From the NCBI GenBank assembly GCA_023135165.1, contig JAGLTS010000053.1:18373-82372 (forward strand): 64,000 bases of DNA, in the 5' to 3' direction. Made by a program: the position numbers and the translations under genes. Positions 1 through 64,000 of the stretch are shown in pieces. The DNA comes from Phycisphaerales bacterium (GTDB taxonomy: Bacteria; Planctomycetota; Phycisphaerae; Phycisphaerales; JAGLTS01). Position 1 is the stretch's first letter, and each line of letters opens with the position of its first letter. The notes under the pieces are model-generated. The model saw only the letters and a list, made by a program, of their open reading frames with translations, did no database searches and had not been told where the DNA came from.

Positions 1-1
1 C

Positions 2-466
2 CGTGACGTTTTGTATCAGTACCGCAGCGTCGTCAACACGATCTTCTCGGAGGTGTCGTACCACCACGGCGAGGATGCTCCGAACATGTCATGGGCGGTC
101 GTCGAGGAGACCGCCCTGGCCTACATCGAGAACCTCAGCAAATGGCTGCTGCGTGATGATGTCGCCCACCGCAAGTGTGTGGTGACGTACGAATCGCTCC
201 TTGATGAACCCTACGAGACGCTTGCGAACGTGATCGAGTTCTTCGGCGGCGACGTTGACCAAGCCCGCATGGAGCGGTTCTGGCCCATCGTTACGCACGA
301 CCTCGTCGCGAGGCGAACACGCCACGATCCGAACATCGCCGGCCGCACGGCACAGCGCCAGGTTGAGCGGGATCTCTTCCGCTACCGCTTCGGCGGGCGC
401 ATCCTCGATCGGTTCCACGAAGAGACGGATCTCATCCGTGTGATCGACCCGCGCTTGCTCACGTAG
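2..466 (+). CDS. Sulfotransferase-like protein, C-terminal fragment (5' end outside the window)
   Basis: Frame is open to the left edge (RDVLYQYRSVVNTIF...). 'CVVTYESLLDEPYETLANVIEFFG' resembles the sulfotransferase C-terminal 'YE.L..dP...l..i..Flg' pattern. Confidence 0.55.
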   Translation, partial: RDVLYQYRSVVNTIFSEVSYHHGEDAPNMSWAVVEETALAYIENLSKWLLRDDVAHRKCVVTYESLLDEPYETLANVIEFFGGDVDQARMERFWPIVTHDLVARRTRHDPNIAGRTAQRQVERDLFRYRFGGRILDRFHEETDLIRVIDPRLLT

Positions 467-548
467 CGCTGCGGACTGCAAGGGTGGCCTACCTGACCCG
501 CAAGGCGTCACAGCAAGCGGACCGGCCCCTTCTCAACCAGGCGCACTG

Positions 549-1271
549 TCATGTTCTCCGCGTGGTGTGGACGATCTGGTCGTCACCATCGTCGAGCGGA
601 TGTCGTGTGTGCGTCACGACGCAGTCGAACGTGCGGCCTTTCACGCGCTTCAGAAGCTCGTGGTCCAGGAAGTAGAACTGATTCGTCGAAACGGCAAAGC
701 CGCGCTCGTAGCCCGCAGGCAGGAGAATCGCATCCATTGCCGCCGTCTGCTCGTCCTGATTCGACTCGATCACGATCACCGTCGGCCGATGGCGTGACAG
801 GTCCAATCCGCGGATCGCCGCTACTTCCGTACCTTCGATATCAACTGAGAGCAGGTCGACGTGCTTGGCGCCGCAATCATCCAGGATGCGGCTGATCGTT
901 CGGCACGGGACTTGCTGCTCCTGGAAGCCAGTGAAAAACGGGCCGTACTGCTCGGCGAACACCTTTCCCTGACTTGGGTCCAACGTGCTGAGCGTCCCCC
1001 GGCTGTTGGCGTAGAAGGTCACATGGTCGGCATCCTCATCGCCCACGGCACAGTGTACGACGACACTTCCGGGTCGGTTGCGCTTCATCGCGTCGATGTA
1101 GTCGCCGTGTGCTTCGACGCATATCCCTCGCCAGCCCTGTTCCTCGAAGAAGAGCGTGTTGGAAAACCGCCTGCCGTCGATGCAGCCGACCTCGATGAAG
1201 AACCCGCTCTCCCGGTTCTTGAAGACCTCATTGAGGATCACATCCTCACCGTGCTGGCTGTAGAAGGTCAT
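549..1271 (-). CDS. FkbM family methyltransferase
   Basis: MTFYSQHGEDVILNEVF...GFFIEVGCIDGRRFSNTLFFEEQGWRGICVEA...VDLLSVDIEGTEVAAIRGLDL is typical of FkbM proteins. Start moved to the internal ATG at 1271. Confidence 0.85.
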   Translation of the reverse strand: MTFYSQHGEDVILNEVFKNRESGFFIEVGCIDGRRFSNTLFFEEQGWRGICVEAHGDYIDAMKRNRPGSVVVHCAVGDEDADHVTFYANSRGTLSTLDPSQGKVFAEQYGPFFTGFQEQQVPCRTISRILDDCGAKHVDLLSVDIEGTEVAAIRGLDLSRHRPTVIVIESNQDEQTAAMDAILLPAGYERGFAVSTNQFYFLDHELLKRVKGRTFDCVVTHTRHPLDDGDDQIVHTTRRT

Positions 1272-1461
1272 GCGCTCGCCTCGATCCATCGGGTGCGCCA
1301 CGATACCGACTCTACGTTGCCACATGTCGGTGGAAACCGAGGATTGCCCCGGGGACGCACGTATTCGCCGATGAGAATCGTTCGGGAAAACGCTACGGCG
1401 CTGGAATCAGAGAATGCCCGCACTGTCGCGGCTGCGCTGCTCGTGCTACGGTGTTGTCAGG

Positions 1462-2205
1462 ATGAAGACAACACCACATCGCACGACGGATGTCGAGCAG
1501 GAGGCAGCCAGCATACCCCGGCCGTCATCAGCCGCTGGGGTACACGCAGCTACACCGCAGGAGGCTGTTGAGAACTGGCGAGCGCTCCATCGCGGTGGTT
1601 ACTTCCGCACGCACCGCTGCTACCAGGATCGCACGCATGATGACGGGGTTGCGAACCTGCGCAGGCTCCTGAAACCCGGCAAGGACGATGTGCTGCTCGA
1701 AATCGGCTGCGGATACGGCCGAGTGCTGCATCACCTGCTCCCCGACGTGCGCAGGGCAATCGGCATGGACATCGCTGCGGAACCGCTCGACGAAGCGCGG
1801 GAGCTTCTTCGCGGCTGCGGCGATGTGGAACTGCTTCTCACCGACGGCCTCTCGCTTCACCCCGTCGCTGACGCATCGGTCGATGCAGCGTTTGCGTTCA
1901 CCGTCTTTCAGCACCTGACCCGTGCCCAGGTAGCGGCCTACCTGTGCGAAGCGATGCGCGTGCTCAGGCCCGGCGGGCGGTTCTGTGCCCAGTTCCTCAC
2001 CGGTCGTGACCCAGGGGCGGATGTGCTCGACACGGCGCAGGAGCAGTCACTGGGGTACACCGCCGCCCAGATCTGTTCGTTGGCTGAGGATGCCGGCTTG
2101 GCTGTGCAGACGCTCGAACGCCACTTGATCGAGAATCACAAGGATCTCGCCTGGTTCTGGCTGCTCGCGATGCGCCCCGCCGATCCGCAGGTGAAACCGG
2201 CATGA
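1462..2205 (+). CDS. Class I SAM-dependent methyltransferase
   Basis: LLEIGCGYGRVLHHLLP (motif I), DAAFAFTVFQHL, MRVLRPGGRF. Stop overlaps the next start by 4 bp (ATGA). Confidence 0.85.
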   Translation: MKTTPHRTTDVEQEAASIPRPSSAAGVHAATPQEAVENWRALHRGGYFRTHRCYQDRTHDDGVANLRRLLKPGKDDVLLEIGCGYGRVLHHLLPDVRRAIGMDIAAEPLDEARELLRGCGDVELLLTDGLSLHPVADASVDAAFAFTVFQHLTRAQVAAYLCEAMRVLRPGGRFCAQFLTGRDPGADVLDTAQEQSLGYTAAQICSLAEDAGLAVQTLERHLIENHKDLAWFWLLAMRPADPQVKPA

Positions 2206-3953
2206 GCCTTCAGCGCCACGACAGCCTGACGCCGACCGCCAGGGCAACCGATGCGCCGCTTGTCATCAGCTTCTACACGCGCGACACGATCTACGAGGAG
2301 GAGGCGGCGAGCCTCATCGCATCATGCCGGGCGCTTGACTTGGAGTGCGATGTCCGGGCTGTGGACTCGCTTGGTTCCTGGGTCGTGAACTGCGCCCACA
2401 AACCCGCGTTCATTGCTGCTCGCCAGCGTGAACACAATCGGCCGATCCTCTGGGTGGATGCCGATGCCGTCGTCAACCGCCCGCCCAACCTGCTTGCCTC
2501 GACTGATGCAGACTTCGCCGTGTATCGCCTGCCTGACGGCTCGTTCGCCAGCGGGACGGTTTTCTTTGGCACCACGGAAGCCGCCGATGCGCTCTTGCAG
2601 GCATGGGTGCGTCTGTGTGATGCGGACCCGACGGAACTGGATCAGGTTCACCTTGCGACCGCGTGGCAGCAGGTCAGCGCATCAAGGGACATCACAACGC
2701 TGTGGCTGCCCGAGCAGTACACGAAGGTCTTCGACCAGAGCCTGACCGATCCGGTCATCGAGCACTTCCAGGCATCGCGCCGAGCCAACCGAGCCGACGC
2801 ATCGGATGACGAGCGACCTGCCGATGACGTGCTCGATGATGTGCAGCACGCTCCAGAGGATCGGCTCGCTCAGCTCCGCAAGGCGCGCGACAACCTGCTT
2901 TCGCAGACCGCTTGGCTGCGAGATCGACTCGTCGAGCAAGCCGCGCGAACGTGTGTCGAGCACGGATACCGTAGAATCGCCCTATACGGCGCGGGCAAGC
3001 ACAGCCTCGCCTATGCAAGGCAGCCGTGGCGGTCGCTGGGCATCGAGGTGGTCGCCGTGCTCGATGATGATCCGAAGATCGAATCGCTCAGCGGTGTTCG
3101 CGTCTGTCGTCCCGAGTCGTTCGAGGAATCCGTTGATGCTGTCGTCGTCAGCAGCGATGCTGCGGAGAGGCAGGTCCACGACGCGGCAAAGGCAAGGTTC
3201 GGTCCGCTGGGCATTCCAGTCCTGCGGATCTACGGCGACGCCCCGGAGATGCCGGCCGTGGAGCCGACTGTCGAACACTTGGTGCGGGCATTCGGTCTGA
3301 CTGAATCGGATGCCCGCTGGCTGGTCGAAAACCGCGCGGAGAGGCACGACGCCACGCTGCCGATGCTGCCTCCCGCGCGGACTGAACTGCACCTGCGCCG
3401 GTATGAACTCGCTGCGAAGCTGGCGCGCGGACGCCGTATTTTCGACATCGCCTGTGGGACCGGGTACGGCGGACCGATCCTCGTCGACCAAGGCGGCGCC
3501 GCTGCGGTGCTCGGCTTCGATATGGATGCTCGCACGGTGCGGTACGCCGAGCAGCGCTTTGGCCGAGCGGGCGTCATCGAGTTCACCCAGGCGGATGCCG
3601 CGGACACCGGCCTGCCCGATGCGTCAGCCGACCTAATCGTCAGCTTCGAGACGATCGAGCACATCGCGGATGCGGATGGGCTGGCTGCGGAATTCCGTCG
3701 CCTGCTCAAGCCCGGAGGCAAGTTGGTTCTAACCACGCCCAACCAGTGGAAGTTCACAGACCACCATGTGCACAGCTTCTCGAAGGAGAGCCTGGCGCAC
3801 GTTCTCAGACCGCACTTCCCGCACATCGCATGGTGGGGGCAGCGGCCGGGCAACGAACCGCGATCCCTCGACCTCCCCGCGGGCATCTACCCGCTACGAA
3901 CCGACGCTCCCCGGCCTGACACGCTGATCGTGGTGGCGACGGCGGGCTGGTAG
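2202..3953 (+). CDS. Multidomain protein: N-terminal nucleotide-diphospho-sugar transferase-like, middle Rossmann-like, C-terminal SAM methyltransferase
   Basis: ILWVDADAVVNRPP (DxD-like) near the N-terminus; YRRIALYGAGKHSLAYA...VVAVLDDDP in the middle; FDIACGTGYGGPILV...DLIVSFETIEHIADADG...LLKPGGKLVLTTPNQ at the C-terminus. Confidence 0.75.
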   Translation: MSLQRHDSLTPTARATDAPLVISFYTRDTIYEEEAASLIASCRALDLECDVRAVDSLGSWVVNCAHKPAFIAARQREHNRPILWVDADAVVNRPPNLLASTDADFAVYRLPDGSFASGTVFFGTTEAADALLQAWVRLCDADPTELDQVHLATAWQQVSASRDITTLWLPEQYTKVFDQSLTDPVIEHFQASRRANRADASDDERPADDVLDDVQHAPEDRLAQLRKARDNLLSQTAWLRDRLVEQAARTCVEHGYRRIALYGAGKHSLAYARQPWRSLGIEVVAVLDDDPKIESLSGVRVCRPESFEESVDAVVVSSDAAERQVHDAAKARFGPLGIPVLRIYGDAPEMPAVEPTVEHLVRAFGLTESDARWLVENRAERHDATLPMLPPARTELHLRRYELAAKLARGRRIFDIACGTGYGGPILVDQGGAAAVLGFDMDARTVRYAEQRFGRAGVIEFTQADAADTGLPDASADLIVSFETIEHIADADGLAAEFRRLLKPGGKLVLTTPNQWKFTDHHVHSFSKESLAHVLRPHFPHIAWWGQRPGNEPRSLDLPAGIYPLRTDAPRPDTLIVVATAGW

Positions 3954-4022
3954 TCGCACACACGCGAAATGTGCGCAACGCCCCGGTTTCCAGCCGATCC
4001 ATGAAGGATGCAGCAAGCGCCG

Positions 4023-6431
4023 ATGACAACCCACGCCCAACCCAGCGCGATCACCCGGGCGGATGTTGTGAAGATGGGTCAAACACGCCCGCCGTGGGAG
4101 TTCATCCCCCTCGCCTACCTCGCCTTGGCGCAGTACCCGCAGGACTGTGATGTGGAACTGCTGCTCGTCGGCGCGCTGAGCAAGCTCCACCTGCGAACCG
4201 CTGCCCGCGAACACCTCGATCGCCTGCGTTCCAACGATGAGTCAGCCGAGCAAGTTGCGAAGTTTGATGCGGCGCTACGGTCGATGCGGGATGATCGAGT
4301 CACCGCCTCTGATCTCGAACAGACGCTGAAGACGAACCTCGATGCCCTGGCCGAACGCGGCGCGGACTTGGCACCGCATCTGGATGCATGGCGAGCGAGG
4401 ATCGGCGAGTCCGAGCTGTTCACGACAAACGATGGCAACATCGTCAAGAGGCAGCTTGCCGACCAACGCTGGATCGCCTTTCGACCTGATCGTCAGCAAG
4501 CGGAAGCAGCGGCGCTCCCGCACCTCGCCAGCGATGAAGGCGCGCGCAAGTCGTACGTGCTCGAAGGCATCGACCCGCCCTGGCTGCTCCGCCGAGTGTG
4601 GGAAACGACACCGCAAGATGACGGCTTCTCGCCGCACATCACGATCGCGCAACGCGATCCCGTCGAACTGATGGACGGTCTGTGCCTCGCGGATCTGACC
4701 GACATCATCGCTGACCCGCGAACGCAGTGGTTCGTCGGCGAACAGGCGGGTGCTCACTTCCGCGAGATCCTTGGACGGAACCTGGGTCTCGTTGTGGAGA
4801 CATGCCACCTGCGCATGCGCAACGTTGCCCGTCCGATCGAGCCGAGCATCAGCCGCATCGTGAATGACGTTACGAAAGAGCAGCGAGAGGTGCATGAAGA
4901 ACTCGGCTCACGTGTGCGAGCGATGTACGAACACCGCGACCCGATGTGGTGGCTCGACCGCTATCGAAGCGGCGAATCACTGCGCATCCTCATCCCCGTC
5001 AGCCGATTCAGCACGTTTCTTCGGCACTCGGCGGATGATCTCGTTGACGCGCTGCGTCGGGCTGGGCACGAAGGGCGAACCGTGACCGAACCTGATGCGC
5101 ACAGTCACCTCACGACGCCTGCCTATTACCGCGCGGTGCTCGAGTTCGAGCCTGACATGGTGATCGCCTTCAACTTCGCACGCTGTCACATGAACGAAGC
5201 TGTGCCGAACAACATCCCGTTCGTCACGTGGGTTCAGGATCGGCTGCCGCGTCTTTTCGACCCTGATGTTGGTGCGTCGATGCGGGCGCTCGACTTCGTC
5301 GTCGGGCACAAATACAAGGAGTTGTATGAACAGTTCGGCTATCCGGTCGAGCGTATGACCGAGTGGCCGGTGCCTGTGAACCAACACAAGTTGGCGGGCA
5401 GACGTCTGAGCGATTCGCAGCTCGATCCGTACCGCTGTGAACTCGCGTACGTCAGCCATCGCAGTGAGCCGCCGCACATCATGCACGCCCGCCTGCGACT
5501 CATGGCACAAGATGATGACCGGTTGGGACAAACGCTCGACGATCTGTTCGAGCAACTCAAGCTGATCTGCCGGGATGTCTCACAGCGCGGAATCGTGAAC
5601 CTGTATGACGAGGCGCTGATGGACTGTCTTGCGGCGCAAGGCGTCACCGATCCGCACCCGCGCCTCGTCGAGACGATCCGCACGAACTACATCTCACCGA
5701 TGACCGAGCAACTCGTTCGACACGAGACGCTCACATGGGCGATTGAGATCTGTCAAAGGCGCGGGTGGCGACTGCACATCTACGGCAACGGGTGGGACAA
5801 GATCGACGAGTACCGTAACTGCGCCCGGCCGGCGCTCGAACACGGCACGCAACTCCGCGCCGCGTATCAGGCTGCGATCACCCACCTGCACAGCTCCGCC
5901 AGAACGAACCTGCACCAGCGGACGCTCGAAGGATTCTCAGCCGGCACGCTGATGCTCTGTCGATTCATCCATGCCGAGGCGACGCGCTACTACCGGTCGC
6001 ACGAACGTGCAATGACGCGGTTCGCGCGCCCGATGTATTCGCATCCGGAGGCTCGCTGGACGGTCTGGGATGCGCGTGCCTACCCGCCCATCACCGAGGC
6101 GCGCGATCTGATGGAGCGCCTGGGCATCTGGCGGTTCACGAAGCGCCATCTCATCGCACTGAGCCGAGGTCGGCAGGAGATACTCGCCAAGACGCCCGCC
6201 GCGAGTCGTGAGACGAGCATCTTTGCCCACCTCGCCCACACCGAGCAGTGGCTCTTCCGAAACGCCGATGAACTGGAAGACCGGCTCGAATGGGCGATTG
6301 CGTATCCCGACGGTCGCCAGGACCTGATCGACGATAACCGCAAGCGCATCCGGGGCGTGTGGACCTACGATGCGTTCGCACACGACTTGTTCTCCATGGT
6401 CGAACAGGGCTTGGCGGACAGCGTCCGCTGA
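4023..6431 (+). CDS. Large glycosyltransferase-like protein (CgeB-like / glycosyl transferase group 1 C-terminal half)
   Basis: RILIPVSRFSTFLRHSADDLVDALRRAGHEGRTVTEPD...PDMVIAFNFARCHMNEAVPNNIPFVTWVQDRLP; C-terminal region LHIYGNGWDK...HSSARTNLHQRTLEGFSAGTLML. ATG at 4023. Confidence 0.65.
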   Translation: MTTHAQPSAITRADVVKMGQTRPPWEFIPLAYLALAQYPQDCDVELLLVGALSKLHLRTAAREHLDRLRSNDESAEQVAKFDAALRSMRDDRVTASDLEQTLKTNLDALAERGADLAPHLDAWRARIGESELFTTNDGNIVKRQLADQRWIAFRPDRQQAEAAALPHLASDEGARKSYVLEGIDPPWLLRRVWETTPQDDGFSPHITIAQRDPVELMDGLCLADLTDIIADPRTQWFVGEQAGAHFREILGRNLGLVVETCHLRMRNVARPIEPSISRIVNDVTKEQREVHEELGSRVRAMYEHRDPMWWLDRYRSGESLRILIPVSRFSTFLRHSADDLVDALRRAGHEGRTVTEPDAHSHLTTPAYYRAVLEFEPDMVIAFNFARCHMNEAVPNNIPFVTWVQDRLPRLFDPDVGASMRALDFVVGHKYKELYEQFGYPVERMTEWPVPVNQHKLAGRRLSDSQLDPYRCELAYVSHRSEPPHIMHARLRLMAQDDDRLGQTLDDLFEQLKLICRDVSQRGIVNLYDEALMDCLAAQGVTDPHPRLVETIRTNYISPMTEQLVRHETLTWAIEICQRRGWRLHIYGNGWDKIDEYRNCARPALEHGTQLRAAYQAAITHLHSSARTNLHQRTLEGFSAGTLMLCRFIHAEATRYYRSHERAMTRFARPMYSHPEARWTVWDARAYPPITEARDLMERLGIWRFTKRHLIALSRGRQEILAKTPAASRETSIFAHLAHTEQWLFRNADELEDRLEWAIAYPDGRQDLIDDNRKRIRGVWTYDAFAHDLFSMVEQGLADSVR

Positions 6432-6547
6432 CGCCGCGCCGCCGTGATGATCGCTCCGGTTCACGCCTCCGCCGCCTCCCCCAGGTGCATCCGCCGTCGT
6501 GCGGCGCGGTACGATAGCGGCAATCATCCAATACCAAGGAACGCTCC

Positions 6548-8515
6548 ATGACAAGCCACGTCGAAACATCACTTCCCGTCGAGCACGTCACACGAGCTCT
6601 GATCGAGACGCACGGCGAACCGCTGCGAGGGCGCATCACGCAAGGCGTCGAGCGCATCGCGAGACAGTGGCGCGATGATGATGGCGACGGCGATGCCTTC
6701 GCACGCTTCTGCGAGGAGCACTTCGTCGCCGATCCCGCCGATCGCACACGCCTGCTTGATCGCTTCGAGACGATGCTCCACACCGTCGAGGGGCATCTGT
6801 ATGAGATCAGGCGAAACCTGCGCCGGTGGTCCGACCTGCGCGGCGATGAGTTCCCGGGCATCGACGACATGATGGCCAAGTTCGATCCCGCGCCGGACCT
6901 GTCCGATCAGTTCTATCACCAGAAGCTCGCCTTCGTCGCGCTACTCAACTTCGATCGACCCGACCTCGCCGAGATGCTCGATCACGGCCCCGACTGGTCG
7001 ATCGATCAATGGGCCCAGGCGCGGATCGGCAAGGCGTTCGGCCCGCGCATTCCCGGACAAGTCAACGACCGTGTGCGAGAACTCGAACACCGCGCCAACA
7101 TGTGGGTCGCTGAGTTCCACGTTCCCGTCGGCACGATGATTGACGAGGACGGCAAGACATGGTTCGACAAGGATCGCAAGCTCCTCGCCCACTGGCTCAT
7201 CCGCGAAGAGATCAAGGCGGGCTACAACGATTCGGCCGGTCTGCCTATGCAACGTGCGCTCATGTGGGTGATGAGCAGACAGATCGACGGCACGATCCCA
7301 CGCGCGATCATGAACGGCGATTGCAAAGCGAAGTGGGATCCGAAACGCAACACGCTCGACGGACAACCGACCGATGATCTGGTCGGACCGGAGCGCTACG
7401 AACGCTGGCTCGACATGATGACCGTGGCGAAGGAACTGGATGTGTACCACGTCGAGCATCCCAGTGCCATCGCGCGCAAGTTCGAACTCGCGCGCGAGAT
7501 TCCTGAAGAAGATGTCGAGCGGCTGCTTGTTGACCTGCTCTCAGCCCCGGTGCGAAAGGACTTGGCGCTGTTCCTCACAGCACGGCTCGGCAGGCCGCTT
7601 GAGGCGCACGACATCTACTTCGACGAGATCCTCCAGGGCAAGCCGGCGGATGAGATGAACGAACTGGTCCGCGCCATGTTCGCCGACGAAAAGCAGTTTC
7701 AAGCGAAGCTGCCGGAGGTCTTGCGCGGACTGGGGTACAGCGATGCGGATGCGGAGTTCCTCGGCACGCGCGTGCGGGTCGAGATCGCCAAGGGCGCCGG
7801 CCACGCGATGCGCCCCGGGGTGCCCCAATACGGCGCCTGGCTGCGCACGAATCGGCTCGACGATCAACTTGGATGGGATGGCTTTGACACGGCGATGCAT
7901 GAGCTGGGACATACGATCGAGCAGCTCATCTCAACACACTTCGTGCCTCGCCCCGCACTGCGAAATGTCCCTAATACCGCATGCACCGAGGCGTTCGCGT
8001 TCCTGTACCAATCGCTTGCAAAGCGCGTGCTCGGCATCGAAGCGGGCAACAACGAGCCTGATCCCTTCGATGTGGACACCGTGCAGACCGCGCTGGCTGC
8101 ATGTCAGATCGGCGGGCCTTCGCTCGTCGAACTCTATGTGTGGCGATGGCTTTACAAGAACCCGGATTCCGATGCCGCATCCCTGCGCGATCAGGTCATT
8201 ACGATCGCCGATGACGTCTGGGACCGGTTCTATGTTGAACACTTCGGCCCGGACCCGTATCACATTCTTGCTGCCTATCAGCACATGATCGCCTACCCGC
8301 TCTACCTGCCGGACTATACGATCGGACACATCATCAGCCACCAGATCCGTTCATACATGCGAGGTAAGGATCTGGCCGCTGAGACAAAACGGATCTGTTC
8401 GACTGGTCGCTTGACGCCTGATCTATGGATGAAGAAAGCGGTCGGCATCGGCATCAGCGCTGCCCCGCTTCTGGAAGACACCGCTGCAGCGCTTGGGCGA
8501 CTGCAAGCTCACTGA
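6548..8515 (+). CDS. Putative zinc metallopeptidase (gluzincin-like)
   Basis: HExxH motif in 'TAMHELGHTIEQLISTHFVP', followed downstream by 'NTACTEAFAFLYQSLAK', a possible third-ligand Glu. Confidence 0.6.
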   Translation: MTSHVETSLPVEHVTRALIETHGEPLRGRITQGVERIARQWRDDDGDGDAFARFCEEHFVADPADRTRLLDRFETMLHTVEGHLYEIRRNLRRWSDLRGDEFPGIDDMMAKFDPAPDLSDQFYHQKLAFVALLNFDRPDLAEMLDHGPDWSIDQWAQARIGKAFGPRIPGQVNDRVRELEHRANMWVAEFHVPVGTMIDEDGKTWFDKDRKLLAHWLIREEIKAGYNDSAGLPMQRALMWVMSRQIDGTIPRAIMNGDCKAKWDPKRNTLDGQPTDDLVGPERYERWLDMMTVAKELDVYHVEHPSAIARKFELAREIPEEDVERLLVDLLSAPVRKDLALFLTARLGRPLEAHDIYFDEILQGKPADEMNELVRAMFADEKQFQAKLPEVLRGLGYSDADAEFLGTRVRVEIAKGAGHAMRPGVPQYGAWLRTNRLDDQLGWDGFDTAMHELGHTIEQLISTHFVPRPALRNVPNTACTEAFAFLYQSLAKRVLGIEAGNNEPDPFDVDTVQTALAACQIGGPSLVELYVWRWLYKNPDSDAASLRDQVITIADDVWDRFYVEHFGPDPYHILAAYQHMIAYPLYLPDYTIGHIISHQIRSYMRGKDLAAETKRICSTGRLTPDLWMKKAVGIGISAAPLLEDTAAALGRLQAH

Positions 8516-8542
8516 CCGGCACACCTTCGAAGGAATGCTACG

Positions 8543-10342
8543 ATGACACGGCTTGCTCAATTCACATTCGTTGTGCTCGTTCTGATCGGGGCCTGTTGCG
8601 CCGCGGCGCAGATCGAGCTGTTCGACGAACAGTTCGCCTACGATGAGGAGGCGCCGCACCTCGGCGTCTGGGCGGGCGCTGTTACGTTTGACGAGCAATC
8701 CCTGTCGATCGCGATTCGGATCGAGGCGGATGACGACGGGACGCCTCGCGCGCTGTGCACGTTCCTGGAAGTCCTGGCGCTGAACGCGCCCGCCAAGGGT
8801 GTCCGCGAGGAAGATGGTGCGCTTCGCTTCTCGCCAACTGGGATGACAGGCCGTGGAGTTACGCTGACCGTTCATGTCAACGATAACGGTCAGCGGCTCA
8901 CCGGTACGTGCATATGGAACGACCGGGAGGGTTCGTTGCTGCTGGGTCGTCGGCCGACCGTTGACGAATGCGACACGGTGATCTTCCTGGGTGGGACGAT
9001 CGAGCTGCCGGTCATGTCAGTCGAGATCCCCGTCGCGATCGGCAAGACGCCCGGCGGACACTGGGTCGGCTACTTGAACGTACCGCTTCAGTCAGTCGAG
9101 AAGGCGCCGATGCACGATGTCCATTATGACGGTGTGACGCTCACTGCGAAGGCGCTCATCGGCGGCGACGCGGCGTTTGATGTTGCGTTCGACGAAGCAG
9201 CGGATGAGTTCGCTGGCACATGGAACCAGAGTGGCCAACAACTCCCGTTCAGTCTCACCTTGCTCGATGCGCCGATCGAGTCAGGGCGACCGCAGGATCC
9301 GACGCGACCGTACCCGTACCGCGATGAGGATGTCACGATCGAGCATCCTGCCGGTCACACGCTCGCCGGAACGCTGACGATCCCCGAAGGTGAAGGTCCG
9401 CACCCGGTGGTCGTTCTCATCACCGGTTCGGGACCGCAGGACCGCGACGAAAGCCTGCTCGGACATCGCCCGTTCCTTGTTGTGTCGGACTATCTGACAC
9501 GGCACGGCATCGCGGTGCTGCGTTACGACGATCGGGGCACGGCTGAATCAACCGGCAACTTCGCGGATGCGACCTCGGCTGATTTCGCCACCGACGCGCT
9601 CGCCGCCGTGCATTACCTGATCGGCCTTGGCGAGATCGATGCACACCGCATCGGCCTTATGGGGCACAGCGAGGGCGGGATCATCGCGCCGATGGTCGCC
9701 GTGATGAGCGAGGATGTCAGCTTCATCGTACTTCTCGCCGGGACAGGCGTGGACGGCGCACAGATCCTTCTTGAGCAAGGTGATTTGATCGGCCGGGCGA
9801 CCGGTGAGAACGAAGAGGTCATCAAGGCAACCAACCCGCTGCGCGCAGCGCTGTACGAGCGGATTGCGACGGACGCCGATGAAGACACTGTGCGCGAAGC
9901 TATCCTGGAACTGCTCACCGTTCAGCGTTCATACATGACCGAAGAGGAGCTTGCGGCGCTGCCCGAGGAAGAAGTCCTGCTGAGCCGGTCGCTCGCGAAG
10001 CTCACCACGCCTTGGTTTAAGTTCTTCCTCTCGTATGATCCGCGAGAGAAGTTACGTGAAGTGACCATTCCGGTGCTTGCCGTCGCCGGCTCGCTCGACT
10101 TGCAGGTTCCGCCCGTGCTGAACATGTCCGCGATCGAAGCGGCGCTTGCCGAGGCGGGCAACGAGGATGTGACGACCCACGTCTTTGAGGGGCTCAATCA
10201 TCTGTTCCAAAAGGCGGAGACGGGTTCGCCGACGGAGTATGCGTCGATTGACGAGACGTTCAACGAGCAAGCGCTTGCATACATCACAACATGGATTCGC
10301 GAGCATGTTGGACTCGACGGCTCGGCGCAGCATGATGATTGA
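8543..10342 (+). CDS. Secreted alpha/beta hydrolase (serine aminopeptidase-like)
   Basis: N-terminal hydrophobic signal; VVLITGSGPQDRDES; GIAVLRYDDRGTAESTG; nucleophile elbow GLMGHSEGG; late VLAVAGSLDLQVPP and GLNHLFQ. Confidence 0.85.
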   Translation: MTRLAQFTFVVLVLIGACCAAAQIELFDEQFAYDEEAPHLGVWAGAVTFDEQSLSIAIRIEADDDGTPRALCTFLEVLALNAPAKGVREEDGALRFSPTGMTGRGVTLTVHVNDNGQRLTGTCIWNDREGSLLLGRRPTVDECDTVIFLGGTIELPVMSVEIPVAIGKTPGGHWVGYLNVPLQSVEKAPMHDVHYDGVTLTAKALIGGDAAFDVAFDEAADEFAGTWNQSGQQLPFSLTLLDAPIESGRPQDPTRPYPYRDEDVTIEHPAGHTLAGTLTIPEGEGPHPVVVLITGSGPQDRDESLLGHRPFLVVSDYLTRHGIAVLRYDDRGTAESTGNFADATSADFATDALAAVHYLIGLGEIDAHRIGLMGHSEGGIIAPMVAVMSEDVSFIVLLAGTGVDGAQILLEQGDLIGRATGENEEVIKATNPLRAALYERIATDADEDTVREAILELLTVQRSYMTEEELAALPEEEVLLSRSLAKLTTPWFKFFLSYDPREKLREVTIPVLAVAGSLDLQVPPVLNMSAIEAALAEAGNEDVTTHVFEGLNHLFQKAETGSPTEYASIDETFNEQALAYITTWIREHVGLDGSAQHDD

Positions 10343-10406
10343 AGCGAATCGTCCTTGAAAGCCGCATGATGTGCACGACCAAGCCCGGCACCTCGTGGGT
10401 GAGCGA

Positions 10407-12389
10407 CTACGTGCCCGTGCCATAGACCGCCAGCAAAATGCCCAGGTCCGATTGATCCACATCGCCGTCGCCGTCGAGGTCGGCATCGTCGTTGTAGTGG
10501 GGATCGCCCGGCAGCAGATCATACGTCGCGAGCAGAATGCCCAAGTCCGACTGATCCACGTCGCCATCACCATCGAGATCGCCAAGGATAGTCCCCGCTG
10601 TACCGTGGATGATCAGCGACCAGTCGAGCCACGTCGCGATGTCGCCCGCCTTCTCATCGGAGATCGTGAGCGACCAGATGCCCTGCGACGATTCATCCCA
10701 ATGCCGGAAGCTCGTGAACAGGTATGCATTGAGATCATCCTGCGAGTCCTCGCGCGGCACAGTGAAGATCGACTCGGTTCCAGTCGGTGCTGTCAACACA
10801 ATGCGCAGGTCGCCGACGTAGGTTGTGGTCGCGTTCACAATGATCTCGACCGATTCGATATTGATCATGTCTTCCACGTCGATCGTGCTCATCACGCCGA
10901 CGGGATCGTTGTCCGGAAGGGCAACACCCACCAGTTGTGTGTGCTCGCAGGACAATTCCTCCGCCACGTTGGTCCACTCGGCTGCGAGCGCAACCGCTGC
11001 GCCGGCGTCGATCGCGCCGAACCCATAGTTATAGTTGACATCGCGCCCCGCTCCATTGACGACCCAGTCAACGTTCGTCGGGTCGTTCTTACGCGCGGAG
11101 TCGATCAGAACATGCTGCACATCGCGCCAGGTGAGATTCGGGTTGGCTTGGAGCATCAGCGCCACAGCCCCTGCGGCGAGCGGCGCGGCGGCGCTTGTGC
11201 CTCCGAAGCTCGACGTGTAATTGTTCCCTACCATGGTCGTATAGATCCCGCGGACGTTGCCCGATGTGTGCGTCACGACGAGCATTGACGATCCGGTCTC
11301 ATTGAAGTCGGATCGGTAGTCGAGATCGCCGATGCCGCCGATGCAGAGCGTGAATCGACTCGACGTGTACGGGTCGTAGTCGGTGCGGTCGTTATAGTCC
11401 GCGCCGTTGCCGCCCGCCCAGACGAAGATCTCGCCCAGACCGTCCCGCCCTGTCGCCGTCGCCTCCTCAAGGGCGGTGCGTTCGACTGATGACATCTCAG
11501 CGAGCAGGCCGAGATCCCACGGGCCCCACGAACTGGATTTCACATCGTTCAAGTCGTTGCGGTATCCGAATGCGTCGGCGTTCTGCTGATCGTTGCCGAA
11601 GTAGATGTTGGCGAGCTGCGCGCCGTGCGCGAGCCCGACGCCGCCCAGGCCGTTGTTGTCGACTGCTCCGATCACACCGGCGACGCTGGTGGCGTGGTTC
11701 GACGAACCGCCTGAACCTTGACTCGCCTCGGCGTTGAAGTTGCCCGCCAGATCCTCGTGGGTCGTCTGCCAGCCGCCTTCGATCACGGCGACGATGACGC
11801 CCGTGCCGTCGTACCCGGCGTTCCATGCATCCTCAGCATTCACATCGGCGATCGCCATGGTCGTATTGCGCAGATGCCATTGATTCGGAAACCCCGGATC
11901 GGTGGGCAGGTCTCGCAACGTCACCGGCTGCGCGATGCTGACGTAGCACTCAAGGACGCGATCGTCGCTCGCCAGCGCATCGGCCAAGCTGATCGCGCTC
12001 GCAACGGAGTCGCAGGAGGCGGCGTAAAAGCCAGGCGCCGCATCGATCGCCGTTACCTCCGTCGCGCCGCCGTGCGAGTTGACGACGAGCGTAGCAGGCT
12101 GCTCGTCAGACAGGCGGAAGATGACGACATCGGTGATCTCATAGCCGGCTGCAGGCACAGGCAATCGACCAAACTTATCAGCCAAGTCGGCATTCACGCG
12201 CTTTGCCTCGGCCGTGCGCGCCTCAAGCGCATCCACAGCGAACATCTCACGCCCGTGCGCTGTTCGGATCATCACCGACTTGTCAGACCCCAGGCCGTCC
12301 GCCGTGGCTTGTGCCGGTGAAACAGACAGCGCGAACCCCGCAAAAGCGATCGGAAGCAGCAACATGCTCCATCTCATGTGAGTACTCAT
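10407..12389 (-). CDS. Secreted S8 (subtilisin-like) peptidase with proprotein-convertase-like P domain and C-terminal dockerin-type repeats
   Basis: GVIVAVIEGGW, GSSNHATSVAGVIGA, SFGGTSAAAPLAAGAVALML; P-domain-like region VGDLRIVLTAPTGTESIF...GIWSLTISDEKAGD; tail GDLDGDGDVDQSDLGILLATYD...DADLDGDGDVDQSDLGILLAVYG. ATG at 12389 (MSTHMRWSMLLLPIAFAGFAL). Confidence 0.88.
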   Translation of the reverse strand: MSTHMRWSMLLLPIAFAGFALSVSPAQATADGLGSDKSVMIRTAHGREMFAVDALEARTAEAKRVNADLADKFGRLPVPAAGYEITDVVIFRLSDEQPATLVVNSHGGATEVTAIDAAPGFYAASCDSVASAISLADALASDDRVLECYVSIAQPVTLRDLPTDPGFPNQWHLRNTTMAIADVNAEDAWNAGYDGTGVIVAVIEGGWQTTHEDLAGNFNAEASQGSGGSSNHATSVAGVIGAVDNNGLGGVGLAHGAQLANIYFGNDQQNADAFGYRNDLNDVKSSSWGPWDLGLLAEMSSVERTALEEATATGRDGLGEIFVWAGGNGADYNDRTDYDPYTSSRFTLCIGGIGDLDYRSDFNETGSSMLVVTHTSGNVRGIYTTMVGNNYTSSFGGTSAAAPLAAGAVALMLQANPNLTWRDVQHVLIDSARKNDPTNVDWVVNGAGRDVNYNYGFGAIDAGAAVALAAEWTNVAEELSCEHTQLVGVALPDNDPVGVMSTIDVEDMINIESVEIIVNATTTYVGDLRIVLTAPTGTESIFTVPREDSQDDLNAYLFTSFRHWDESSQGIWSLTISDEKAGDIATWLDWSLIIHGTAGTILGDLDGDGDVDQSDLGILLATYDLLPGDPHYNDDADLDGDGDVDQSDLGILLAVYGTGT

Positions 12390-12435
12390 CAAGACCTCTC
12401 TCCAGAAAACCCGAACGTCGTAGCGCATCGAGTCG

Positions 12436-14652
12436 CTATGTGCCAATCCCGTAATATGCAAGCAGGATGCCGAGATCCTGCTGATCCACATCGCCATCAC
12501 CGTCCAAGTCCGCATCCGGATTCCAGTGCTGATGGTCATCGGGAAGGTCATACGTCGCGAGCAGAATGCCGAGATCCTGCTGATCGACATCGCCATCATT
12601 GTCGATGTCACCGGGGATGCCCGTCGTGACGCCGCCGAGGTAGATGACCAGTTCCAGACCGGTGATGCTCATATCGGTCCCATCGTCGCCGCTGCCGTCG
12701 AGGATACGCACGATCCATTCGCCATCCGGGCATTCATCCCAATGGCGGACGCTTGTAAAGACGAACGGCCCTTCGTAGTCGCCCTCATCATCGCGCGTCT
12801 CGGCAAGGAGCGATTCCGTTCCGGTCGGCGCGATCAGCTTGATCTCCAGATCGCCGCGATACCCACCTGTTGTCTCGATGTGCAGCTCGACGTGCTCGAC
12901 GATCTCGACAGGATCGACGTCGCAGTCCACGCCTTCGACGTCGATTTGCGCAATGAGTTCAAGCGGGGGATCTGCGGTGGGTACGCTCACAGGCGGGCCC
13001 TCCGGATCGACGATCAGCGAAGAGACGGTCGTGCTTGTGTCGCTTGTCAGCCCGGCGACGCCCCACAACGTGGCGCGCGCGGCGGCTGCGGCTGCGTCGA
13101 CCGCGCCGAAGCCATAGCTGTAGCTGATGTCGTGACCGGCTCCATTTGTTTCCCAAGGCGAGTCGCCGCCCTCACCGCCTGGGTCGTTCTTGCGAGCCGT
13201 GCGGACGAGGATGTGCTGCACATCGCGCCACGTCAGATCCGGATTCGCGTCGAGCATGAGCGCGACGACACCCGCCGCGAGTGGGGAAGCCGAGCTTGTC
13301 CCGCCGAACGAAGAGTAGTAGTCGCCGGATGTGTACCCATCGGAGCCGGTTGGATCGCATGTTGTGATGCCGCGCGACCCGCCGTTGGAATGTGCGCCGA
13401 CGAGGATGCTCGAACCTCGCACGCTATACCACGAGCGGATGTCGTCATCAGCGATAGCGCCGACGGTAATGACATAGCGCGAGGAGTTCAGCCCGCCGTA
13501 GTCAGCTCGGCCGTCCTGCATGTATCCGTTGCCCGCCGCGAAGCAGAAGATCACACCCTTGCCTGGGAGGATGCCGTCACCGCCCCGGCCCCACGTGATT
13601 GCCGTCTCAAGCCCCGCGCGCGCATACGGGTAGAGCGGCCGAACCCGCCATTCCTGGACCCGACCCCACGAGTTGTTCTTGATGTCGATCTCATCAACAT
13701 CATCTGGATCGAGCGGGTTGTTCCCGAACTCGAAGATCGTTTGGTAGTCCTCTTCATACAGCGGGCCGCCGAGCATACGCAATGCGCAGAAGTCCGCTGC
13801 GTACGCGGCGCCTCGGACGCCCCGGTCGTTCGCCCTCGCAGCCATCACGCCCGTCACGCACGTGCCGTGCCCTTCGTAACTGAACTCGTGGTCCGGGTTG
13901 TCATCCTCTTCGTTGAAGTCCCAACTGAGATCGGCGCGATAGAGCGGGTTTGGCGGATCGTCGTCATCGGCGAAGTCCTCGTGTTCCCAGTCCAAGCCGT
14001 CATCCACTGTGCAGACGATGACCGGGCCTTCCTCGCCGCCGTTGTCACCGTCAACGCCCACATCCCACGCGGCGCGGACGTTCGCGTCGATGTGCTCATC
14101 GCCTTCGACCGTGTTCTCGAGATGCCACTGGTCCACGTAGAGTGGGTCCTCAGGCTCATCCATCGGCGCTGCCGGGAAGGCGGAGCGGATGTAGGCGTAG
14201 CGAACCTGCGCATCGGCTGCGAGGCGGTCAGCGAGCGCCGCGGCAGCACGCACCGACTCGGCGGACACATCGTAGATGTCATCGTCGGCGAAGAGCGCTC
14301 GCACCGCACCCAGGTTGTGGCGCAGCGTGAACTGCTCGATGCCGATGCCTGGCAGCAGACGGAACATCACGCGATCAGTCAGGATGTACGTTCGGTGCCG
14401 CTCGGGGAGAGTTTGCTCAGCCGTCGTCCGGGCGACCTGCACAGCGGGACTGCTCGTTGCTGCACCATTCGCCACGTCGAACAGGATTGGCCCGTCCAAC
14501 GTCCGAACACGCAGTCGTAGCGGTGAGACCGAGACAAACGCCGCATCACCGGCCGGCACTGCGGATTGCTGATCGGCTGCGCCAACCGTTGCGGAAGCGG
14601 CAAGTGCGATCACGGCGGCGAGCGATCGGAAGCCCAGTCGCGTGCGTTTCAT
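12436..14652 (-). CDS. Secreted S8 (subtilisin-like) peptidase with P domain and C-terminal dockerin-type repeats (paralog of the adjacent gene)
   Basis: VIVCTVDDGLDWEHEDF, EGHGTCVTGVMAA, SSFGGTSSASPLAAGVVALML; tail GDIDNDGDVDQQDLGILLATYD...DADLDGDGDVDQQDLGILLAYYG. Confidence 0.88.
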   Translation of the reverse strand: MKRTRLGFRSLAAVIALAASATVGAADQQSAVPAGDAAFVSVSPLRLRVRTLDGPILFDVANGAATSSPAVQVARTTAEQTLPERHRTYILTDRVMFRLLPGIGIEQFTLRHNLGAVRALFADDDIYDVSAESVRAAAALADRLAADAQVRYAYIRSAFPAAPMDEPEDPLYVDQWHLENTVEGDEHIDANVRAAWDVGVDGDNGGEEGPVIVCTVDDGLDWEHEDFADDDDPPNPLYRADLSWDFNEEDDNPDHEFSYEGHGTCVTGVMAARANDRGVRGAAYAADFCALRMLGGPLYEEDYQTIFEFGNNPLDPDDVDEIDIKNNSWGRVQEWRVRPLYPYARAGLETAITWGRGGDGILPGKGVIFCFAAGNGYMQDGRADYGGLNSSRYVITVGAIADDDIRSWYSVRGSSILVGAHSNGGSRGITTCDPTGSDGYTSGDYYSSFGGTSSASPLAAGVVALMLDANPDLTWRDVQHILVRTARKNDPGGEGGDSPWETNGAGHDISYSYGFGAVDAAAAAARATLWGVAGLTSDTSTTVSSLIVDPEGPPVSVPTADPPLELIAQIDVEGVDCDVDPVEIVEHVELHIETTGGYRGDLEIKLIAPTGTESLLAETRDDEGDYEGPFVFTSVRHWDECPDGEWIVRILDGSGDDGTDMSITGLELVIYLGGVTTGIPGDIDNDGDVDQQDLGILLATYDLPDDHQHWNPDADLDGDGDVDQQDLGILLAYYGIGT

Positions 14653-14960
14653 CTATTCCTCCAGACATGTTCAGCGGCATGCGATGTATCGTCCGTTCGA
14701 GAGAGCCACTCTTGCCGCGCGCCATCTCCACACGTTGCATCCACCGGACACGACCGCCCCAGATGGATGCCCCTACAAAGACCGATAAAACCAGCCCACA
14801 ACCAGCCGGCGAAGCGGGCCTATCGGGCGACTGCTCAACGTGAGACTGTACGGCCCGACCTGCCCCGGTGCTGCATCGCGTCCGGGTTTTTTTCCCGAGG
14901 ATTGCTGCCACGAGGCGGATGGTCTTGCTCGCGGATTTGAGTCCGTCACAGCCCCACCCG

Positions 14961-16259
14961 TTACGGGGCGATGAGGATCCCGGCGATCGTCGCTGTCATC
15001 CACGATGCGAGTGCCCCTCCGCACATCGCGCGAAGCCCGAACTTCGCCAGATCATGTCGCCGACCAGGAGCGAGGGCCGTCAGCCCGCCGATCTGGATGC
15101 CGATCGACGCGAAGTTTGCGAACCCGCAGAGCGCGTAGGCTGCGATCTGGATCGATCGCTCACACATCGCCGGATCGCCCTGGGCTGGGTTCGCCATCTC
15201 GCCCAGCGACATGTACGCGATGAACTCCGTGGCGATGATCTTCTCGCCCATGAGCGAACCAAACTCGAGGCAGTCGGCCCAGGGCACGCCCATCGTCCAC
15301 GCCAAGGGCGAGAACAGACAGCCGAGCAGATACTCGAGCGTGAACGGCGGGATGTCGTGCAACTCGCGCCATGATGCGATGGCTCCCCACTCGCTCAGCG
15401 CGGTGAGCGGCCAGTTCAGCATCGCCAGCAGTGCGACGAACGCGATGAGCATCGCTGCGACGTTGACCGCAAGGCGCAACCCGTCCGTCGCGCCCGCTGC
15501 CGCTGCGTCAATCACGTTGCACGTAGTGCGTTCCTGATGATGAACCAGCGTGAGTTCATTTTCCGGCGCCTCGGTCTCGGGCATGATCAGCTTCGCGATC
15601 ACGAACGCAGCGGGCGCGGACATGACGCTCGCGGTGAGCAGGTGCTTGATGAAGAGTTCTTGCATGGCCGGGTCATTACCACCGAGCATCGTGACATACA
15701 CCGCGAGGACGGAGCCTGCGATCGTCGCGAAACCGCCGACCATCAGCGCCATGAGCTGCGAGTTTGTCATCTTCTCAAGGTAGGGTTTGACGCACAGCGG
15801 CGCTTCCGTTTGGCCGACAAAGACGTTGGCTGCCATGGCGAGCGCTTCCGCGCCCGTCACGCCGAGGGTGCGCCGCAGCATCCACGCCAATCCCGCGACG
15901 ATCCTTTGCATGACGCCGAGGTGGTAGAGCACCGCCATGAGCGAGCCGAAGAAGATGATGACCGGCAACGCCTTGACGGCGAAGATGAAACCCCAAGGCC
16001 CGCTCGGATCAGCGAGCTTGTCCCCGAACACAAACGCAATTCCGCTGTCGGCGAATCCGATGAGCGTCCGCACCGCCTTGGCGAGCAGATCAAACGTGGC
16101 GACGACCGGCGGGAACTTGAGCAGCGCCAGCCCGAGCACGAACTGCAGCGCGATCCCGCAGACGACGATGCGCACCGGAATACGCCGTCGATTGCTCGAC
16201 ATCGCCCAGGCCAGAAGCAAAAGAACGACGATGCCGAGAAGGCCGACAAAGCGCTGCAT
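14961..16259 (-). CDS. CNT/NupC family concentrative nucleoside transporter
   Basis: FVFGDKLADPSGPWGFIFAVKALPVIIFFGSLMAVLYHLGVMQ; GVTGAEALAMAANVFVGQTEAPLCVKPYLEKMTNSQLMALMVGGFATIAGSVLAVYV; NFASIGIQIGGLTALAPGRR. Confidence 0.95.
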   Translation of the reverse strand: MQRFVGLLGIVVLLLLAWAMSSNRRRIPVRIVVCGIALQFVLGLALLKFPPVVATFDLLAKAVRTLIGFADSGIAFVFGDKLADPSGPWGFIFAVKALPVIIFFGSLMAVLYHLGVMQRIVAGLAWMLRRTLGVTGAEALAMAANVFVGQTEAPLCVKPYLEKMTNSQLMALMVGGFATIAGSVLAVYVTMLGGNDPAMQELFIKHLLTASVMSAPAAFVIAKLIMPETEAPENELTLVHHQERTTCNVIDAAAAGATDGLRLAVNVAAMLIAFVALLAMLNWPLTALSEWGAIASWRELHDIPPFTLEYLLGCLFSPLAWTMGVPWADCLEFGSLMGEKIIATEFIAYMSLGEMANPAQGDPAMCERSIQIAAYALCGFANFASIGIQIGGLTALAPGRRHDLAKFGLRAMCGGALASWMTATIAGILIAP

Positions 16260-16356
16260 GACAAGCCCCTTTCACATGAGGTGCGGAATGCTGGACTGCG
16301 TGATGGTACAACGAACCGGGCCGGCGACTTACCCATCGCCGCACGGCTGCCTTCAA

Positions 16357-18876
16357 TCAATCACGGTAGCAGCCGCTTCGGATCGTTCCTGCTTCGGTAA
16401 TCTCGACCCAGGCGGCGCCGCCAACCGCCGTGGCGTACCACGTTCGGCTCACCGCGAGGTCGCCCCAAGCTGCGGGATCACGTGTCAGGCCCGTCGATTG
16501 CAGCACGATGGTCGGGTCCAGGTCCGCGACGAACGCCCGTGCTTGTTCGTTGAGGCTGCCGTGATGCGGAAGCTCCAGCACATCGCACGTCAGGTCGGGA
16601 TGGGCGCTTCGAAGATCCGCCATGCCTTCGCGCTGCACATCCGCGGTGAGCAGCACGGTGCGCCCCGCTACGTCGATCTGAACGACCATCGATCCGTCGT
16701 TGATGCGGTCGTAGATCCTGCCCGGCGCGGGATGCAGCCAGGTCATTTCCGCCCGGCCGAGCGTCAGCGTGTGTCCCGCGGAGACTGCTTTACACGGCAC
16801 GCCCAACGTGGCCAGTTCATCAAGCAGGTACGCCAGCGGGCCGAGCGGATCGGTCTCTGCTTCGGCGAGCAGCGCCTCGGTTACAAGTGCTTGCCGCACG
16901 TGATACGACCGCGCCAAAGCAATCGCCCCGGAGTAATGGTCGATGTTGGGATGACTGATGATGAGTGCATCAATCGTCTGTACGCCGAGCTCGCTCGCAG
17001 CGGGGACGATGATGCGGTCGCCCACGGCAAGTGTTGATGCGCTGCCGCAGTCCCAGATGACGGTTCGGCCGTCGCTTCGCAGCACCATGCATGCGCCGTC
17101 GCCGACGTGCAGGGCGTCAATCCGCAGCGCGACATCCCGGCCGAGGCGCCATTCGCGAGGCGGCGCTGATCCGACGAAGAGCCACGCCGCCGCGATGACG
17201 ATCAAGCCCACTGCAATCAGCCGATGACGCCTCGGATGAATTGCGAGGTACACGACCGCCGCTGTGGCGAACCACGTCCAGCGCCAGGACACGGGCGGCG
17301 CGGCGATCGACGAGAACGGGAACCTGTCGACCCGCAGCACAAGCCAGGCGAGCATCTCCGCCGCCATCGTCAGGATCGGGCCGAGGATGATGCCGATGCT
17401 CGGCCAGAGTGCGCCGGTCAGGATCTTCATGTATCCGCTGATGAGGATGACGGCTGCGAGCGGGAGCGACAGGATGCTGAGGAGCGCCGCGGTGGGGCAG
17501 ATCGTGGCGAAGTGGTGCGCGACAAGCGGCGTCGCCAGCGCCCAAGCCAACACTGAACCGGCTATGAGCGTTTTGAGTCGGTCGCCGACCCGCTGTGAGG
17601 GCGACAGCGTGTCCGGGTCGGGTCGCTCACCGAACCAGCGAGTCCGAAGCGCGCCGCCGAGCGCGATGAGGCCCGCCACGATGCCGAAGCTCAGTTGAAA
17701 TCCAGGCGACCAGAGTTCCAATGGACGCCAGATGAGCAGCACGAGCGCGATCAGCGCCAGGACGGAGAGGCGGTCATATCGCCGGCCGAGGCTCTCCGCA
17801 GCGATGAACCCGAGCACCATGATCGACGCGCGCACGACCGGCACGCGGGCCGGGACGAGGAAGAGATACACGAGCACGACGGCGACGACGACGATCGCCT
17901 CGGCTCGCCGTGATGTCGTGACCGCCCGCACCGCGCCCGCCACGACCAGCGCGAGGATTCCCAGGTGCAATCCGGAGATGGCGAGCAGGTGCGCCAGCCC
18001 GACTCGGCGAAACGCGCCACTGACGGTCTGCAAGTCGTAGTCGCGTTCACCGAGCACCAGCGCACGCACGAGAGCGCGGGCTTCGTTTGTATACGCTTCA
18101 TCCTGTTCGAACGCGCCGAGCAGGAGCCAGCCGCTTGCCTTGGCGCGGACCCTCGCCCGGACCGAAGCGAAGCGGCGCGACGCTCGGCCCAGCCATGACT
18201 CGGATGCTGACTCGATCGTCGTGACATTGCCCCGAGCAGCGGCGACAAGGCGCGCCGAAGCCCCGGCAGCACGAGCGCGACGCACGAAGTCTTCATCTCC
18301 AGGATTGCCCGGTGGCTCAAGGGCGATCAGCATCCCGAGCACCATGACGCGGTCGCCCGCGTGCAGGCCGTGGCATGACTCATCCACGCGCACCCACACC
18401 CGGCCGGTGACGTGCTGCTCATCGCCATCGCGCCCGACCAATCGTTCGGCGCGCAGTGTGAATCGTGTCGCCGGGCCGAGGTACGCGAACCGCGCGAACG
18501 CACCTTGTCGTGTTGATCCGATGGTCGGTTCGGTCGCGATCACGCCGACGAGTTGTGCCGCGCGAGGTTGACCGTGTTGCACCACGAAACCGATGTCGCT
18601 GTGATCGACGCGCTCAAGGCGGACATCGTGCCAGCCGGCAGCAGCGCATGCGATGACGACCGGCAGAACGAATCGCCCCAGCCGCCTCGGCCGAATGAGC
18701 GCGACCACCGACACCACTACCGCGAGCACCACCCAACCGACAGCACCGGGCCAAGGCAGTGTGTGACCCAGCCACAGCCCAGCCATGAACGACAGCGCTG
18801 CAACGATCGCGCCGCTGAGCTGGATCGTGTCGGGCAGCCAACAGCGATCGTCATCCACGGGCGGCGTGCGTTTCAC
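16357..18876 (-). CDS. comEC: ComEC/Rec2 family DNA internalization protein
   Basis: Competence core 'FRRVGLAHLLAISGLHLGILALVVAGAVRA'; C-terminal metallo-beta-lactamase part DALHVGDGACMVLRSDGRTVIWDCGSAS...ISHPNIDHYSGAI...LLTADVQREG. GTG start. Confidence 0.92.
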   Translation of the reverse strand: MKRTPPVDDDRCWLPDTIQLSGAIVAALSFMAGLWLGHTLPWPGAVGWVVLAVVVSVVALIRPRRLGRFVLPVVIACAAAGWHDVRLERVDHSDIGFVVQHGQPRAAQLVGVIATEPTIGSTRQGAFARFAYLGPATRFTLRAERLVGRDGDEQHVTGRVWVRVDESCHGLHAGDRVMVLGMLIALEPPGNPGDEDFVRRARAAGASARLVAAARGNVTTIESASESWLGRASRRFASVRARVRAKASGWLLLGAFEQDEAYTNEARALVRALVLGERDYDLQTVSGAFRRVGLAHLLAISGLHLGILALVVAGAVRAVTTSRRAEAIVVVAVVLVYLFLVPARVPVVRASIMVLGFIAAESLGRRYDRLSVLALIALVLLIWRPLELWSPGFQLSFGIVAGLIALGGALRTRWFGERPDPDTLSPSQRVGDRLKTLIAGSVLAWALATPLVAHHFATICPTAALLSILSLPLAAVILISGYMKILTGALWPSIGIILGPILTMAAEMLAWLVLRVDRFPFSSIAAPPVSWRWTWFATAAVVYLAIHPRRHRLIAVGLIVIAAAWLFVGSAPPREWRLGRDVALRIDALHVGDGACMVLRSDGRTVIWDCGSASTLAVGDRIIVPAASELGVQTIDALIISHPNIDHYSGAIALARSYHVRQALVTEALLAEAETDPLGPLAYLLDELATLGVPCKAVSAGHTLTLGRAEMTWLHPAPGRIYDRINDGSMVVQIDVAGRTVLLTADVQREGMADLRSAHPDLTCDVLELPHHGSLNEQARAFVADLDPTIVLQSTGLTRDPAAWGDLAVSRTWYATAVGGAAWVEITEAGTIRSGCYRD

Positions 18877-19118
18877 AATGCTTGTTCCCCAAGTCGAAGC
18901 TCGCGCGGGACTTCATCAAGCATCGGCCGATCATCCGCCATGCGCCGGAGATTGTCACAGATGCGTATCGTCGCACGATCCCAGTAGTGGGGCGATGACA
19001 CCGCCACGACATGGATGTCTTTCGCCACTTCTCGAATCCGGTCGACATGTGCGGATGGGAGCGACCACCGATCCGCTTCGCTAAAGACAGCTACGGTGAG
19101 TTGACGGCAGTCAGACAT
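18873..19118 (-). CDS. Short conserved-looking protein of 81 aa, possibly a remnant of a larger protein
   Basis: Uninterrupted ORF whose stop overlaps the comEC GTG start by 4 bp. N-terminus resembles the start of some D-2-hydroxyacid dehydrogenases (weak). Confidence 0.35.
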   Translation of the reverse strand: MSDCRQLTVAVFSEADRWSLPSAHVDRIREVAKDIHVVAVSSPHYWDRATIRICDNLRRMADDRPMLDEVPRELRLGEQAL

Positions 19119-19182
19119 CCCAGCCAGTCTATCGGCAGAACCCCCGACGGTGGTGACTGCGAGCGTGGATGGCGCTACGTCG

Positions 19183-20769
19183 TCAGCGCAGGATCAGAAT
19201 GAACCACACGGTAAAGGCCATGAACGCGGTGACCAGCGCCGCCCAGCCTACGAAGTCCCGCATGTCGGCTGGAAGACGACGGTACGGTGCATTGATGTGG
19301 TACAGCGCAGTGGCGAGCTTCGGTTTCGCCTGTGCCCAGAACACCGGTGCATCAACGACAGCGCGGCGAATCAGCGCGCCAAGGCCGGCTGCGGCAGTTC
19401 GACCAAGCTGAAGCGTCACCCGCCGGTAGTCGGCGAACGTCATCGCCTTCACCCGGCCGACGATCTCCTTCGGGTTGAACGAGGGCGTTGCCTGCTTGGT
19501 TTTCTGTTTCGTCGGTTGCTTTTTGCGCGCAGCTTGTGCAGCGGATTTCGGTTGATCCTGCTCAGCTTCGCTCTTCACATCCTGGGCGACCTCAGCCTCG
19601 ACAACGGCCGCTGTGTCGGTCTGTGTGGGTGGAGGCTCTGGTGATTCCGTTGCCTCGACACACTCGCCGGCCGGCTCGGTCGGTGCTGCATCGGGCTGCG
19701 GCTCATCGGCGGGGGCCTGCGCCTGTGTCGTCTCAGCAACATTGTCGATCGTCTCGAAGTCGGCATCCAACGCATCCGCCGCTTCAACCTGGTCGGGCGT
19801 CTGCTCGCTCACCACGTCCGTGGAAGCGGCCGGTGCGTCGGACTCCTCCGCGACCGAGGCCTCATCGGGCGACTCGAACGACCCGGCCGCGACATCCTCG
19901 ATCTGCTCGGTCTCGGCAGGTTCGACATGGGCCGGCTCCGCCTCGACGGGTTCCACCGCAGCGGGTGCATCATCCTCCACGGACTCGGACGCTGTGGGCG
20001 CGGCGTCGAACGCATCCGCGCTGACGATCTGCTCTGCCTCCGCCGCGAGGGTTTCATCAAGCGATTCAATGTTCTCGTCGAGCGCCTCGTTCGCCTCGCC
20101 CTTGTCAGGCTCCGACTCCGCAGCCTGCTCGGACTCGGGCGCATCGAACGTCGCCTCCGGCTCAACAGGCTCCGCAGCATCCTCAACAGTTTCGCGCTGG
20201 GCGACCTCGGGCGTGTCGAAGGCCTCACCGCCGGGCGACTCGACTGCGACAGCCGGCTCCTCGCCGCCTTCAGCGCGCTCAGCCTCAGCGACCAGCTCGT
20301 CGATGGACTCGCTCATCTCGCTGTCATCGGCCGTCGTTGTGTCAACGATCGCGTCCACTGCGGCATCGAGATCCGACTCGTCGGCTGCGCTCTGGTCGGG
20401 CGCATAGTCGGCTGGTGTCGATTCCAGTTCTGCTGTCACCGTCTCAACATCATCGAACGTGCCGACGTCCTCCGACACAGCCTGGTCGGCAGTCTCCGAG
20501 GACGTAGCGTCATCGACAGGCTCAGCCGACTCAACTGGCGGCGCGGGCTCCACCTGCGCGTCAGGCTCGGCTGCCGACGTGCCGTCATCCGCGATGAGCT
20601 GGCCATCCTGGATCGGCTCGGCAGCGGGCGCCTCGTCGCTGTGCTGTTGTGTCACCGCCTTGACCGCGTGATCCACCCGCTCCAACAGGTCCAAGACCTG
20701 TTGATCGAGGTCCGGCGACGGTTCGTCGGCGACAGACTCAGCCGGGTTGCTGGCGGTCGACTCGGGCAT
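19183..20769 (-). CDS. Acidic Ala/Glu/Asp/Pro-rich low-complexity protein with basic C-terminal region and C-terminal TM segment
   Basis: ~370 aa of E/A/D/P/S-rich sequence, then KKQPTKQKTKQATPSFNPKEIVGRVKAMTF..., ending WAALVTAFMAFTVWFILILR. ATG at 20769 (MPESTASNPAES). Confidence 0.65.
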   Translation of the reverse strand: MPESTASNPAESVADEPSPDLDQQVLDLLERVDHAVKAVTQQHSDEAPAAEPIQDGQLIADDGTSAAEPDAQVEPAPPVESAEPVDDATSSETADQAVSEDVGTFDDVETVTAELESTPADYAPDQSAADESDLDAAVDAIVDTTTADDSEMSESIDELVAEAERAEGGEEPAVAVESPGGEAFDTPEVAQRETVEDAAEPVEPEATFDAPESEQAAESEPDKGEANEALDENIESLDETLAAEAEQIVSADAFDAAPTASESVEDDAPAAVEPVEAEPAHVEPAETEQIEDVAAGSFESPDEASVAEESDAPAASTDVVSEQTPDQVEAADALDADFETIDNVAETTQAQAPADEPQPDAAPTEPAGECVEATESPEPPPTQTDTAAVVEAEVAQDVKSEAEQDQPKSAAQAARKKQPTKQKTKQATPSFNPKEIVGRVKAMTFADYRRVTLQLGRTAAAGLGALIRRAVVDAPVFWAQAKPKLATALYHINAPYRRLPADMRDFVGWAALVTAFMAFTVWFILILR

Positions 20770-20919
20770 CACGGCTCCTATCGGACCAATCCGAACGCAT
20801 CTTCGACGTTCCAGCACCATGACGCAAGGAAAGTTCCCTATTTTTGGAGCCGGCTACGGACGTTCCGTGGGCCGACCCGAGACCTGTCCCAGCGGCGCGA
20901 CCCCCGCACGGAGCCTGCC

Positions 20920-21615
20920 ATGCACCGGATCTACATGCCGACAATCTGCCCTGACGCGGACGGCAGACTACTCATCGAGGGGCCTGAGGCCCACCATGCT
21001 GCGGCAGTCAAACGCATCCGGCGAGGCGAGCAGGTCTGCGTCTTCGACGGCTCTGGACGGAGTTGCACGGGCCTGGTTGAACAGACAACCGGCAGTCTCA
21101 TCGTGCGGATCGAGACCGACCGGACCGAGCCGTTGCCCGACGTTCACCTGATCGTGCGATCCGCCGTGCCCAAAGGTGATCGGGCTGAGGCGATGGTCGA
21201 CAGCCTGAGCCAAGTCGGCGCCGCGGCGTTCAGCCCTCTGAGGACGGCACGAAGCGTCGTCACACCCCGCCAAGCGAAGATCGACCGTTGGCGACGCATC
21301 GCGATCGAGTCGGCTAAGCAGTCCGGCAGGTCATACCTGATGGACATCCTCCCCGGAGTGGATGTGGGCGATGCGCTCGCTGACACGGAGGGCGAGCAGG
21401 CGGTCCTCGATGCAACAGGGGAATCGTACGCCGCGACGGGCGCATTACGAATCACGCTGTATGTCGGTCCGGAAGGCGGCTGGTCCGATGAGGAGCGAGT
21501 CGCATTTCAACAGGCTGGAGTCGCCGTCGTGTCGCTCGGCGTCCACACACTGCGGATCGAGACCGCGGCGGTTGTCGGGGCCGCCCTGATCCTCAGCGCC
21601 GAACGGCATGTTTGA
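20920..21615 (+). CDS. rsmE: 16S rRNA (uracil(1498)-N(3))-methyltransferase RsmE
   Basis: EGPEAHHAAAVKRIRRGEQVCVFDGSG; SAVPKGDRAEAMVDSLSQVGAAAFSPLRTARSVV; YVGPEGGWSDEE; VSLGVHTLRIETAAVVGAALI. ATG at 20920; the longer ORF call is an artefact of an open antisense frame. Confidence 0.93.
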   Translation: MHRIYMPTICPDADGRLLIEGPEAHHAAAVKRIRRGEQVCVFDGSGRSCTGLVEQTTGSLIVRIETDRTEPLPDVHLIVRSAVPKGDRAEAMVDSLSQVGAAAFSPLRTARSVVTPRQAKIDRWRRIAIESAKQSGRSYLMDILPGVDVGDALADTEGEQAVLDATGESYAATGALRITLYVGPEGGWSDEERVAFQQAGVAVVSLGVHTLRIETAAVVGAALILSAERHV

Positions 21616-21675
21616 GTTATCGCGCGCATCCATCAACCACGCTGGCGCGCTACACTGCGGTCAAGGAGAACGACG

Positions 21676-22845
21676 ATGCAACGAGCGGGATTGATTGCCC
21701 TTGTGATCGCAGCCTTATCCGCATCCTCAGCGCTGGGACTGGATGACCAGCACGCCGAGCGGGGAACCGAGCTTGCCGCCAAGGCAGTCGAGTACCTGCG
21801 CACTCAGCAGGATGCGGAGACCGGCGGCTGGTCCGTCAACCCGACCGGCCCGAACCTGCCCGGGCTGAGCGCGCTGGTCCTGACCGGACTGCTCATGGAG
21901 CCGGGCGTCGATGCCGACGATCCGACGATCCAGGCCGGCCTGTCGTTCCTGCTGCGCCATCGCAAGCAGGATGGCAGCATCCATGACGACGTGCTCCCGA
22001 GCTACAACACCGCGCTGGCGCTCAGCGCGTTCTCGCTCGCCACAGTCCCCGACACCGTCGTCGCCGATGCCCAAACGTTCCTCCGGTCCAACCAGTGGGC
22101 GGGGCAGGATGACCCCAACGGAACCGCTGTTGACGCATCACATCCCTACTTCGGAGGCGTCGGCTACGGCAGGCACGGCAGGCCCGATCTCTCCAACCTC
22201 GCTATGACGTTGCAAGCGCTACACGACAGCGGTGTCGATCCGGATGACCCGGCTTTTCAGCGAGCGCTGGCGTTCCTCCAAAGAACACAGATGCTCGATT
22301 CGGTGAATGACATGTCCTATGCCGACGGCTCACAGCAGGGCGGGTTCATCTACTCGACGAGCACGAGCAAAGATGCGATCGGTGCGGGTGAATCAAAGGC
22401 TGGGACCATCGAAGAGACGGTCGGCGAAGGACGTGCGGTGAGTCGCCTTCGCGCGTATGGCTCAATGACTTATGCCGGTTTCAAGAGCTACCTCTATGCT
22501 GATCTCACGCGAGACGACCCGCGCGTCGTCGCCGCCCATGACTGGATTCGGCGCAACTATACGGTCATGGAAAACCCGAGCATCGGCTTGCAGGGGTTTT
22601 ACTACTACATCGTCACGATGAGCCGGGCGCTGCGGGCGTACGGCGACGAGACGGTCACACCGCTCGACGGTGAAGACAGCGCGGGTGAGCCACAAGACTG
22701 GGCGAACGACATCATCGACCGGTTGGCGGCGCTGCAGCAGGAGGATGGCAGCTTCCGCGTACTGCACGAACGTTGGATGGAAGATGACCCGGCGCTCATC
22801 GCATCCTATGCGCTGCTCGCGCTGCACAACGCGCTGGATCGGTGA
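21676..22845 (+). CDS. Secreted prenyltransferase/squalene oxidase repeat-like protein
   Basis: Signal peptide plus alpha/alpha-toroid style repeats: KAVEYLRTQQDAETGGWS, GLSFLLRHRKQDGSIHDD, AAHDWIRRNYTVMENPSIGLQGFYYYIVTMSRALRAYG, DRLAALQQEDGSF. Confidence 0.8.
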   Translation: MQRAGLIALVIAALSASSALGLDDQHAERGTELAAKAVEYLRTQQDAETGGWSVNPTGPNLPGLSALVLTGLLMEPGVDADDPTIQAGLSFLLRHRKQDGSIHDDVLPSYNTALALSAFSLATVPDTVVADAQTFLRSNQWAGQDDPNGTAVDASHPYFGGVGYGRHGRPDLSNLAMTLQALHDSGVDPDDPAFQRALAFLQRTQMLDSVNDMSYADGSQQGGFIYSTSTSKDAIGAGESKAGTIEETVGEGRAVSRLRAYGSMTYAGFKSYLYADLTRDDPRVVAAHDWIRRNYTVMENPSIGLQGFYYYIVTMSRALRAYGDETVTPLDGEDSAGEPQDWANDIIDRLAALQQEDGSFRVLHERWMEDDPALIASYALLALHNALDR

Positions 22846-22994
22846 TGGGGTATCTGAAATCTCAAATCTGAGATCTCACATCGCAGCACGTGGTCAGCGA
22901 CGTGCAGCGGCGAAGAACCCGCCCGCTACCAATCGTGGGACACACTCGTGCTGTGAACATGGGCAACCCCGTGGGCGTTCCGACCCTCGCGCGG

Positions 22995-24410
22995 TCAGCG
23001 AGCAGTCAGCTCGACTGTGCACGTGAACCGCTCGCTGCCTCGCCTCAGCTTCAGTTTCACCGTTTTACCGACGGAAAGCACGCTCAGTTCACGTGTGATG
23101 TCGCGTAAGCTGTGGACTTCCTCGCCGTTCAGCGCGAGGATGACATCGCCCGTTTGCAGTCCCGCCCTGGCGGCGCCGGTTCCGGGATGGACGACCTTGA
23201 TGAGGACGCCGTCGTTCGCGCCGTTGTCGTTCACAGTGACGCCGAGGCTGGCTCCGCCGGGCGAGATGGCCTCCGTCGCCTGCGGAAGCTGCTGCTTGAC
23301 CCACTGCGCGAACTCCTGCTGGGTCTCGTCGATCGGTTGTTCGAAGACACGTTCCATCGCCGCAACGCCGGTCGAGTCCTCGTCGAACCCCTCGATGTAT
23401 GCGTCGTACCAGGCGCGGAGCTTGTCTTGGTCGGCCAGGTACATGAAGATCGCGCGCGACTCGGCGTAGGACTGGCGCGGCCGTTTCATATAGTGCTTGC
23501 GATCCATCCCAAACAGCCTGGGCCAGTCCGTCAGCCGATTCGACGTGGCCAATCTGCGCACGATGTTCGTCCGCCACGACGGCAGGTAGACCGCTCGCTC
23601 GCTGCCCAGCTCGACATCTTCGTACAGACACGCCAGACCTTCCTGCACCCAGATCGGATGCTTCTGCCCGATCCGGTCCATGTGCGCCCAGTGCAGCGCG
23701 TGGACAAGCTCATGCAGGAGCGCGCCGCCACTGTTCCGCGAGATGAGTTGATAGTGATCGTGTACGTAAATCCCGCTGATGTAGCTCTTGTCGATCACGT
23801 TGTGGTAATCGCTCGGCGTCGGAATGACGACGACGACCGGCACGTTCAGGCCGTCACCGAAAATGTCACGGATCGCCGCGTTGAAGAGGTCGCCGACGAG
23901 GCGCTTCATCGCATCGTGGGATGCGCGATCAACACCTGAAACGTAGATGATTCGATGCGCCTCATCCACATCCTCGATGTATCGGCCGTCGAGGCGCTTG
24001 CGAGCTTGCTTGATGCGCGCCTGCGTGTGGTCGCGAACGATGTCATCCCATTGTTCGAGAAGACGCAGGTAGCCCGGTTCGCTACGAATGGGATCGAGAT
24101 CCGAATCGCGCTGCAAATGATGGATGTTCAGAAAGCCAGCTCGGGCCGACTCGGCGAGGCGCGTGACGGCTTTGTCCTTCTCGCCGAGCTGCGCCTGCGC
24201 GCATGCGAGGTTATACAGGGCCGACGCATCCCGCGGATCGTCCTCGATCATCACCAGGAGCAAGTCGCGCGCCTGCTCGTACTCCCCCTTGCGGAAGTGG
24301 GCGAGCGCCTGCTGTTCCTGCTCATCAGACGACGGCTGCGCCGGCGCCGGCAGCACCGCGATCACCAGCAGAAGCAGGAACGCAATCGCAAGTTGTGCAT
24401 GTCGTTTCAT
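22995..24410 (-). CDS. Secreted TPR / DUF1570-like putative metallopeptidase with C-terminal PDZ domain
   Basis: MKRHAQLAIAFLLLLVIAVLPAPAQP signal; TPR-like HFRKGEYEQARDLLLVMIEDDPRDASALYNLACAQAQLGE; HELVHALHWAHMDRI (HExxH); PDZ AGLQTGDVILALNGEEVHSLRDITRELS. Confidence 0.78.
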   Translation of the reverse strand: MKRHAQLAIAFLLLLVIAVLPAPAQPSSDEQEQQALAHFRKGEYEQARDLLLVMIEDDPRDASALYNLACAQAQLGEKDKAVTRLAESARAGFLNIHHLQRDSDLDPIRSEPGYLRLLEQWDDIVRDHTQARIKQARKRLDGRYIEDVDEAHRIIYVSGVDRASHDAMKRLVGDLFNAAIRDIFGDGLNVPVVVVIPTPSDYHNVIDKSYISGIYVHDHYQLISRNSGGALLHELVHALHWAHMDRIGQKHPIWVQEGLACLYEDVELGSERAVYLPSWRTNIVRRLATSNRLTDWPRLFGMDRKHYMKRPRQSYAESRAIFMYLADQDKLRAWYDAYIEGFDEDSTGVAAMERVFEQPIDETQQEFAQWVKQQLPQATEAISPGGASLGVTVNDNGANDGVLIKVVHPGTGAARAGLQTGDVILALNGEEVHSLRDITRELSVLSVGKTVKLKLRRGSERFTCTVELTAR

Positions 24411-25039
24411 ATCTTTCCTTCGATCCGAACCTCGCGCTTGTCGAGGCGCACGCTGTCTTCCGTGAACGCCCGAATCACACTCGGATACAACTCGCATTCC
24501 AAAGCAAAGACGCGCGAGGCGAGCGAGTCAACCGTGTCGCCGGGCGGAACGTCGCATCGGCGCTGCGCAATGATCGGGCCGTGGTCGTAGAGCGCATCGA
24601 CGAAGTGCACCGTACAACCCGACTCGGTATCGCCCGCGTCGAGGACCGCCCGATGGACTTTGTCGCCGTACATTCCTTTTCCGCCGAACTTGGGCAGCAG
24701 CGCGGGATGGATGTTGATGATGCGCTTCTCGAAGCCGGGTGGAATCCGCAGCAGTGACAGGAATCCGGCTAGGCAGATCAGCCCGTTGTCAGGCGTCACC
24801 GCCGCTTCCGTGATGTGCTCGGCGATCGCTCGGCTGAACGCTTCCGTGTCCGGAAACGACCTGCGATTCACGATGACTGTTCGCAGACCGAGCGCCTCGG
24901 CACGCTCGATCCCCTTGATCCCCGAACGCGACGCGATGACGATTTCGATGGATGCGTCAAGTTCACGACGCGCGATGTGCTCAGCGATATTCACGACCGT
25001 CCGCCCACCGCCGCTGATGAGCATCGCGAGCTTCAGCAC
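24407..25039 (-). CDS. purN: Phosphoribosylglycinamide formyltransferase
   Basis: LAMLISGGGRTVVNIAEHI; GLICLAGFLSLLRIPPGFEKRIINIHPALLPKFGGKGMYGDKVHRAVLDAGDTESGCTVHFVDALYDHGPIIAQRRCDV. Confidence 0.93.
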   Translation of the reverse strand: MLKLAMLISGGGRTVVNIAEHIARRELDASIEIVIASRSGIKGIERAEALGLRTVIVNRRSFPDTEAFSRAIAEHITEAAVTPDNGLICLAGFLSLLRIPPGFEKRIINIHPALLPKFGGKGMYGDKVHRAVLDAGDTESGCTVHFVDALYDHGPIIAQRRCDVPPGDTVDSLASRVFALECELYPSVIRAFTEDSVRLDKREVRIEGKI

Positions 25040-25449
25040 AGCGTCGGATCCTCTTCATGGAAAGGTATGGGCTTCCCATCACAGTCGACCGAGACCATGA
25101 CAAGCTCGGCGGTGGTGACAAGCTCTCTCTTGTCGGTTTCGTGTCGGGACACCTCTACTTCGACTTCGACGCGGACGCTCGTCGTCCCGGTGCGCAGCGT
25201 GTGTGTGTAGAAGCTGATCAGATCGCCGAGTTGGACGGATGCCTTGAAATCGACGTGCGTCATCGCTGCGGTGACCCATCGGTGGACGCCATGCCTGCGC
25301 GCCTCGACGAATCCCGCTTGGTCGATGTAGCTGAGGATGACCCCGCCGAAGATCGTGCCGTACTGGTTCGTATCCTTCGGCAGCGTCATGACGCGCAGCG
25401 CGAGGTTGCGATCCGGGTCGTTGTGTGGATGAGCGGACGTGCCGGTCAT
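25033..25449 (-). CDS. Acyl-CoA thioesterase (hotdog fold, YciA-like)
   Basis: LALRVMTLPKDTNQYGTIFGGVILSYIDQAGFVEARRHG...MTHVDFKASVQLGDLISFYTHTLRTGTTSVRVEVEV. Confidence 0.88.
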   Translation of the reverse strand: MTGTSAHPHNDPDRNLALRVMTLPKDTNQYGTIFGGVILSYIDQAGFVEARRHGVHRWVTAAMTHVDFKASVQLGDLISFYTHTLRTGTTSVRVEVEVEVSRHETDKRELVTTAELVMVSVDCDGKPIPFHEEDPTLC

Positions 25450-25475
25450 TGGAACGGTTCACCGCTGCGGCGACG

Positions 25476-26051
25476 TTACGCCTTGCCGAGGTACTCGCCC
25501 GTCTCCGTGTTGATCCGCACGACCTGCCCGACTTCGCAGAACGGCGGCACGCGCACGATCGCCCCCGTCTCAAGCGTCGCCTCCTTGAGTTGATTCGTCG
25601 CGGTCGCGCCCTTGGGCTGCGGGACTGTCTCGGTGATGGCCAACTCGACCGCTGCGGGCAGTTCGACGCCGAGCACCTTGCCGGCGTGCATCTGCACGGT
25701 GCAAGGCGTGTTCTCCTTGAGCCACCGCGACTGCTCGATCGGTAACTCGCTGCTGCTCAGCTCGATCTGATCGTATGTCTCGGTATCCATGAAGACGAAG
25801 GGGCCTTTGCCCTGGCCGCCGCCGTCGTAGAGGTACTCCATCTTTCGGCGGTCGATGTTGGCTGCCTCGAACTTGTCCGATGAGTTGAGCCTGTTGACCT
25901 TGATCGACCCCGTGGCGACGTTTCGCATCTTCGCTTGGATGTACGCAGGCCCCTTGCCCGGCTTGACGTGCTCGGTGCGGAGCACGATGCACAGTTCACC
26001 CTCGTAGATGATGGCGTTGCCCGGCTTGACTTCCGTTGCCTTGATCGCCAT
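25476..26051 (-). CDS. efp: Translation elongation factor P
   Basis: MAIKATEVKPGNAIIYEGELCIVLRTEHVKPGKGPAYIQAKMRNVATGSI... and C-terminal ...VPPFCEVGQVVRINTETGEYLGKA. ATG at 26051. Confidence 0.95.
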   Translation of the reverse strand: MAIKATEVKPGNAIIYEGELCIVLRTEHVKPGKGPAYIQAKMRNVATGSIKVNRLNSSDKFEAANIDRRKMEYLYDGGGQGKGPFVFMDTETYDQIELSSSELPIEQSRWLKENTPCTVQMHAGKVLGVELPAAVELAITETVPQPKGATATNQLKEATLETGAIVRVPPFCEVGQVVRINTETGEYLGKA

Positions 26052-26227
26052 GTGAAATGGCCTCCTCCACCCCACCTTTGCTGACAGATCTACCGTGTCC
26101 AGCGGGCAGCATAGTAGCGCAACCCCGCCCGGTCCAAGCGCGGCGCGAAGCCCGCCGCCCGGCTTGTCCCGTGGGGGTCGAGTCCTGTTCATCGCGATCG
26201 TGCAGCGGCACCCATCGCCACATCAGC

Positions 26228-28174
26228 CTATATCAGCGGCTGGCCCGGCAGGAGCGGCGGCATGGGAACGCCCAGCGAGTCCGCGATCGCTCGCAACAGC
26301 TCCGCTTCGTTCACCGTCACCTTCTTGTCCGCGCTCACGCTTGCCGCACATGCCAACAGAATCTGCTTCTTCAGGCGTGGAGCGACCTTCACAAGCTCGT
26401 TCATCGCTGCATCCACCGCTGCGATCCCACATTGGTCCACCGGCCGAAGCTTCGGCTGCGGCATTCGCAGGTGCTTGGCGGCATGTCCCATCGCCAGTCG
26501 AGCCTGATTGCGATCACGATGACCGGCATACGCAAGCGTCGAGAGCAACACCTCAAGAGGCTCGCTCAGCCGATTCAGCCCGTAGTACTGCACGCGCGCC
26601 GGCCGGGCCCTTGTGAACTGCGGATCGAGGTGGTGCAGCAGGATGCGCTGGAGCGCCCATTCAAACAGGTCGATTCGGTCATCCGCCCGGACGAGTTCCT
26701 CGACGTTTCGACGGAACGCCGCGTACTGCGTCGGCGAAAGCGCTCGCAGGGCGGGAATCGCAAGATCGATGATCGGCAGCCGAACCTTCGGATCGAGCTT
26801 TTCAACGATCGGGAGCAGTTTCACCGTCGCGTCACGGACGGCTGGGTCCGCGTGTTGACCGAGCCGTTCGAGTTGGATCGCCCTGGGCTTCTGCTCGGCG
26901 TTGATGAGCAGGCAGTAAATCAGCGAACGGGCGCCGTAGGCCTCGTGCGCTGCGTCGGTCACCTCTCGCGGCAAGCCGGCGACGAGCGACGCTGCGTACT
27001 CGATGTGCGCCTGTGTGAGCATGCCGATCTGGCTGACCGCATTGCGCACGGGCGGGGCGGGTGCTGCCCGCTCGGCAGCGGTTGAGCCTGCGGCGAACCC
27101 GGATACGCCGGCGGCCGCGGCGCTCGGCGCAGCGTCGCTCTTGGCGAACTTACCTTCCCACGACGGGTCGATGCGCTTGATGCGCTGTCCGAGCGGCGGG
27201 TGCGTGGCCATCATTGAGTTCAGGCCGGAGGTGATCGCCTGGCCGAAGAACATGTGGCTGGCCTGCGGCGCGTTGGGGTTGTCGATCCGCGCCCCGGTCG
27301 AGAAGCCGCCGATCTTCCTCAACGCCCCGGCGATTCCATCCGGATTGCGTGTGAACTGCACAGCGGAGGCGTCAGCCAGGAATTCCCGTTGCCTGCTCAC
27401 CGCCGCTTTGATCATGTTGCCGAACAGTGTGCCGACGAACCCGATGACCGCCAGCCCGACGCCGAGCGCGAGGATCGCCATCGCGGAGTTGTCCTTGCTC
27501 GACCGCCGACGCGCCGCGCCGGCGTAGAACGACGAGCGGAGTAGGAAGTACCCGATGATGCCGATAATCAGGATTCCATGCAGCACGCCCATCAAGCGGA
27601 TGTTCATGCGCATGTCGCCGTTGAGGATATGCGAGAACTCATGCGCGATGACGCCTTGTAGCTCATCGCGCGACAACCGCTCAGCGCAGCCGCGCGTCAC
27701 GCCGATCACCGCGTCGCTCGGCGTATACCCAGCGGCGAAGGCGTTGATGCCACCCTCCTGATCGAGCACATACACCGGCGGTACGGGCGTGCCCGCGGCG
27801 ATCGCCATCTCCTCGACGACGTTGAGCACCTTTCGCTCGACCGCGTCGGCTGTGTCGTGCGTCACGGGCTTGCCGCCGAGCTGTTCCGCGATCACCCGCC
27901 CGCCCGCGCGGAGCTGCGCCATCTTGAACATGCTGCCACCACCGACGACGACGAGTGTGCCGATGACGACCATCGCGAACAGGCCGGGGTGGAAGAGCAC
28001 ATCGAGCTGCGCGCTTTCGCCCGCGTGTGTCTTCGCCTGCACGCCGATGAACACGAGCGCGAAGAGAAGATACACCATCACCATGATCGCGATGACGGCG
28101 ACGGCGAACAGAATAATGAGCCGGCCGGTCTTCTTCCGGGCGACCTCCTGATGCTCAAAGAAGTCCATCGCCAT
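26228..28174 (-). CDS. M48 family (HtpX-like) metallopeptidase with long C-terminal helical extension
   Basis: N-terminal TM segments; VIAHEFSHILNGDMRMN (HExxH); FLADASAVQFTRNPDGIAGALRKIGG; ~330 aa extension after TDP-like 'MMATHPPLGQRIKRIDP'. Confidence 0.9.
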   Translation of the reverse strand: MAMDFFEHQEVARKKTGRLIILFAVAVIAIMVMVYLLFALVFIGVQAKTHAGESAQLDVLFHPGLFAMVVIGTLVVVGGGSMFKMAQLRAGGRVIAEQLGGKPVTHDTADAVERKVLNVVEEMAIAAGTPVPPVYVLDQEGGINAFAAGYTPSDAVIGVTRGCAERLSRDELQGVIAHEFSHILNGDMRMNIRLMGVLHGILIIGIIGYFLLRSSFYAGAARRRSSKDNSAMAILALGVGLAVIGFVGTLFGNMIKAAVSRQREFLADASAVQFTRNPDGIAGALRKIGGFSTGARIDNPNAPQASHMFFGQAITSGLNSMMATHPPLGQRIKRIDPSWEGKFAKSDAAPSAAAAGVSGFAAGSTAAERAAPAPPVRNAVSQIGMLTQAHIEYAASLVAGLPREVTDAAHEAYGARSLIYCLLINAEQKPRAIQLERLGQHADPAVRDATVKLLPIVEKLDPKVRLPIIDLAIPALRALSPTQYAAFRRNVEELVRADDRIDLFEWALQRILLHHLDPQFTRARPARVQYYGLNRLSEPLEVLLSTLAYAGHRDRNQARLAMGHAAKHLRMPQPKLRPVDQCGIAAVDAAMNELVKVAPRLKKQILLACAASVSADKKVTVNEAELLRAIADSLGVPMPPLLPGQPLI

Positions 28175-28224
28175 GGCGGGCCTCGGTGTGTGCCTGTGCG
28201 CGACAGATGCGCCGGTGCGATCCG

Positions 28225-28827
28225 CTAGAACTCAACCTTGGGCGCCTCAGCGATCTTCTGGCTGTCGAACTCAAGCAGCATCGCATTCTGGCTGTGGCCG
28301 AACATGCCGGCGAAGAAGACCGGCGGGAACGTCTGCTTGTAGGTGTTGTAGGCCGTCACCGCATCGTTGAACGCCTGACGTGAGAACGCGACTTTGTTCT
28401 CCGTCGAGGTGAGTTCCTCGCTGAGCTGCATCATGTTCTGGTTGGCTTTGAGATCCGGGTACGCCTCAGCGAGCGCGAAGAGTTTGCCCAGCGATCCCGC
28501 CAGAGCGCCCTCGGCGCCCATCAGCGCTCCCATCGCCGCCGGATCGCCCGGATTCGCCGCAGCCTGCTGCAAGCCGGCCTGGGCCTGATTGCGCGCCTGG
28601 ATCACGGCTTCGAGCGTCTCGCGTTCGTGCTTGATGTAGCCCTTGGCGGTCTCGACGAGATTCGGAATCAGGTCATACCGCCGTTTGAGTTGCACCTCGA
28701 TCTGCGAGAACGCGTTCTTGAACCGGGCGCGCAGCGTTACGAGCTTGTTGAAGATGCCCACGATGGCCCCTACGAATCCCAGGACAACAACGACGACGAT
28801 GACGATCCCGATGATGGTTGGCCACAT
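28225..28827 (-). CDS. lemA: LemA family protein
   Basis: N-terminal TM then FNKLVTLRARFKNAFSQIEVQLKRRYDLIPNLVETAKGYIKHERETLEAVIQARNQA...YPDLKANQNMMQLSEELTSTENKVAFSRQAFNDAVTAYNTYKQTFP. ATG at 28827. Confidence 0.95.
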   Translation of the reverse strand: MWPTIIGIVIVVVVVLGFVGAIVGIFNKLVTLRARFKNAFSQIEVQLKRRYDLIPNLVETAKGYIKHERETLEAVIQARNQAQAGLQQAAANPGDPAAMGALMGAEGALAGSLGKLFALAEAYPDLKANQNMMQLSEELTSTENKVAFSRQAFNDAVTAYNTYKQTFPPVFFAGMFGHSQNAMLLEFDSQKIAEAPKVEF

Positions 28828-29209
28828 AGCTTGTCTCCCAAGTGGGTCGGAGCACTCCGGTCGATGATCGGAACCCTCTCGATCATACCGAGATTGCGAG
28901 AACGCCTCGCATGTCGGCTCAAAATGAGCATAGCGGCATGGACGCACCCGTACATGTCCCAAATGCGCGACGGTGAGACACCGCGCGGGCTGCAACGGTC
29001 CGAAAAGCAGAGAAGACGAGGGCGACCTTGGTGTACCGCGTCACAGTTTGGCATTTCCTCCCACCGATACCCGATCGAATGGCGAATCTCCCGGATTCCG
29101 GTCGCCTTTCCGAGGATACGTGTCAGAATAACCTGATGGTGCCGCTATCACATCATGCCTCCAACGTGGAGACGACCCCTCACAAGCACCCACGAAAAGG
29201 AGTGCAGTC

Positions 29210-30487
29210 ATGAAACGCTCACAATGTCTCACCTCGGCGATGTTGACGCTTGCAGTCGGCGCCATCGCGTCCGCAGTCATTCCGACCTTCCAGCAACTCA
29301 ACTGGATGGATGCCAACGGCATGGATCTGATCCCATTCTCGCGCGTCTGCGAGATGGACTTGGACCCGCAGTCCACGGATCCGTTCGACCAGCAGTTCCT
29401 CGAAGTCAACGGCGGGGGGTGGGTCAACGTCGTCATCCAGATGCCCGGCGACCCCGACTACCACTGGGTCGTGCAGAACCTGTACATCTGCTACCCGAAT
29501 GAGGAGTACATGGACACATCGAGCCCCTCGGTCCAGTTCGGGCTGCCGATTCCCAACGGCGTGTACGTTGAAGGGCTCTTCTTCGACATGCGGGTCACGC
29601 CCGAGGCGTTGGAGTACTTCGAGCCCATGCCCGACATGTACATCTTCCTCGAGCACATCGACTACCACGCGGGCGGGTTCAACGGTGGCGGCACGGGCGT
29701 GTCCACCATCCCCTGGGAGATCGGCGGGTGGATCGGACCCGATCCCTTCTGCTTCTGGCCCGTCCGAGAGGCCCAGATCCTCATCTCGGTCGGCCAGCTC
29801 CATGCCGTCGATGAAGGCCCCAACGGCTGCGCGCCCGCATCCGCTGCCCGGTCCATCAAGTACCTCGGCGACACGAACGGCTTCACCACCGACAACGTCC
29901 AGGATGTCTACGACGACCTTCACGGCACGATGGAAACCAATCCCGCCAGCGGTACCTCCGATGACAACATGCGCGATGGCAAGAAGCAGTACACCACCGC
30001 CAACGGGCTGCCCATCACCACCACGATGGGCTACGGATTCGCAGGCATGATCGACGGCATCATGGACGCCCTCGACGAAGGCGCCGATGTCGAAATACTC
30101 ATCGCTTGGAACGGCAATGGCGGACACGCTGCCATGGTCACCGGCGTCACAGCGCACGCGGATGGCAGCTACACCATCACCTACGTCGATGATCCCAACC
30201 AGGGCGACGGACAGGCTGAGAACGAAGAGCACACCATCCACGTCAATCCCGACGGATCGTTTGCCGGCGGCCAAGTCGACGGATTCATGGTCGAACGCCA
30301 CGGTCCTCCGGGCGACACCAACGGTGACGGAACCGTCGACCAGCAAGACCTTGGCACACTGCTCGGCAGCTACGGCGCGGGCAGCGGGGATCCCAACTAT
30401 GACCCTGACGCTGACATCGACGGCGACGGCACCGTCAGCCAAAGCGACCTCGGCATACAGCTCGGCAACTACGGCGATGAATACTGA
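29210..30487 (+). CDS. Secreted protein with C39-like (papain-fold) candidate peptidase region and C-terminal dockerin-type repeats
   Basis: Signal MKRSQCLTSAMLTLAVGAIASAV; candidate Cys in 'GPNGCAPASAARSIKYLG', His in 'NGGHAAMVTGV', Asp in 'ITYVDDPNQG'; tail GDTNGDGTVDQQDLGTLLGSYG...DADIDGDGTVSQSDLGIQLGNYG. Confidence 0.68.
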   Translation: MKRSQCLTSAMLTLAVGAIASAVIPTFQQLNWMDANGMDLIPFSRVCEMDLDPQSTDPFDQQFLEVNGGGWVNVVIQMPGDPDYHWVVQNLYICYPNEEYMDTSSPSVQFGLPIPNGVYVEGLFFDMRVTPEALEYFEPMPDMYIFLEHIDYHAGGFNGGGTGVSTIPWEIGGWIGPDPFCFWPVREAQILISVGQLHAVDEGPNGCAPASAARSIKYLGDTNGFTTDNVQDVYDDLHGTMETNPASGTSDDNMRDGKKQYTTANGLPITTTMGYGFAGMIDGIMDALDEGADVEILIAWNGNGGHAAMVTGVTAHADGSYTITYVDDPNQGDGQAENEEHTIHVNPDGSFAGGQVDGFMVERHGPPGDTNGDGTVDQQDLGTLLGSYGAGSGDPNYDPDADIDGDGTVSQSDLGIQLGNYGDEY

Positions 30488-30530
30488 TTCAGCGCACCGG
30501 CGCGTGATCATCTACTGAACCCACTCACAG

Positions 30531-30556
30531 CCCCGCCCCGCAAGGCGGGGTTTTTT
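30531..30556 (+). terminator. Rho-independent terminator
   Basis: CCCCGCC-CCGCAA-GGCGGGG stem-loop followed by TTTTTT, 44 bp after the stop at 30487. Confidence 0.9.
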
Positions 30557-30743
30557 CATGCCAAGATCTCCATCCTCGCCCACCGGCAACGCCGCGCCGG
30601 CGCGGCGAATCGCGGCATCCAGGTCATCCGCCGCCATCTCCGAAACAGGTGTCAGAACGCGCAACTGACGCGACTACTCTCTGGTGGCCCTCCTGTCCGA
30701 GATTCGGGCAACCAGGATGGCCTCATGAGAAAGGAGCATCACG

Positions 30744-32015
30744 ATGAGAAACGCAACCATCCTCACAGCAGCGACGGTCATCCTCGCGATCGGGTCAGCA
30801 TCGTCGGCCGTTGAGGTTGAGTTCCACCAACTCAACTGGCTTGATGAGAACGGCGATGTGATGATCGAGTTCTCACGCGTCTGCGATGTGGAACTCCACC
30901 CGCACACCTCCGACCCTGCCGACATTGCCTTCCTCGAAGTCTACGGCGGGGGCTGGATCAACATCAGTGTCCAAGTCCCGGGTTGGCCCGAGACCGAGTG
31001 GGTCGTACAGAATCTCTATCTGTGCTATCCCGATGATGAGTACATGGATGATTCGGATACTTCCGTTCACTTCGGATTGCCGACCCCAGAGGGCTTCCCG
31101 ATCGACGGGATTCTCTTCGACCTGTGGATCACACCTGAACCCATCGAATGGATGAACACGGTGCCGGGCCTCTGGGTGCCCGTCGATCACGTCGACTACC
31201 ACACCGGTGGCATCGGCGAGGGTGGGTCGGGGTTGTGGTCCTATGGATACAACCCGGGACCTTGGATCGGCCCCGACTTCCTGACGATTCATCCCATCCG
31301 CACCGTGCATCCCGGAATCGCCGTTCGGCAGTGGGGCCCCGTCTCTGAGGACATCAACGGCTGTGGCGCGGGCTCGTGCACGCGATCGCTCCAATACCTC
31401 GCTGACAGCAACGGCTTCGATGTCGACAACCCCGGCGGCATGTACAACGACCTGTACGATGCCATGGGAACGACGCCGCAGGGCACGTCCCCGACCAACC
31501 TCGCCAACGGCAAGAAGCAGTACACGAGCGCCAACGGGCTGCCCGTCAACACGCGTGCCGTCGAGGGGTTCAGCGGTCAGATCCAGGGCATCATGGATGC
31601 GGTGGAGAACGGCGCTGATGTCGAACTTCAGATTGTGTGGGATGAGGGTGGCGCACACTCCGCCATGATCACCGGCGTCACGAGCCACGGCGATGGCAGC
31701 TACACCATCACCTACGTTGACGATCCCACGCAGGGCGATGGACACGCTGAATCGCAGGAGCACTCGATTCACGTCGACAGCGACGGCGAATTCCTTGAAG
31801 GCGGCTCGATCGCGGGCTTCCTCGTCGAGCAGCATGGTTCGCCCGGCGACATCAACGGCGATGGAACCGTCGATCAGCAAGACCTCGGCATGATGCTCGG
31901 AAGCTACGGCTACATCGAGGGCGCGGTGGGCTATGACATCAACGCGGATGTCAACGGCAACGGCGTCGTCGATCAAGGCGACCTCGGCACGCTGCTGAGC
32001 GACTACTGCCAGTAG
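30744..32015 (+). CDS. Secreted C39-like / dockerin protein, tandem paralog of 29210-30487
   Basis: Co-linear with the upstream protein: QLNWLDENGDVMIEFSRVCDVELHPHTSDPADIAFLEVYGGGW; DINGCGAGSCTRSLQYLADSNGFD; GGAHSAMITGVTSHGDGSYTITYVDDPTQGDGHAE; GDINGDGTVDQQDLGMMLGSYG. Confidence 0.68.
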   Translation: MRNATILTAATVILAIGSASSAVEVEFHQLNWLDENGDVMIEFSRVCDVELHPHTSDPADIAFLEVYGGGWINISVQVPGWPETEWVVQNLYLCYPDDEYMDDSDTSVHFGLPTPEGFPIDGILFDLWITPEPIEWMNTVPGLWVPVDHVDYHTGGIGEGGSGLWSYGYNPGPWIGPDFLTIHPIRTVHPGIAVRQWGPVSEDINGCGAGSCTRSLQYLADSNGFDVDNPGGMYNDLYDAMGTTPQGTSPTNLANGKKQYTSANGLPVNTRAVEGFSGQIQGIMDAVENGADVELQIVWDEGGAHSAMITGVTSHGDGSYTITYVDDPTQGDGHAESQEHSIHVDSDGEFLEGGSIAGFLVEQHGSPGDINGDGTVDQQDLGMMLGSYGYIEGAVGYDINADVNGNGVVDQGDLGTLLSDYCQ

Positions 32016-32046
32016 ACGACGAGCCAACCAGCCGGTGCGCTTCACT

Positions 32047-32078
32047 CGGCAGGCTGCGAGCCACACCGCAGCCTGCCG
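32047..32078 (+). terminator. Strong hairpin, probable terminator
   Basis: Perfect 12-bp stem CGGCAGGCTGCG / CGCAGCCTGCCG with an 8-nt loop, 31 bp after the stop at 32015; weak T tail (TCTT). Confidence 0.6.
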
Positions 32079-32193
32079 TCTTCATGGGCCGACACAACGC
32101 CATGCTGCTCAGGTCACCGCGCGAGACCCACTCCTCCTATCGGCGAACGTCGATTTGTGCCGGATTTCCACGACAAGGCCCTTGCATCACGCT

Positions 32194-32206
32194 GGGGGGG
32201 GGGGGG
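32194..32206. repeat. G13 homopolymer tract at the 5' end of a CDS
   Basis: 13 consecutive G directly upstream of candidate ATG starts at 32208 and 32220, read from the sequence. Confidence 0.85.
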
Positions 32207-32219
32207 TATGCTGTGTGGC

Positions 32220-33428
32220 ATGGGGTATCGAGGACGAATCACCACATGGGCAGCGCTCGCGGCGGTTGTCATCTGCGCACCGATGCTCGGAGCCGACGAC
32301 ACTGACCGCGAAGCGGAGTTGAGAGCATGGATACAAGCCCGCCTGTCGGGTGATGTGTTCCCAACGTCGTCAAAGGAAGGCATCGTCGTCGAATACACGC
32401 TTGAGCACACGACGACGCTGTCGTCCGCTGAAATCGAGCGCCGATGGAAGAAGGTCGAGCGATACCCGGATCATCCGGATCGAACCGCCATCCAACGACA
32501 CCGCCGGCTCTTGTCAACTCCGGAACGTCTCCGCAAAGTACTCCAGTTCGCGGATTCCGGAGCGTGGCTGCTTGAGGAACGGTATGAGACGGGCAACATG
32601 TCCGGATCGTCTTTCCGGGCCGGTGGCGTTGAGGATATTCGCTGGATGGTGTCCGAATCCGGTGGGGACTCCACTTCCGAGTCCCATGGCCAACTCACGA
32701 TGATTCGTGCCGGTGTTCCGTTCCCCGCAGGCTACAACATCAGTCGCTTCCTTGACATGCAGCGTGAGCAGTTGGGCCTCCTTCTCTACGGCAGTTTGCC
32801 ACGCCTATTGCCCGGCGGCAGCATCGAGTCATTGCAGGTTGATGAATCCAGTTGGACTGTGATGGTAAGCTGGGAGGGAAGCGATCGGGCCGCTGAGGTG
32901 CGAGGCCGCTGGGACCGCGACACCGGCCAGCCGATCGTTCGTGTCCTGCGCCGGTTCGCCGCAGACAGATCCAAGTATCCTCGGCCAGCCGAGATCCGAT
33001 ATGAGGACTACGTTTTCGACGGTCTCCTTGGGCAGTCCCACGCGACCAGCGTGGTTGAGGACCACTTTGATGAGTTCCGTGACGCGTATCTAATCCAAGG
33101 GCTTCGCGTGGTTTCGCGAGAGAAGGTCGTGAATGCAGCATCGCCCCCAACGGTGGGTGAGCAGGTGCGCATCGCCGACTTCCGAGAGGCGCGATCGAGC
33201 GAGTTGGCAATTAACGCAGAATCGCCGCACATGACATGGCATCGCAGCAACCGGATTGACACATATGACATCAGCGAACTGCTTGTCGCCACGCCACGTC
33301 TTGCCGGAAGTACGAGTGATTCGGGGGAGTCGCCTTCCAGCAGCAGGCGACTCCTTGCCATCGTAGCGACGATTATCATCATTTTGACCGTGCCGCTTAT
33401 CGTCTATCGACTGCGGCGAACACAGTAA
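32220..33428 (+). CDS. Secreted/membrane-anchored protein of unknown function (N-terminal signal, C-terminal TM)
   Basis: MGYRGRITTWAALAAVVICAPMLGADD... ending RRLLAIVATIIIILTVPLIVYRLRRTQ. Start ambiguous: ATG 32220, ATG 32208, or GTG 32157 (which reads through the G tract). Confidence 0.6.
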   Translation: MGYRGRITTWAALAAVVICAPMLGADDTDREAELRAWIQARLSGDVFPTSSKEGIVVEYTLEHTTTLSSAEIERRWKKVERYPDHPDRTAIQRHRRLLSTPERLRKVLQFADSGAWLLEERYETGNMSGSSFRAGGVEDIRWMVSESGGDSTSESHGQLTMIRAGVPFPAGYNISRFLDMQREQLGLLLYGSLPRLLPGGSIESLQVDESSWTVMVSWEGSDRAAEVRGRWDRDTGQPIVRVLRRFAADRSKYPRPAEIRYEDYVFDGLLGQSHATSVVEDHFDEFRDAYLIQGLRVVSREKVVNAASPPTVGEQVRIADFREARSSELAINAESPHMTWHRSNRIDTYDISELLVATPRLAGSTSDSGESPSSSRRLLAIVATIIIILTVPLIVYRLRRTQ

Positions 33429-33440
33429 GGAAACGTAGTC

Positions 33441-33866
33441 ATGCTGAACTCTGAGTGCGGGCGCGCCCTGCGGCGGCCCCTGGCCGCATGTGTATGTGTC
33501 GGGTCGGTAATGTGTGTCTTGGCCGTGGCGAATCCACCGGGCATACCACAGGGTTGCTTCATCGAATTCGAGAGGAGCTGCGCCGACATACACGCCAACA
33601 CAGGTCGCATATGCTATACTGGCCTCATTGGCACGCCCTGCGGCGACATCGTGGTCGAGGACAATCCAGTCTGGGACATCCGCGGGGTCCATCCGGAGGA
33701 AGAGGGGGAGAAGGACACCAAGATCCCGTATGGGCAGGTAATTGTTCGGATTCGTCAGTTCGAGTGCGTTGAAGGCGTATGTACCGACTGTGGCACCAAC
33801 CAGTTAGGATGCGAGGGGCGGGGCACTCAAGGCGATGCGTGCAACACCGGAGGGGGTAGCAGCTAA
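33441..33866 (+). CDS. Small Cys-rich secreted protein
   Basis: AAGGA-like SD just upstream of ATG; hydrophobic N-terminal segment; nine Cys after the signal region (GCFIEFERSC...RICYTG...TPCGD...FECVEGVCTDCGTNQLGCEG...DACN). Confidence 0.6.
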   Translation: MLNSECGRALRRPLAACVCVGSVMCVLAVANPPGIPQGCFIEFERSCADIHANTGRICYTGLIGTPCGDIVVEDNPVWDIRGVHPEEEGEKDTKIPYGQVIVRIRQFECVEGVCTDCGTNQLGCEGRGTQGDACNTGGGSS

Positions 33867-33898
33867 CATATCCCTCCCTGTCTTTGGAGCCTATGCGG

Positions 33899-34381
33899 AT
33901 GTCGCAGAGGACTCGGTGCTATGGACCGCTCGTCGCTGTGCTCACAACGTGCGTGCCGACGTTCATGTTCATTACGGCGGTCGGGAAGCTCGTGAGTTGG
34001 AGCGAGTTCGAGCGGTCACTCGACACGTATTCGCTTATTCCTGAGTGGATACGAGTGGGTGCGGCGGTTGCCGTGCCGGGCGCGGAGACCGCGGCATTCG
34101 TGCTTCTGGTGTCGGGAGGTCGATTCGCGGCCAATGGACTGAGCCTGATCCTCCTCGTCGTCTTCTCGGCGGTGACGCTGTGGCATTGGATGGAGAACGA
34201 ACCTCCAGAATGTGCCTGCCTGGGTCTATGGGCCGACTACTTCCGACTCGGGGAATCCGTGCGAGCCGTGCTGATCCGCAATGGAATCCTGGCGCTCCTG
34301 GTTGTTTCGGCGATGCTCGCGCACGTGCGGGACATGCGCCGTAGGACAGCCACGGCTGTTGCTGAGGAGGATGCATCGTGA
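33899..34381 (+). CDS. MauE/DoxX-like redox-associated membrane protein
   Basis: Four hydrophobic segments; TAVGKLVSWSEFERSLDTYSLIPEWIRVGAAVAVPGAETAAFVLLV; ECACLGLW cysteine motif typical of MauE-like proteins. Confidence 0.7.
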   Translation: MSQRTRCYGPLVAVLTTCVPTFMFITAVGKLVSWSEFERSLDTYSLIPEWIRVGAAVAVPGAETAAFVLLVSGGRFAANGLSLILLVVFSAVTLWHWMENEPPECACLGLWADYFRLGESVRAVLIRNGILALLVVSAMLAHVRDMRRRTATAVAEEDAS

Positions 34382-35130
34382 CGAGACGGGCCTTCACACT
34401 CATCGAGATCATCGTCGCCGTGGCGATCGTGGGCATCCTTCTCGCGATCACGGCCGGCTCACTGAGTGCGCTCCGGGAACGTGGACGCCGTGCGACATCA
34501 CTCTCGAATCTGCGAACGCACGCACAGGTATTCAGCGTCTACACGAACGAGTACGCAGGCTGCTTTCCATACTTTACAGACGTTGGTTTTGCCTCCACCA
34601 CATTGAAAGGCGGCGGCGTGGAACTCGCTGGCGTCTCCTACTTCGGCGCCCACCACACGTGGCATGTCGCGCTGGCGGACGGCTACTACACCGGTGACGT
34701 CAAATCAGATGTGTTCTACCCACCGCAGTTCGACTTGGACGGGCATGAATGGTGGCCGTACCAGACGCCATATCACTACGGATGCGTCTTCATTGCGAAC
34801 GCTCAATACTGGAACCAATACACGCGGATCGGACCGCAACAGTACCAGGCGACGCGCGCCGACTCGGTTCGATTCCCCGCCTCCAAGGCGATGATCGTCC
34901 AGAGTTGGCCCTTCACCAGGGATGTCGCTGAGCCGGACGATCAATTGAGCAACGAGCTTCCAGTCGCCCTCTGTGACGGCTCCGCTCAGCAACTCACGTG
35001 GCGCGACCGGATGAACGGCTACGACAAAGGCGATGGCTACCAGTTCAGGGAGGACGGCGCTATCCACTACACGGATTGGCCACCCCTGTTGCACACGATC
35101 GACGGGGTCCACGGCCGGGATGTGCGCTGA
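34378..35130 (+). CDS. Type II secretion/pseudopilin-like protein with prepilin cleavage/methylation motif
   Basis: MTRRAFTLIEIIVAVAIVGILLAITAGSLSALRERGRR. GTG start overlaps the previous stop by 4 bp. Confidence 0.85.
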   Translation: MTRRAFTLIEIIVAVAIVGILLAITAGSLSALRERGRRATSLSNLRTHAQVFSVYTNEYAGCFPYFTDVGFASTTLKGGGVELAGVSYFGAHHTWHVALADGYYTGDVKSDVFYPPQFDLDGHEWWPYQTPYHYGCVFIANAQYWNQYTRIGPQQYQATRADSVRFPASKAMIVQSWPFTRDVAEPDDQLSNELPVALCDGSAQQLTWRDRMNGYDKGDGYQFREDGAIHYTDWPPLLHTIDGVHGRDVR

Positions 35131-35175
35131 GAAGCGCATCGCACCGCGCTGTGGCGGCGCGGTATCCTGTGCGGC

Positions 35176-36414
35176 ATGAAATACGCGATTGTCATTCCAG
35201 ACGGCGCTGCGGACCTGCCGCTTGACGACTTGGACGGCCTGACGCCGTTCGAGGCGGCGGACATCCCGAACCTCGACAAGATCAGCCTTGCCGGCAGGCA
35301 GGGCACCGTCGCCACCACGCCCCCGGGCTGGTCCGCAGGCTCGGATGTGTGCAGCATGTCGCTGCTGGGCTACAACCCCGAGAAGTACCACACCGGCAGG
35401 GCGCCCCTCGAAGCCGCGGCGCTCAACATCCCCATGACCGGCGATGACTGGATCTTCCGCTGCAACCTCGTCACCGTCGATGACAACGGCAACATGCTCG
35501 ACCACTCCGCCGGCCACATCGGTTCGCCGGAAGCCGCCCGCCTGCTCGCCGACCTCAAGGATGCGGCGCACGAAGCGCTGGGCGAGTTGGTCGACCGGGT
35601 TCGCTTCATTCCGGGTACGAGTTATCGCAACATCGTCGTGGACACCTCAGGGCGAGACTACACCGACGTCAAGACCACGCCGCCGCACGACATTCCAGGC
35701 CTGCCCGCGGACAGGCATCTCCCTACCGGAGGCGACGCCGCCCACGTGCTCGTCGGCATCACGAATCTCTCCGCTGAACTTTTCAAGAACCACGAGGTCA
35801 ATCAGGCCCGTCGAGCTTCGGGCGATCGCCCCGCCTCGCACGCCTGGCTTTGGGGCCAGGGAAAACGCCCAGAGGTACCCAGCTTCCAGGAGCGATTCGG
35901 CATGCGCGGCGCGATCATCACCGCTGTCGATCTGCTCGCCGGCATCGCCTCGTACACGAAGCTGGACCGCCTCTTCGTCCCCGGCATCACCGGCCTGCAC
36001 GACACCGACTATGCCGCCAAAGGTCGCAAGGCCTGCGAAGCGCTCGACGAGTACGACCTGGTCATCGCGCACGTCGAAGCGCCCGATGAAGCATCACATC
36101 AAAGCGACTTTGAAACCAAAGTGGCAGCCATTGAAGCGATCGACCGACATGTGATCGGTCCGATCCTTGAGAAACTCGCCGCGTTCGACGAGTGGCGTAT
36201 CCTCGTCTTGCCGGACCACTACACGCTCTGCTCGAATCGTTTGCACGACGCCACACCCGTGCCGTTCGCGATGGCCGGGACGCGCGTGACCAGCGTCGTG
36301 CAGGACCCGTTCTGCGAGAAGAACGCGAACGAGGCGGACCTGCACATTGAGCAGGGCCACGACCTGATGGAGTACTTCCTCTTCAGCGGCGGGGCGCGGA
36401 CGACTCGACCGTAG
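35176..36414 (+). CDS. apgM: Cofactor-independent phosphoglycerate mutase
   Basis: MKYAIVIPDGAADLPLDDLDGLTPFEAADIPNLDKISLAGRQGTVATTPPGWSAGSDVCSMSLLGYNPEKYHTGRAPLEAAA; VIAHVEAPDEASHQSDFETKVAAIEAIDRHVIGPI. Confidence 0.93.
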   Translation: MKYAIVIPDGAADLPLDDLDGLTPFEAADIPNLDKISLAGRQGTVATTPPGWSAGSDVCSMSLLGYNPEKYHTGRAPLEAAALNIPMTGDDWIFRCNLVTVDDNGNMLDHSAGHIGSPEAARLLADLKDAAHEALGELVDRVRFIPGTSYRNIVVDTSGRDYTDVKTTPPHDIPGLPADRHLPTGGDAAHVLVGITNLSAELFKNHEVNQARRASGDRPASHAWLWGQGKRPEVPSFQERFGMRGAIITAVDLLAGIASYTKLDRLFVPGITGLHDTDYAAKGRKACEALDEYDLVIAHVEAPDEASHQSDFETKVAAIEAIDRHVIGPILEKLAAFDEWRILVLPDHYTLCSNRLHDATPVPFAMAGTRVTSVVQDPFCEKNANEADLHIEQGHDLMEYFLFSGGARTTRP

Positions 36415-36417
36415 ACG

Positions 36418-36447
36418 AAAGCCCAGGGAACGCTTTCCCTGGGCTTT
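36418..36447 (+). terminator. Perfect inverted repeat, probable terminator
   Basis: AAAGCCCAGGGAA-CGCT-TTCCCTGGGCTTT: 13-bp perfect stem, 4-nt loop, A/T-flanked, between apgM and manA. Confidence 0.75.
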
Positions 36448-36463
36448 AGTGCCGGAGGTGAGG

Positions 36464-37474
36464 ATGACGCTTTACCCGCTCAAGTTCGAGCCGATCTACC
36501 TGGACAAGGTCTGGGGCGGCAGGCGGATCGAATCGCTCGGCAGAACGCTGCCGGGCGGGCCGGAGCGCAGCATCGGCGAGTCGTGGGAACTCGCGGACCT
36601 GCCCGACGATGCGGGCGGCGCTCGCTCGGTCGTCGCCAACGGCCCAGTCGCCGGTCGAACGCTGCGGCACGTCATCGAACAGCACGGCGAAGCGATCATG
36701 GGACATCTCTCGCTCACCGAGCAAGGTTGCTTCCCGCTGCTCGTGAAGTACCTCGATGCGCGCGAGAGCCTGTCGATCCAAGTCCATCCGGACGAGGCGT
36801 ACGCAAAGGACCATCCGCTCCTTCACACCAAGAACGAGGCGTGGTACGTCATCGACGCCCAGGATGGCGCCGTGATCTACAAGGGCGTCAAGGAGGGCAT
36901 CACGCGCGAAGCGTTTGCTGAGCACATCCGTGCAGGCACCGTCGCCGATGCGCTCGCCGCCGTCCCCGTCAAGCGAGGCGACTGCCACTACCTGCCAGCA
37001 GGGACGTGCCATGCGATCGGCGCCGGCGTGATGGTCGCGGAGATCCAGACGCCCAGCGACACGACATTTCGCATCTTCGACTGGGGCCGTACCGACCGGG
37101 AGCTGCACGTCGAGCAAGCGCTCGACTGCATCCACTTGAGCCCGCCGCAGTGCGATCGTCAGGAGCGGCGAAGCCACATCGCAGGCGTCTTCACCACCGT
37201 GAGCAGGCTCATCAAGACCGATGACTTCGAGATCGAGCGCATCCGCATGAGCGAAGGTTACAGCCAGGAGATCCCCTACAACGAGCCTGCGGTGTGGATG
37301 GTGCTGGAAGGGTCGGGCGTCATCACCGCGACGGATGCGCCCGCCGTCGAGTTCACGCGCGGTGAGACGCTGCTCATCCCCGCCAGCCTCACGGACGCCC
37401 GCATCGAGCTGCACGAAGACACCGCATGGCTGGACATCCAGTTCCCCCGCGCTCGCCGAACGCTGCTCGCCTGA
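36464..37474 (+). CDS. manA: Class I mannose-6-phosphate isomerase
   Basis: YPLKFEPIYLDKVWGGRRIESLGR; SIGESWELAD; FPLLVKYLDARESLSIQVHPDEAYA; KNEAWYVIDA; GTCHAIGAGVMVAEIQTPSDTTFRIFDWGR. ATG at 36464 with GGAGGTG SD at 36454. Confidence 0.93.
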   Translation: MTLYPLKFEPIYLDKVWGGRRIESLGRTLPGGPERSIGESWELADLPDDAGGARSVVANGPVAGRTLRHVIEQHGEAIMGHLSLTEQGCFPLLVKYLDARESLSIQVHPDEAYAKDHPLLHTKNEAWYVIDAQDGAVIYKGVKEGITREAFAEHIRAGTVADALAAVPVKRGDCHYLPAGTCHAIGAGVMVAEIQTPSDTTFRIFDWGRTDRELHVEQALDCIHLSPPQCDRQERRSHIAGVFTTVSRLIKTDDFEIERIRMSEGYSQEIPYNEPAVWMVLEGSGVITATDAPAVEFTRGETLLIPASLTDARIELHEDTAWLDIQFPRARRTLLA

Positions 37475-37624
37475 GTCAACCGGGGCGGGGACGGATCAGG
37501 CCGCCGCGTGGCCCCCGCGTCGTCTGCGAAGCACGGCTCTGTCCGGAACGGTGGATCACAGTAAGATCCCGAGCCTCGGCAGCCGATCTGATTGAGACGA
37601 TCGGTACGAGAGGATGCCCGCACA

Positions 37625-38269
37625 ATGACCGCTGTCGATGACAAGCCCATCACGCAACCCTGCGCCGAAGCGGCGAAGCCCGTGCCCCGATGGGCGCTTC
37701 ACCGTCGCCTGTATGACTGGGTGCTCTCTTTTGCCGATCACAAGCACTCGACGACGGCCCTGTTTGTTCTGAGCTTCGCCGAGTCGAGTTTCTTCCCGAT
37801 CCCACCGGATGTGCTGCTCGGCCCGCTGTGCCTGGGCGCGAGACGCAAGTCCCTGTGGTTCGCCACGGTCTGCACGATCGCCAGCGTTCTCGGCGCGTTC
37901 CTCGGCTACTTGATCGGCTGGGCGGCGATCGACCTGGCGCTGCTCATCCCGGGGATCACACAGCCCAGGATCGACTGGCTGGCGGGCAAGTTTGACGAGC
38001 AGGGCCAGTGGTACGTCTTTATTGCCGCACTGACGCCGATCCCATTCAAGCTGCTCACGATCACGGCTGGCTTCGCGAAGATGAATCTGCTCGTCTTCGC
38101 CGTGGCGTGCGTGGTCGGCCGGGCGGCGCGGTTCTACATCGTGGCGATGGTCTTTTGGCTGATCGGACCCAAGGCTGTGCCGTTCATCGACAAGTACTTC
38201 AACCTGCTTTGCGTGGTTTTCGTGATCTTGTTGGTCGGCGGGTTCGTAGTCATCAAGATGATGCACTAG
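37625..38269 (+). CDS. DedA/VTT-type (YqaA-like) membrane protein
   Basis: LYDWVLSFADHKHSTTALFVLSFAESSFFPIPPDVLLGPLCLG; GQWYVFIAALTPIPFKLLTITAGFAKMNLLVFAVACVVGRAARF. Confidence 0.88.
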   Translation: MTAVDDKPITQPCAEAAKPVPRWALHRRLYDWVLSFADHKHSTTALFVLSFAESSFFPIPPDVLLGPLCLGARRKSLWFATVCTIASVLGAFLGYLIGWAAIDLALLIPGITQPRIDWLAGKFDEQGQWYVFIAALTPIPFKLLTITAGFAKMNLLVFAVACVVGRAARFYIVAMVFWLIGPKAVPFIDKYFNLLCVVFVILLVGGFVVIKMMH

Positions 38270-38312
38270 ATTGACATCAGGGCGGCGAGACTCGCACACG
38301 AAAGGATGCGCG

Positions 38313-39317
38313 ATGAACGTGTTGGTCACCGGAGGGGCGGGCTACATCGGATCTCATGCCGTGCAACGGCTGCTGCGCGACGGACACACCGTGACCGTTC
38401 TGGATAACCTGCATCGAGGCCACGCCCAGGCGGTCCTCCCGCCCGCTGAGCTGATCGTCGGCGAGGTCGGCGACACGATGCTCGTTGAGAAGACGCTCAC
38501 CGACCGGAAGATCGACTGCGTCATGCACTTCGCAGCACTCGCCTACGTCGGCGAATCCGTCGAAGACCCGCTGTGGTACTACCGCAACAACACGCTTCAG
38601 TCGATCAACCTCATCAGCGCCATCGACCGCGTGGGTGTGCAGAAGATGGTCTTCTCCTCGACGTGCGCCACCTACGGCGAGCCGGCTGAGGATCAGCTCC
38701 CGCTGCGTGAGACGTGCCCGCAGCACCCGATCAGTCCATACGGCCGATCGAAGCTGGCGATCGAGCACGTCCTGTTCGACTACGCCCGCGCCTGTGAACT
38801 GAAGGGCAAGCCGTTCGGTTTCGCCGCTCCACGCTACTTCAATGTGGCGGGCGCGGACCGGTCCGGCGTGCTCGGCGAGGACCACACACCCGAGACGCAC
38901 CTGATCCCCGTCGTCCTCCAGGCGGCGCTGGGGCTGCGCGACGGCGTCAAGCTCTTCGGCACCGACTACCTCACGCCGGACGGCACGTGCATCCGCGACT
39001 ACGTCCACGTCGAGGACCTTGTGGATGCACACGTGCTGCTGATGGATGCGATCCAGCCGGGTGATCGGCGTGTGTACAACCTCGGGATCGGCCGAGGCTA
39101 TTCAGTGCGTGAGATCATCGAGTCCGCCAAGCGGGTCTCAGGCGTCGATTTCGACGTTGAGGAGGTGCCTCGCCGCGAAGGCGACCCGCCGAGCCTTTAC
39201 GCGGAACCGAGCAAGATCAGCCGGGAACTGGGTTGGAAGGCTCAAATCAGCGATGTCGATGAGGTCGTCGCCTCAGCCTACCACTGGTATCGCGAGCACC
39301 CCAAGGGCTACGAATAG
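38313..39317 (+). CDS. galE: UDP-glucose 4-epimerase
   Basis: MNVLVTGGAGYIGSHAVQRLLRDGHTVTVLDNLHRGH; MVFSSTCATYGEP; SPYGRSKLAIEHVL; RYFNVAGAD; GTDYLTPDGTCIRDYVHVEDLVDAHV. Confidence 0.95.
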   Translation: MNVLVTGGAGYIGSHAVQRLLRDGHTVTVLDNLHRGHAQAVLPPAELIVGEVGDTMLVEKTLTDRKIDCVMHFAALAYVGESVEDPLWYYRNNTLQSINLISAIDRVGVQKMVFSSTCATYGEPAEDQLPLRETCPQHPISPYGRSKLAIEHVLFDYARACELKGKPFGFAAPRYFNVAGADRSGVLGEDHTPETHLIPVVLQAALGLRDGVKLFGTDYLTPDGTCIRDYVHVEDLVDAHVLLMDAIQPGDRRVYNLGIGRGYSVREIIESAKRVSGVDFDVEEVPRREGDPPSLYAEPSKISRELGWKAQISDVDEVVASAYHWYREHPKGYE

Positions 39318-39413
39318 CGCCGATTCGACGATTGCCTCACATCCGGGCACAAGGCGGCCGACGTACCGACCGATAAGGCTCCTGTGAATCACCATTTCGC
39401 AGGAGTGCGCACC

Positions 39414-40283
39414 ATGACCGTGTCGGCTTCGATCGACCTTCCAACGCTTCGCGAGAGCCTGATCCGAGGTGAGCTTCGAGAGGAGTTCGAGCACTCGGTC
39501 CGCCTGAAGCTGGATGATCCGGCAATCCCGCTCGACAAGGCGGACATCAACAAACTCGAACTGCTGATGTATCGCACGTGGTACGAGACGTCGCTCGTGC
39601 TCGGCCCTGCGGACACGACGCAACGTATCGAGCGCGCCCTGCAAGCGCGCTACGTCACGCTCCGTGCGCGATGGCAACGATATTGGCTCGTGCGGCAGAC
39701 CGACGCCACGCAGACAAACCAACCCCCACAACCCCCCCGGCCCCCGCAACTCGTCCGAACCCTCTACGACCTTGTCTCCGATCTCAAGAGCGCGTACCTC
39801 GTGAGCATCTCCGAGGCGCTCGGTGACGACCATGCCATGCAACTCTGGCGGCGATGTGACCAGTTCACACACGACGCTTCGCGGATGTGGCAAAAGCGAG
39901 GCACGGACATCTCCTCGCTCTTCTCTCAAGCCGCTGACCAGGCGAGCGCAGCCGTCGATCACGTCGGCGAGCGATGCACCGCGTGGTCGCCCGTCACGCT
40001 GGAGTTGTACGACCAGCTTGACCGAGTGCGCAGCGCGCTGATGCGGCTGAGCGCATTCACAGACCGGCACCAAGTAGGTGGACTGAATGCTGCCGGTCTC
40101 TTCATCGTCGACAACGAAGCGGTGCTCGACGGCCTGGAGCAGGCGATGATCTGGGAAGGCTCAGCGCAGACCGGCCCGGGTCGGGAGCTGGTCGCGGGCT
40201 ATCGCGGGATGCTGGATGCGGTCATCGACTCCCGCCCTGAGATCGCAGGCAGAGTTGACACGCTGTTTACGCGGGCTGCCTGA
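39414..40283 (+). CDS. Protein of unknown function (~289 aa)
   Basis: Clean ORF with AGGAG upstream; no family recognised; contains a short Pro/Gln-rich linker (QTNQPPQPPRPPQL). Confidence 0.6.
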   Translation: MTVSASIDLPTLRESLIRGELREEFEHSVRLKLDDPAIPLDKADINKLELLMYRTWYETSLVLGPADTTQRIERALQARYVTLRARWQRYWLVRQTDATQTNQPPQPPRPPQLVRTLYDLVSDLKSAYLVSISEALGDDHAMQLWRRCDQFTHDASRMWQKRGTDISSLFSQAADQASAAVDHVGERCTAWSPVTLELYDQLDRVRSALMRLSAFTDRHQVGGLNAAGLFIVDNEAVLDGLEQAMIWEGSAQTGPGRELVAGYRGMLDAVIDSRPEIAGRVDTLFTRAA

Positions 40284-40359
40284 CAGCGCTATCTTGACTT
40301 CGTGCGGAATGCCGTGCGGGCGCGCGTGTCTCTTGGGTTGATTCCTCGGAGACACGCCC

Positions 40360-40482
40360 ATGTCCAAGATGCGATCACATCACGCCCGCCGTCCTATTCA
40401 CACACCGATGCGCCTTCACACAAGCGACTTCTGCGCAGCGTTGGGCTTACTCCTTCCCGTCCTGATCGCGTTGCTCGCATAA
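40360..40482 (+). CDS. Putative 40-aa small membrane protein (below the ORF-track length cutoff)
   Basis: ATG to TAA encodes MSKMRSHHARRPIHTPMRLHTSDFCAALGLLLPVLIALLA with a C-terminal hydrophobic segment; 9-bp inverted repeat GCGTGTCTC/GAGACACGC immediately upstream (40324-40357). Confidence 0.3.
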   Translation: MSKMRSHHARRPIHTPMRLHTSDFCAALGLLLPVLIALLA

Positions 40483-40546
40483 GGCGCGAGTCCGGCGCAC
40501 CTCCGAACCGAAATCAGCGGCCTTGCCCGTTCTGGGCGGGCGACCG

Positions 40547-42295
40547 TCAGTAGGCCAGGGCTGCGCCGTTGTATGTTGTGGGTGCGCTGCCTGTGAGGAT
40601 GCCGGTCTCGATGTCGATGGCGAGAATCACGGCATAGCCTCGATACCTGGAGGCGGATCTCGCATCGACGACCTCCAGCTCGATGCCGAGGTCGCGGACA
40701 CCGAGAACCAGGTCTTCGCCGTACTCATCCTGCAGGACGCGCTCGCGATCGTCGAGCGATGCGAGCACATGCGCCGCGTCGCCGGCCTGCTTGGGGTTCA
40801 TGCCGAAGTCGAGCGCGTTGAAGAGCACCTTGATGGTCTCGTAGTCGATCGCGGAGCCGATGGCGCTTGCCGCCAGCACCGGCCTGCCTTCTGTCAGAAC
40901 GATCAACGGCTCCGTCGCGTTGGGCAGTCGCTTTCCTGGGCCTGTGTCCATGATAAGTTGCTGCTGGAAACACGCTGCGTCAGGGATTGACACGCCATCG
41001 ACGATCAGGCCGGATTCTCCCCAGATCACGGTGTTGATCGAGTGAAGAACAGTTGCGACATTCCCATCGCGATCGACCGCCACAATCGAGCTGGAATGGC
41101 CCGAGCCGTTGCCGACCGCTTCCGGGTCACTTGGATCGGCGTCGGATTGCATGTGCTCCCAGACATTCGCAACGACATCTTCCTTGAGCCAATCCTGTGG
41201 TCGACCGCCTGAGACGAAGGCGCCGAGCGTTGGATGAACTCTGACCGTTCGGAGGATTCTGGTCAGCCAGACGAACGTCTCCGGCGATTCGGTGTAGTGA
41301 CCGCGTGCGGAGAGATCCGCGTGCTCCAGAAGATTCATCGCGCCGGCAAGTGCGAAGGCGTTTGGATTGGTGTAGATGTCGTACTCTCGATAGGCGACGT
41401 GCAGCGGTTCGCTCCAGTTGAGTTCGTAGTCGGCGAGATCTTCCATCGACAGCTTGCCGCCGTCCTTGCGGACCGCCTCCACGAATCTCTCAGCCCACAC
41501 CCCGGTGTACATGTAGCTTGCCCCGTCCTTCGCCACGGCTCTGAGTGTTTGGGCCAGTGCTGGTTGCGTGAACAGATCGCCTTGGGCATGGAAGTCGCCG
41601 CCTTCATTGGTGAAGACCGCCTTCGTCTCAGGGAGCCGGGACAAGATGTCCTTTCGACGATTGATCCACCTCGCCAACCTCGGCGAGATCGGGAATCCCT
41701 CTTCCGCGAAGTAGATGGCGGGCTGGAAGATCTGATCGAATGGGAGCTTCCCGAAGCGCCGGTGCGCGACCTCAACACCCGCCATGAACCCGGGCGCCAT
41801 GACTGTCCGGCCGCGCGGTCCCGGCTCGGCCTTTTGGTCTGGAGTCATGTATGAGGCAAGTGGGATCGATAGCGGATCGTCTTCATCCTGAACAGTGTTG
41901 AAGCCCGCATCCAAGGCATAGACCTTCCCCGTGGCGGCGTCGTAGTACACCATCTCCAGAACGCCCGCGTAGCTGACCGTGGCGCCGGCGTTCATCACGA
42001 TTTGGGTCATGGCGCCGGCCAGCGCAGCGTCAACGGCCGACCCTCCCTGCTTCAAGGCCTCAAGACCGGCCCGCATCGCCAGGGCGGATGAGCTTCCACT
42101 GATGAGGCCGGATGTGCCCGTTGCCAGAGGTTTGTCTTGACCGAAGGCGTTCTCCAGAACCAGGTATTTCTCAATCTCACCCTCGTCCCAACCGGCCGGA
42201 GAAAGATCAACGTCGGCGCGGACATAATGCGGAGAGATCGTTAACAGCAAGAACGATGTCGCAATAAGAGCCGTGCGTGCGTGTGATTTGCTCAT
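40547..42295 (-). CDS. Gamma-glutamyltransferase family protein
   Basis: LISGSSSALAMRAGLEALKQGGSAVDAALAGAMTQ; catalytic-region-like GSGHSSSIVAVDRDGNVATVLHSINTVIWGES; ATEPLIVLTEGRPVLAASAIGSA. ATG at 42295. Confidence 0.85.
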   Translation of the reverse strand: MSKSHARTALIATSFLLLTISPHYVRADVDLSPAGWDEGEIEKYLVLENAFGQDKPLATGTSGLISGSSSALAMRAGLEALKQGGSAVDAALAGAMTQIVMNAGATVSYAGVLEMVYYDAATGKVYALDAGFNTVQDEDDPLSIPLASYMTPDQKAEPGPRGRTVMAPGFMAGVEVAHRRFGKLPFDQIFQPAIYFAEEGFPISPRLARWINRRKDILSRLPETKAVFTNEGGDFHAQGDLFTQPALAQTLRAVAKDGASYMYTGVWAERFVEAVRKDGGKLSMEDLADYELNWSEPLHVAYREYDIYTNPNAFALAGAMNLLEHADLSARGHYTESPETFVWLTRILRTVRVHPTLGAFVSGGRPQDWLKEDVVANVWEHMQSDADPSDPEAVGNGSGHSSSIVAVDRDGNVATVLHSINTVIWGESGLIVDGVSIPDAACFQQQLIMDTGPGKRLPNATEPLIVLTEGRPVLAASAIGSAIDYETIKVLFNALDFGMNPKQAGDAAHVLASLDDRERVLQDEYGEDLVLGVRDLGIELEVVDARSASRYRGYAVILAIDIETGILTGSAPTTYNGAALAY

Positions 42296-42548
42296 CAGTG
42301 GGGTCCTCTTCTCGACTCTCCGTCGGTATCCATGATGCGAGTGCTCCCATCGGCGAGTCCATCTGCCATACAGGGAAACGCTGCACAGGTTGCGGGATTT
42401 GCGAACGGTACGGATTGTCCGCCTGTTCACGTCGAATGACGGGTGGATATGATGGAGGGGCGGGCACGGCGAAACGGCCGGCTGCCGATGCCCAACGATA
42501 CCGGTGGGAGTAGGGCAGGTCTCTCGAACAGACGAGGAGGATGGCCCG

Positions 42549-43907
42549 ATGCAACACAGGATGAACAGGCCGGTGCGGCTCCTGAGCGTACTGCTTGCGC
42601 TGCTGATCTCAGCGCCGGGCGTCTCGGGGGCAGCGGTCGATGGCGACGATCAGATCGGCCCAACAAACGAACTTGTCCGCACAATGGTCATTCCACTGGA
42701 TGACGGCCAACTCGACGTGGGCCTGCTCGTCGGTGAAATCGCGGATCAAGTCGGCTTGGACGGTGACGCGATCAGCGACCACATCACTTGGCGCATCAAC
42801 CTGAACGGGCGCGTCGGCCGGGCGCAGCTCGCTCTGCTTGAGAGCGCCACGCACGACATCATGACGACACAGATCCAGCCCGATCGCCTCATCATCACGT
42901 TCGACCGTGCGAAGCTCCGTCGGCGAAGTCGCAACGTCAGGAAGTACATACGCGAACTCATCACCGCTCGATTCCCCGAAGCCGCAGCAGCCTACGCTGA
43001 GCAGTACGGGACCGTTGTGCATCTCACAGGTGACGCCCGCGCGCCGGTGAGCAAAGACAGCGTCTCACCCGACATGATCGTCCTCGTACATGGCATGGAC
43101 GACCCGGGCAAGGTCTGGCGTTCGCTGATACCGCCGCTCGTCAAAGAGGGTTTCGCCGTCTGTGAGTTTGGCTATCCCGACGATCAGCCGATCGCCGACT
43201 CGACCGCGCTCTTCATCTCGCAGCTCACTGAAATGCGATCGCTGGGCGTCAGCAGTATCACGCTCGTCGCACACAGCATGGGCGCGCTTGTGTGTCGTGA
43301 GGCGCTCACGAATCAGGCCTACTACGACGGCAAGACAGCGGGCTTGGACACACTCCCCAGCGTGAACCGGCTCATCATGGTCGCGCCGCCCAACCAAGGC
43401 TCGCAACTCGCGCGATTCCGCTTCGCCGCTGAAATCCGTGACCAGATGGTACATGGCCTCAGCGGTGACGGCGTCCTCTTCGGTTCGATCTTCGACGGCG
43501 CGGGTGAAGCCAAGTTCGATCTGCTTCCCCACAGCGACTTCCTCACCACGCTCAACGCACGCTCCATGCCGACGGATCTCCCCATCACGATCATCGCCGG
43601 TGATGTCAGCCCCGTCACGGTCGGTCGAATCGAGCCGCTCATCCACGTTTTGCGGGAGGCGGCCCCGGATGATCTCGCCGAGTCCATCAGTGAGCTAGAC
43701 CGCGCATTGCGAGGTCTCGCCCAGGAGTTCGGCGACGGCGTCGTCACGCTCGAATCCACCAGGCTCGACGGCGTGGACGACTACGTCATCGTGCCCGGCA
43801 ACCACATCACGATGATCCGCAACGTGCGCAGCGGCAATGAGCGCATCCCGCCTGCCGTGCCGATCATCCTCGACAGGCTGCGCCGGGACCGCGCAACGGA
43901 CCGCTGA
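42549..43907 (+). CDS. Secreted alpha/beta-fold lipase-like hydrolase
   Basis: Signal peptide; DMIVLVHGMDDPGKVWRSLIPPLVKEGFAVCEFGYPDD; nucleophile elbow TLVAHSMGALVCREAL; MVAPPNQGSQLA; C-terminal VPGNHITMIRN. Confidence 0.85.
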   Translation: MQHRMNRPVRLLSVLLALLISAPGVSGAAVDGDDQIGPTNELVRTMVIPLDDGQLDVGLLVGEIADQVGLDGDAISDHITWRINLNGRVGRAQLALLESATHDIMTTQIQPDRLIITFDRAKLRRRSRNVRKYIRELITARFPEAAAAYAEQYGTVVHLTGDARAPVSKDSVSPDMIVLVHGMDDPGKVWRSLIPPLVKEGFAVCEFGYPDDQPIADSTALFISQLTEMRSLGVSSITLVAHSMGALVCREALTNQAYYDGKTAGLDTLPSVNRLIMVAPPNQGSQLARFRFAAEIRDQMVHGLSGDGVLFGSIFDGAGEAKFDLLPHSDFLTTLNARSMPTDLPITIIAGDVSPVTVGRIEPLIHVLREAAPDDLAESISELDRALRGLAQEFGDGVVTLESTRLDGVDDYVIVPGNHITMIRNVRSGNERIPPAVPIILDRLRRDRATDR

Positions 43908-43908
43908 A

Positions 43909-44403
43909 TCACGGATCGGCCGGCTCGACCACGTCATCCCACCATGCTGATTCCTCAGGCTGGACGCGGCGCTCCATGAAGCAGTGGGGGCCGATCCGCT
44001 TCACCTCGAACACATCGCCGCGTCGCTCGAAGCCGAGTTGCTCGTAGAACTTGGCGGCAGGTATGCGCGCCGTGCACCAGATGAGGCGTCCGCCGCGCGC
44101 AGCGACGTACCCGATGCTCGCGCGGGCCAGCGCTCGACCGATGCCGCGCCCTCGCATCGGCTCGATCGTCGCCATCGCCCGCATCCGCCATGCTGTGTCG
44201 TTATCTGAGTTCGGCGGCGGGGTTCGGGACACGGTGACGATCCCAACCAGTTCGCCGGTCGGCGCACGCGCGCCCAGGTGCAGCGAGTCCGGATCGTCAT
44301 CGCCGACATACACGAGTTCCTCAGCGCGCTGGTGCGGACGCAACAGGCGCTGCCGAAGCGGGCGCGTTGCTGCTGCCGGGATGATCTCGATGCTGATGTC
44401 CAT
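43909..44403 (-). CDS. GNAT family N-acetyltransferase
   Basis: MRAMATIEPMRGRGIGRALARASIGYVAARGGRLIWCTARIPAAKFYEQLGFERRGDVFEV. Confidence 0.9.
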   Translation of the reverse strand: MDISIEIIPAAATRPLRQRLLRPHQRAEELVYVGDDDPDSLHLGARAPTGELVGIVTVSRTPPPNSDNDTAWRMRAMATIEPMRGRGIGRALARASIGYVAARGGRLIWCTARIPAAKFYEQLGFERRGDVFEVKRIGPHCFMERRVQPEESAWWDDVVEPADP

Positions 44404-44527
44404 CAGGCCCGTATCAAGCATAGCACACGGGTTCGCGGTGCCTCTCTTTCCGCTTCGTGTTGCGCTTCGGAATGAATCCGCCCTGCCTTGAATGGACGGC
44501 CGGCCGCCGATCCGTTATCAGGGCGTC

Positions 44528-45811
44528 ATGTATTTCCTTCTTGCTGAGACCGCTGAGACACAGATCCCCATTCCGCAGACGTTCTGGGAGAGTGTCTTTC
44601 CGATTGAGCATCCGGTCGGCATCCTCGCTGTGCTACTCGCGGTGCTTGCGATTCTGTTCTGGTTCGGCGACCTGACGATCGGCAAGCGCATCTTCGGCAT
44701 CATTCCGAAGCTCGTCTTCTGCTACTTCATCCCGACGCTGCTCACCACCGTCGGCATACTCCCGGATGAGTCGCCGCTGTATGTGTGGATCAAGACGTTC
44801 ATGCTGCCTGCCAGCTTGCTGCTCTTGATCCTCGCCTTGGACGTGCCGGGTATTCTGCGCCTCGGCCCCAAGGCGGTCATCATGCTGCTCGCCGGGACGT
44901 TCGGCGTGGTGATCGGTGGGCCGATTGCGCTGCTCATCTGCAAAGGGTTCGTGCCCGAGGACACATGGATGGGCATGGCGGCGCTGTGCGGAAGCTGGAT
45001 CGGCGGCGGCGCGAATATGGTCGCACTCAAGGAGATCGCACAGACGCCCGACGAGATGTTCTCGATGATGATCATCGTCGATGTCTTCGTCGCGAGCATC
45101 TGGATGGGCGTGCTGCTGTACTCATCGGGGCAACAGGAGCGCATCGACAAATGGACCGGAGCCGACGCGACGGCGATCCATGACTTGCAGCGGCGTATGG
45201 CGGACTTCGAGGCTCGCACATCGCGCATTCCGACGCTGACCGATCTGATGCTCATCGTCGCGCTCGGGTTCGTCGGAAGCTGGCTCTGCTACGTCGCAGG
45301 CAATTGGCTCGCTGAGCATGTCGCGTACACGAAGATGGTGGACGGCGTGGAGAAGACCCATCCGTACCTCTCACCGATGACGTGGAAGTTCATCCTCATC
45401 ACGACGATCGGCGTGGCGCTGTCGTTCACGCGCGCAAGAAGGCTCGAAGGCGCGGGCGCATCGAAGATCGGGTCGGTCATGCTTTACCTGCTCGTCGCGT
45501 CGATCGGGGCGGAGGCGAGCTTCACGAAGATCCTCGAAGCGCCGGGACTCGTCGCCATGGGTTTCATCTGGATGGCGATCCACATCACGATCCTGCTCAC
45601 CGTCGGCAGGCTCATCCGGGCGCCGATCTTCTTTGTCGCGGTGGGTTCGCAGGCCAACATCGGCGGGGCGGCGAGTGCTCCGATCGTCGCTTCCGCCTTC
45701 CATCCCACGCTCGCGCCGGTCGGCGTCCTGCTCGCCGTCGCGGGTTACGTCCTCGGCACGTACGCGGGCCTGCTCTGCATGTGGCTGCTCAAGATCGTCG
45801 CCGGGGCATAG
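44528..45811 (+). CDS. DUF819 family membrane protein
   Basis: Multi-TM; FPIEHPVGILAVLLAVLAILFWFGD; ALCGSWIGGGANMVALKEIAQTPDEMFSMMIIVDVFVASIWMGVLLY; SQANIGGAASAPIVASAFHPTLAPVGVLLAVAGYVLGTYAGL. Confidence 0.85.
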   Translation: MYFLLAETAETQIPIPQTFWESVFPIEHPVGILAVLLAVLAILFWFGDLTIGKRIFGIIPKLVFCYFIPTLLTTVGILPDESPLYVWIKTFMLPASLLLLILALDVPGILRLGPKAVIMLLAGTFGVVIGGPIALLICKGFVPEDTWMGMAALCGSWIGGGANMVALKEIAQTPDEMFSMMIIVDVFVASIWMGVLLYSSGQQERIDKWTGADATAIHDLQRRMADFEARTSRIPTLTDLMLIVALGFVGSWLCYVAGNWLAEHVAYTKMVDGVEKTHPYLSPMTWKFILITTIGVALSFTRARRLEGAGASKIGSVMLYLLVASIGAEASFTKILEAPGLVAMGFIWMAIHITILLTVGRLIRAPIFFVAVGSQANIGGAASAPIVASAFHPTLAPVGVLLAVAGYVLGTYAGLLCMWLLKIVAGA

Positions 45812-45852
45812 CGGATGGCTGCGGCGCCTGATTACAGGACGAACCCGGCACG

Positions 45853-46599
45853 CTACGTAGCCAGCGTGAAGCGCCAGGCGCAGTACCAGTCATCCGGATG
45901 ATCATCCGGCGGGCAGCCGATGCACTCGGTCGTGATCCGCGGGTCAATCGCCTCAGCGAACGTCGGATACTCGACGATCCCCGCTGACTTGCAAGGATAG
46001 TCTTCCAGACCTTTTCGCTTTCGTGCGGACTGCACGCGACAGTCGTTCATCTGAAAGACGAAGCTGGTGGGCGTCTCGTCCGTGATCGACTGCTCGTTGA
46101 CGAAGGCGTAGAGGCGAAACCGCAGCGCCCGTTTGAGCCCGTCCAGGCCCGGCTGATCGCCAAGCCCGAGGAACTGCTTGATGCTGTGCGCCTCAAACGG
46201 TGAAAAATGGGCCCAGCACGAATCGTTGCAGCGCTTGGCGTCGAACATGTTGCGGGAAAACTCGACCGTCTGGAACCACACGCCGTCGTTCACCAGCCAG
46301 TTCGCAGCGACGGCGCGCGTCAGTTCAACGAGCGTGTCTTCAGGCAAGTCCAGCAGCGGCTTGGGGATACCATCCTCCAGCTCGAACCCGAGCGTCTTGG
46401 ACAACCGTTTCATCTGGATGTCCAGGCTGCGGGCATGAGCGGTCTGGAGGATCGACCTCGCCTTATCTTGGCCGAGCTGGTGCGCAACCTCGGCGTACCA
46501 CATCGCGTGGTGCATGGCCAGGCGGTGAAACAGATCAAGCAGAAACCGCACCGCGTCGGCGCGAGTGAGATCGTCGGGCGTTTGAGCATTGCTGGGCAT
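45853..46599 (-). CDS. DUF6125-like protein with conserved-looking Cys motifs
   Basis: [91 protein letters not shown]. Confidence 0.6.
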
Positions 46600-46685
46600 G
46601 GCGGCGAATCCGGTTGCGCGTATTGATCCATCGACGGCTGAGCATCGTTGCCGTCAGGATACCGCACGAGCGAGCGACGAGCGCA

Positions 46686-47726
46686 TCATCGCGGCAAGAC
46701 GAACTTGAGCGCGCGTCGAAGCTCGGCTGTGCGCTGCCGTGGAAACGTGTGGCCGACGCCGGGATAGACGCGCAGCTTCACATCGTAGCCCGCCTCGTCG
46801 AAATCTCGAAACGTCTGCCTGCACTGATCCGCAAGCGCATCGCGCGCACCGACCATGAAGTAAAACCGAGGGAGATCGTCATCCGTGACCTTCTTCGGCT
46901 TGTCCAGTCTCCGGATATACGGCCCGGCCATGGGCACCACGCCGACGAACTGCTCGGGGTGTTGAACACCAAGGCTATAGGCGATGTACCCGCCTTGCGA
47001 GAAGCCCGTCAGGATGACCCGATCCCGGTCGATCGAGTAGTCCTCGCTCATGCGCCGGAGCGTGATCCGCACAAAGAGGTTCGCCTCTTCGACTCTACCC
47101 CAGTTGTAGCCCGCACCCGCGACGCGCCGGACCGCCTGCGGCGCGACGAGGATCGCCCCGACTTCTCCCGCCGCCTCTCGCCAATACGTTGGATACCCAG
47201 CCGCCGTGCCGCCGTAGCCGTGCAGCGCGATGATGAGCGGTGCGGGTTTCTCCGGGTCGTACTTTTCGGGAAGAAAAACGAGCAGGTCGTGCTCTGTGAA
47301 CTTCTCCTCAAGTTCAGCGAGGTCGGTCTCGCGGTTCTTCTTGATGACCGCAAGCGCTTCGGCGTATTCCAGTCGATCACGGATCGCATCGAGGTCGGTA
47401 TCCTGCTCTACGAGCGCCGCATGGGTGAACCCGCTCGCCGCAGCTTTCCTCAGCCAATCGGTCGCAGGATCGACTCCGCCGTTCAGCGCATACACGCACG
47501 CGAGGTTGTACTGGATCGTCGCATCATTTGGCCGAAGCGAGTCAGCCTCGATCCCGAGTTCGATGGCGTGCGGCCAGTCCTGCTCGGCGTACGCCTCCCC
47601 GAATGCGTCGAGCACCGACCGCACATCCCTTGTTTCAGTCGGCTGCGCAACTGCGTGCTCGGTTGTCACGATCGATGCAAGCACGCATGCGAGCACCATG
47701 AGAAGGCTGATCGTTCGTCGCGCCAT
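46686..47726 (-). CDS. Secreted TPR-like plus alpha/beta hydrolase (esterase/phospholipase-like)
   Basis: Signal [121 protein letters not shown] at 47726. Confidence 0.85.
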
Positions 47727-47864
47727 GAGTTGCTCCTTCCAGGTCGTCCATCCCCTGTCACCGTAGCAATACCACCGATCCGAGCCGACGTTGCGGCAGG
47801 GCTGCAGCCATGCCGCGATGTGCGTACGATGAGCGAGGCACGAAGATCCGACGAGGTGCAACCG

Positions 47865-48818
47865 ATGAACGCAACAATTGACCGCCGAGCCATGCTCAAG
47901 TGCGCTGCAGCCGCGGCAGCCGGGCTCACACTCCCTCAGCTCAGGACATTCGCCATGCTGCGCGATGACCGCACGCCACTCTTTCGCATCTCCCTCGCCC
48001 AATGGTCACTGCATCGCACGCTCTACGCGGGCAAGCTCGACAACCTCGACTTCGCGCAAACGGCAAGCGATACGTTTGGTATCAGCGCGATTGAATACGT
48101 CAACCAGTTCTTCAAGGACAAGGCGGAGGACAAGACATACATCGCAGAGATGAACAAGCGAGCCAGGGGTGCGGGTGTGAAAAGCCTGCTCATCATGGTG
48201 GATGGTGAAGGAAGGCTCGGCGATCCGGATGATGCCAAGCGCACCGAAGCGGTTGAGAACCACTACAAGTGGGTCGAGGCTGCCAAGACGCTCGGCTGCC
48301 ATTCGATCCGCGTCAACGCAGGTAGCGCGGGAACATACGACGAGCAGCTTGCACTCGCTGCGGATGGTCTTTCGCGTTTGACGGAGTTCGGCGCTGAGCG
48401 GAACATGAACGTGATCGTCGAGAACCACGGCGGGCTGTCATCCAACGGCGCGTGGCTCGCAGCGGTCATCAAGAAGGTCGATCATCCGCGATGTGGGACG
48501 CTGCCGGACTTCGGCAACTTCCATCTCGGGGACGGCAAGTGGTACGACCGGTACGAGGGCGTCAAGGAAATGATGCCCTTCGCCAAGGCGGTCAGCGCCA
48601 AGTCGCACGACTTCGATGAAGAGGGCAACGAGACGCGCACGGATTACATGCGGATGATGCGGATCGTGTTCGATGCGGGGTATCGCGGATACGTGGGCAT
48701 CGAGTACGAAGGCGGCGACTTGCCCGAGGCGACAGGCATCCGTATGACCAAGGCGCTCCTGGAGCGCGTGCGCACCGCGTTGTACGACGAAGACGCCACG
48801 CGCCCGGCGGGGTCGTGA
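47865..48818 (+). CDS. Sugar phosphate isomerase/epimerase (TIM barrel) with Tat-like signal
   Basis: [102 protein letters not shown]. Confidence 0.85.
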
Positions 48819-48857
48819 GAAGGTCAGCGGTTCAATGCTCCTGAACGTCGGGGCGGA

Positions 48858-49373
48858 TCAGGCGCGTCGCCTGCCGCGCACGGCCAATGCAGCGGCGCCG
48901 AGCAGGGCGAGCGTGCCGGGTGCGGGGATGGGGCCGGTGAAGTTCGAGATCTCAGCGACTCCCGCGCCGTTCATGCTGTCCACCGAAACGACGAACCAGC
49001 CGATCTTGTCGCCTGCGAGGACTTCTTCACTGACGCTGCCAAACGTGCCGGGTATGTCGCTGAGGTTGTACATCGTGTCACCGATGTAGTACCCGACCCA
49101 GTCCCATCCGGGATCGTCGATGGAGGAGTAGGCCCAGTCGAAGGAGAACGTCCCATCGGCGGCTGCTGCGATCGTAAAGCTCGCAACGTCCGTATAACCC
49201 GAGCCGTTGTCGCCTCCGGTGATCTCGATGCTCGCCGGAGCGCCGCTTGTGTCAACGGAACCCTCCCAGATCACCTCGAAGGTCCAGTTCTCCGGCGCAT
49301 ACACACCGCTGAAGTCCGCGTACGCAGCCCCGGCGAGGGACAGCGCGACAGCCGCTGCAAGTGTTCTTCCCAT
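48858..49373 (-). CDS. PEP-CTERM sorting-signal protein
   Basis: Signal MGRTLAAAVALSLAGAAYADFSG; C-terminus GPIPAPGTLALLGAAALAVRGRRRA. ATG at 49373. Confidence 0.8.
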   Translation of the reverse strand: MGRTLAAAVALSLAGAAYADFSGVYAPENWTFEVIWEGSVDTSGAPASIEITGGDNGSGYTDVASFTIAAAADGTFSFDWAYSSIDDPGWDWVGYYIGDTMYNLSDIPGTFGSVSEEVLAGDKIGWFVVSVDSMNGAGVAEISNFTGPIPAPGTLALLGAAALAVRGRRRA

Positions 49374-49518
49374 CAGGTATTCCCTTCCTTGCGATGCCAC
49401 ACGACAACATCGACATCGCAACCCGAGTCTACCGCGGAACGCGCAAAGGGCAAGTGGGAACTGGACACTCCGCTCCGATTCCGCGTCCCGCCCGCTGTGT
49501 CGCGTAGACTGGCCTGAT

Positions 49519-49866
49519 ATGGAGCGGAATGTGCACGCGGATGATGGAGCCGACCACGCTGAGTTCGTGAGCGAACCGATCCGACCCGAACCTGGGACGT
49601 TCGACACGACAGCGATGTCGCGCGCTGAGCCTGGGCTGCCTGGGCGGTTCACGTGGCGTGAGGCGCCCTACGAGGTCGCACAGGTGCTCGCCACCTGGAA
49701 GACGAGCAGCCTGAACATGGGCGAACTCTACCTGCGCAGGCACTGGTTCAAGATCGAGACGACGACCGGTGAGGTGATGACGCTGTACTGCGAACGGCAG
49801 GCGAGAAGCACCGCGGCGCGCAAGGCGCGCTGGTGGCTCTACTGCATCGACCGGGGCGATGAATGA
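49519..49866 (+). CDS. DUF6504-like small protein
   Basis: GRFTWREAPYEVAQVLATWKTSSLNMGELYLRRHWFKIETTTGEVMTLYCERQARSTAARKARWWLYCID. Confidence 0.65.
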   Translation: MERNVHADDGADHAEFVSEPIRPEPGTFDTTAMSRAEPGLPGRFTWREAPYEVAQVLATWKTSSLNMGELYLRRHWFKIETTTGEVMTLYCERQARSTAARKARWWLYCIDRGDE

Positions 49867-50600
49867 CGGGCGCGCCTTGAGATCCGCGCTGCGATCGGCC
49901 AGGGGATGTACGCCAGGAAGTACGCGCCCGTGCCGATCAGGACGACCCACACGACGCGGATCGGCCAGGGACCGAGCAGGTCGATGATGGTCGGGTTGTC
50001 CGGCGTGGCTCGCCCGACGTAGCCGTAGTTCGTGTTTGTGATGATGTCAAACACGAACTGTGCCGCCACGATGGCGATCGACGCGACCGTCGCGATGATG
50101 AGGATGCGCATCGTCGGTCGGAAGCGATCGACGATAACGAGATACAGCGCGATGCCGACGATGAGCGTGTGGCCGATGAAGAACGTCCAGAAGTGCATGC
50201 CCGTCGGCCCGGTCCGGAGGATCGGCGTCAAGAAGGCCTGTGACGAGAGGACCAGCCCCCAGAAGTACGCCAGCCCCATTGCGGTGCGGTTGCGCGTGAG
50301 CAAGGCCCATACGCCGGGAATCCAGGCGAAATCACAGAACTGGAGCGGCAGCGATCGGGCGAGGTCGAAATGGCCCGGGCGGATCTCGTAGAGCGCGTAC
50401 CAGATGTTGTAGCCGATCGTGATCGCGGCGATGACAAGCCGCAAGCGGCGATCCGACGACGGAGTGCGGCGCATCGTGCAGCCCAGGGCGATGACGACCG
50501 CCATGACGGTGAAGCAAACTAGAGCCGTGCCGATGTGCAGCGATGAGTACGGACGGAACTGCTGCGCAGCCGTGAGGATGAGATCGTCGGGTTGGGACAT
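49839..50600 (-). CDS. YwaF/TIGR02206-like membrane protein
   Basis: Multi-TM; LPLQFCDFAWIPGVWALLTRNRTAMGLAYFWGLVLSSQAFLTPIL...HFWTFFIGHTLIVGIALYLV; FDIITNTNYGYVGRATPDNPTIIDLLGPWPIRV. ATG at 50600. Confidence 0.8.
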   Translation of the reverse strand: MSQPDDLILTAAQQFRPYSSLHIGTALVCFTVMAVVIALGCTMRRTPSSDRRLRLVIAAITIGYNIWYALYEIRPGHFDLARSLPLQFCDFAWIPGVWALLTRNRTAMGLAYFWGLVLSSQAFLTPILRTGPTGMHFWTFFIGHTLIVGIALYLVIVDRFRPTMRILIIATVASIAIVAAQFVFDIITNTNYGYVGRATPDNPTIIDLLGPWPIRVVWVVLIGTGAYFLAYIPWPIAARISRRARHSSPRSMQ

Positions 50601-50860
50601 ATGGTGCAGCATCGCTGATCGTGCGCAGTGTAGCAGGCAGTCGCAGCGACACGGCTGATCTTCACATGTATCGTGGGCGCATGCCGCAGCCGTGAGGCGA
50701 CCCCAGCCGTGCCAGGCTGGGCTGCGAAATGAGCGACGCCCTCTCTTGCGTACGATCATCGCGCACGCGAGCGATTCGCATGAGATGGGCGGTGTGACCA
50801 CCTCGAAAAATGTGTATGAGGGTCAAGCGACACGCTCCGGCCGGCTGCTCGCCTTCGCGA

Positions 50861-52294
50861 CTACTCGCCGATGCGGTTCAGCACCATCAGCTTGATCTCC
50901 GTCATGTCCTCCATGGCGAAGCGGATGCCTTCTCTGCCGAGGCCGGAGTCCTTCACGCCGCCGTAGGGCATGCAGTCCACGCGCATCGACGGGATGTCGC
51001 CCACGACGACGCCGCCCACCTCCAGCTCGTTGAACGCGCGGAATGCGTGGTGAATGTCGCGCGTGAACACGCCCGCCTGGAGTCCATATACACTGTCATT
51101 CACCACACGGATCGCCGCGTCAAAATCGTCGAACGGTTCGAGCGTGGCGACCGGGCCGAACGCTTCCTTGCGTGAAAGGTCCGCATCGTGAGGCACGTTT
51201 TCGACGATCGTGGCATCGTAGAAGACGCCGTCGCGCTTCCCGCCGACAAGCACGTTCGCGCCGCGTGCGACGGCGTCATTCACCCATGATTCAACACGGA
51301 TCGCATCGCCTTCGCTGATGAGCGGGCCGAGGAACGTGTCTTCATCGAGCGGATCGCCTGCCTTGAGTGCGGCTGCCTTCTCTTTCAAGAGCACAGCGAG
51401 TTCATCGTAGATGTCCCGGTGCGCGATGATGCGCTGCACGCTGATGCAGCTCTGGCCGGACTGGTAGAACGCACCGATGATGATGCGGTCGGTGGCGTAC
51501 TGAAGGTCGGCATCACGATCGACGATGCACGCTGCGTTTCCGCCCAGTTCCAGGACGACCTTCTTTTTGCCCGCGCGAGCTTTGAGCGCCCAGCCGACCT
51601 CGGATGAGCCGGTGAACGAGAGCTTTTTGAGCCTGTCATCCGTGACGAACAGATCCGCCCCGTCGCGCTGGCAAGGCAGGATCGAGAACGCGCCGCGAGG
51701 CAGGTCCGTCTCCGCGAGGATCTCACCGAGGATCAGCGCGCCGACGGGTGTGCGAGATGCGGGCTTGAGCACGAACGGACAACCGACCGCGATCGCCGGC
51801 GCGATCTTGTGCGCCACAAGATTGATCGGGAAGTTGAACGGCGAGATGAAGCTGCAGGGCCCGATCGGAAAGCGCTTCCAGATCGACTGATACCCGTGCG
51901 CCCGTGGCGAGATGTCCAGCGGCATGACCTCGCCATACATGCGCGTGGACTCTTCCATTGCGATCGTGAACGTGTCGATGCCTCGCACCACTTCGCCGCG
52001 CGCATCGCGGATCGGCTTGCCCGCTTCGATGCACAAGGCGTGCGCCATCTCTTCCTGCCGCTGCGTCATGCGCTGGACGACGTGCGCGAGCACAGCCTTG
52101 CGCCGGTACGCGGGCCGGCGGCGCAGTTCATCGAAAGCCTCGACGGCAGCGGCGATGCCCGCGTCGATTGCGTCGGCATCGGCGAGCGCGACGCGCGTTG
52201 CGACCTCGCCGGTGTACTTGTTCGTCACGTCCAGATCACGGTTCGCCGCGACGGGTTCGCCTGCAAGGTAGTACGGGTATGTTTCGTTCAGCAT
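50861..52294 (-). CDS. Aldehyde dehydrogenase family protein
   Basis: GPCSFISPFNFPINLVAHKIAPAIAVGCPFVLKPASRTP; FTGSSEVGWALKARAGKKKVVLELGGNAACIVD; FYQSGQSCISVQRIIAH; EAFGPVATLEPFDDFDAAIRVVNDSVYGLQAGVFT. ATG at 52294. Confidence 0.93.
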   Translation of the reverse strand: MLNETYPYYLAGEPVAANRDLDVTNKYTGEVATRVALADADAIDAGIAAAVEAFDELRRRPAYRRKAVLAHVVQRMTQRQEEMAHALCIEAGKPIRDARGEVVRGIDTFTIAMEESTRMYGEVMPLDISPRAHGYQSIWKRFPIGPCSFISPFNFPINLVAHKIAPAIAVGCPFVLKPASRTPVGALILGEILAETDLPRGAFSILPCQRDGADLFVTDDRLKKLSFTGSSEVGWALKARAGKKKVVLELGGNAACIVDRDADLQYATDRIIIGAFYQSGQSCISVQRIIAHRDIYDELAVLLKEKAAALKAGDPLDEDTFLGPLISEGDAIRVESWVNDAVARGANVLVGGKRDGVFYDATIVENVPHDADLSRKEAFGPVATLEPFDDFDAAIRVVNDSVYGLQAGVFTRDIHHAFRAFNELEVGGVVVGDIPSMRVDCMPYGGVKDSGLGREGIRFAMEDMTEIKLMVLNRIGE

Positions 52295-52381
52295 CGCCGG
52301 TTCCTCTCGCGCCACGTGTTCGCCGCGCGATCACCGCAGCGGGTATCCTGAAGATACATCAATCCCAGCATGGAGACTGCG

Positions 52382-52852
52382 ATGAAGGCGGTTGTGCAGC
52401 GCGTCAGCAGCGGTCGGGTTGAAGTCGATGACCGGGCCGTCGGTTCGATCGAGCAGGGCTTGGTGATCCTGCTCGCCGTCGAGCGTGATGACGACGAGGC
52501 GGACCGGCGGTGGATGGCGGAGAAGCTCACGAACCTGCGGATCTTTTGCGATGACGACGGGAAGATGAACCGGTGCGTGCTGGACATCGGCGGGGGGGTT
52601 CTGCTGGTGCCCAACTTCACCGTTGCGGGCAACTGCCGCAAGGGGCGTCGGCCATCCTTCGACAAGGCGATGCGGCCCCCGGACGCCGAGGCGGAGTTCC
52701 AGGCCGTGGCCGAGTCGATCCGGTCGCTCGGTGCTGCCGTCGAGACGGGCATCTTCGGTGCCCACATGCACGTGTCCCTCGTGAATGACGGCCCGGTGAC
52801 GCTTTTCGTTGATTCCCACGTGCGACACACCAGCCGCCGCTCCCCCACGTAG
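52382..52852 (+). CDS. dtd: D-aminoacyl-tRNA deacylase
   Basis: MKAVVQRVSSGRVEVDDRAVGSIEQGLVILLAVERDDDEADRRWMAEKLTNLRIFCDDDGKMNRCVLDIGGGVLLVPNFTVAGNCRKGRRPSFDKA. Confidence 0.95.
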   Translation: MKAVVQRVSSGRVEVDDRAVGSIEQGLVILLAVERDDDEADRRWMAEKLTNLRIFCDDDGKMNRCVLDIGGGVLLVPNFTVAGNCRKGRRPSFDKAMRPPDAEAEFQAVAESIRSLGAAVETGIFGAHMHVSLVNDGPVTLFVDSHVRHTSRRSPT

Positions 52853-52992
52853 CCCGGCCATCTTGGCGGGGTCTGCAACAACGGTGGCCGGCCGGGCGTT
52901 GAGAAGGCAACTACTGACGATCAGTATCAGCACAGGCTACAATCGCGCGGGACCAGGCGGGGTTCTTTGAGCGCCCACGTCGATGGAGGCAC

Positions 52993-53949
52993 ATGCGACA
53001 GATGACAGATCAGACGATTCGCCCAGGCAGTCGGAACATGCGCCGTAAGCTGTCGACGATCACCGCGCTCGGGGTGCTCGCCGCCGGGGTGCTGCTCGTC
53101 GTCGGTGCATCGACCGGCCAGTATGACCATAACAGTAAGTCCTTGTGGGAGATGGAGTTCCCGTCGATCGCCATGCCCAGCCGGGACTTGGAGCTGAGTT
53201 TCGTCGCCCGCGGCAAGATCGACGTGGTGGCGGTGGAGCCTGAGCAGCGGGTCAGCAAGGGGCAGCTCCTGGTCCAGCTCGATGATCGCGTGCAGCGGCA
53301 GCAGACAAAGCTCGCTGAACTCGCCGCTTTGGATACATCGACGCTCGACGCAGCGGGCGCACGGCTCGACCGCGCCGAGCGCGAACTGGTTCGCATGGAG
53401 AAGGCCCAGCGCGAGGGCGGCGTCAACGAGCGGGAGGCGGATGACGCACGCACATCGCACGCGATCGGTCTGATCGAACTGGCGGGGGCGCAGCTTGAGG
53501 GCAGGCAGAACCGCGTCGTCTACGAGCGAGAGCGAGCCCGCCTCGACGAGATGCGCATCCTCTCGCCGATCGACGGCATCGTGGCGGACATCGTCCGTGA
53601 AGTGGGGGAGAGCGTCGAAGAGCTTCAGGTCGTCCTGCGCGTCGTCAACATTGACCCGCTCTGGCTGGATGTCGCCATCCCCGCTGGGTTCGCCCGGATC
53701 GTTCAGCCCGGCGGTGAAGCGGTCATCCGATGGCGAGACCTGCCCGACGAGCTGGAGGCAACAGGGACCATCCTGTCGGTCGCATCCGTCAGCGATCCAG
53801 CCTCCAGCACGATCCGTGTCCGGGTCGAAACACTGAATCCGACGCGCATCCCCGGCGGGCAGCACGTCCTCGTGCGTTTCATCCAGTCGGACGGCGATGA
53901 GTCGGAGGCGACGGCTGCGCGCAGCGGGCCGGCAAATTCGATACCGTGA
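52993..53949 (+). CDS. HlyD/RND periplasmic adaptor-like (membrane fusion) protein
   Basis: N-terminal TM; LELSFVARGKIDVVAVEPEQRVSKGQLLVQLDDRVQRQQ; RLDEMRILSPIDGIVADIVREVGESVEELQVVLRVVNIDPLWLDVAIP. Confidence 0.85.
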   Translation: MRQMTDQTIRPGSRNMRRKLSTITALGVLAAGVLLVVGASTGQYDHNSKSLWEMEFPSIAMPSRDLELSFVARGKIDVVAVEPEQRVSKGQLLVQLDDRVQRQQTKLAELAALDTSTLDAAGARLDRAERELVRMEKAQREGGVNEREADDARTSHAIGLIELAGAQLEGRQNRVVYERERARLDEMRILSPIDGIVADIVREVGESVEELQVVLRVVNIDPLWLDVAIPAGFARIVQPGGEAVIRWRDLPDELEATGTILSVASVSDPASSTIRVRVETLNPTRIPGGQHVLVRFIQSDGDESEATAARSGPANSIP

Positions 53950-54087
53950 CCGATCGCTCGTTCAGGCGCGTCCACCACGGGCTTGCCTGGGCGAGTGCTG
54001 TGATTCCAGAGCGGGTTGCCCGACTCGACCGCGACCCGCCTCAATGCAACCTATTGGCGTTCTTGCACCAGAAACGGAGCCTACCAG

Positions 54088-54441
54088 ATGGCCGAAACCA
54101 CACCTCCCACCGGCACAAACCCCCAACAGGCCGGCGAATCCCGCGAAATCCAGATCAAGGTGGATGAGAGCGACGTCACGAGCAACTATGCAAACACCAT
54201 CCGAACATCGACGACGTTCGAAGAGGTGATCCTCGACTTCGGTCTGAACATGCCCGTCGCCGGTCAGCAGAACCAGATGGTGTTCAAGGTGCACAACCAA
54301 GTCATCATGAACTGGGCCGGCGCCAAGCGCCTCGCGCTGAGCCTCAGCCAGCTCATCCGGGCACGTGAAGAGCGGTTCGGAGAGATCGAGTTGCAGCCGC
54401 CGGGTGTGGGCGCGCCTGCTGCTCAGGCCAAGAATGATTGA
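54088..54441 (+). CDS. DUF3467-like protein
   Basis: REIQIKVDESDVTSNYANTIRTSTTFEEVILDFGLN...VIMNWAGAKRLALSLSQLIRAREERFGEIEL. ATG at 54088. Confidence 0.75.
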   Translation: MAETTPPTGTNPQQAGESREIQIKVDESDVTSNYANTIRTSTTFEEVILDFGLNMPVAGQQNQMVFKVHNQVIMNWAGAKRLALSLSQLIRAREERFGEIELQPPGVGAPAAQAKND

Positions 54442-54472
54442 GAAGGCGTGAAGACCAGGACGGAGGCGGGCG

Positions 54473-56404
54473 GTGTGGCGCCGTCCTCGCCTCCGACATG
54501 TGAGCAATCGCGTGGACGAGCAGGCCGTCTCCATCACCGCGGCGACGCACAGTGCGCAGCACGAGCAGGAAGCCGCTGCCGGCATCGAAGCGTTCCTCGA
54601 GGACATGCTTAGTTGGCAGTGCAAGCTCGTCGGTGCTCTGGCGGGCGTCATCTATCTTCGCCCCACGCCCCAGCGTGAGGATGGCATCGCCGCGCGCTGG
54701 GCGGAGAGCCACGCAGGCCTGCTCGCGCCGCAGCACCTCGCCCGATACCAGCGCGTCGGTGCTCGCTGCGTCACGCAGGATGAATCCATCGTCGAGGACT
54801 TCGACTCCGGCGAAGGGCTCTACACCGGTTCATCCACCCATCACATCGTCTCATGCCCGCTTCGCTCCGCTCAGATCACCCACGGCGCGGTGATCGTCCT
54901 GCTCGCACACGCAGCCGATCCGGCAGGACCGGGCAACGCCATCGTCACGCTCGATCTGTCCAGCCGACAGTTCGAGGCGTTCATGTGGCGGCAGCAGTGT
55001 CTCGCCGAGGCCAAGGCCAAGGTGCAGCTTCGTGAGACGCTGGAGTTGCTCGACGCTGCCCAGCAAGGTGTGAACGCCGACACGATGGGCCAGCTCTTCT
55101 GCCGAGAGTTGGAGCGCCGTTTCGGCTGCACCCGCGTGTCGATCGGCCTGGTCAAGGGGCAGGCGATTCGGCTCGTCTCCGTCGGCAACACCGATGATCT
55201 GCACAAGCACTCCGCCGTCGCCGACTCACTCGAAGCCGTCATGGAGGAGTGTGCCGATCAGGATGTCGAGATCATCTACCCCCAGCCGCTTGGGCCGGAT
55301 GGCGCGATCGACCCGGGCGAGCGGCGCGTCACGTACGCCCATTCGCAGCACAGCGAGCGATTCGGGCCGTGCTCGCTCGCCAGCCTACCGCTGCGCGTGA
55401 CGGGTGATCTGGTCGGTGTCGTCATTCTCGAACGCGAGCAGGCGGACCCGTTCCCGCCCGGCGCGCTGCCGCTGTTGCGCCTCGTCGCTGAGTACATCGG
55501 CCCGGCGATGTGGACCCGCCGCCTCGCCGACCGCAAGGTGCTTGCCGTCTCACGCGATCGCTTCTTTGAACTCGGCGAAAAGCTCGTCGGCCCGCGCCAT
55601 ACCACGCTCAAGCTCGTCATCGCCGCATTCGTAATCGCGTTCATCGCCATGACGATCATCCCCGTCCCTAACCGCGTCGTGGCGGAGGGTTCGCTCAAGG
55701 CGCTCGCCATGCGCCAAATCCCGGCGCCGTTCGCGGCAACGCTCGCCGATGTGATGGTCAAGCCGGGCGACAGCGTGGCGGCCGGTGACATCCTCGGCAC
55801 GCTGGACACGCTTGAACTGGAGCTTCAGCTTGCGAGTACGCAGGCGGAACTGGCGGGGAAACGCACCGAACGCGACGCCGCGAAAGCGCAAGGCAAGCTG
55901 GCCGAGATGAAGATGGCAGCCGTCGAGGTTGACGCCCTCGAACAACGCGCTGCCCTCTTGACCGATCGGCTTGAGCGGTCCACATTGCGAGCGCCCATCG
56001 ATGGCGTCGTCACGAAGGGCGACCTGGATGAGTTCATCGGCGCACCCGTCGATCCCTCACAAGTGCTCTTTGAGGTCATGGACCTCACCGGCCTGCGTGT
56101 CATCATCGAAGTCGATGAGCGCGACATCCATCGCGTCGATGCCGATGACGTCGGCCGATTCACACCTGCGGGGAGTCCGGGGCGGCGCATTCCCATCCGT
56201 ATCATCAGCGTCGTTCCCGCAGCCACGGCCGTCGAGGAAGGTAACGTCTACCGCGCCGAAGCCGTCCTGCGCGACCCTGAGGATGCCGAGTACCTCCGGC
56301 CCGGCATGAGCGGGACCGTGCGAATCAACGACGGGTTCTCCAACACGCTCGGTATCTTAACTCGAAGACTCGTCGATGCGATCCGTATGAAGCTGTGGTG
56401 GTGA
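54473..56404 (+). CDS. GAF-like domain(s) + TM + HlyD/biotinyl-lipoyl-type adaptor protein
   Basis: GAF-like regions FGCTRVSIGLVKGQAIRLVSVGN...SLPLRVTGDLVGVVILER; TM LKLVIAAFVIAFIAMTIIPVPNRVVAEG; IPAPFAATLADVMVKPGDSVAAGDILGTLDTLELELQLA...RSTLRAPIDGVVTKGDLDEFIGAPVDPSQVLFEVMDL. Confidence 0.8.
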   Translation: MWRRPRLRHVSNRVDEQAVSITAATHSAQHEQEAAAGIEAFLEDMLSWQCKLVGALAGVIYLRPTPQREDGIAARWAESHAGLLAPQHLARYQRVGARCVTQDESIVEDFDSGEGLYTGSSTHHIVSCPLRSAQITHGAVIVLLAHAADPAGPGNAIVTLDLSSRQFEAFMWRQQCLAEAKAKVQLRETLELLDAAQQGVNADTMGQLFCRELERRFGCTRVSIGLVKGQAIRLVSVGNTDDLHKHSAVADSLEAVMEECADQDVEIIYPQPLGPDGAIDPGERRVTYAHSQHSERFGPCSLASLPLRVTGDLVGVVILEREQADPFPPGALPLLRLVAEYIGPAMWTRRLADRKVLAVSRDRFFELGEKLVGPRHTTLKLVIAAFVIAFIAMTIIPVPNRVVAEGSLKALAMRQIPAPFAATLADVMVKPGDSVAAGDILGTLDTLELELQLASTQAELAGKRTERDAAKAQGKLAEMKMAAVEVDALEQRAALLTDRLERSTLRAPIDGVVTKGDLDEFIGAPVDPSQVLFEVMDLTGLRVIIEVDERDIHRVDADDVGRFTPAGSPGRRIPIRIISVVPAATAVEEGNVYRAEAVLRDPEDAEYLRPGMSGTVRINDGFSNTLGILTRRLVDAIRMKLWW

Positions 56405-56456
56405 CGGCGACGCCACATTGGATTGATTGAACACCAACTGAGTTCACACGCGAGCC

Positions 56457-58616
56457 ATGGCACAGGTCCAGCCGACATTCAGCGATCAGTGGTATCGGGT
56501 GGCTGAAACCTGCCCGAGGCTCAGCATCCATCTCTCCATCCTGCGACAGGTCTATCGCGGCGAAGTCTGGTACATCGTTAAGAATCCCGCCACCGATCAG
56601 TACTATCGCTTCAACCCGTCCGCCTATATGTTCCTCGGCCTGCTCGACGGCGAGCACACCGTCGATTCCGCATGGGAGGCGTGTAACTCGCAGCTCGGCG
56701 ATGACGCCCCCACGCAACGCGAGTGCATCGAGCTGCTCTCGAAACTGCAACTGTTCGGCCTGTTGCGAGGCGAGCTGCCGCTCGAAGTGGACATGCTCAA
56801 GGAGCGGGCGCACGACATCCGCAAACGCCACTTCGAGCAGCTCACAGGCAAGTTCGTTTTCATGACGCTGCCGCTCATCAACCCGGAACGCTTTCTGCAG
56901 CGATACGAGAACGTCGGCAAATGGGTCTTCTCGCGATGGGGTTTTGTCTGCTGGCTGTTGCTCTTCATGACCGGCCTGATTCGCCTGATCCCACGACTCG
57001 GTGAGTTCGGCAGCGCATTCAACATGATCCTTGAGCCGCGCAACCTCATCTGGATGACCGTTATCTTCGTCGTCCTCAAGACGATCCACGAGTTTTCGCA
57101 CGCATTCGCCTGCAAAGCATACGGCGGGCGGGTCACGGAAATGGGCATCATGCTCATGCTCCTGCTCCCCATTCCGTACTGCAACGCCACGGATTCCTGG
57201 GGGTTCACGGCAAAAGCGAAGCGGGTCGGCGTCGCCGCTGCCGGGATGTACGGTGAGTTCGCCATCGCATCCGTCGCCGCCATCATCTGGTCGGTCACCG
57301 AACCCGGTGTGCTACACACCATCGCCTTCAACACGATCTTCATCGCATCCATCACGACGCTTCTTTTCAATCTTAACCCGCTGCTTCGATACGACGGCTA
57401 CTACATGCTCTCTGATCTGATCGAGGTGCCGAATCTCGCCAACCGATCTCAGGAGATGCTCAAGCATCTGATTAACAAGAAAGTCTTCGGCGTCAAGGAT
57501 CTGCGCGACCCGCACGTCAAGGATCTCAACGAACAGACCACGCTCGTCACGTACTCGCTCTGCTCGATGCCGTACCGCCTGCTTATTGTCACGGGCATTA
57601 TCATCGCTGTGACGTACCGGTATCCGGCGGTCGGCGTCGTCCTCGCGGTCCTTGGCATCGTGATGTGGTTGCTGTTCCCGATTGGGAAAGGTGTCACGTA
57701 TGTGCTCACATCGCACACGCTGCACCAAGTTCGACCGCGCGCGATCCTCATCAGTGGCGGCGCGTCACTGGCCGTCATCCTTCTCTTCGGTGTGATCCCC
57801 TGGCCGGCGCACGGGTACGCGACCGGTGTGGTCGAGCCTGTCGAACAGGCGACGCTGCGAACCGTCGAATCCGGATTCGTCGAGGAGATCCTCGTTGAGC
57901 CCGGCGATCGCGTCATCGCCGATCAAGTCATCGTGCGTCTTCGCAATGACGAACGAAGCAACGCGCTCAATGAAGCGCTCGCGCTCTATAATTCGCAGCG
58001 CATCCGCCTCGACGCCGCGGCCAGCTCGTCGCCCCTCGATCGCAACGTCGTCGAGCGGCAGCTCGAATCGGCCCGGCGAGCGTTCGAGACGGAACAAGAG
58101 CGCGCCGCCCGGCTCGTTATCGCAAGTCCCACGCCGGGCATGCTCATCGCACCGGACCTCCTCGACCTCCAGGGCGCGTTCCTTCAGGCGGGCGCTGAGA
58201 TCGCCCGCGTCGCCACGCTCGACGATCTCGTCGTGAAGGTGACCGTTGACGATCAACAGTTCGGTTGGCTCTTTCAGCGCGATCACACACCGACCGCTGC
58301 CATTCGCATTCGTGGGCGGGCGGGCACCGAGATCGACGCGACGATCGAGCGCGTCATCGAAGCGGGCCACCACGACCTGATCGCGCCGCAACTGTCATCG
58401 CGCGCGGGCGGTGAAGTGACGATGGACCCGACAGCCGGCGAGAACCCGCGCACGTTGCACCCGCAGTTTGTCATCATACTTCGCCCCGATGCTGACGATC
58501 TCTCGCTCGCTGCAGGGGCTCGCGTTCGCGTCCAGTTCACCAGCGGGTCGGAACCGCTGATGTACGGCTGGATTCGCAGGATCTATCAGTCCTTCCTTCA
58601 GAAGTTCCCCTGGTGA
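56457..58616 (+). CDS. PqqD-like domain + M50 site-2-protease-like domain + HlyD-like C-terminal domain
   Basis: PqqD-like N-terminus VWYIVKNPATDQYYRFNPSAYMFLGLLDGEHTVDSAWEACNSQ; KTIHEFSHAFACKAYGGRVTEMGIMLMLLLPIPYCNATDSWGF (HExxH); FNLNPLLRYDGYYMLSDLIEVPNL; C-terminal SGFVEEILVEPGDRVIADQVIVRLRNDE. Confidence 0.85.
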   Translation: MAQVQPTFSDQWYRVAETCPRLSIHLSILRQVYRGEVWYIVKNPATDQYYRFNPSAYMFLGLLDGEHTVDSAWEACNSQLGDDAPTQRECIELLSKLQLFGLLRGELPLEVDMLKERAHDIRKRHFEQLTGKFVFMTLPLINPERFLQRYENVGKWVFSRWGFVCWLLLFMTGLIRLIPRLGEFGSAFNMILEPRNLIWMTVIFVVLKTIHEFSHAFACKAYGGRVTEMGIMLMLLLPIPYCNATDSWGFTAKAKRVGVAAAGMYGEFAIASVAAIIWSVTEPGVLHTIAFNTIFIASITTLLFNLNPLLRYDGYYMLSDLIEVPNLANRSQEMLKHLINKKVFGVKDLRDPHVKDLNEQTTLVTYSLCSMPYRLLIVTGIIIAVTYRYPAVGVVLAVLGIVMWLLFPIGKGVTYVLTSHTLHQVRPRAILISGGASLAVILLFGVIPWPAHGYATGVVEPVEQATLRTVESGFVEEILVEPGDRVIADQVIVRLRNDERSNALNEALALYNSQRIRLDAAASSSPLDRNVVERQLESARRAFETEQERAARLVIASPTPGMLIAPDLLDLQGAFLQAGAEIARVATLDDLVVKVTVDDQQFGWLFQRDHTPTAAIRIRGRAGTEIDATIERVIEAGHHDLIAPQLSSRAGGEVTMDPTAGENPRTLHPQFVIILRPDADDLSLAAGARVRVQFTSGSEPLMYGWIRRIYQSFLQKFPW

Positions 58617-60658
58617 GTCTCGCATCACTTCCAATCCAGGAGACGCTCGACTTCGAGCTTGCCGCCGGCCGAGGACCTGGTACGCAAAGGCTCTGGCAAC
58701 CGCTGTCGTATCGCCCGCACCGGCGCCGTCTTCCCGAGGGTGCTGACAAGTTCGGCATGTGGCTGCTCGGCGCGGCGCATCGGCGACTGCTCAGCAGGCG
58801 CAAGCTGCGGGGCGTCGCGGATGAGGTCGTGCGCGAGTCCGATGCGATGACGACGCTCTCGGATCGCAACTTGAATCGGCGCATCGAGACGGTGCGGGAA
58901 GCGATCGTTCGCGGCAAGCACACGCATGAGGTTCTGGTCAATGCTTTCGCCGTCGTGCGCGAAGTCACGCGCCGTGAGATCGGCTTGTCGCTGTATCCCG
59001 TCCAGATCATGGGCGGTTGGGCGATGATGCGCAACCGATGCGTCGAGATGGCGACCGGCGAAGGCAAGACGATCACCGCATGTCTCACAGCGGCTGTGCT
59101 CGGCTGGAATCGGCGAGGCGTACATGTCGTGACGGTCAACGACTATCTCGCCCAGCGTGATGCGGAGACGACCGGGCCGATCTACAGGCGACTCGGTATG
59201 GATGTCGCTGCGATTCAGGACCAGACCGAGCCGCCCGAGCGCCGCGCGATCTATGCGGGCGATGTTATCTACGGCGCTGACAAACAGTTCATCTTCGACT
59301 ACCTCCGCGACCGCCTCGTCTCACCATTGCAGCCGAGGGTGTCCGGCCTGCTGCTTGAGGAACTCTCCAACACGCAGGGGGGCACGGCGAAGCTGTGGAC
59401 GACGCGCGTCGTGCAGCGGGGTCTCTACGCTGCCATCGTGGATGAAGCCGACAGCGTGCTCATCGACGAGGGCACCACGCCCGCGATCATCGGCGTCGAT
59501 ACGCATGAGAAAAACAGCAGTGGCGAGCACTACGCCGTCGCCGCCCAACTCGCCAAGGAACTCCACGTCGGCGCTGACTTCAAGATCGACTGGCAACGCC
59601 GACGCGTCGAGATGACCGACACAGGCCTGGTTAAGTTGGAGACCATCGCGGACCGCCTCCCCGCCTTCTGGGCCGGGCCTCGCCGGCGAGAAGAGCTTGT
59701 CACGCAAGCCCTCACCTCGCTGCACCTGTATCTCCTTGACGACCACTACATCGTTCGCGAAGGTGATATCCACATCGTCGATGTCCAGACCGGGCGCGTG
59801 CTCGAAGGCAGGCAGTGGCAACACGGATTGCATCAAGCCGTCCAAGCCAAGGAAGGGCTCGAAGTCACGACCGGCAGGCAAACCATGGCTCGTGTCAGTT
59901 ACGCCAGGTTCTTCCAGCTCTACCAGCACCTCGCGGGCATGACCGGAACCGCATGGGAAGTACGTGCCGAGTTATGGGCCAGCTACCGTTTGTCCGTCGT
60001 TCGTGTTCCAACCAATCAGCCTGTCATACGAACACAGGCGAGCGATCGCGTGTACATCGACATCGAGCGCAAGCTCCAGGCCGCTGCCGACTGCGTCGCC
60101 GGGCACTACGCGCAGGATCGGCCGGTCCTGCTCGGCACACGCTCCATCGAGACCTCCCAGCGCATGAGCGAGCTGATGGACGAGCGCAACGTCCCGCACG
60201 TCATCCTCAACGCGCATCATGAAGAGGAAGAGGCGCAGATCATCGCCAGGGCGGGCAAACGCGCCGCCATCACCGTCGCCACGAACATGGCCGGCCGAGG
60301 TACCGATATCAAACCTGAACCCAAGGTCGTCAGGGGCGGCGGCCTAGTCGTCATCGTTACCGAACGACACGACGAGGAACGCGTCGATCGACAGTTCTTC
60401 GGCAGAACCGGACGCCAGGGCGATCCCGGGCACGTCGAACCCTTCGTCAGCCTCGACGACCCGCTCATCCGAACGCACGGCTACACACCGCTTGTCCGGG
60501 CGCTTGGCCTGCATCCCGCGCTCGGCAGGTTCGGCGGACATCGGTTGCTCTGGTGGTGGTCGCAGAAACGTGCGGGTAAGAAGTCCCGCATCATCCGCGA
60601 CGCCGTCTCACGCCAGGATGCATGGGTCGATCGTTCGCTGCACCACGCCACGCGGTAG
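58613..60658 (+). CDS. SecA-like preprotein translocase ATPase, C-terminally shortened
   Basis: MATGEGKTITACLTAAV; VHVVTVNDYLAQRDAETTGPIYRRLGMDVAAIQ; VIYGADKQFIFDYLRDRL; AIVDEADSVLIDEGTTPAIIG; MTGTAWEV; TNMAGRGTDIKPEP; GRTGRQGDPGHVEPFVSLDD. GTG start overlaps the previous stop by 4 bp. Confidence 0.9.
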   Translation: MSLASLPIQETLDFELAAGRGPGTQRLWQPLSYRPHRRRLPEGADKFGMWLLGAAHRRLLSRRKLRGVADEVVRESDAMTTLSDRNLNRRIETVREAIVRGKHTHEVLVNAFAVVREVTRREIGLSLYPVQIMGGWAMMRNRCVEMATGEGKTITACLTAAVLGWNRRGVHVVTVNDYLAQRDAETTGPIYRRLGMDVAAIQDQTEPPERRAIYAGDVIYGADKQFIFDYLRDRLVSPLQPRVSGLLLEELSNTQGGTAKLWTTRVVQRGLYAAIVDEADSVLIDEGTTPAIIGVDTHEKNSSGEHYAVAAQLAKELHVGADFKIDWQRRRVEMTDTGLVKLETIADRLPAFWAGPRRREELVTQALTSLHLYLLDDHYIVREGDIHIVDVQTGRVLEGRQWQHGLHQAVQAKEGLEVTTGRQTMARVSYARFFQLYQHLAGMTGTAWEVRAELWASYRLSVVRVPTNQPVIRTQASDRVYIDIERKLQAAADCVAGHYAQDRPVLLGTRSIETSQRMSELMDERNVPHVILNAHHEEEEAQIIARAGKRAAITVATNMAGRGTDIKPEPKVVRGGGLVVIVTERHDEERVDRQFFGRTGRQGDPGHVEPFVSLDDPLIRTHGYTPLVRALGLHPALGRFGGHRLLWWWSQKRAGKKSRIIRDAVSRQDAWVDRSLHHATR

Positions 60659-60661
60659 ATA

Positions 60662-61255
60662 TCAACCTCGCCTACCGAACCGCGGCATATACCTCGGTAC
60701 GCGGCGCTCGTACTCCCTATACGCCTCGCCGAATCGGTCGCGCAGCTCCCGCTCCTCCAGGATGACAACCAAGTGCAGCACGGGCACACACAGCGCGGTG
60801 AGCACATACGTCGCCAAGTAGTTCGCAAAGAAGGCGTACGCAAGCGTGGCCAGCAACACCTCGACATAGCGAGGATGGCGGATTTGACCGTAGATCCCCT
60901 CAGTCATCAGCACGGATGCCTCGCGGTCCTTCGACAGCTCCGGCAGGCCGATGACGATGCGAGTCGTCAAGTGCTTACGGCGCCTGAGCGCGATCGCCAG
61001 CGTCATTACCATGCATACCGCCGCGAGCGCGATCATGATGTAGCTGGTCCCGAACTGCACCACCAGCAGCGGCTCGCGTACAAGAAAAACACCAACCATC
61101 ATCGCCACAACAAGCACGCTGAGCACCACGTAGCTCCAACCCGCGCCGAGCCTGCGCCAGAACCGCGTGAATGGGTGGATGGCGAACCAGAACAGGAGCG
61201 CCGGAGGCATGCTCATCAGAAGGATCGTCGCCGCGATGTACCGTGCGGTGTCCAC
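60662..61255 (-). CDS. Isoprenylcysteine carboxyl methyltransferase (ICMT)-like membrane protein
   Basis: Multi-TM; LMTEGIYGQIRHPRYVEVLLATLAYAFFANYLATYVLTALCVPVLHLVVILEERELRDRFGEAYREYERRVPRYMP. Confidence 0.85.
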   Translation of the reverse strand: MDTARYIAATILLMSMPPALLFWFAIHPFTRFWRRLGAGWSYVVLSVLVVAMMVGVFLVREPLLVVQFGTSYIMIALAAVCMVMTLAIALRRRKHLTTRIVIGLPELSKDREASVLMTEGIYGQIRHPRYVEVLLATLAYAFFANYLATYVLTALCVPVLHLVVILEERELRDRFGEAYREYERRVPRYMPRFGRRG

Positions 61256-61322
61256 AACGTTCTCCTTCCTGCCGCAGCACCACGGCCGTAGTCACGCGCT
61301 ACGCCTCGTCGCGATCTGCGGA

Positions 61323-62453
61323 TCAATCCTTCTTCGGCGGCTTGTAGAACTGCGTCGAGCAGACGGCGGCGTCAACCGTGGTTCTGCCGAGATCGACCTG
61401 GAGCGTTCCGCCGTGCTCCGCGTGCTCCACGCCAACGTATGCCATCGCGATGGGGATGCCGAGCGTCGGGCTGGCGCATCCGCTTGTGACGATGCCGACC
61501 TGCGCATCACCCTTGCGAACGATCATGTCCTGACGCGGCGTGCGTTTACCGTCCAGTCGCAGGCCGACGAGCACCTTCTTGAGACCTTCACGTTCGACGC
61601 GCTGGATCGCCTCCATGCCGATGTACGGCTCGGCGATCTCGTCTTCATCCTTGTGAACGGCGATGGCGAAGTTCAGCCCGGCGGTGAGCGGGTCGATGTC
61701 TTCGGTCAACTCATGGCCGTACAACGCCATCCCCGCTTCAAGTCGAAGCGTATCGCGAGCGCCCAAACCGCACGGTCCGAAGTCCGACGCGAGGTCGCCC
61801 GCATCTTCCGCCTCCTTGAGCAGCATCTTCATCCCCATGCCCGCGCTTTTCGCTGGGAGGATCACCTCCACGCCGTCCTCACCCGTGTATCCCGTCCTGC
61901 TGATCATCAGCTTGATGACGATCAGGTTCTTCTCCGTGAAACGGTATCGCTTGAGGGTCGGGATTTCGCTTGAAATACGAGCAATCAAGTCCATGACCTT
62001 CGGCCCCTGCACGGCGAGCATCGCGGTCTTGAGCGTCTCATCCTTAAGCGTCACCTTGAGGCCGTCATCCTCCTTGACCTTGTTCACATGCGTCCAGATC
62101 TTCTCACGGTTCGCAGCGTTGACGACCAGGCCGAACCGGTCATCGTCGTAGCAGTAGGCAAGGACATCGTCGAGCACGCCGCCGCGCTCGTTGCAGATGA
62201 GCGAGTAGCGCACCTGGCCGGGCTTCATGTTGCCGATGCGGCGCGTGCACACTCGCCCGAGCAGCTTGGCGGCGTGCCTGCCCTTGATGGCGAACCGACC
62301 CATGTGCGAGACATCGAACAGGCCGCCCGAGCGTCGCACGCGCTTGTGTTCCTCAATGATCGAGCCGTAGTGGATGGGCAACTCCCACCCTGCGAACTCG
62401 ACGAACTGACCGCCTTGATCGACGTGGAACGTGTGAAACGGACTGTGAAGCAC
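61323..62453 (-). CDS. gcvT: Glycine cleavage system aminomethyltransferase (T protein)
   Basis: HSPFHTFHVDQGGQFVEFAGWELPIHYGSIIEEHKRVRRSGGLFDVSHMGRFAIKGRHAAKLL; RTGYTGEDGVEVILP; FGPCGLGARDTLRLEAGMALYGHEL; VTSGCASPTLGIPIAMAYV. GTG start at 62453 with AGAGGAA SD. Confidence 0.93.
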   Translation of the reverse strand: MLHSPFHTFHVDQGGQFVEFAGWELPIHYGSIIEEHKRVRRSGGLFDVSHMGRFAIKGRHAAKLLGRVCTRRIGNMKPGQVRYSLICNERGGVLDDVLAYCYDDDRFGLVVNAANREKIWTHVNKVKEDDGLKVTLKDETLKTAMLAVQGPKVMDLIARISSEIPTLKRYRFTEKNLIVIKLMISRTGYTGEDGVEVILPAKSAGMGMKMLLKEAEDAGDLASDFGPCGLGARDTLRLEAGMALYGHELTEDIDPLTAGLNFAIAVHKDEDEIAEPYIGMEAIQRVEREGLKKVLVGLRLDGKRTPRQDMIVRKGDAQVGIVTSGCASPTLGIPIAMAYVGVEHAEHGGTLQVDLGRTTVDAAVCSTQFYKPPKKD

Positions 62454-62593
62454 GGCAGGTTCCTCTTGCTGGGAGCAGTGGGGCATGACCCGAAACGCAG
62501 CGAGATTGGAGTAGGCTATCGCACCGGCCAACGCCCTGCCAACTCTCGGGTCGCTGGCACCCCGCCCATCCTGGGAGATCGCTACGAAAGGTG

Positions 62594-63289
62594 TCAGGAT
62601 GTGTGTGGGCCGACCTTCGCGCCTCTCGGCCGACCGCGGGGACGGAGTGTGGATTCCAGCCCGAGCCGCGCCGCTGTGCGCTTGACCCATGCCGGGCTAC
62701 CGTACGGCGATCCGCGCTTGATGCTCCGCTGCACCGCTTCCAGTTCCTTCGCCCCCAGGGCGGCATTGACGCGCCTGACCCAGCCGCGCGGGCGATCAAT
62801 CGGCCAACCGGACAGCGCGGGCGCGTCGTCACCGCAGGGGCCGTTCACGTGCAACCACAGACTTGACCAAGGCCAGTCCTGCGCACGATTCACCAGTCCC
62901 GCATGCAACGCGTTCCGCTCGACGTGGCGACACACCGTTATGAAATGCTCATCCCGTTGAATGAGGAAGGACTTGAAACGTCCTTGATAGAGACGACCGT
63001 CGCCGACCGCACGCCGATGCGCGCGCCACCGCTGGGTGTGCGTCAGCGTCAGCCAACCTACAAAACGCGACAGATCACCATCGCGGCGAGGCCGGACGAT
63101 CAGGTGCCAGTGATCCGGCATGAGGCAATACGCGCACAGTCGCATGCTCGCGAACTCGACCGCCTCCGCCAGCACCTGCTCAAACGCCTCGTAGTCCGCA
63201 TCATCCTCGAACAACATCATGCCCGCGCTACTGCGATTGAGCACGTGATACACCATGCCGCCGGGCGCAATTCGGTTCGGTCGTCCCAT
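62594..63289 (-). mobile_element. REP-associated tyrosine transposase (RAYT, Y1/HUH family)
   Basis: MGRPNRIAPGGMVYHVLNRSSAGMMLFEDDADYEAFEQVL...LMPDHWHLIVRPRRDGDLSRFVGWLTLTHTQRWR...GRLYQGRFKSFLIQRDEHFITVCRHVERNALHAGLV; HxH in 'HWHLIV'. Confidence 0.9.
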
Positions 63290-63518
63290 GGCTCGGACTC
63301 TATCGCTGCTCGCGCCTCACGTCAAACAATGGTTCCCGACACCAATCACAGCCAGGCGCTCACCACGGAGCGCTGACCGTTCCGTGCAGGCGCGTCCCAT
63401 ACGTCCAAACGTGATATAACACGCAAGCGGCGCTGTCATGCAGCGCATCCTGTCACCATGCGCCCACTTCCGCAACGTGCATCATCCGTTCGCTTGCCGA
63501 CCAACGGTCATTCCCCGG

Positions 63519-63547
63519 GGAGCGCGACCGACGGTCGCGGCTTTGTG
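63519..63547. repeat. Left arm of REP-like inverted repeat
   Basis: GGAGCGCGACCGACGGTCGCGGCTTTGTG; matches the reverse complement of 63851-63879 at 27 of 29 positions; itself contains GCGACC..GGTCGC. Confidence 0.85.
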
Positions 63548-63559
63548 TAACCTGAGTGC

Positions 63560-63850
63560 ATGGCGCGCACGTTGGGTTACCATATTGTGTTCTCCGGGTA
63601 TGGGTTGTGGCTGCCGGGCTGTTGCTCACGTTCACGCAGCGCGACATTGATAACACAATCAAATGGATCAAGGACCGTACGACGAAAAACGATTGACGAC
63701 AAGACGCCGCATCACGGCCCGGTGTGGAGTCGCGGGAAGTGGCGGTCGTACGTTTTTGAGCAGGATGTGTGGATGAACGCGCGACGATACATCGAGCGGC
63801 ACAACGTCCGGCGCGGCACGTCGGCGCAGCCGTACCCGTTCCTCGATTGA
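63560..63850 (+). pseudogene. Decayed IS200-like/Y1 transposase (internal deletion plus frameshift)
   Basis: N-terminus MARTLGYHIVFSGYGLWLPG and C-terminus GPVWSRGKWRSYVFEQDVWMNARRYIERHNVRRG look like Y1 transposase ends. A middle piece (TFTQRDIDNTIKWIKDRTTKND*) is in a different frame, and the HxH core is missing. Confidence 0.65.
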
Positions 63851-63879
63851 CATAAAGCCGCGACCGTTGGTCGCGCTCC
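63851..63879. repeat. Right arm of REP-like inverted repeat
   Basis: CATAAAGCCGCGACCGTTGGTCGCGCTCC, inverted relative to 63519-63547 (27/29). Confidence 0.85.
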
Positions 63880-64000
63880 GGACTCACTGCAGTGCGTACA
63901 GCGCCGCGCCGGGCCGAGGATCGCTGCCCACCCGCACATCCTCTGCAATGCGCGCGCGGTGCTGATCGAGTCTCAAAATGTCGCTCAAAACCGACCCAAA

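Follow-up and report, generated by a model that had tools for sequence, protein, structure and literature searches.

A secondary SecA_DEAD / HlyD / M50 module in a Phycisphaerales genome and its probable link to giant LEPR-XLL proteins

In 2015, Kamneva, Poudel and Ward reported a secondary SecA_DEAD / T1SS-related conserved locus in Planctomycetes, Verrucomicrobia, Proteobacteria and Nitrospirae (PLoS One, PMC4452313). Its gene set comprises a SecA_DEAD protein without wing-scaffold, an M50 protein with a HlyD part, a GAF-HlyD protein and a further HlyD protein; an OEP is optional and is present in some of the loci only. The idea that a SecA ATPase and an M50 protease replace the ABC transporter was already put forward there. 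The broader role of the module was called 'completely unknown', and the main text names neither the LEPR motif nor a substrate protein. LEPR-XLL (NCBIfam NF012209, LEPR-8K) is an N-terminal motif of giant proteins, some of which are among the largest in bacteria. It is known as a domain label only, and two papers that use the term (one of them PMC10868602) assign it neither a function nor a transporter. In the passages searched, three papers on giant bacterial proteins (PMC11573180, PMC6461901, PMC12288469) mention neither this machine nor the motif.

The window, the whole stretch of 64,000 nucleotides analyzed here, contains one copy of this 'secondary SecA_DEAD / HlyD / M50' module, which is widespread in bacteria (Table 1). 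Since loci of this kind have been published, the term 'undescribed', used for the cluster in an earlier note on this DNA, has to be given up; the novelty lies in the link to a substrate. ORF coordinates and domain profiles agree with the run of five plus-strand genes described in that note. The first four are separated by 66, 31 and 52 nt, and the fourth and fifth overlap by 4 bp. As in the published module, which it resembles in gene set and phylum spread, a SecA_DEAD protein without wing-scaffold (DEAD, PP_bind and P-loop domains only) is encoded next to M50-HlyD, GAF-HlyD and HlyD genes. To that description the present analysis adds a substrate candidate, the invariance of the catalytic site, the PqqD domain, DUF3467, a second subfamily without an adjoining SecA-like gene and a wider taxonomic range.

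Table 1. Features of the gene cluster, in window coordinates
Feature	Position	Strand	Evidence
HlyD1, HlyD-family periplasmic adaptor	52993..53949	+	PF16576 56.4 bits, PF13437 46.9 bits
DUF3467 protein, recurrent module member	54016..54441	+	PF11950 60.9 bits, above cut-off
GAF-HlyD protein	54473..56404	+	GAF_2 and HlyD_3 above cut-off
PqqD-M50-HlyD protein	56457..58616	+	Profiles, site conservation, AlphaFold model, Foldseek
PqqD-like (RRE-type) domain, residues ~20-105 of M50-HlyD protein	56514..56771	+	PF05402 21.9 bits (cut-off 23.4)
HExxH zinc motif, residues 211-215 of M50-HlyD protein	57087..57101	+	H211, E212, H215
HlyD/MexA-like adaptor part, residues ~448-700 of M50-HlyD protein	57798..58556	+	MacA/MexA/AcrA PDB profile matches
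Secondary SecA_DEAD protein, 681 aa	58613..60658	+	SecA_DEAD, SecA_PP_bind, P-loop_SecA
Walker A MATGEGKT, residues 146-153 of SecA-like protein	59048..59071	+	A147-T153 invariant among compared homologues

The HlyD_D23/HlyD_3 profiles match genes 1, 3 and 4 above cut-off. By hydropathy, HlyD1 has a single hydrophobic segment, located at its N-terminus. The GAF-HlyD protein, whose gene is a conserved neighbor across phyla, runs from a cytoplasmic GAF region via one TM segment (residues ~381-399) to the HlyD region, as judged from hydropathy and profiles. The DUF3467 gene was found at a subset of the cross-phylum loci, in several phyla; together with the GAF part it is probably regulatory. Adaptors of the HlyD/MexA/MacA type, and an OEP in some of the loci, are shared with type I secretion (HlyB-HlyD-TolC) and with the MacAB/RND systems. 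In contrast to these, the module loci contain no conserved ABC, RND or MFS pump, the place of which is taken by the SecA-type ATPase and the intramembrane protease, and the presumed signal is N-terminal instead of C-terminal as in type I secretion. ORFs and profiles revealed no ABC transporter gene inside the window cluster, so the combination typical of type I secretion (an ABC transporter with HlyD and TolC) is missing, and no OEP gene among the genes near it. The flanks (dtd, an ICMT/PEMT-like methyltransferase and gcvT, by profile search) are unrelated housekeeping genes, and the statement that neither pump nor TolC is nearby is therefore correct for the window copy. It does not extend to 11 relatives, mostly PVC, in which a TolC-like OEP gene lies beside the cluster. 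PADLOC returned no match for the window cluster, which is thus not a catalogued defense system.

The gene order is retained in relatives. In the window's order, 64 of 73 strong M50-HlyD genes lie directly upstream of a SecA-like gene and both genes occur in exactly the same 63 genomes, an arrangement that is not due to chance; the adjacency was also seen across phyla, among 80 cross-phylum neighborhoods. This synteny already refutes the view that the genes are a common efflux or T1SS adaptor cluster which a SecA-like gene adjoins by chance, for which one could cite that the HlyD1 gene alone scores above the RND_mfp cut-off; that reading has a negligible probability. The module occurs at least in Planctomycetota, Verrucomicrobiota, Omnitrophota, Nitrospirota, Desulfobacterota and Pseudomonadota. 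Carriers include Methylobacterium extorquens AM1 (META1p2399-2402, according to PMC4452313) and Methylomonas sp. LW13. Besides the core genes, only giant ORFs, OEP (11 loci) and SapC (7 loci) recur in 20 order-level and the 80 cross-phylum neighborhoods; neither a small partner gene nor a RiPP precursor was found to be conserved there. Clustering of the cross-phylum neighbors likewise yielded no second SecY family, and the ABC transporter is not a conserved neighbor (one small ABC-ATPase family, 5/80 loci). The note had named a lack of synteny between the SecA-like and M50/HlyD genes in relatives as grounds for refutation, and the comparison gave the opposite outcome. The conserved synteny supports the earlier proposal that the five genes form one export/processing system, with the PqqD-M50-HlyD protein as the most plausible membrane core and the SecA-like protein as the likely motor.

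The SecA-like protein retains NBD1, PBD and NBD2 with intact Walker motifs, and is devoid of the helical scaffold, the wing and the two-helix finger. Its alignment to solved SecA ends at residue 555 of the 783-residue chain; the AlphaFold model is of moderate quality (pLDDT 68). SecA acts on SecY through its two-helix finger, so that for a protein lacking this element the designation as motor, likely as it is, is an analogy. As in accessory SecA2 systems, the protein is a second SecA alongside a canonical one, which the window's genome encodes as a 1364-aa ORF on contig C13. It differs from SecA2 in ending after NBD2, with no HSD/HWD, and in scoring far under the respective cut-offs (466 bits against 930 for TIGR03714; 519 against 1085 for TIGR04397).

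The PqqD-M50-HlyD protein is the proposed leader receptor and protease as well as the most plausible membrane core. In the window protein the PqqD profile stays under its cut-off (Table 1), and so does Peptidase_M50 (16.8 bits; cut-off 27.2). Both labels nevertheless have other support: the profiles match 11 and 12 of 13 homologues, respectively, the N-terminus of the AlphaFold model shows three strands followed by three helices (beta-beta-beta-alpha-alpha-alpha), the catalytic site is identical in 81/81 homologues across phyla and residues 40-403 match the daptide metalloprotease model with 174 bits (cut-off 300). For the PqqD/RRE domain, fold and profile both match. The invariant site consists of the HExxH motif and a downstream N305-x-NPL...D313-x-Y315 (NPxxxxD-Y), which supplies the Asp ligand expected of an M50 (site-2) protease, and the AlphaFold model contains a helical core. 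Foldseek on this model retrieved HlyD adaptors (E about 1e-11) and nothing else among the matches listed, where the membrane core had no PDB match. The PqqD-like plus M50 architecture is shared with the daptide/epipeptide intramembrane metalloproteases (NF041824, NF058609), from which the protein differs by the fusion to a HlyD adaptor and the absence of RiPP genes nearby. Given that the N-terminal half has its best match in the daptide metalloprotease model, with a weak resemblance to YydH/LiaK, a RiPP-like system might be considered, in which a small modified peptide is processed by the PqqD-M50 part (daptide/epipeptide style) and exported by the HlyD proteins. This is very improbable: the scores lie under the curated cut-offs (174 of 300; 32 of 225), no radical-SAM, dehydrogenase or precursor family recurs in the neighborhoods, and the recurrent neighbor is instead a giant repeat protein.

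Giant LEPR-XLL proteins follow the module in their distribution. Among 101 genomes of the same order, LEPR matches (E<=0.01) were found in 52/64 genomes with the module versus 0/37 without it (Fisher, 1.7e-17), and in 369 Gammaproteobacteria in 30/57 versus 4/312 (Fisher, 4e-24), both tests counting related genomes as independent. The sole genome of its family that carries the module (G065) also has LEPR. In addition, LEPR proteins score above cut-off in 37 of 47 genomes from many phyla that were picked solely for having the module, and in a further 3 of the 47 the stretch with the module also holds a LEPR ORF below threshold. In the Gammaproteobacteria, about half of the module-bearing genomes have no LEPR match at threshold, which a variant motif explains in part; two of the matches in the 4 genomes without detected M50-HlyD lie in tiny ORFs, and the search behind these 4 scored only three candidates per genome. 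The best matches inspected in module-free genomes are internal (e.g., SDIHVEPMEDRVLL at about residue 270 of the ORF) or fall in very short ORFs. In 40 of the 67 genomes with both, a LEPR gene and the M50-HlyD gene are less than 20 kb apart, and 39 of the 45 LEPR genes at this distance are on the same strand. A regex search gave 11 matches, against 0 in a control on reversed ORFs. By this correlation across several hundred genomes, a functional link between the module and the LEPR proteins is well supported.

The LEPR leader has the form [FL]E-x-LE-P-R-x-LLS-[AG] on a basic N-terminus. A strongly hydrophobic 12-residue stretch occurs in only 2 of 72 LEPR N-termini, the median net charge of which is +6.5; as far as sequence can tell, they carry no hydrophobic Sec signal. 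Loci of the second M50-HlyD subfamily contain GAF-HlyD and OEP genes, with no SecA-like gene detected alongside, and carry ALEPRx[LM][FLY]D[GA]A (e.g., ALEPRxLFDGAA) in place of LEPRxLLSA. The second subfamily is thus paired with a variant motif, i.e. motif and protease vary together. This bears on the possibility that the LEPR giants and the module are associated without direct function, being co-inherited or co-transferred through a shared lifestyle (surface attachment, large genomes). Both features are indeed patchy and transferable across phyla, and kin enter the counts as independent. Tight same-strand adjacency in 40 genomes and a matched change of motif and subfamily are, however, not expected from a mere lifestyle correlation, which is accordingly quite improbable.

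Most likely, the module serves specifically to export and mature large surface proteins with an N-terminal LEPR-XLL leader. We infer a mode of action in five steps. The giant protein would be made with the basic N-terminus and LEPR motif seen in its sequence, replacing a Sec signal peptide. The PqqD-like domain of the M50-HlyD protein would then grip the leader, as PqqD-type domains do with RiPP leaders, and the zinc site may clip it in or near the membrane. Subsequently, the truncated SecA ATPase would push the unfolded chain along an inner-membrane path of M50-HlyD, to which GAF-HlyD possibly also contributes. Finally, the three HlyD-type proteins encoded in the cluster may connect to a TolC-type outer-membrane channel. 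Some relatives encode such a channel next to the cluster, others at a different place.

Alternatively, the module could mature or retain the LEPR proteins without translocating them: M50-HlyD/GAF-HlyD would clip the leader and anchor or release the protein at the surface, the SecA-like ATPase would be an unfoldase or disaggregase, and the membrane would be crossed via canonical Sec or an ABC-type T1SS. The missing finger, scaffold and wing would fit such a role, as would the second subfamily, which has no detected SecA-like neighbor and is paired with LEPR-type proteins, and a Vibrio LEPR-XLL giant reported to have RTX domains at its C-terminus, as T1SS substrates typically do (PMC10868602). 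Yet the LEPR N-termini offer no Sec-type hydrophobic region, no ABC transporter is conserved among the neighbors, and OEP/TolC and several HlyD adaptors occur in the loci, as for a conduit. Maturation without translocation is therefore unlikely. Under the preferred reading of export and maturation, an orphan sorting motif and a machine left without an explained role since 2015 appear to be two halves of one pathway, which makes both directly testable. Tentatively, and at slightly less than even odds, one may go further and propose a distinct Gram-negative secretion pathway. Here, a truncated SecA would replace the ABC transporter in a one-step LEPR export through the M50-HlyD core and a HlyD/TolC-type conduit, with PqqD reading and M50 cutting the leader, and two lineages reading two dialects (LEPRxLLSA and ALEPRxLFDGAA). 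If true, Gram-negative bacteria would have a further way, driven by SecA and with an N-terminal code of its own, to bring very large proteins to their surface.

The earlier note had assumed an unknown substrate encoded elsewhere. The location holds, with no LEPR gene within the 64-kb window and LEPR-like ORFs elsewhere in the genome, whereas in place of 'unknown' a specific candidate can be named, the LEPR-XLL proteins. NF012209 has no match over cut-off in the window's genome, where the divergent form scores below; at a loose threshold it gave one real-looking match (C34) and noise. A first DNA pattern stayed at chance level (8 versus 7 in the backward control); it missed the form of this lineage because R follows LExR there, where the pattern demanded a hydrophobic residue. 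With a model from 40 other sequences, the window's genome not among them, at least nine large ORFs with an N-terminal LExLExRRLL, the lineage form, were found, each match being individually weak (E 0.001-0.5). Those that were scanned contain Ig-like, PKD, FG-GAP and CARDB domains.

The earlier note had put forward five consecutive forward-strand genes as a candidate undescribed export/processing system. The genes are present as stated, separated by short gaps except that the last two overlap by 4 bp, and the system proved to be described already: the locus belongs to the secondary SecA_DEAD/HlyD/M50 module published by Kamneva, Poudel and Ward (2015, PMC4452313). The main text of that paper makes no mention of LEPR, the N-terminal motif of giant proteins that are proposed here as substrates of the module. 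In a full-text search, the paper's key phrase turned up in one further paper. The cluster was already known, but its substrate was not. For the LEPR-XLL link, the PqqD reading and a second M50-HlyD subfamily that has a motif dialect of its own, no precedent was found in open-licence PMC papers.

According to Pfam and NCBIfam, genes 1, 3 and 4 carry HlyD adaptor domains, gene 2 is DUF3467, gene 3 has a GAF domain and gene 5 has SecA domains. In the product of gene 4 (M50-HlyD), PqqD and M50 both score under the Pfam cut-offs. Among 13 aligned homologues, PqqD matches 11 and M50 12, and the catalytic residues are identical in 81/81 homologues from several phyla. The AlphaFold model (mean pLDDT 81) predicts an N-terminus of three strands and then three helices, a membrane core made of helices, and an adaptor resembling MexA/MacA. 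On the basis of these homologues, catalytic residues and the predicted fold, both assignments are considered secure. The SecA-like protein retains Walker A, the DEAD box, the preprotein-binding domain and NBD2; its chain ends after NBD2, and alignment with a solved SecA goes no further than residue 555 of 783. A full-length SecA ORF (1364 aa, contig C13) is additionally encoded in this genome.

Co-occurrence of the SecA-like and M50-HlyD genes in relatives, a check proposed in the earlier note, was confirmed: both (M50-HlyD counted when strong) are found in exactly the same 63 of 101 same-order genomes, where 64 of 73 M50-HlyD genes lie at most 400 nt upstream of a truncated SecA gene. A single scan of GTDB species genomes gave at least 600 candidate stretches, and the best 80 loci were examined. 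These 80 come from Planctomycetota, Verrucomicrobiota, Kiritimatiellae, Lentisphaerae, Omnitrophota, Nitrospirota, Desulfobacterota, Rokubacteria and Alpha-, Beta- and Gammaproteobacteria. In nearly all of them GAF-HlyD, M50-HlyD and SecA-like genes are consecutive with a further HlyD gene close by, and genes resembling TolC-type outer-membrane channels (OEP) adjoin the cluster in 11. A SapC-family gene, named after an S-layer export locus, recurs next to the module in Proteobacteria (loci L143, L160, L163, L177, L179, L191 and L196; confirmed by PF07277 in L163).

Giant ORFs adjoining the cluster in relatives start with FEPLEPRVLLSA, LETLEPRVLLTT and LESLEDRVLLSG, which correspond to the LEPR-XLL domain (NCBIfam NF012209). 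Within the order, NF012209 (E<=0.01) matches in 52 genomes, 52/52 with the module, and in 0/37 module-free genomes (Fisher 1.7e-17, a P that overstates independence as the genomes are related). The sole module carrier of its family, G065, also has a LEPR ORF of 7994 codons. Among 369 Gammaproteobacteria, M50-HlyD occurs in 57, LEPR in 34 and both in 30 (Fisher 4e-24, likewise overstating independence among related genomes); since only three candidates were scored per genome, the M50-HlyD count may be too low. Across phyla, 47 genomes selected solely for module presence gave LEPR matches in 37; in a further three, the fetched stretch bears a LEPR ORF that scores below threshold. With gene ends placed from ORF length, a LEPR gene lies within 20 kb of the M50-HlyD gene in 40 of 67 genomes holding both, and 39 of the 45 LEPR genes within 20 kb share its strand. 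Many surveyed genomes are fragmented. A motif regex near the N-terminus found 11 long ORFs in the best 80 of at least 600 loci, versus none in the same ORFs reversed. Two M50-HlyD/SecA-like pairs stand at separate loci in same-order genomes G001, G006, G011, G061, G064, G067, G073 and G079; such duplicates may serve different LEPR clients.

A second M50-HlyD subfamily with weaker scores (about 290-320 bits) was found in gammaproteobacterial genomes. Its loci carry HlyD, a GAF-HlyD-type gene and M50-HlyD consecutively; Pfam confirms a TolC/OEP gene at one of these loci, and others show ORFs that resemble TolC. The associated giants start with LLALEPRLLFDGAA, ALEPRLLYDGAA, MLALEPRLMFDAAA, MLALEPRILLDGAA, LQALEPRIMLDAAA, LLALEPRLMFDAAA and IWQLEPRFMFDGAA, a LEPR variant with D-G/A-A in place of the S-A/G of the first subfamily; one locus (G442) has VEVLETRLLYSAD instead. 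At the loci of this subfamily L343-L348 and L352 (mostly Gammaproteobacteria), the N-termini of the giants read ALEPRx[LM][FLY]D[GA]A. This covariation of motif and protease fits a scheme in which the M50-HlyD protein, and not the SecA-like motor, recognises the motif.

The N-termini of LEPR proteins are basic and, with no strongly hydrophobic segment ahead of the motif in 70 of 72, do not resemble Sec signal peptides. The daptide metalloprotease model has the same fusion of a PqqD-type domain with an intramembrane zinc protease, and in daptide-type pathways leader peptides get cut. From these two features it is proposed that the PqqD domain would capture the LEPR leader and M50 would cleave it. 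The truncated SecA would then feed the chain by ATP-driven translocation into a periplasmic HlyD conduit leading to a TolC-type channel. This is the probable mode of action, with leader capture, cleavage, translocation and assembly all inferred. In the strongest competing reading, LEPR proteins cross by a different route and the module serves to mature or retain them; in its favor, the SecA-like protein has no two-helix finger and no neighboring SecA-like gene was detected on the fetched stretches of second-subfamily loci.

NF012209 has no match above cut-off in the window's own genome. A second model, built from 40 LEPR sequences all from other genomes, matches ORFs of about 500-3400 codons there, ~20-110 codons from the frame opening. 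Nine ORFs carry LEALEARRLLST, FEPLEARRLLS, IETLESRRLLDAT, LEPLEARRLLSG, LERLEDRRLLNG, FESLEARRLLTV, VEALESRRMLTV, LERLEERRLLSV and IEPLEDRRLLAG; in an additional match, FEPLEDRRLLAA, the frame is cut off near a contig end. The four ORFs scanned contain Ig-like, PKD, FG-GAP, CARDB or cyclophilin domains. With this model, module-positive G041 (85% complete) still gave no N-terminal match, and six other module-positive genomes gained one (G004, G009, G016, G051, G063 and, weakly, G088). The best matches inspected in module-free genomes are internal or in very short ORFs.

Table. Features of the window and their coordinates
Position	Strand	Feature	Observation
10407-14652	-	Two overlapping long ORFs	By eye, resemble subtilase-type proteases in tandem; each ends in dockerin-like DGDVDQ repeats
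48858-49652	-	Small secreted-looking protein	PEP-CTERM-like tail PAPGTLALLGAAALAVRGRRRA, a sorting signal distinct from LEPR in the same genome
52993-60658	+	Five-gene cluster	HlyD; DUF3467; GAF-HlyD; M50-HlyD; SecA-like
54016-54441	+	DUF3467	Travels with the module; sometimes adjoins the SecA-like gene where the module is split in two; downstream of that gene in loci L081 and L086
62594-63289	-	Transposase-like protein	Similar to REP-associated (IS200-like) transposase (by eye)
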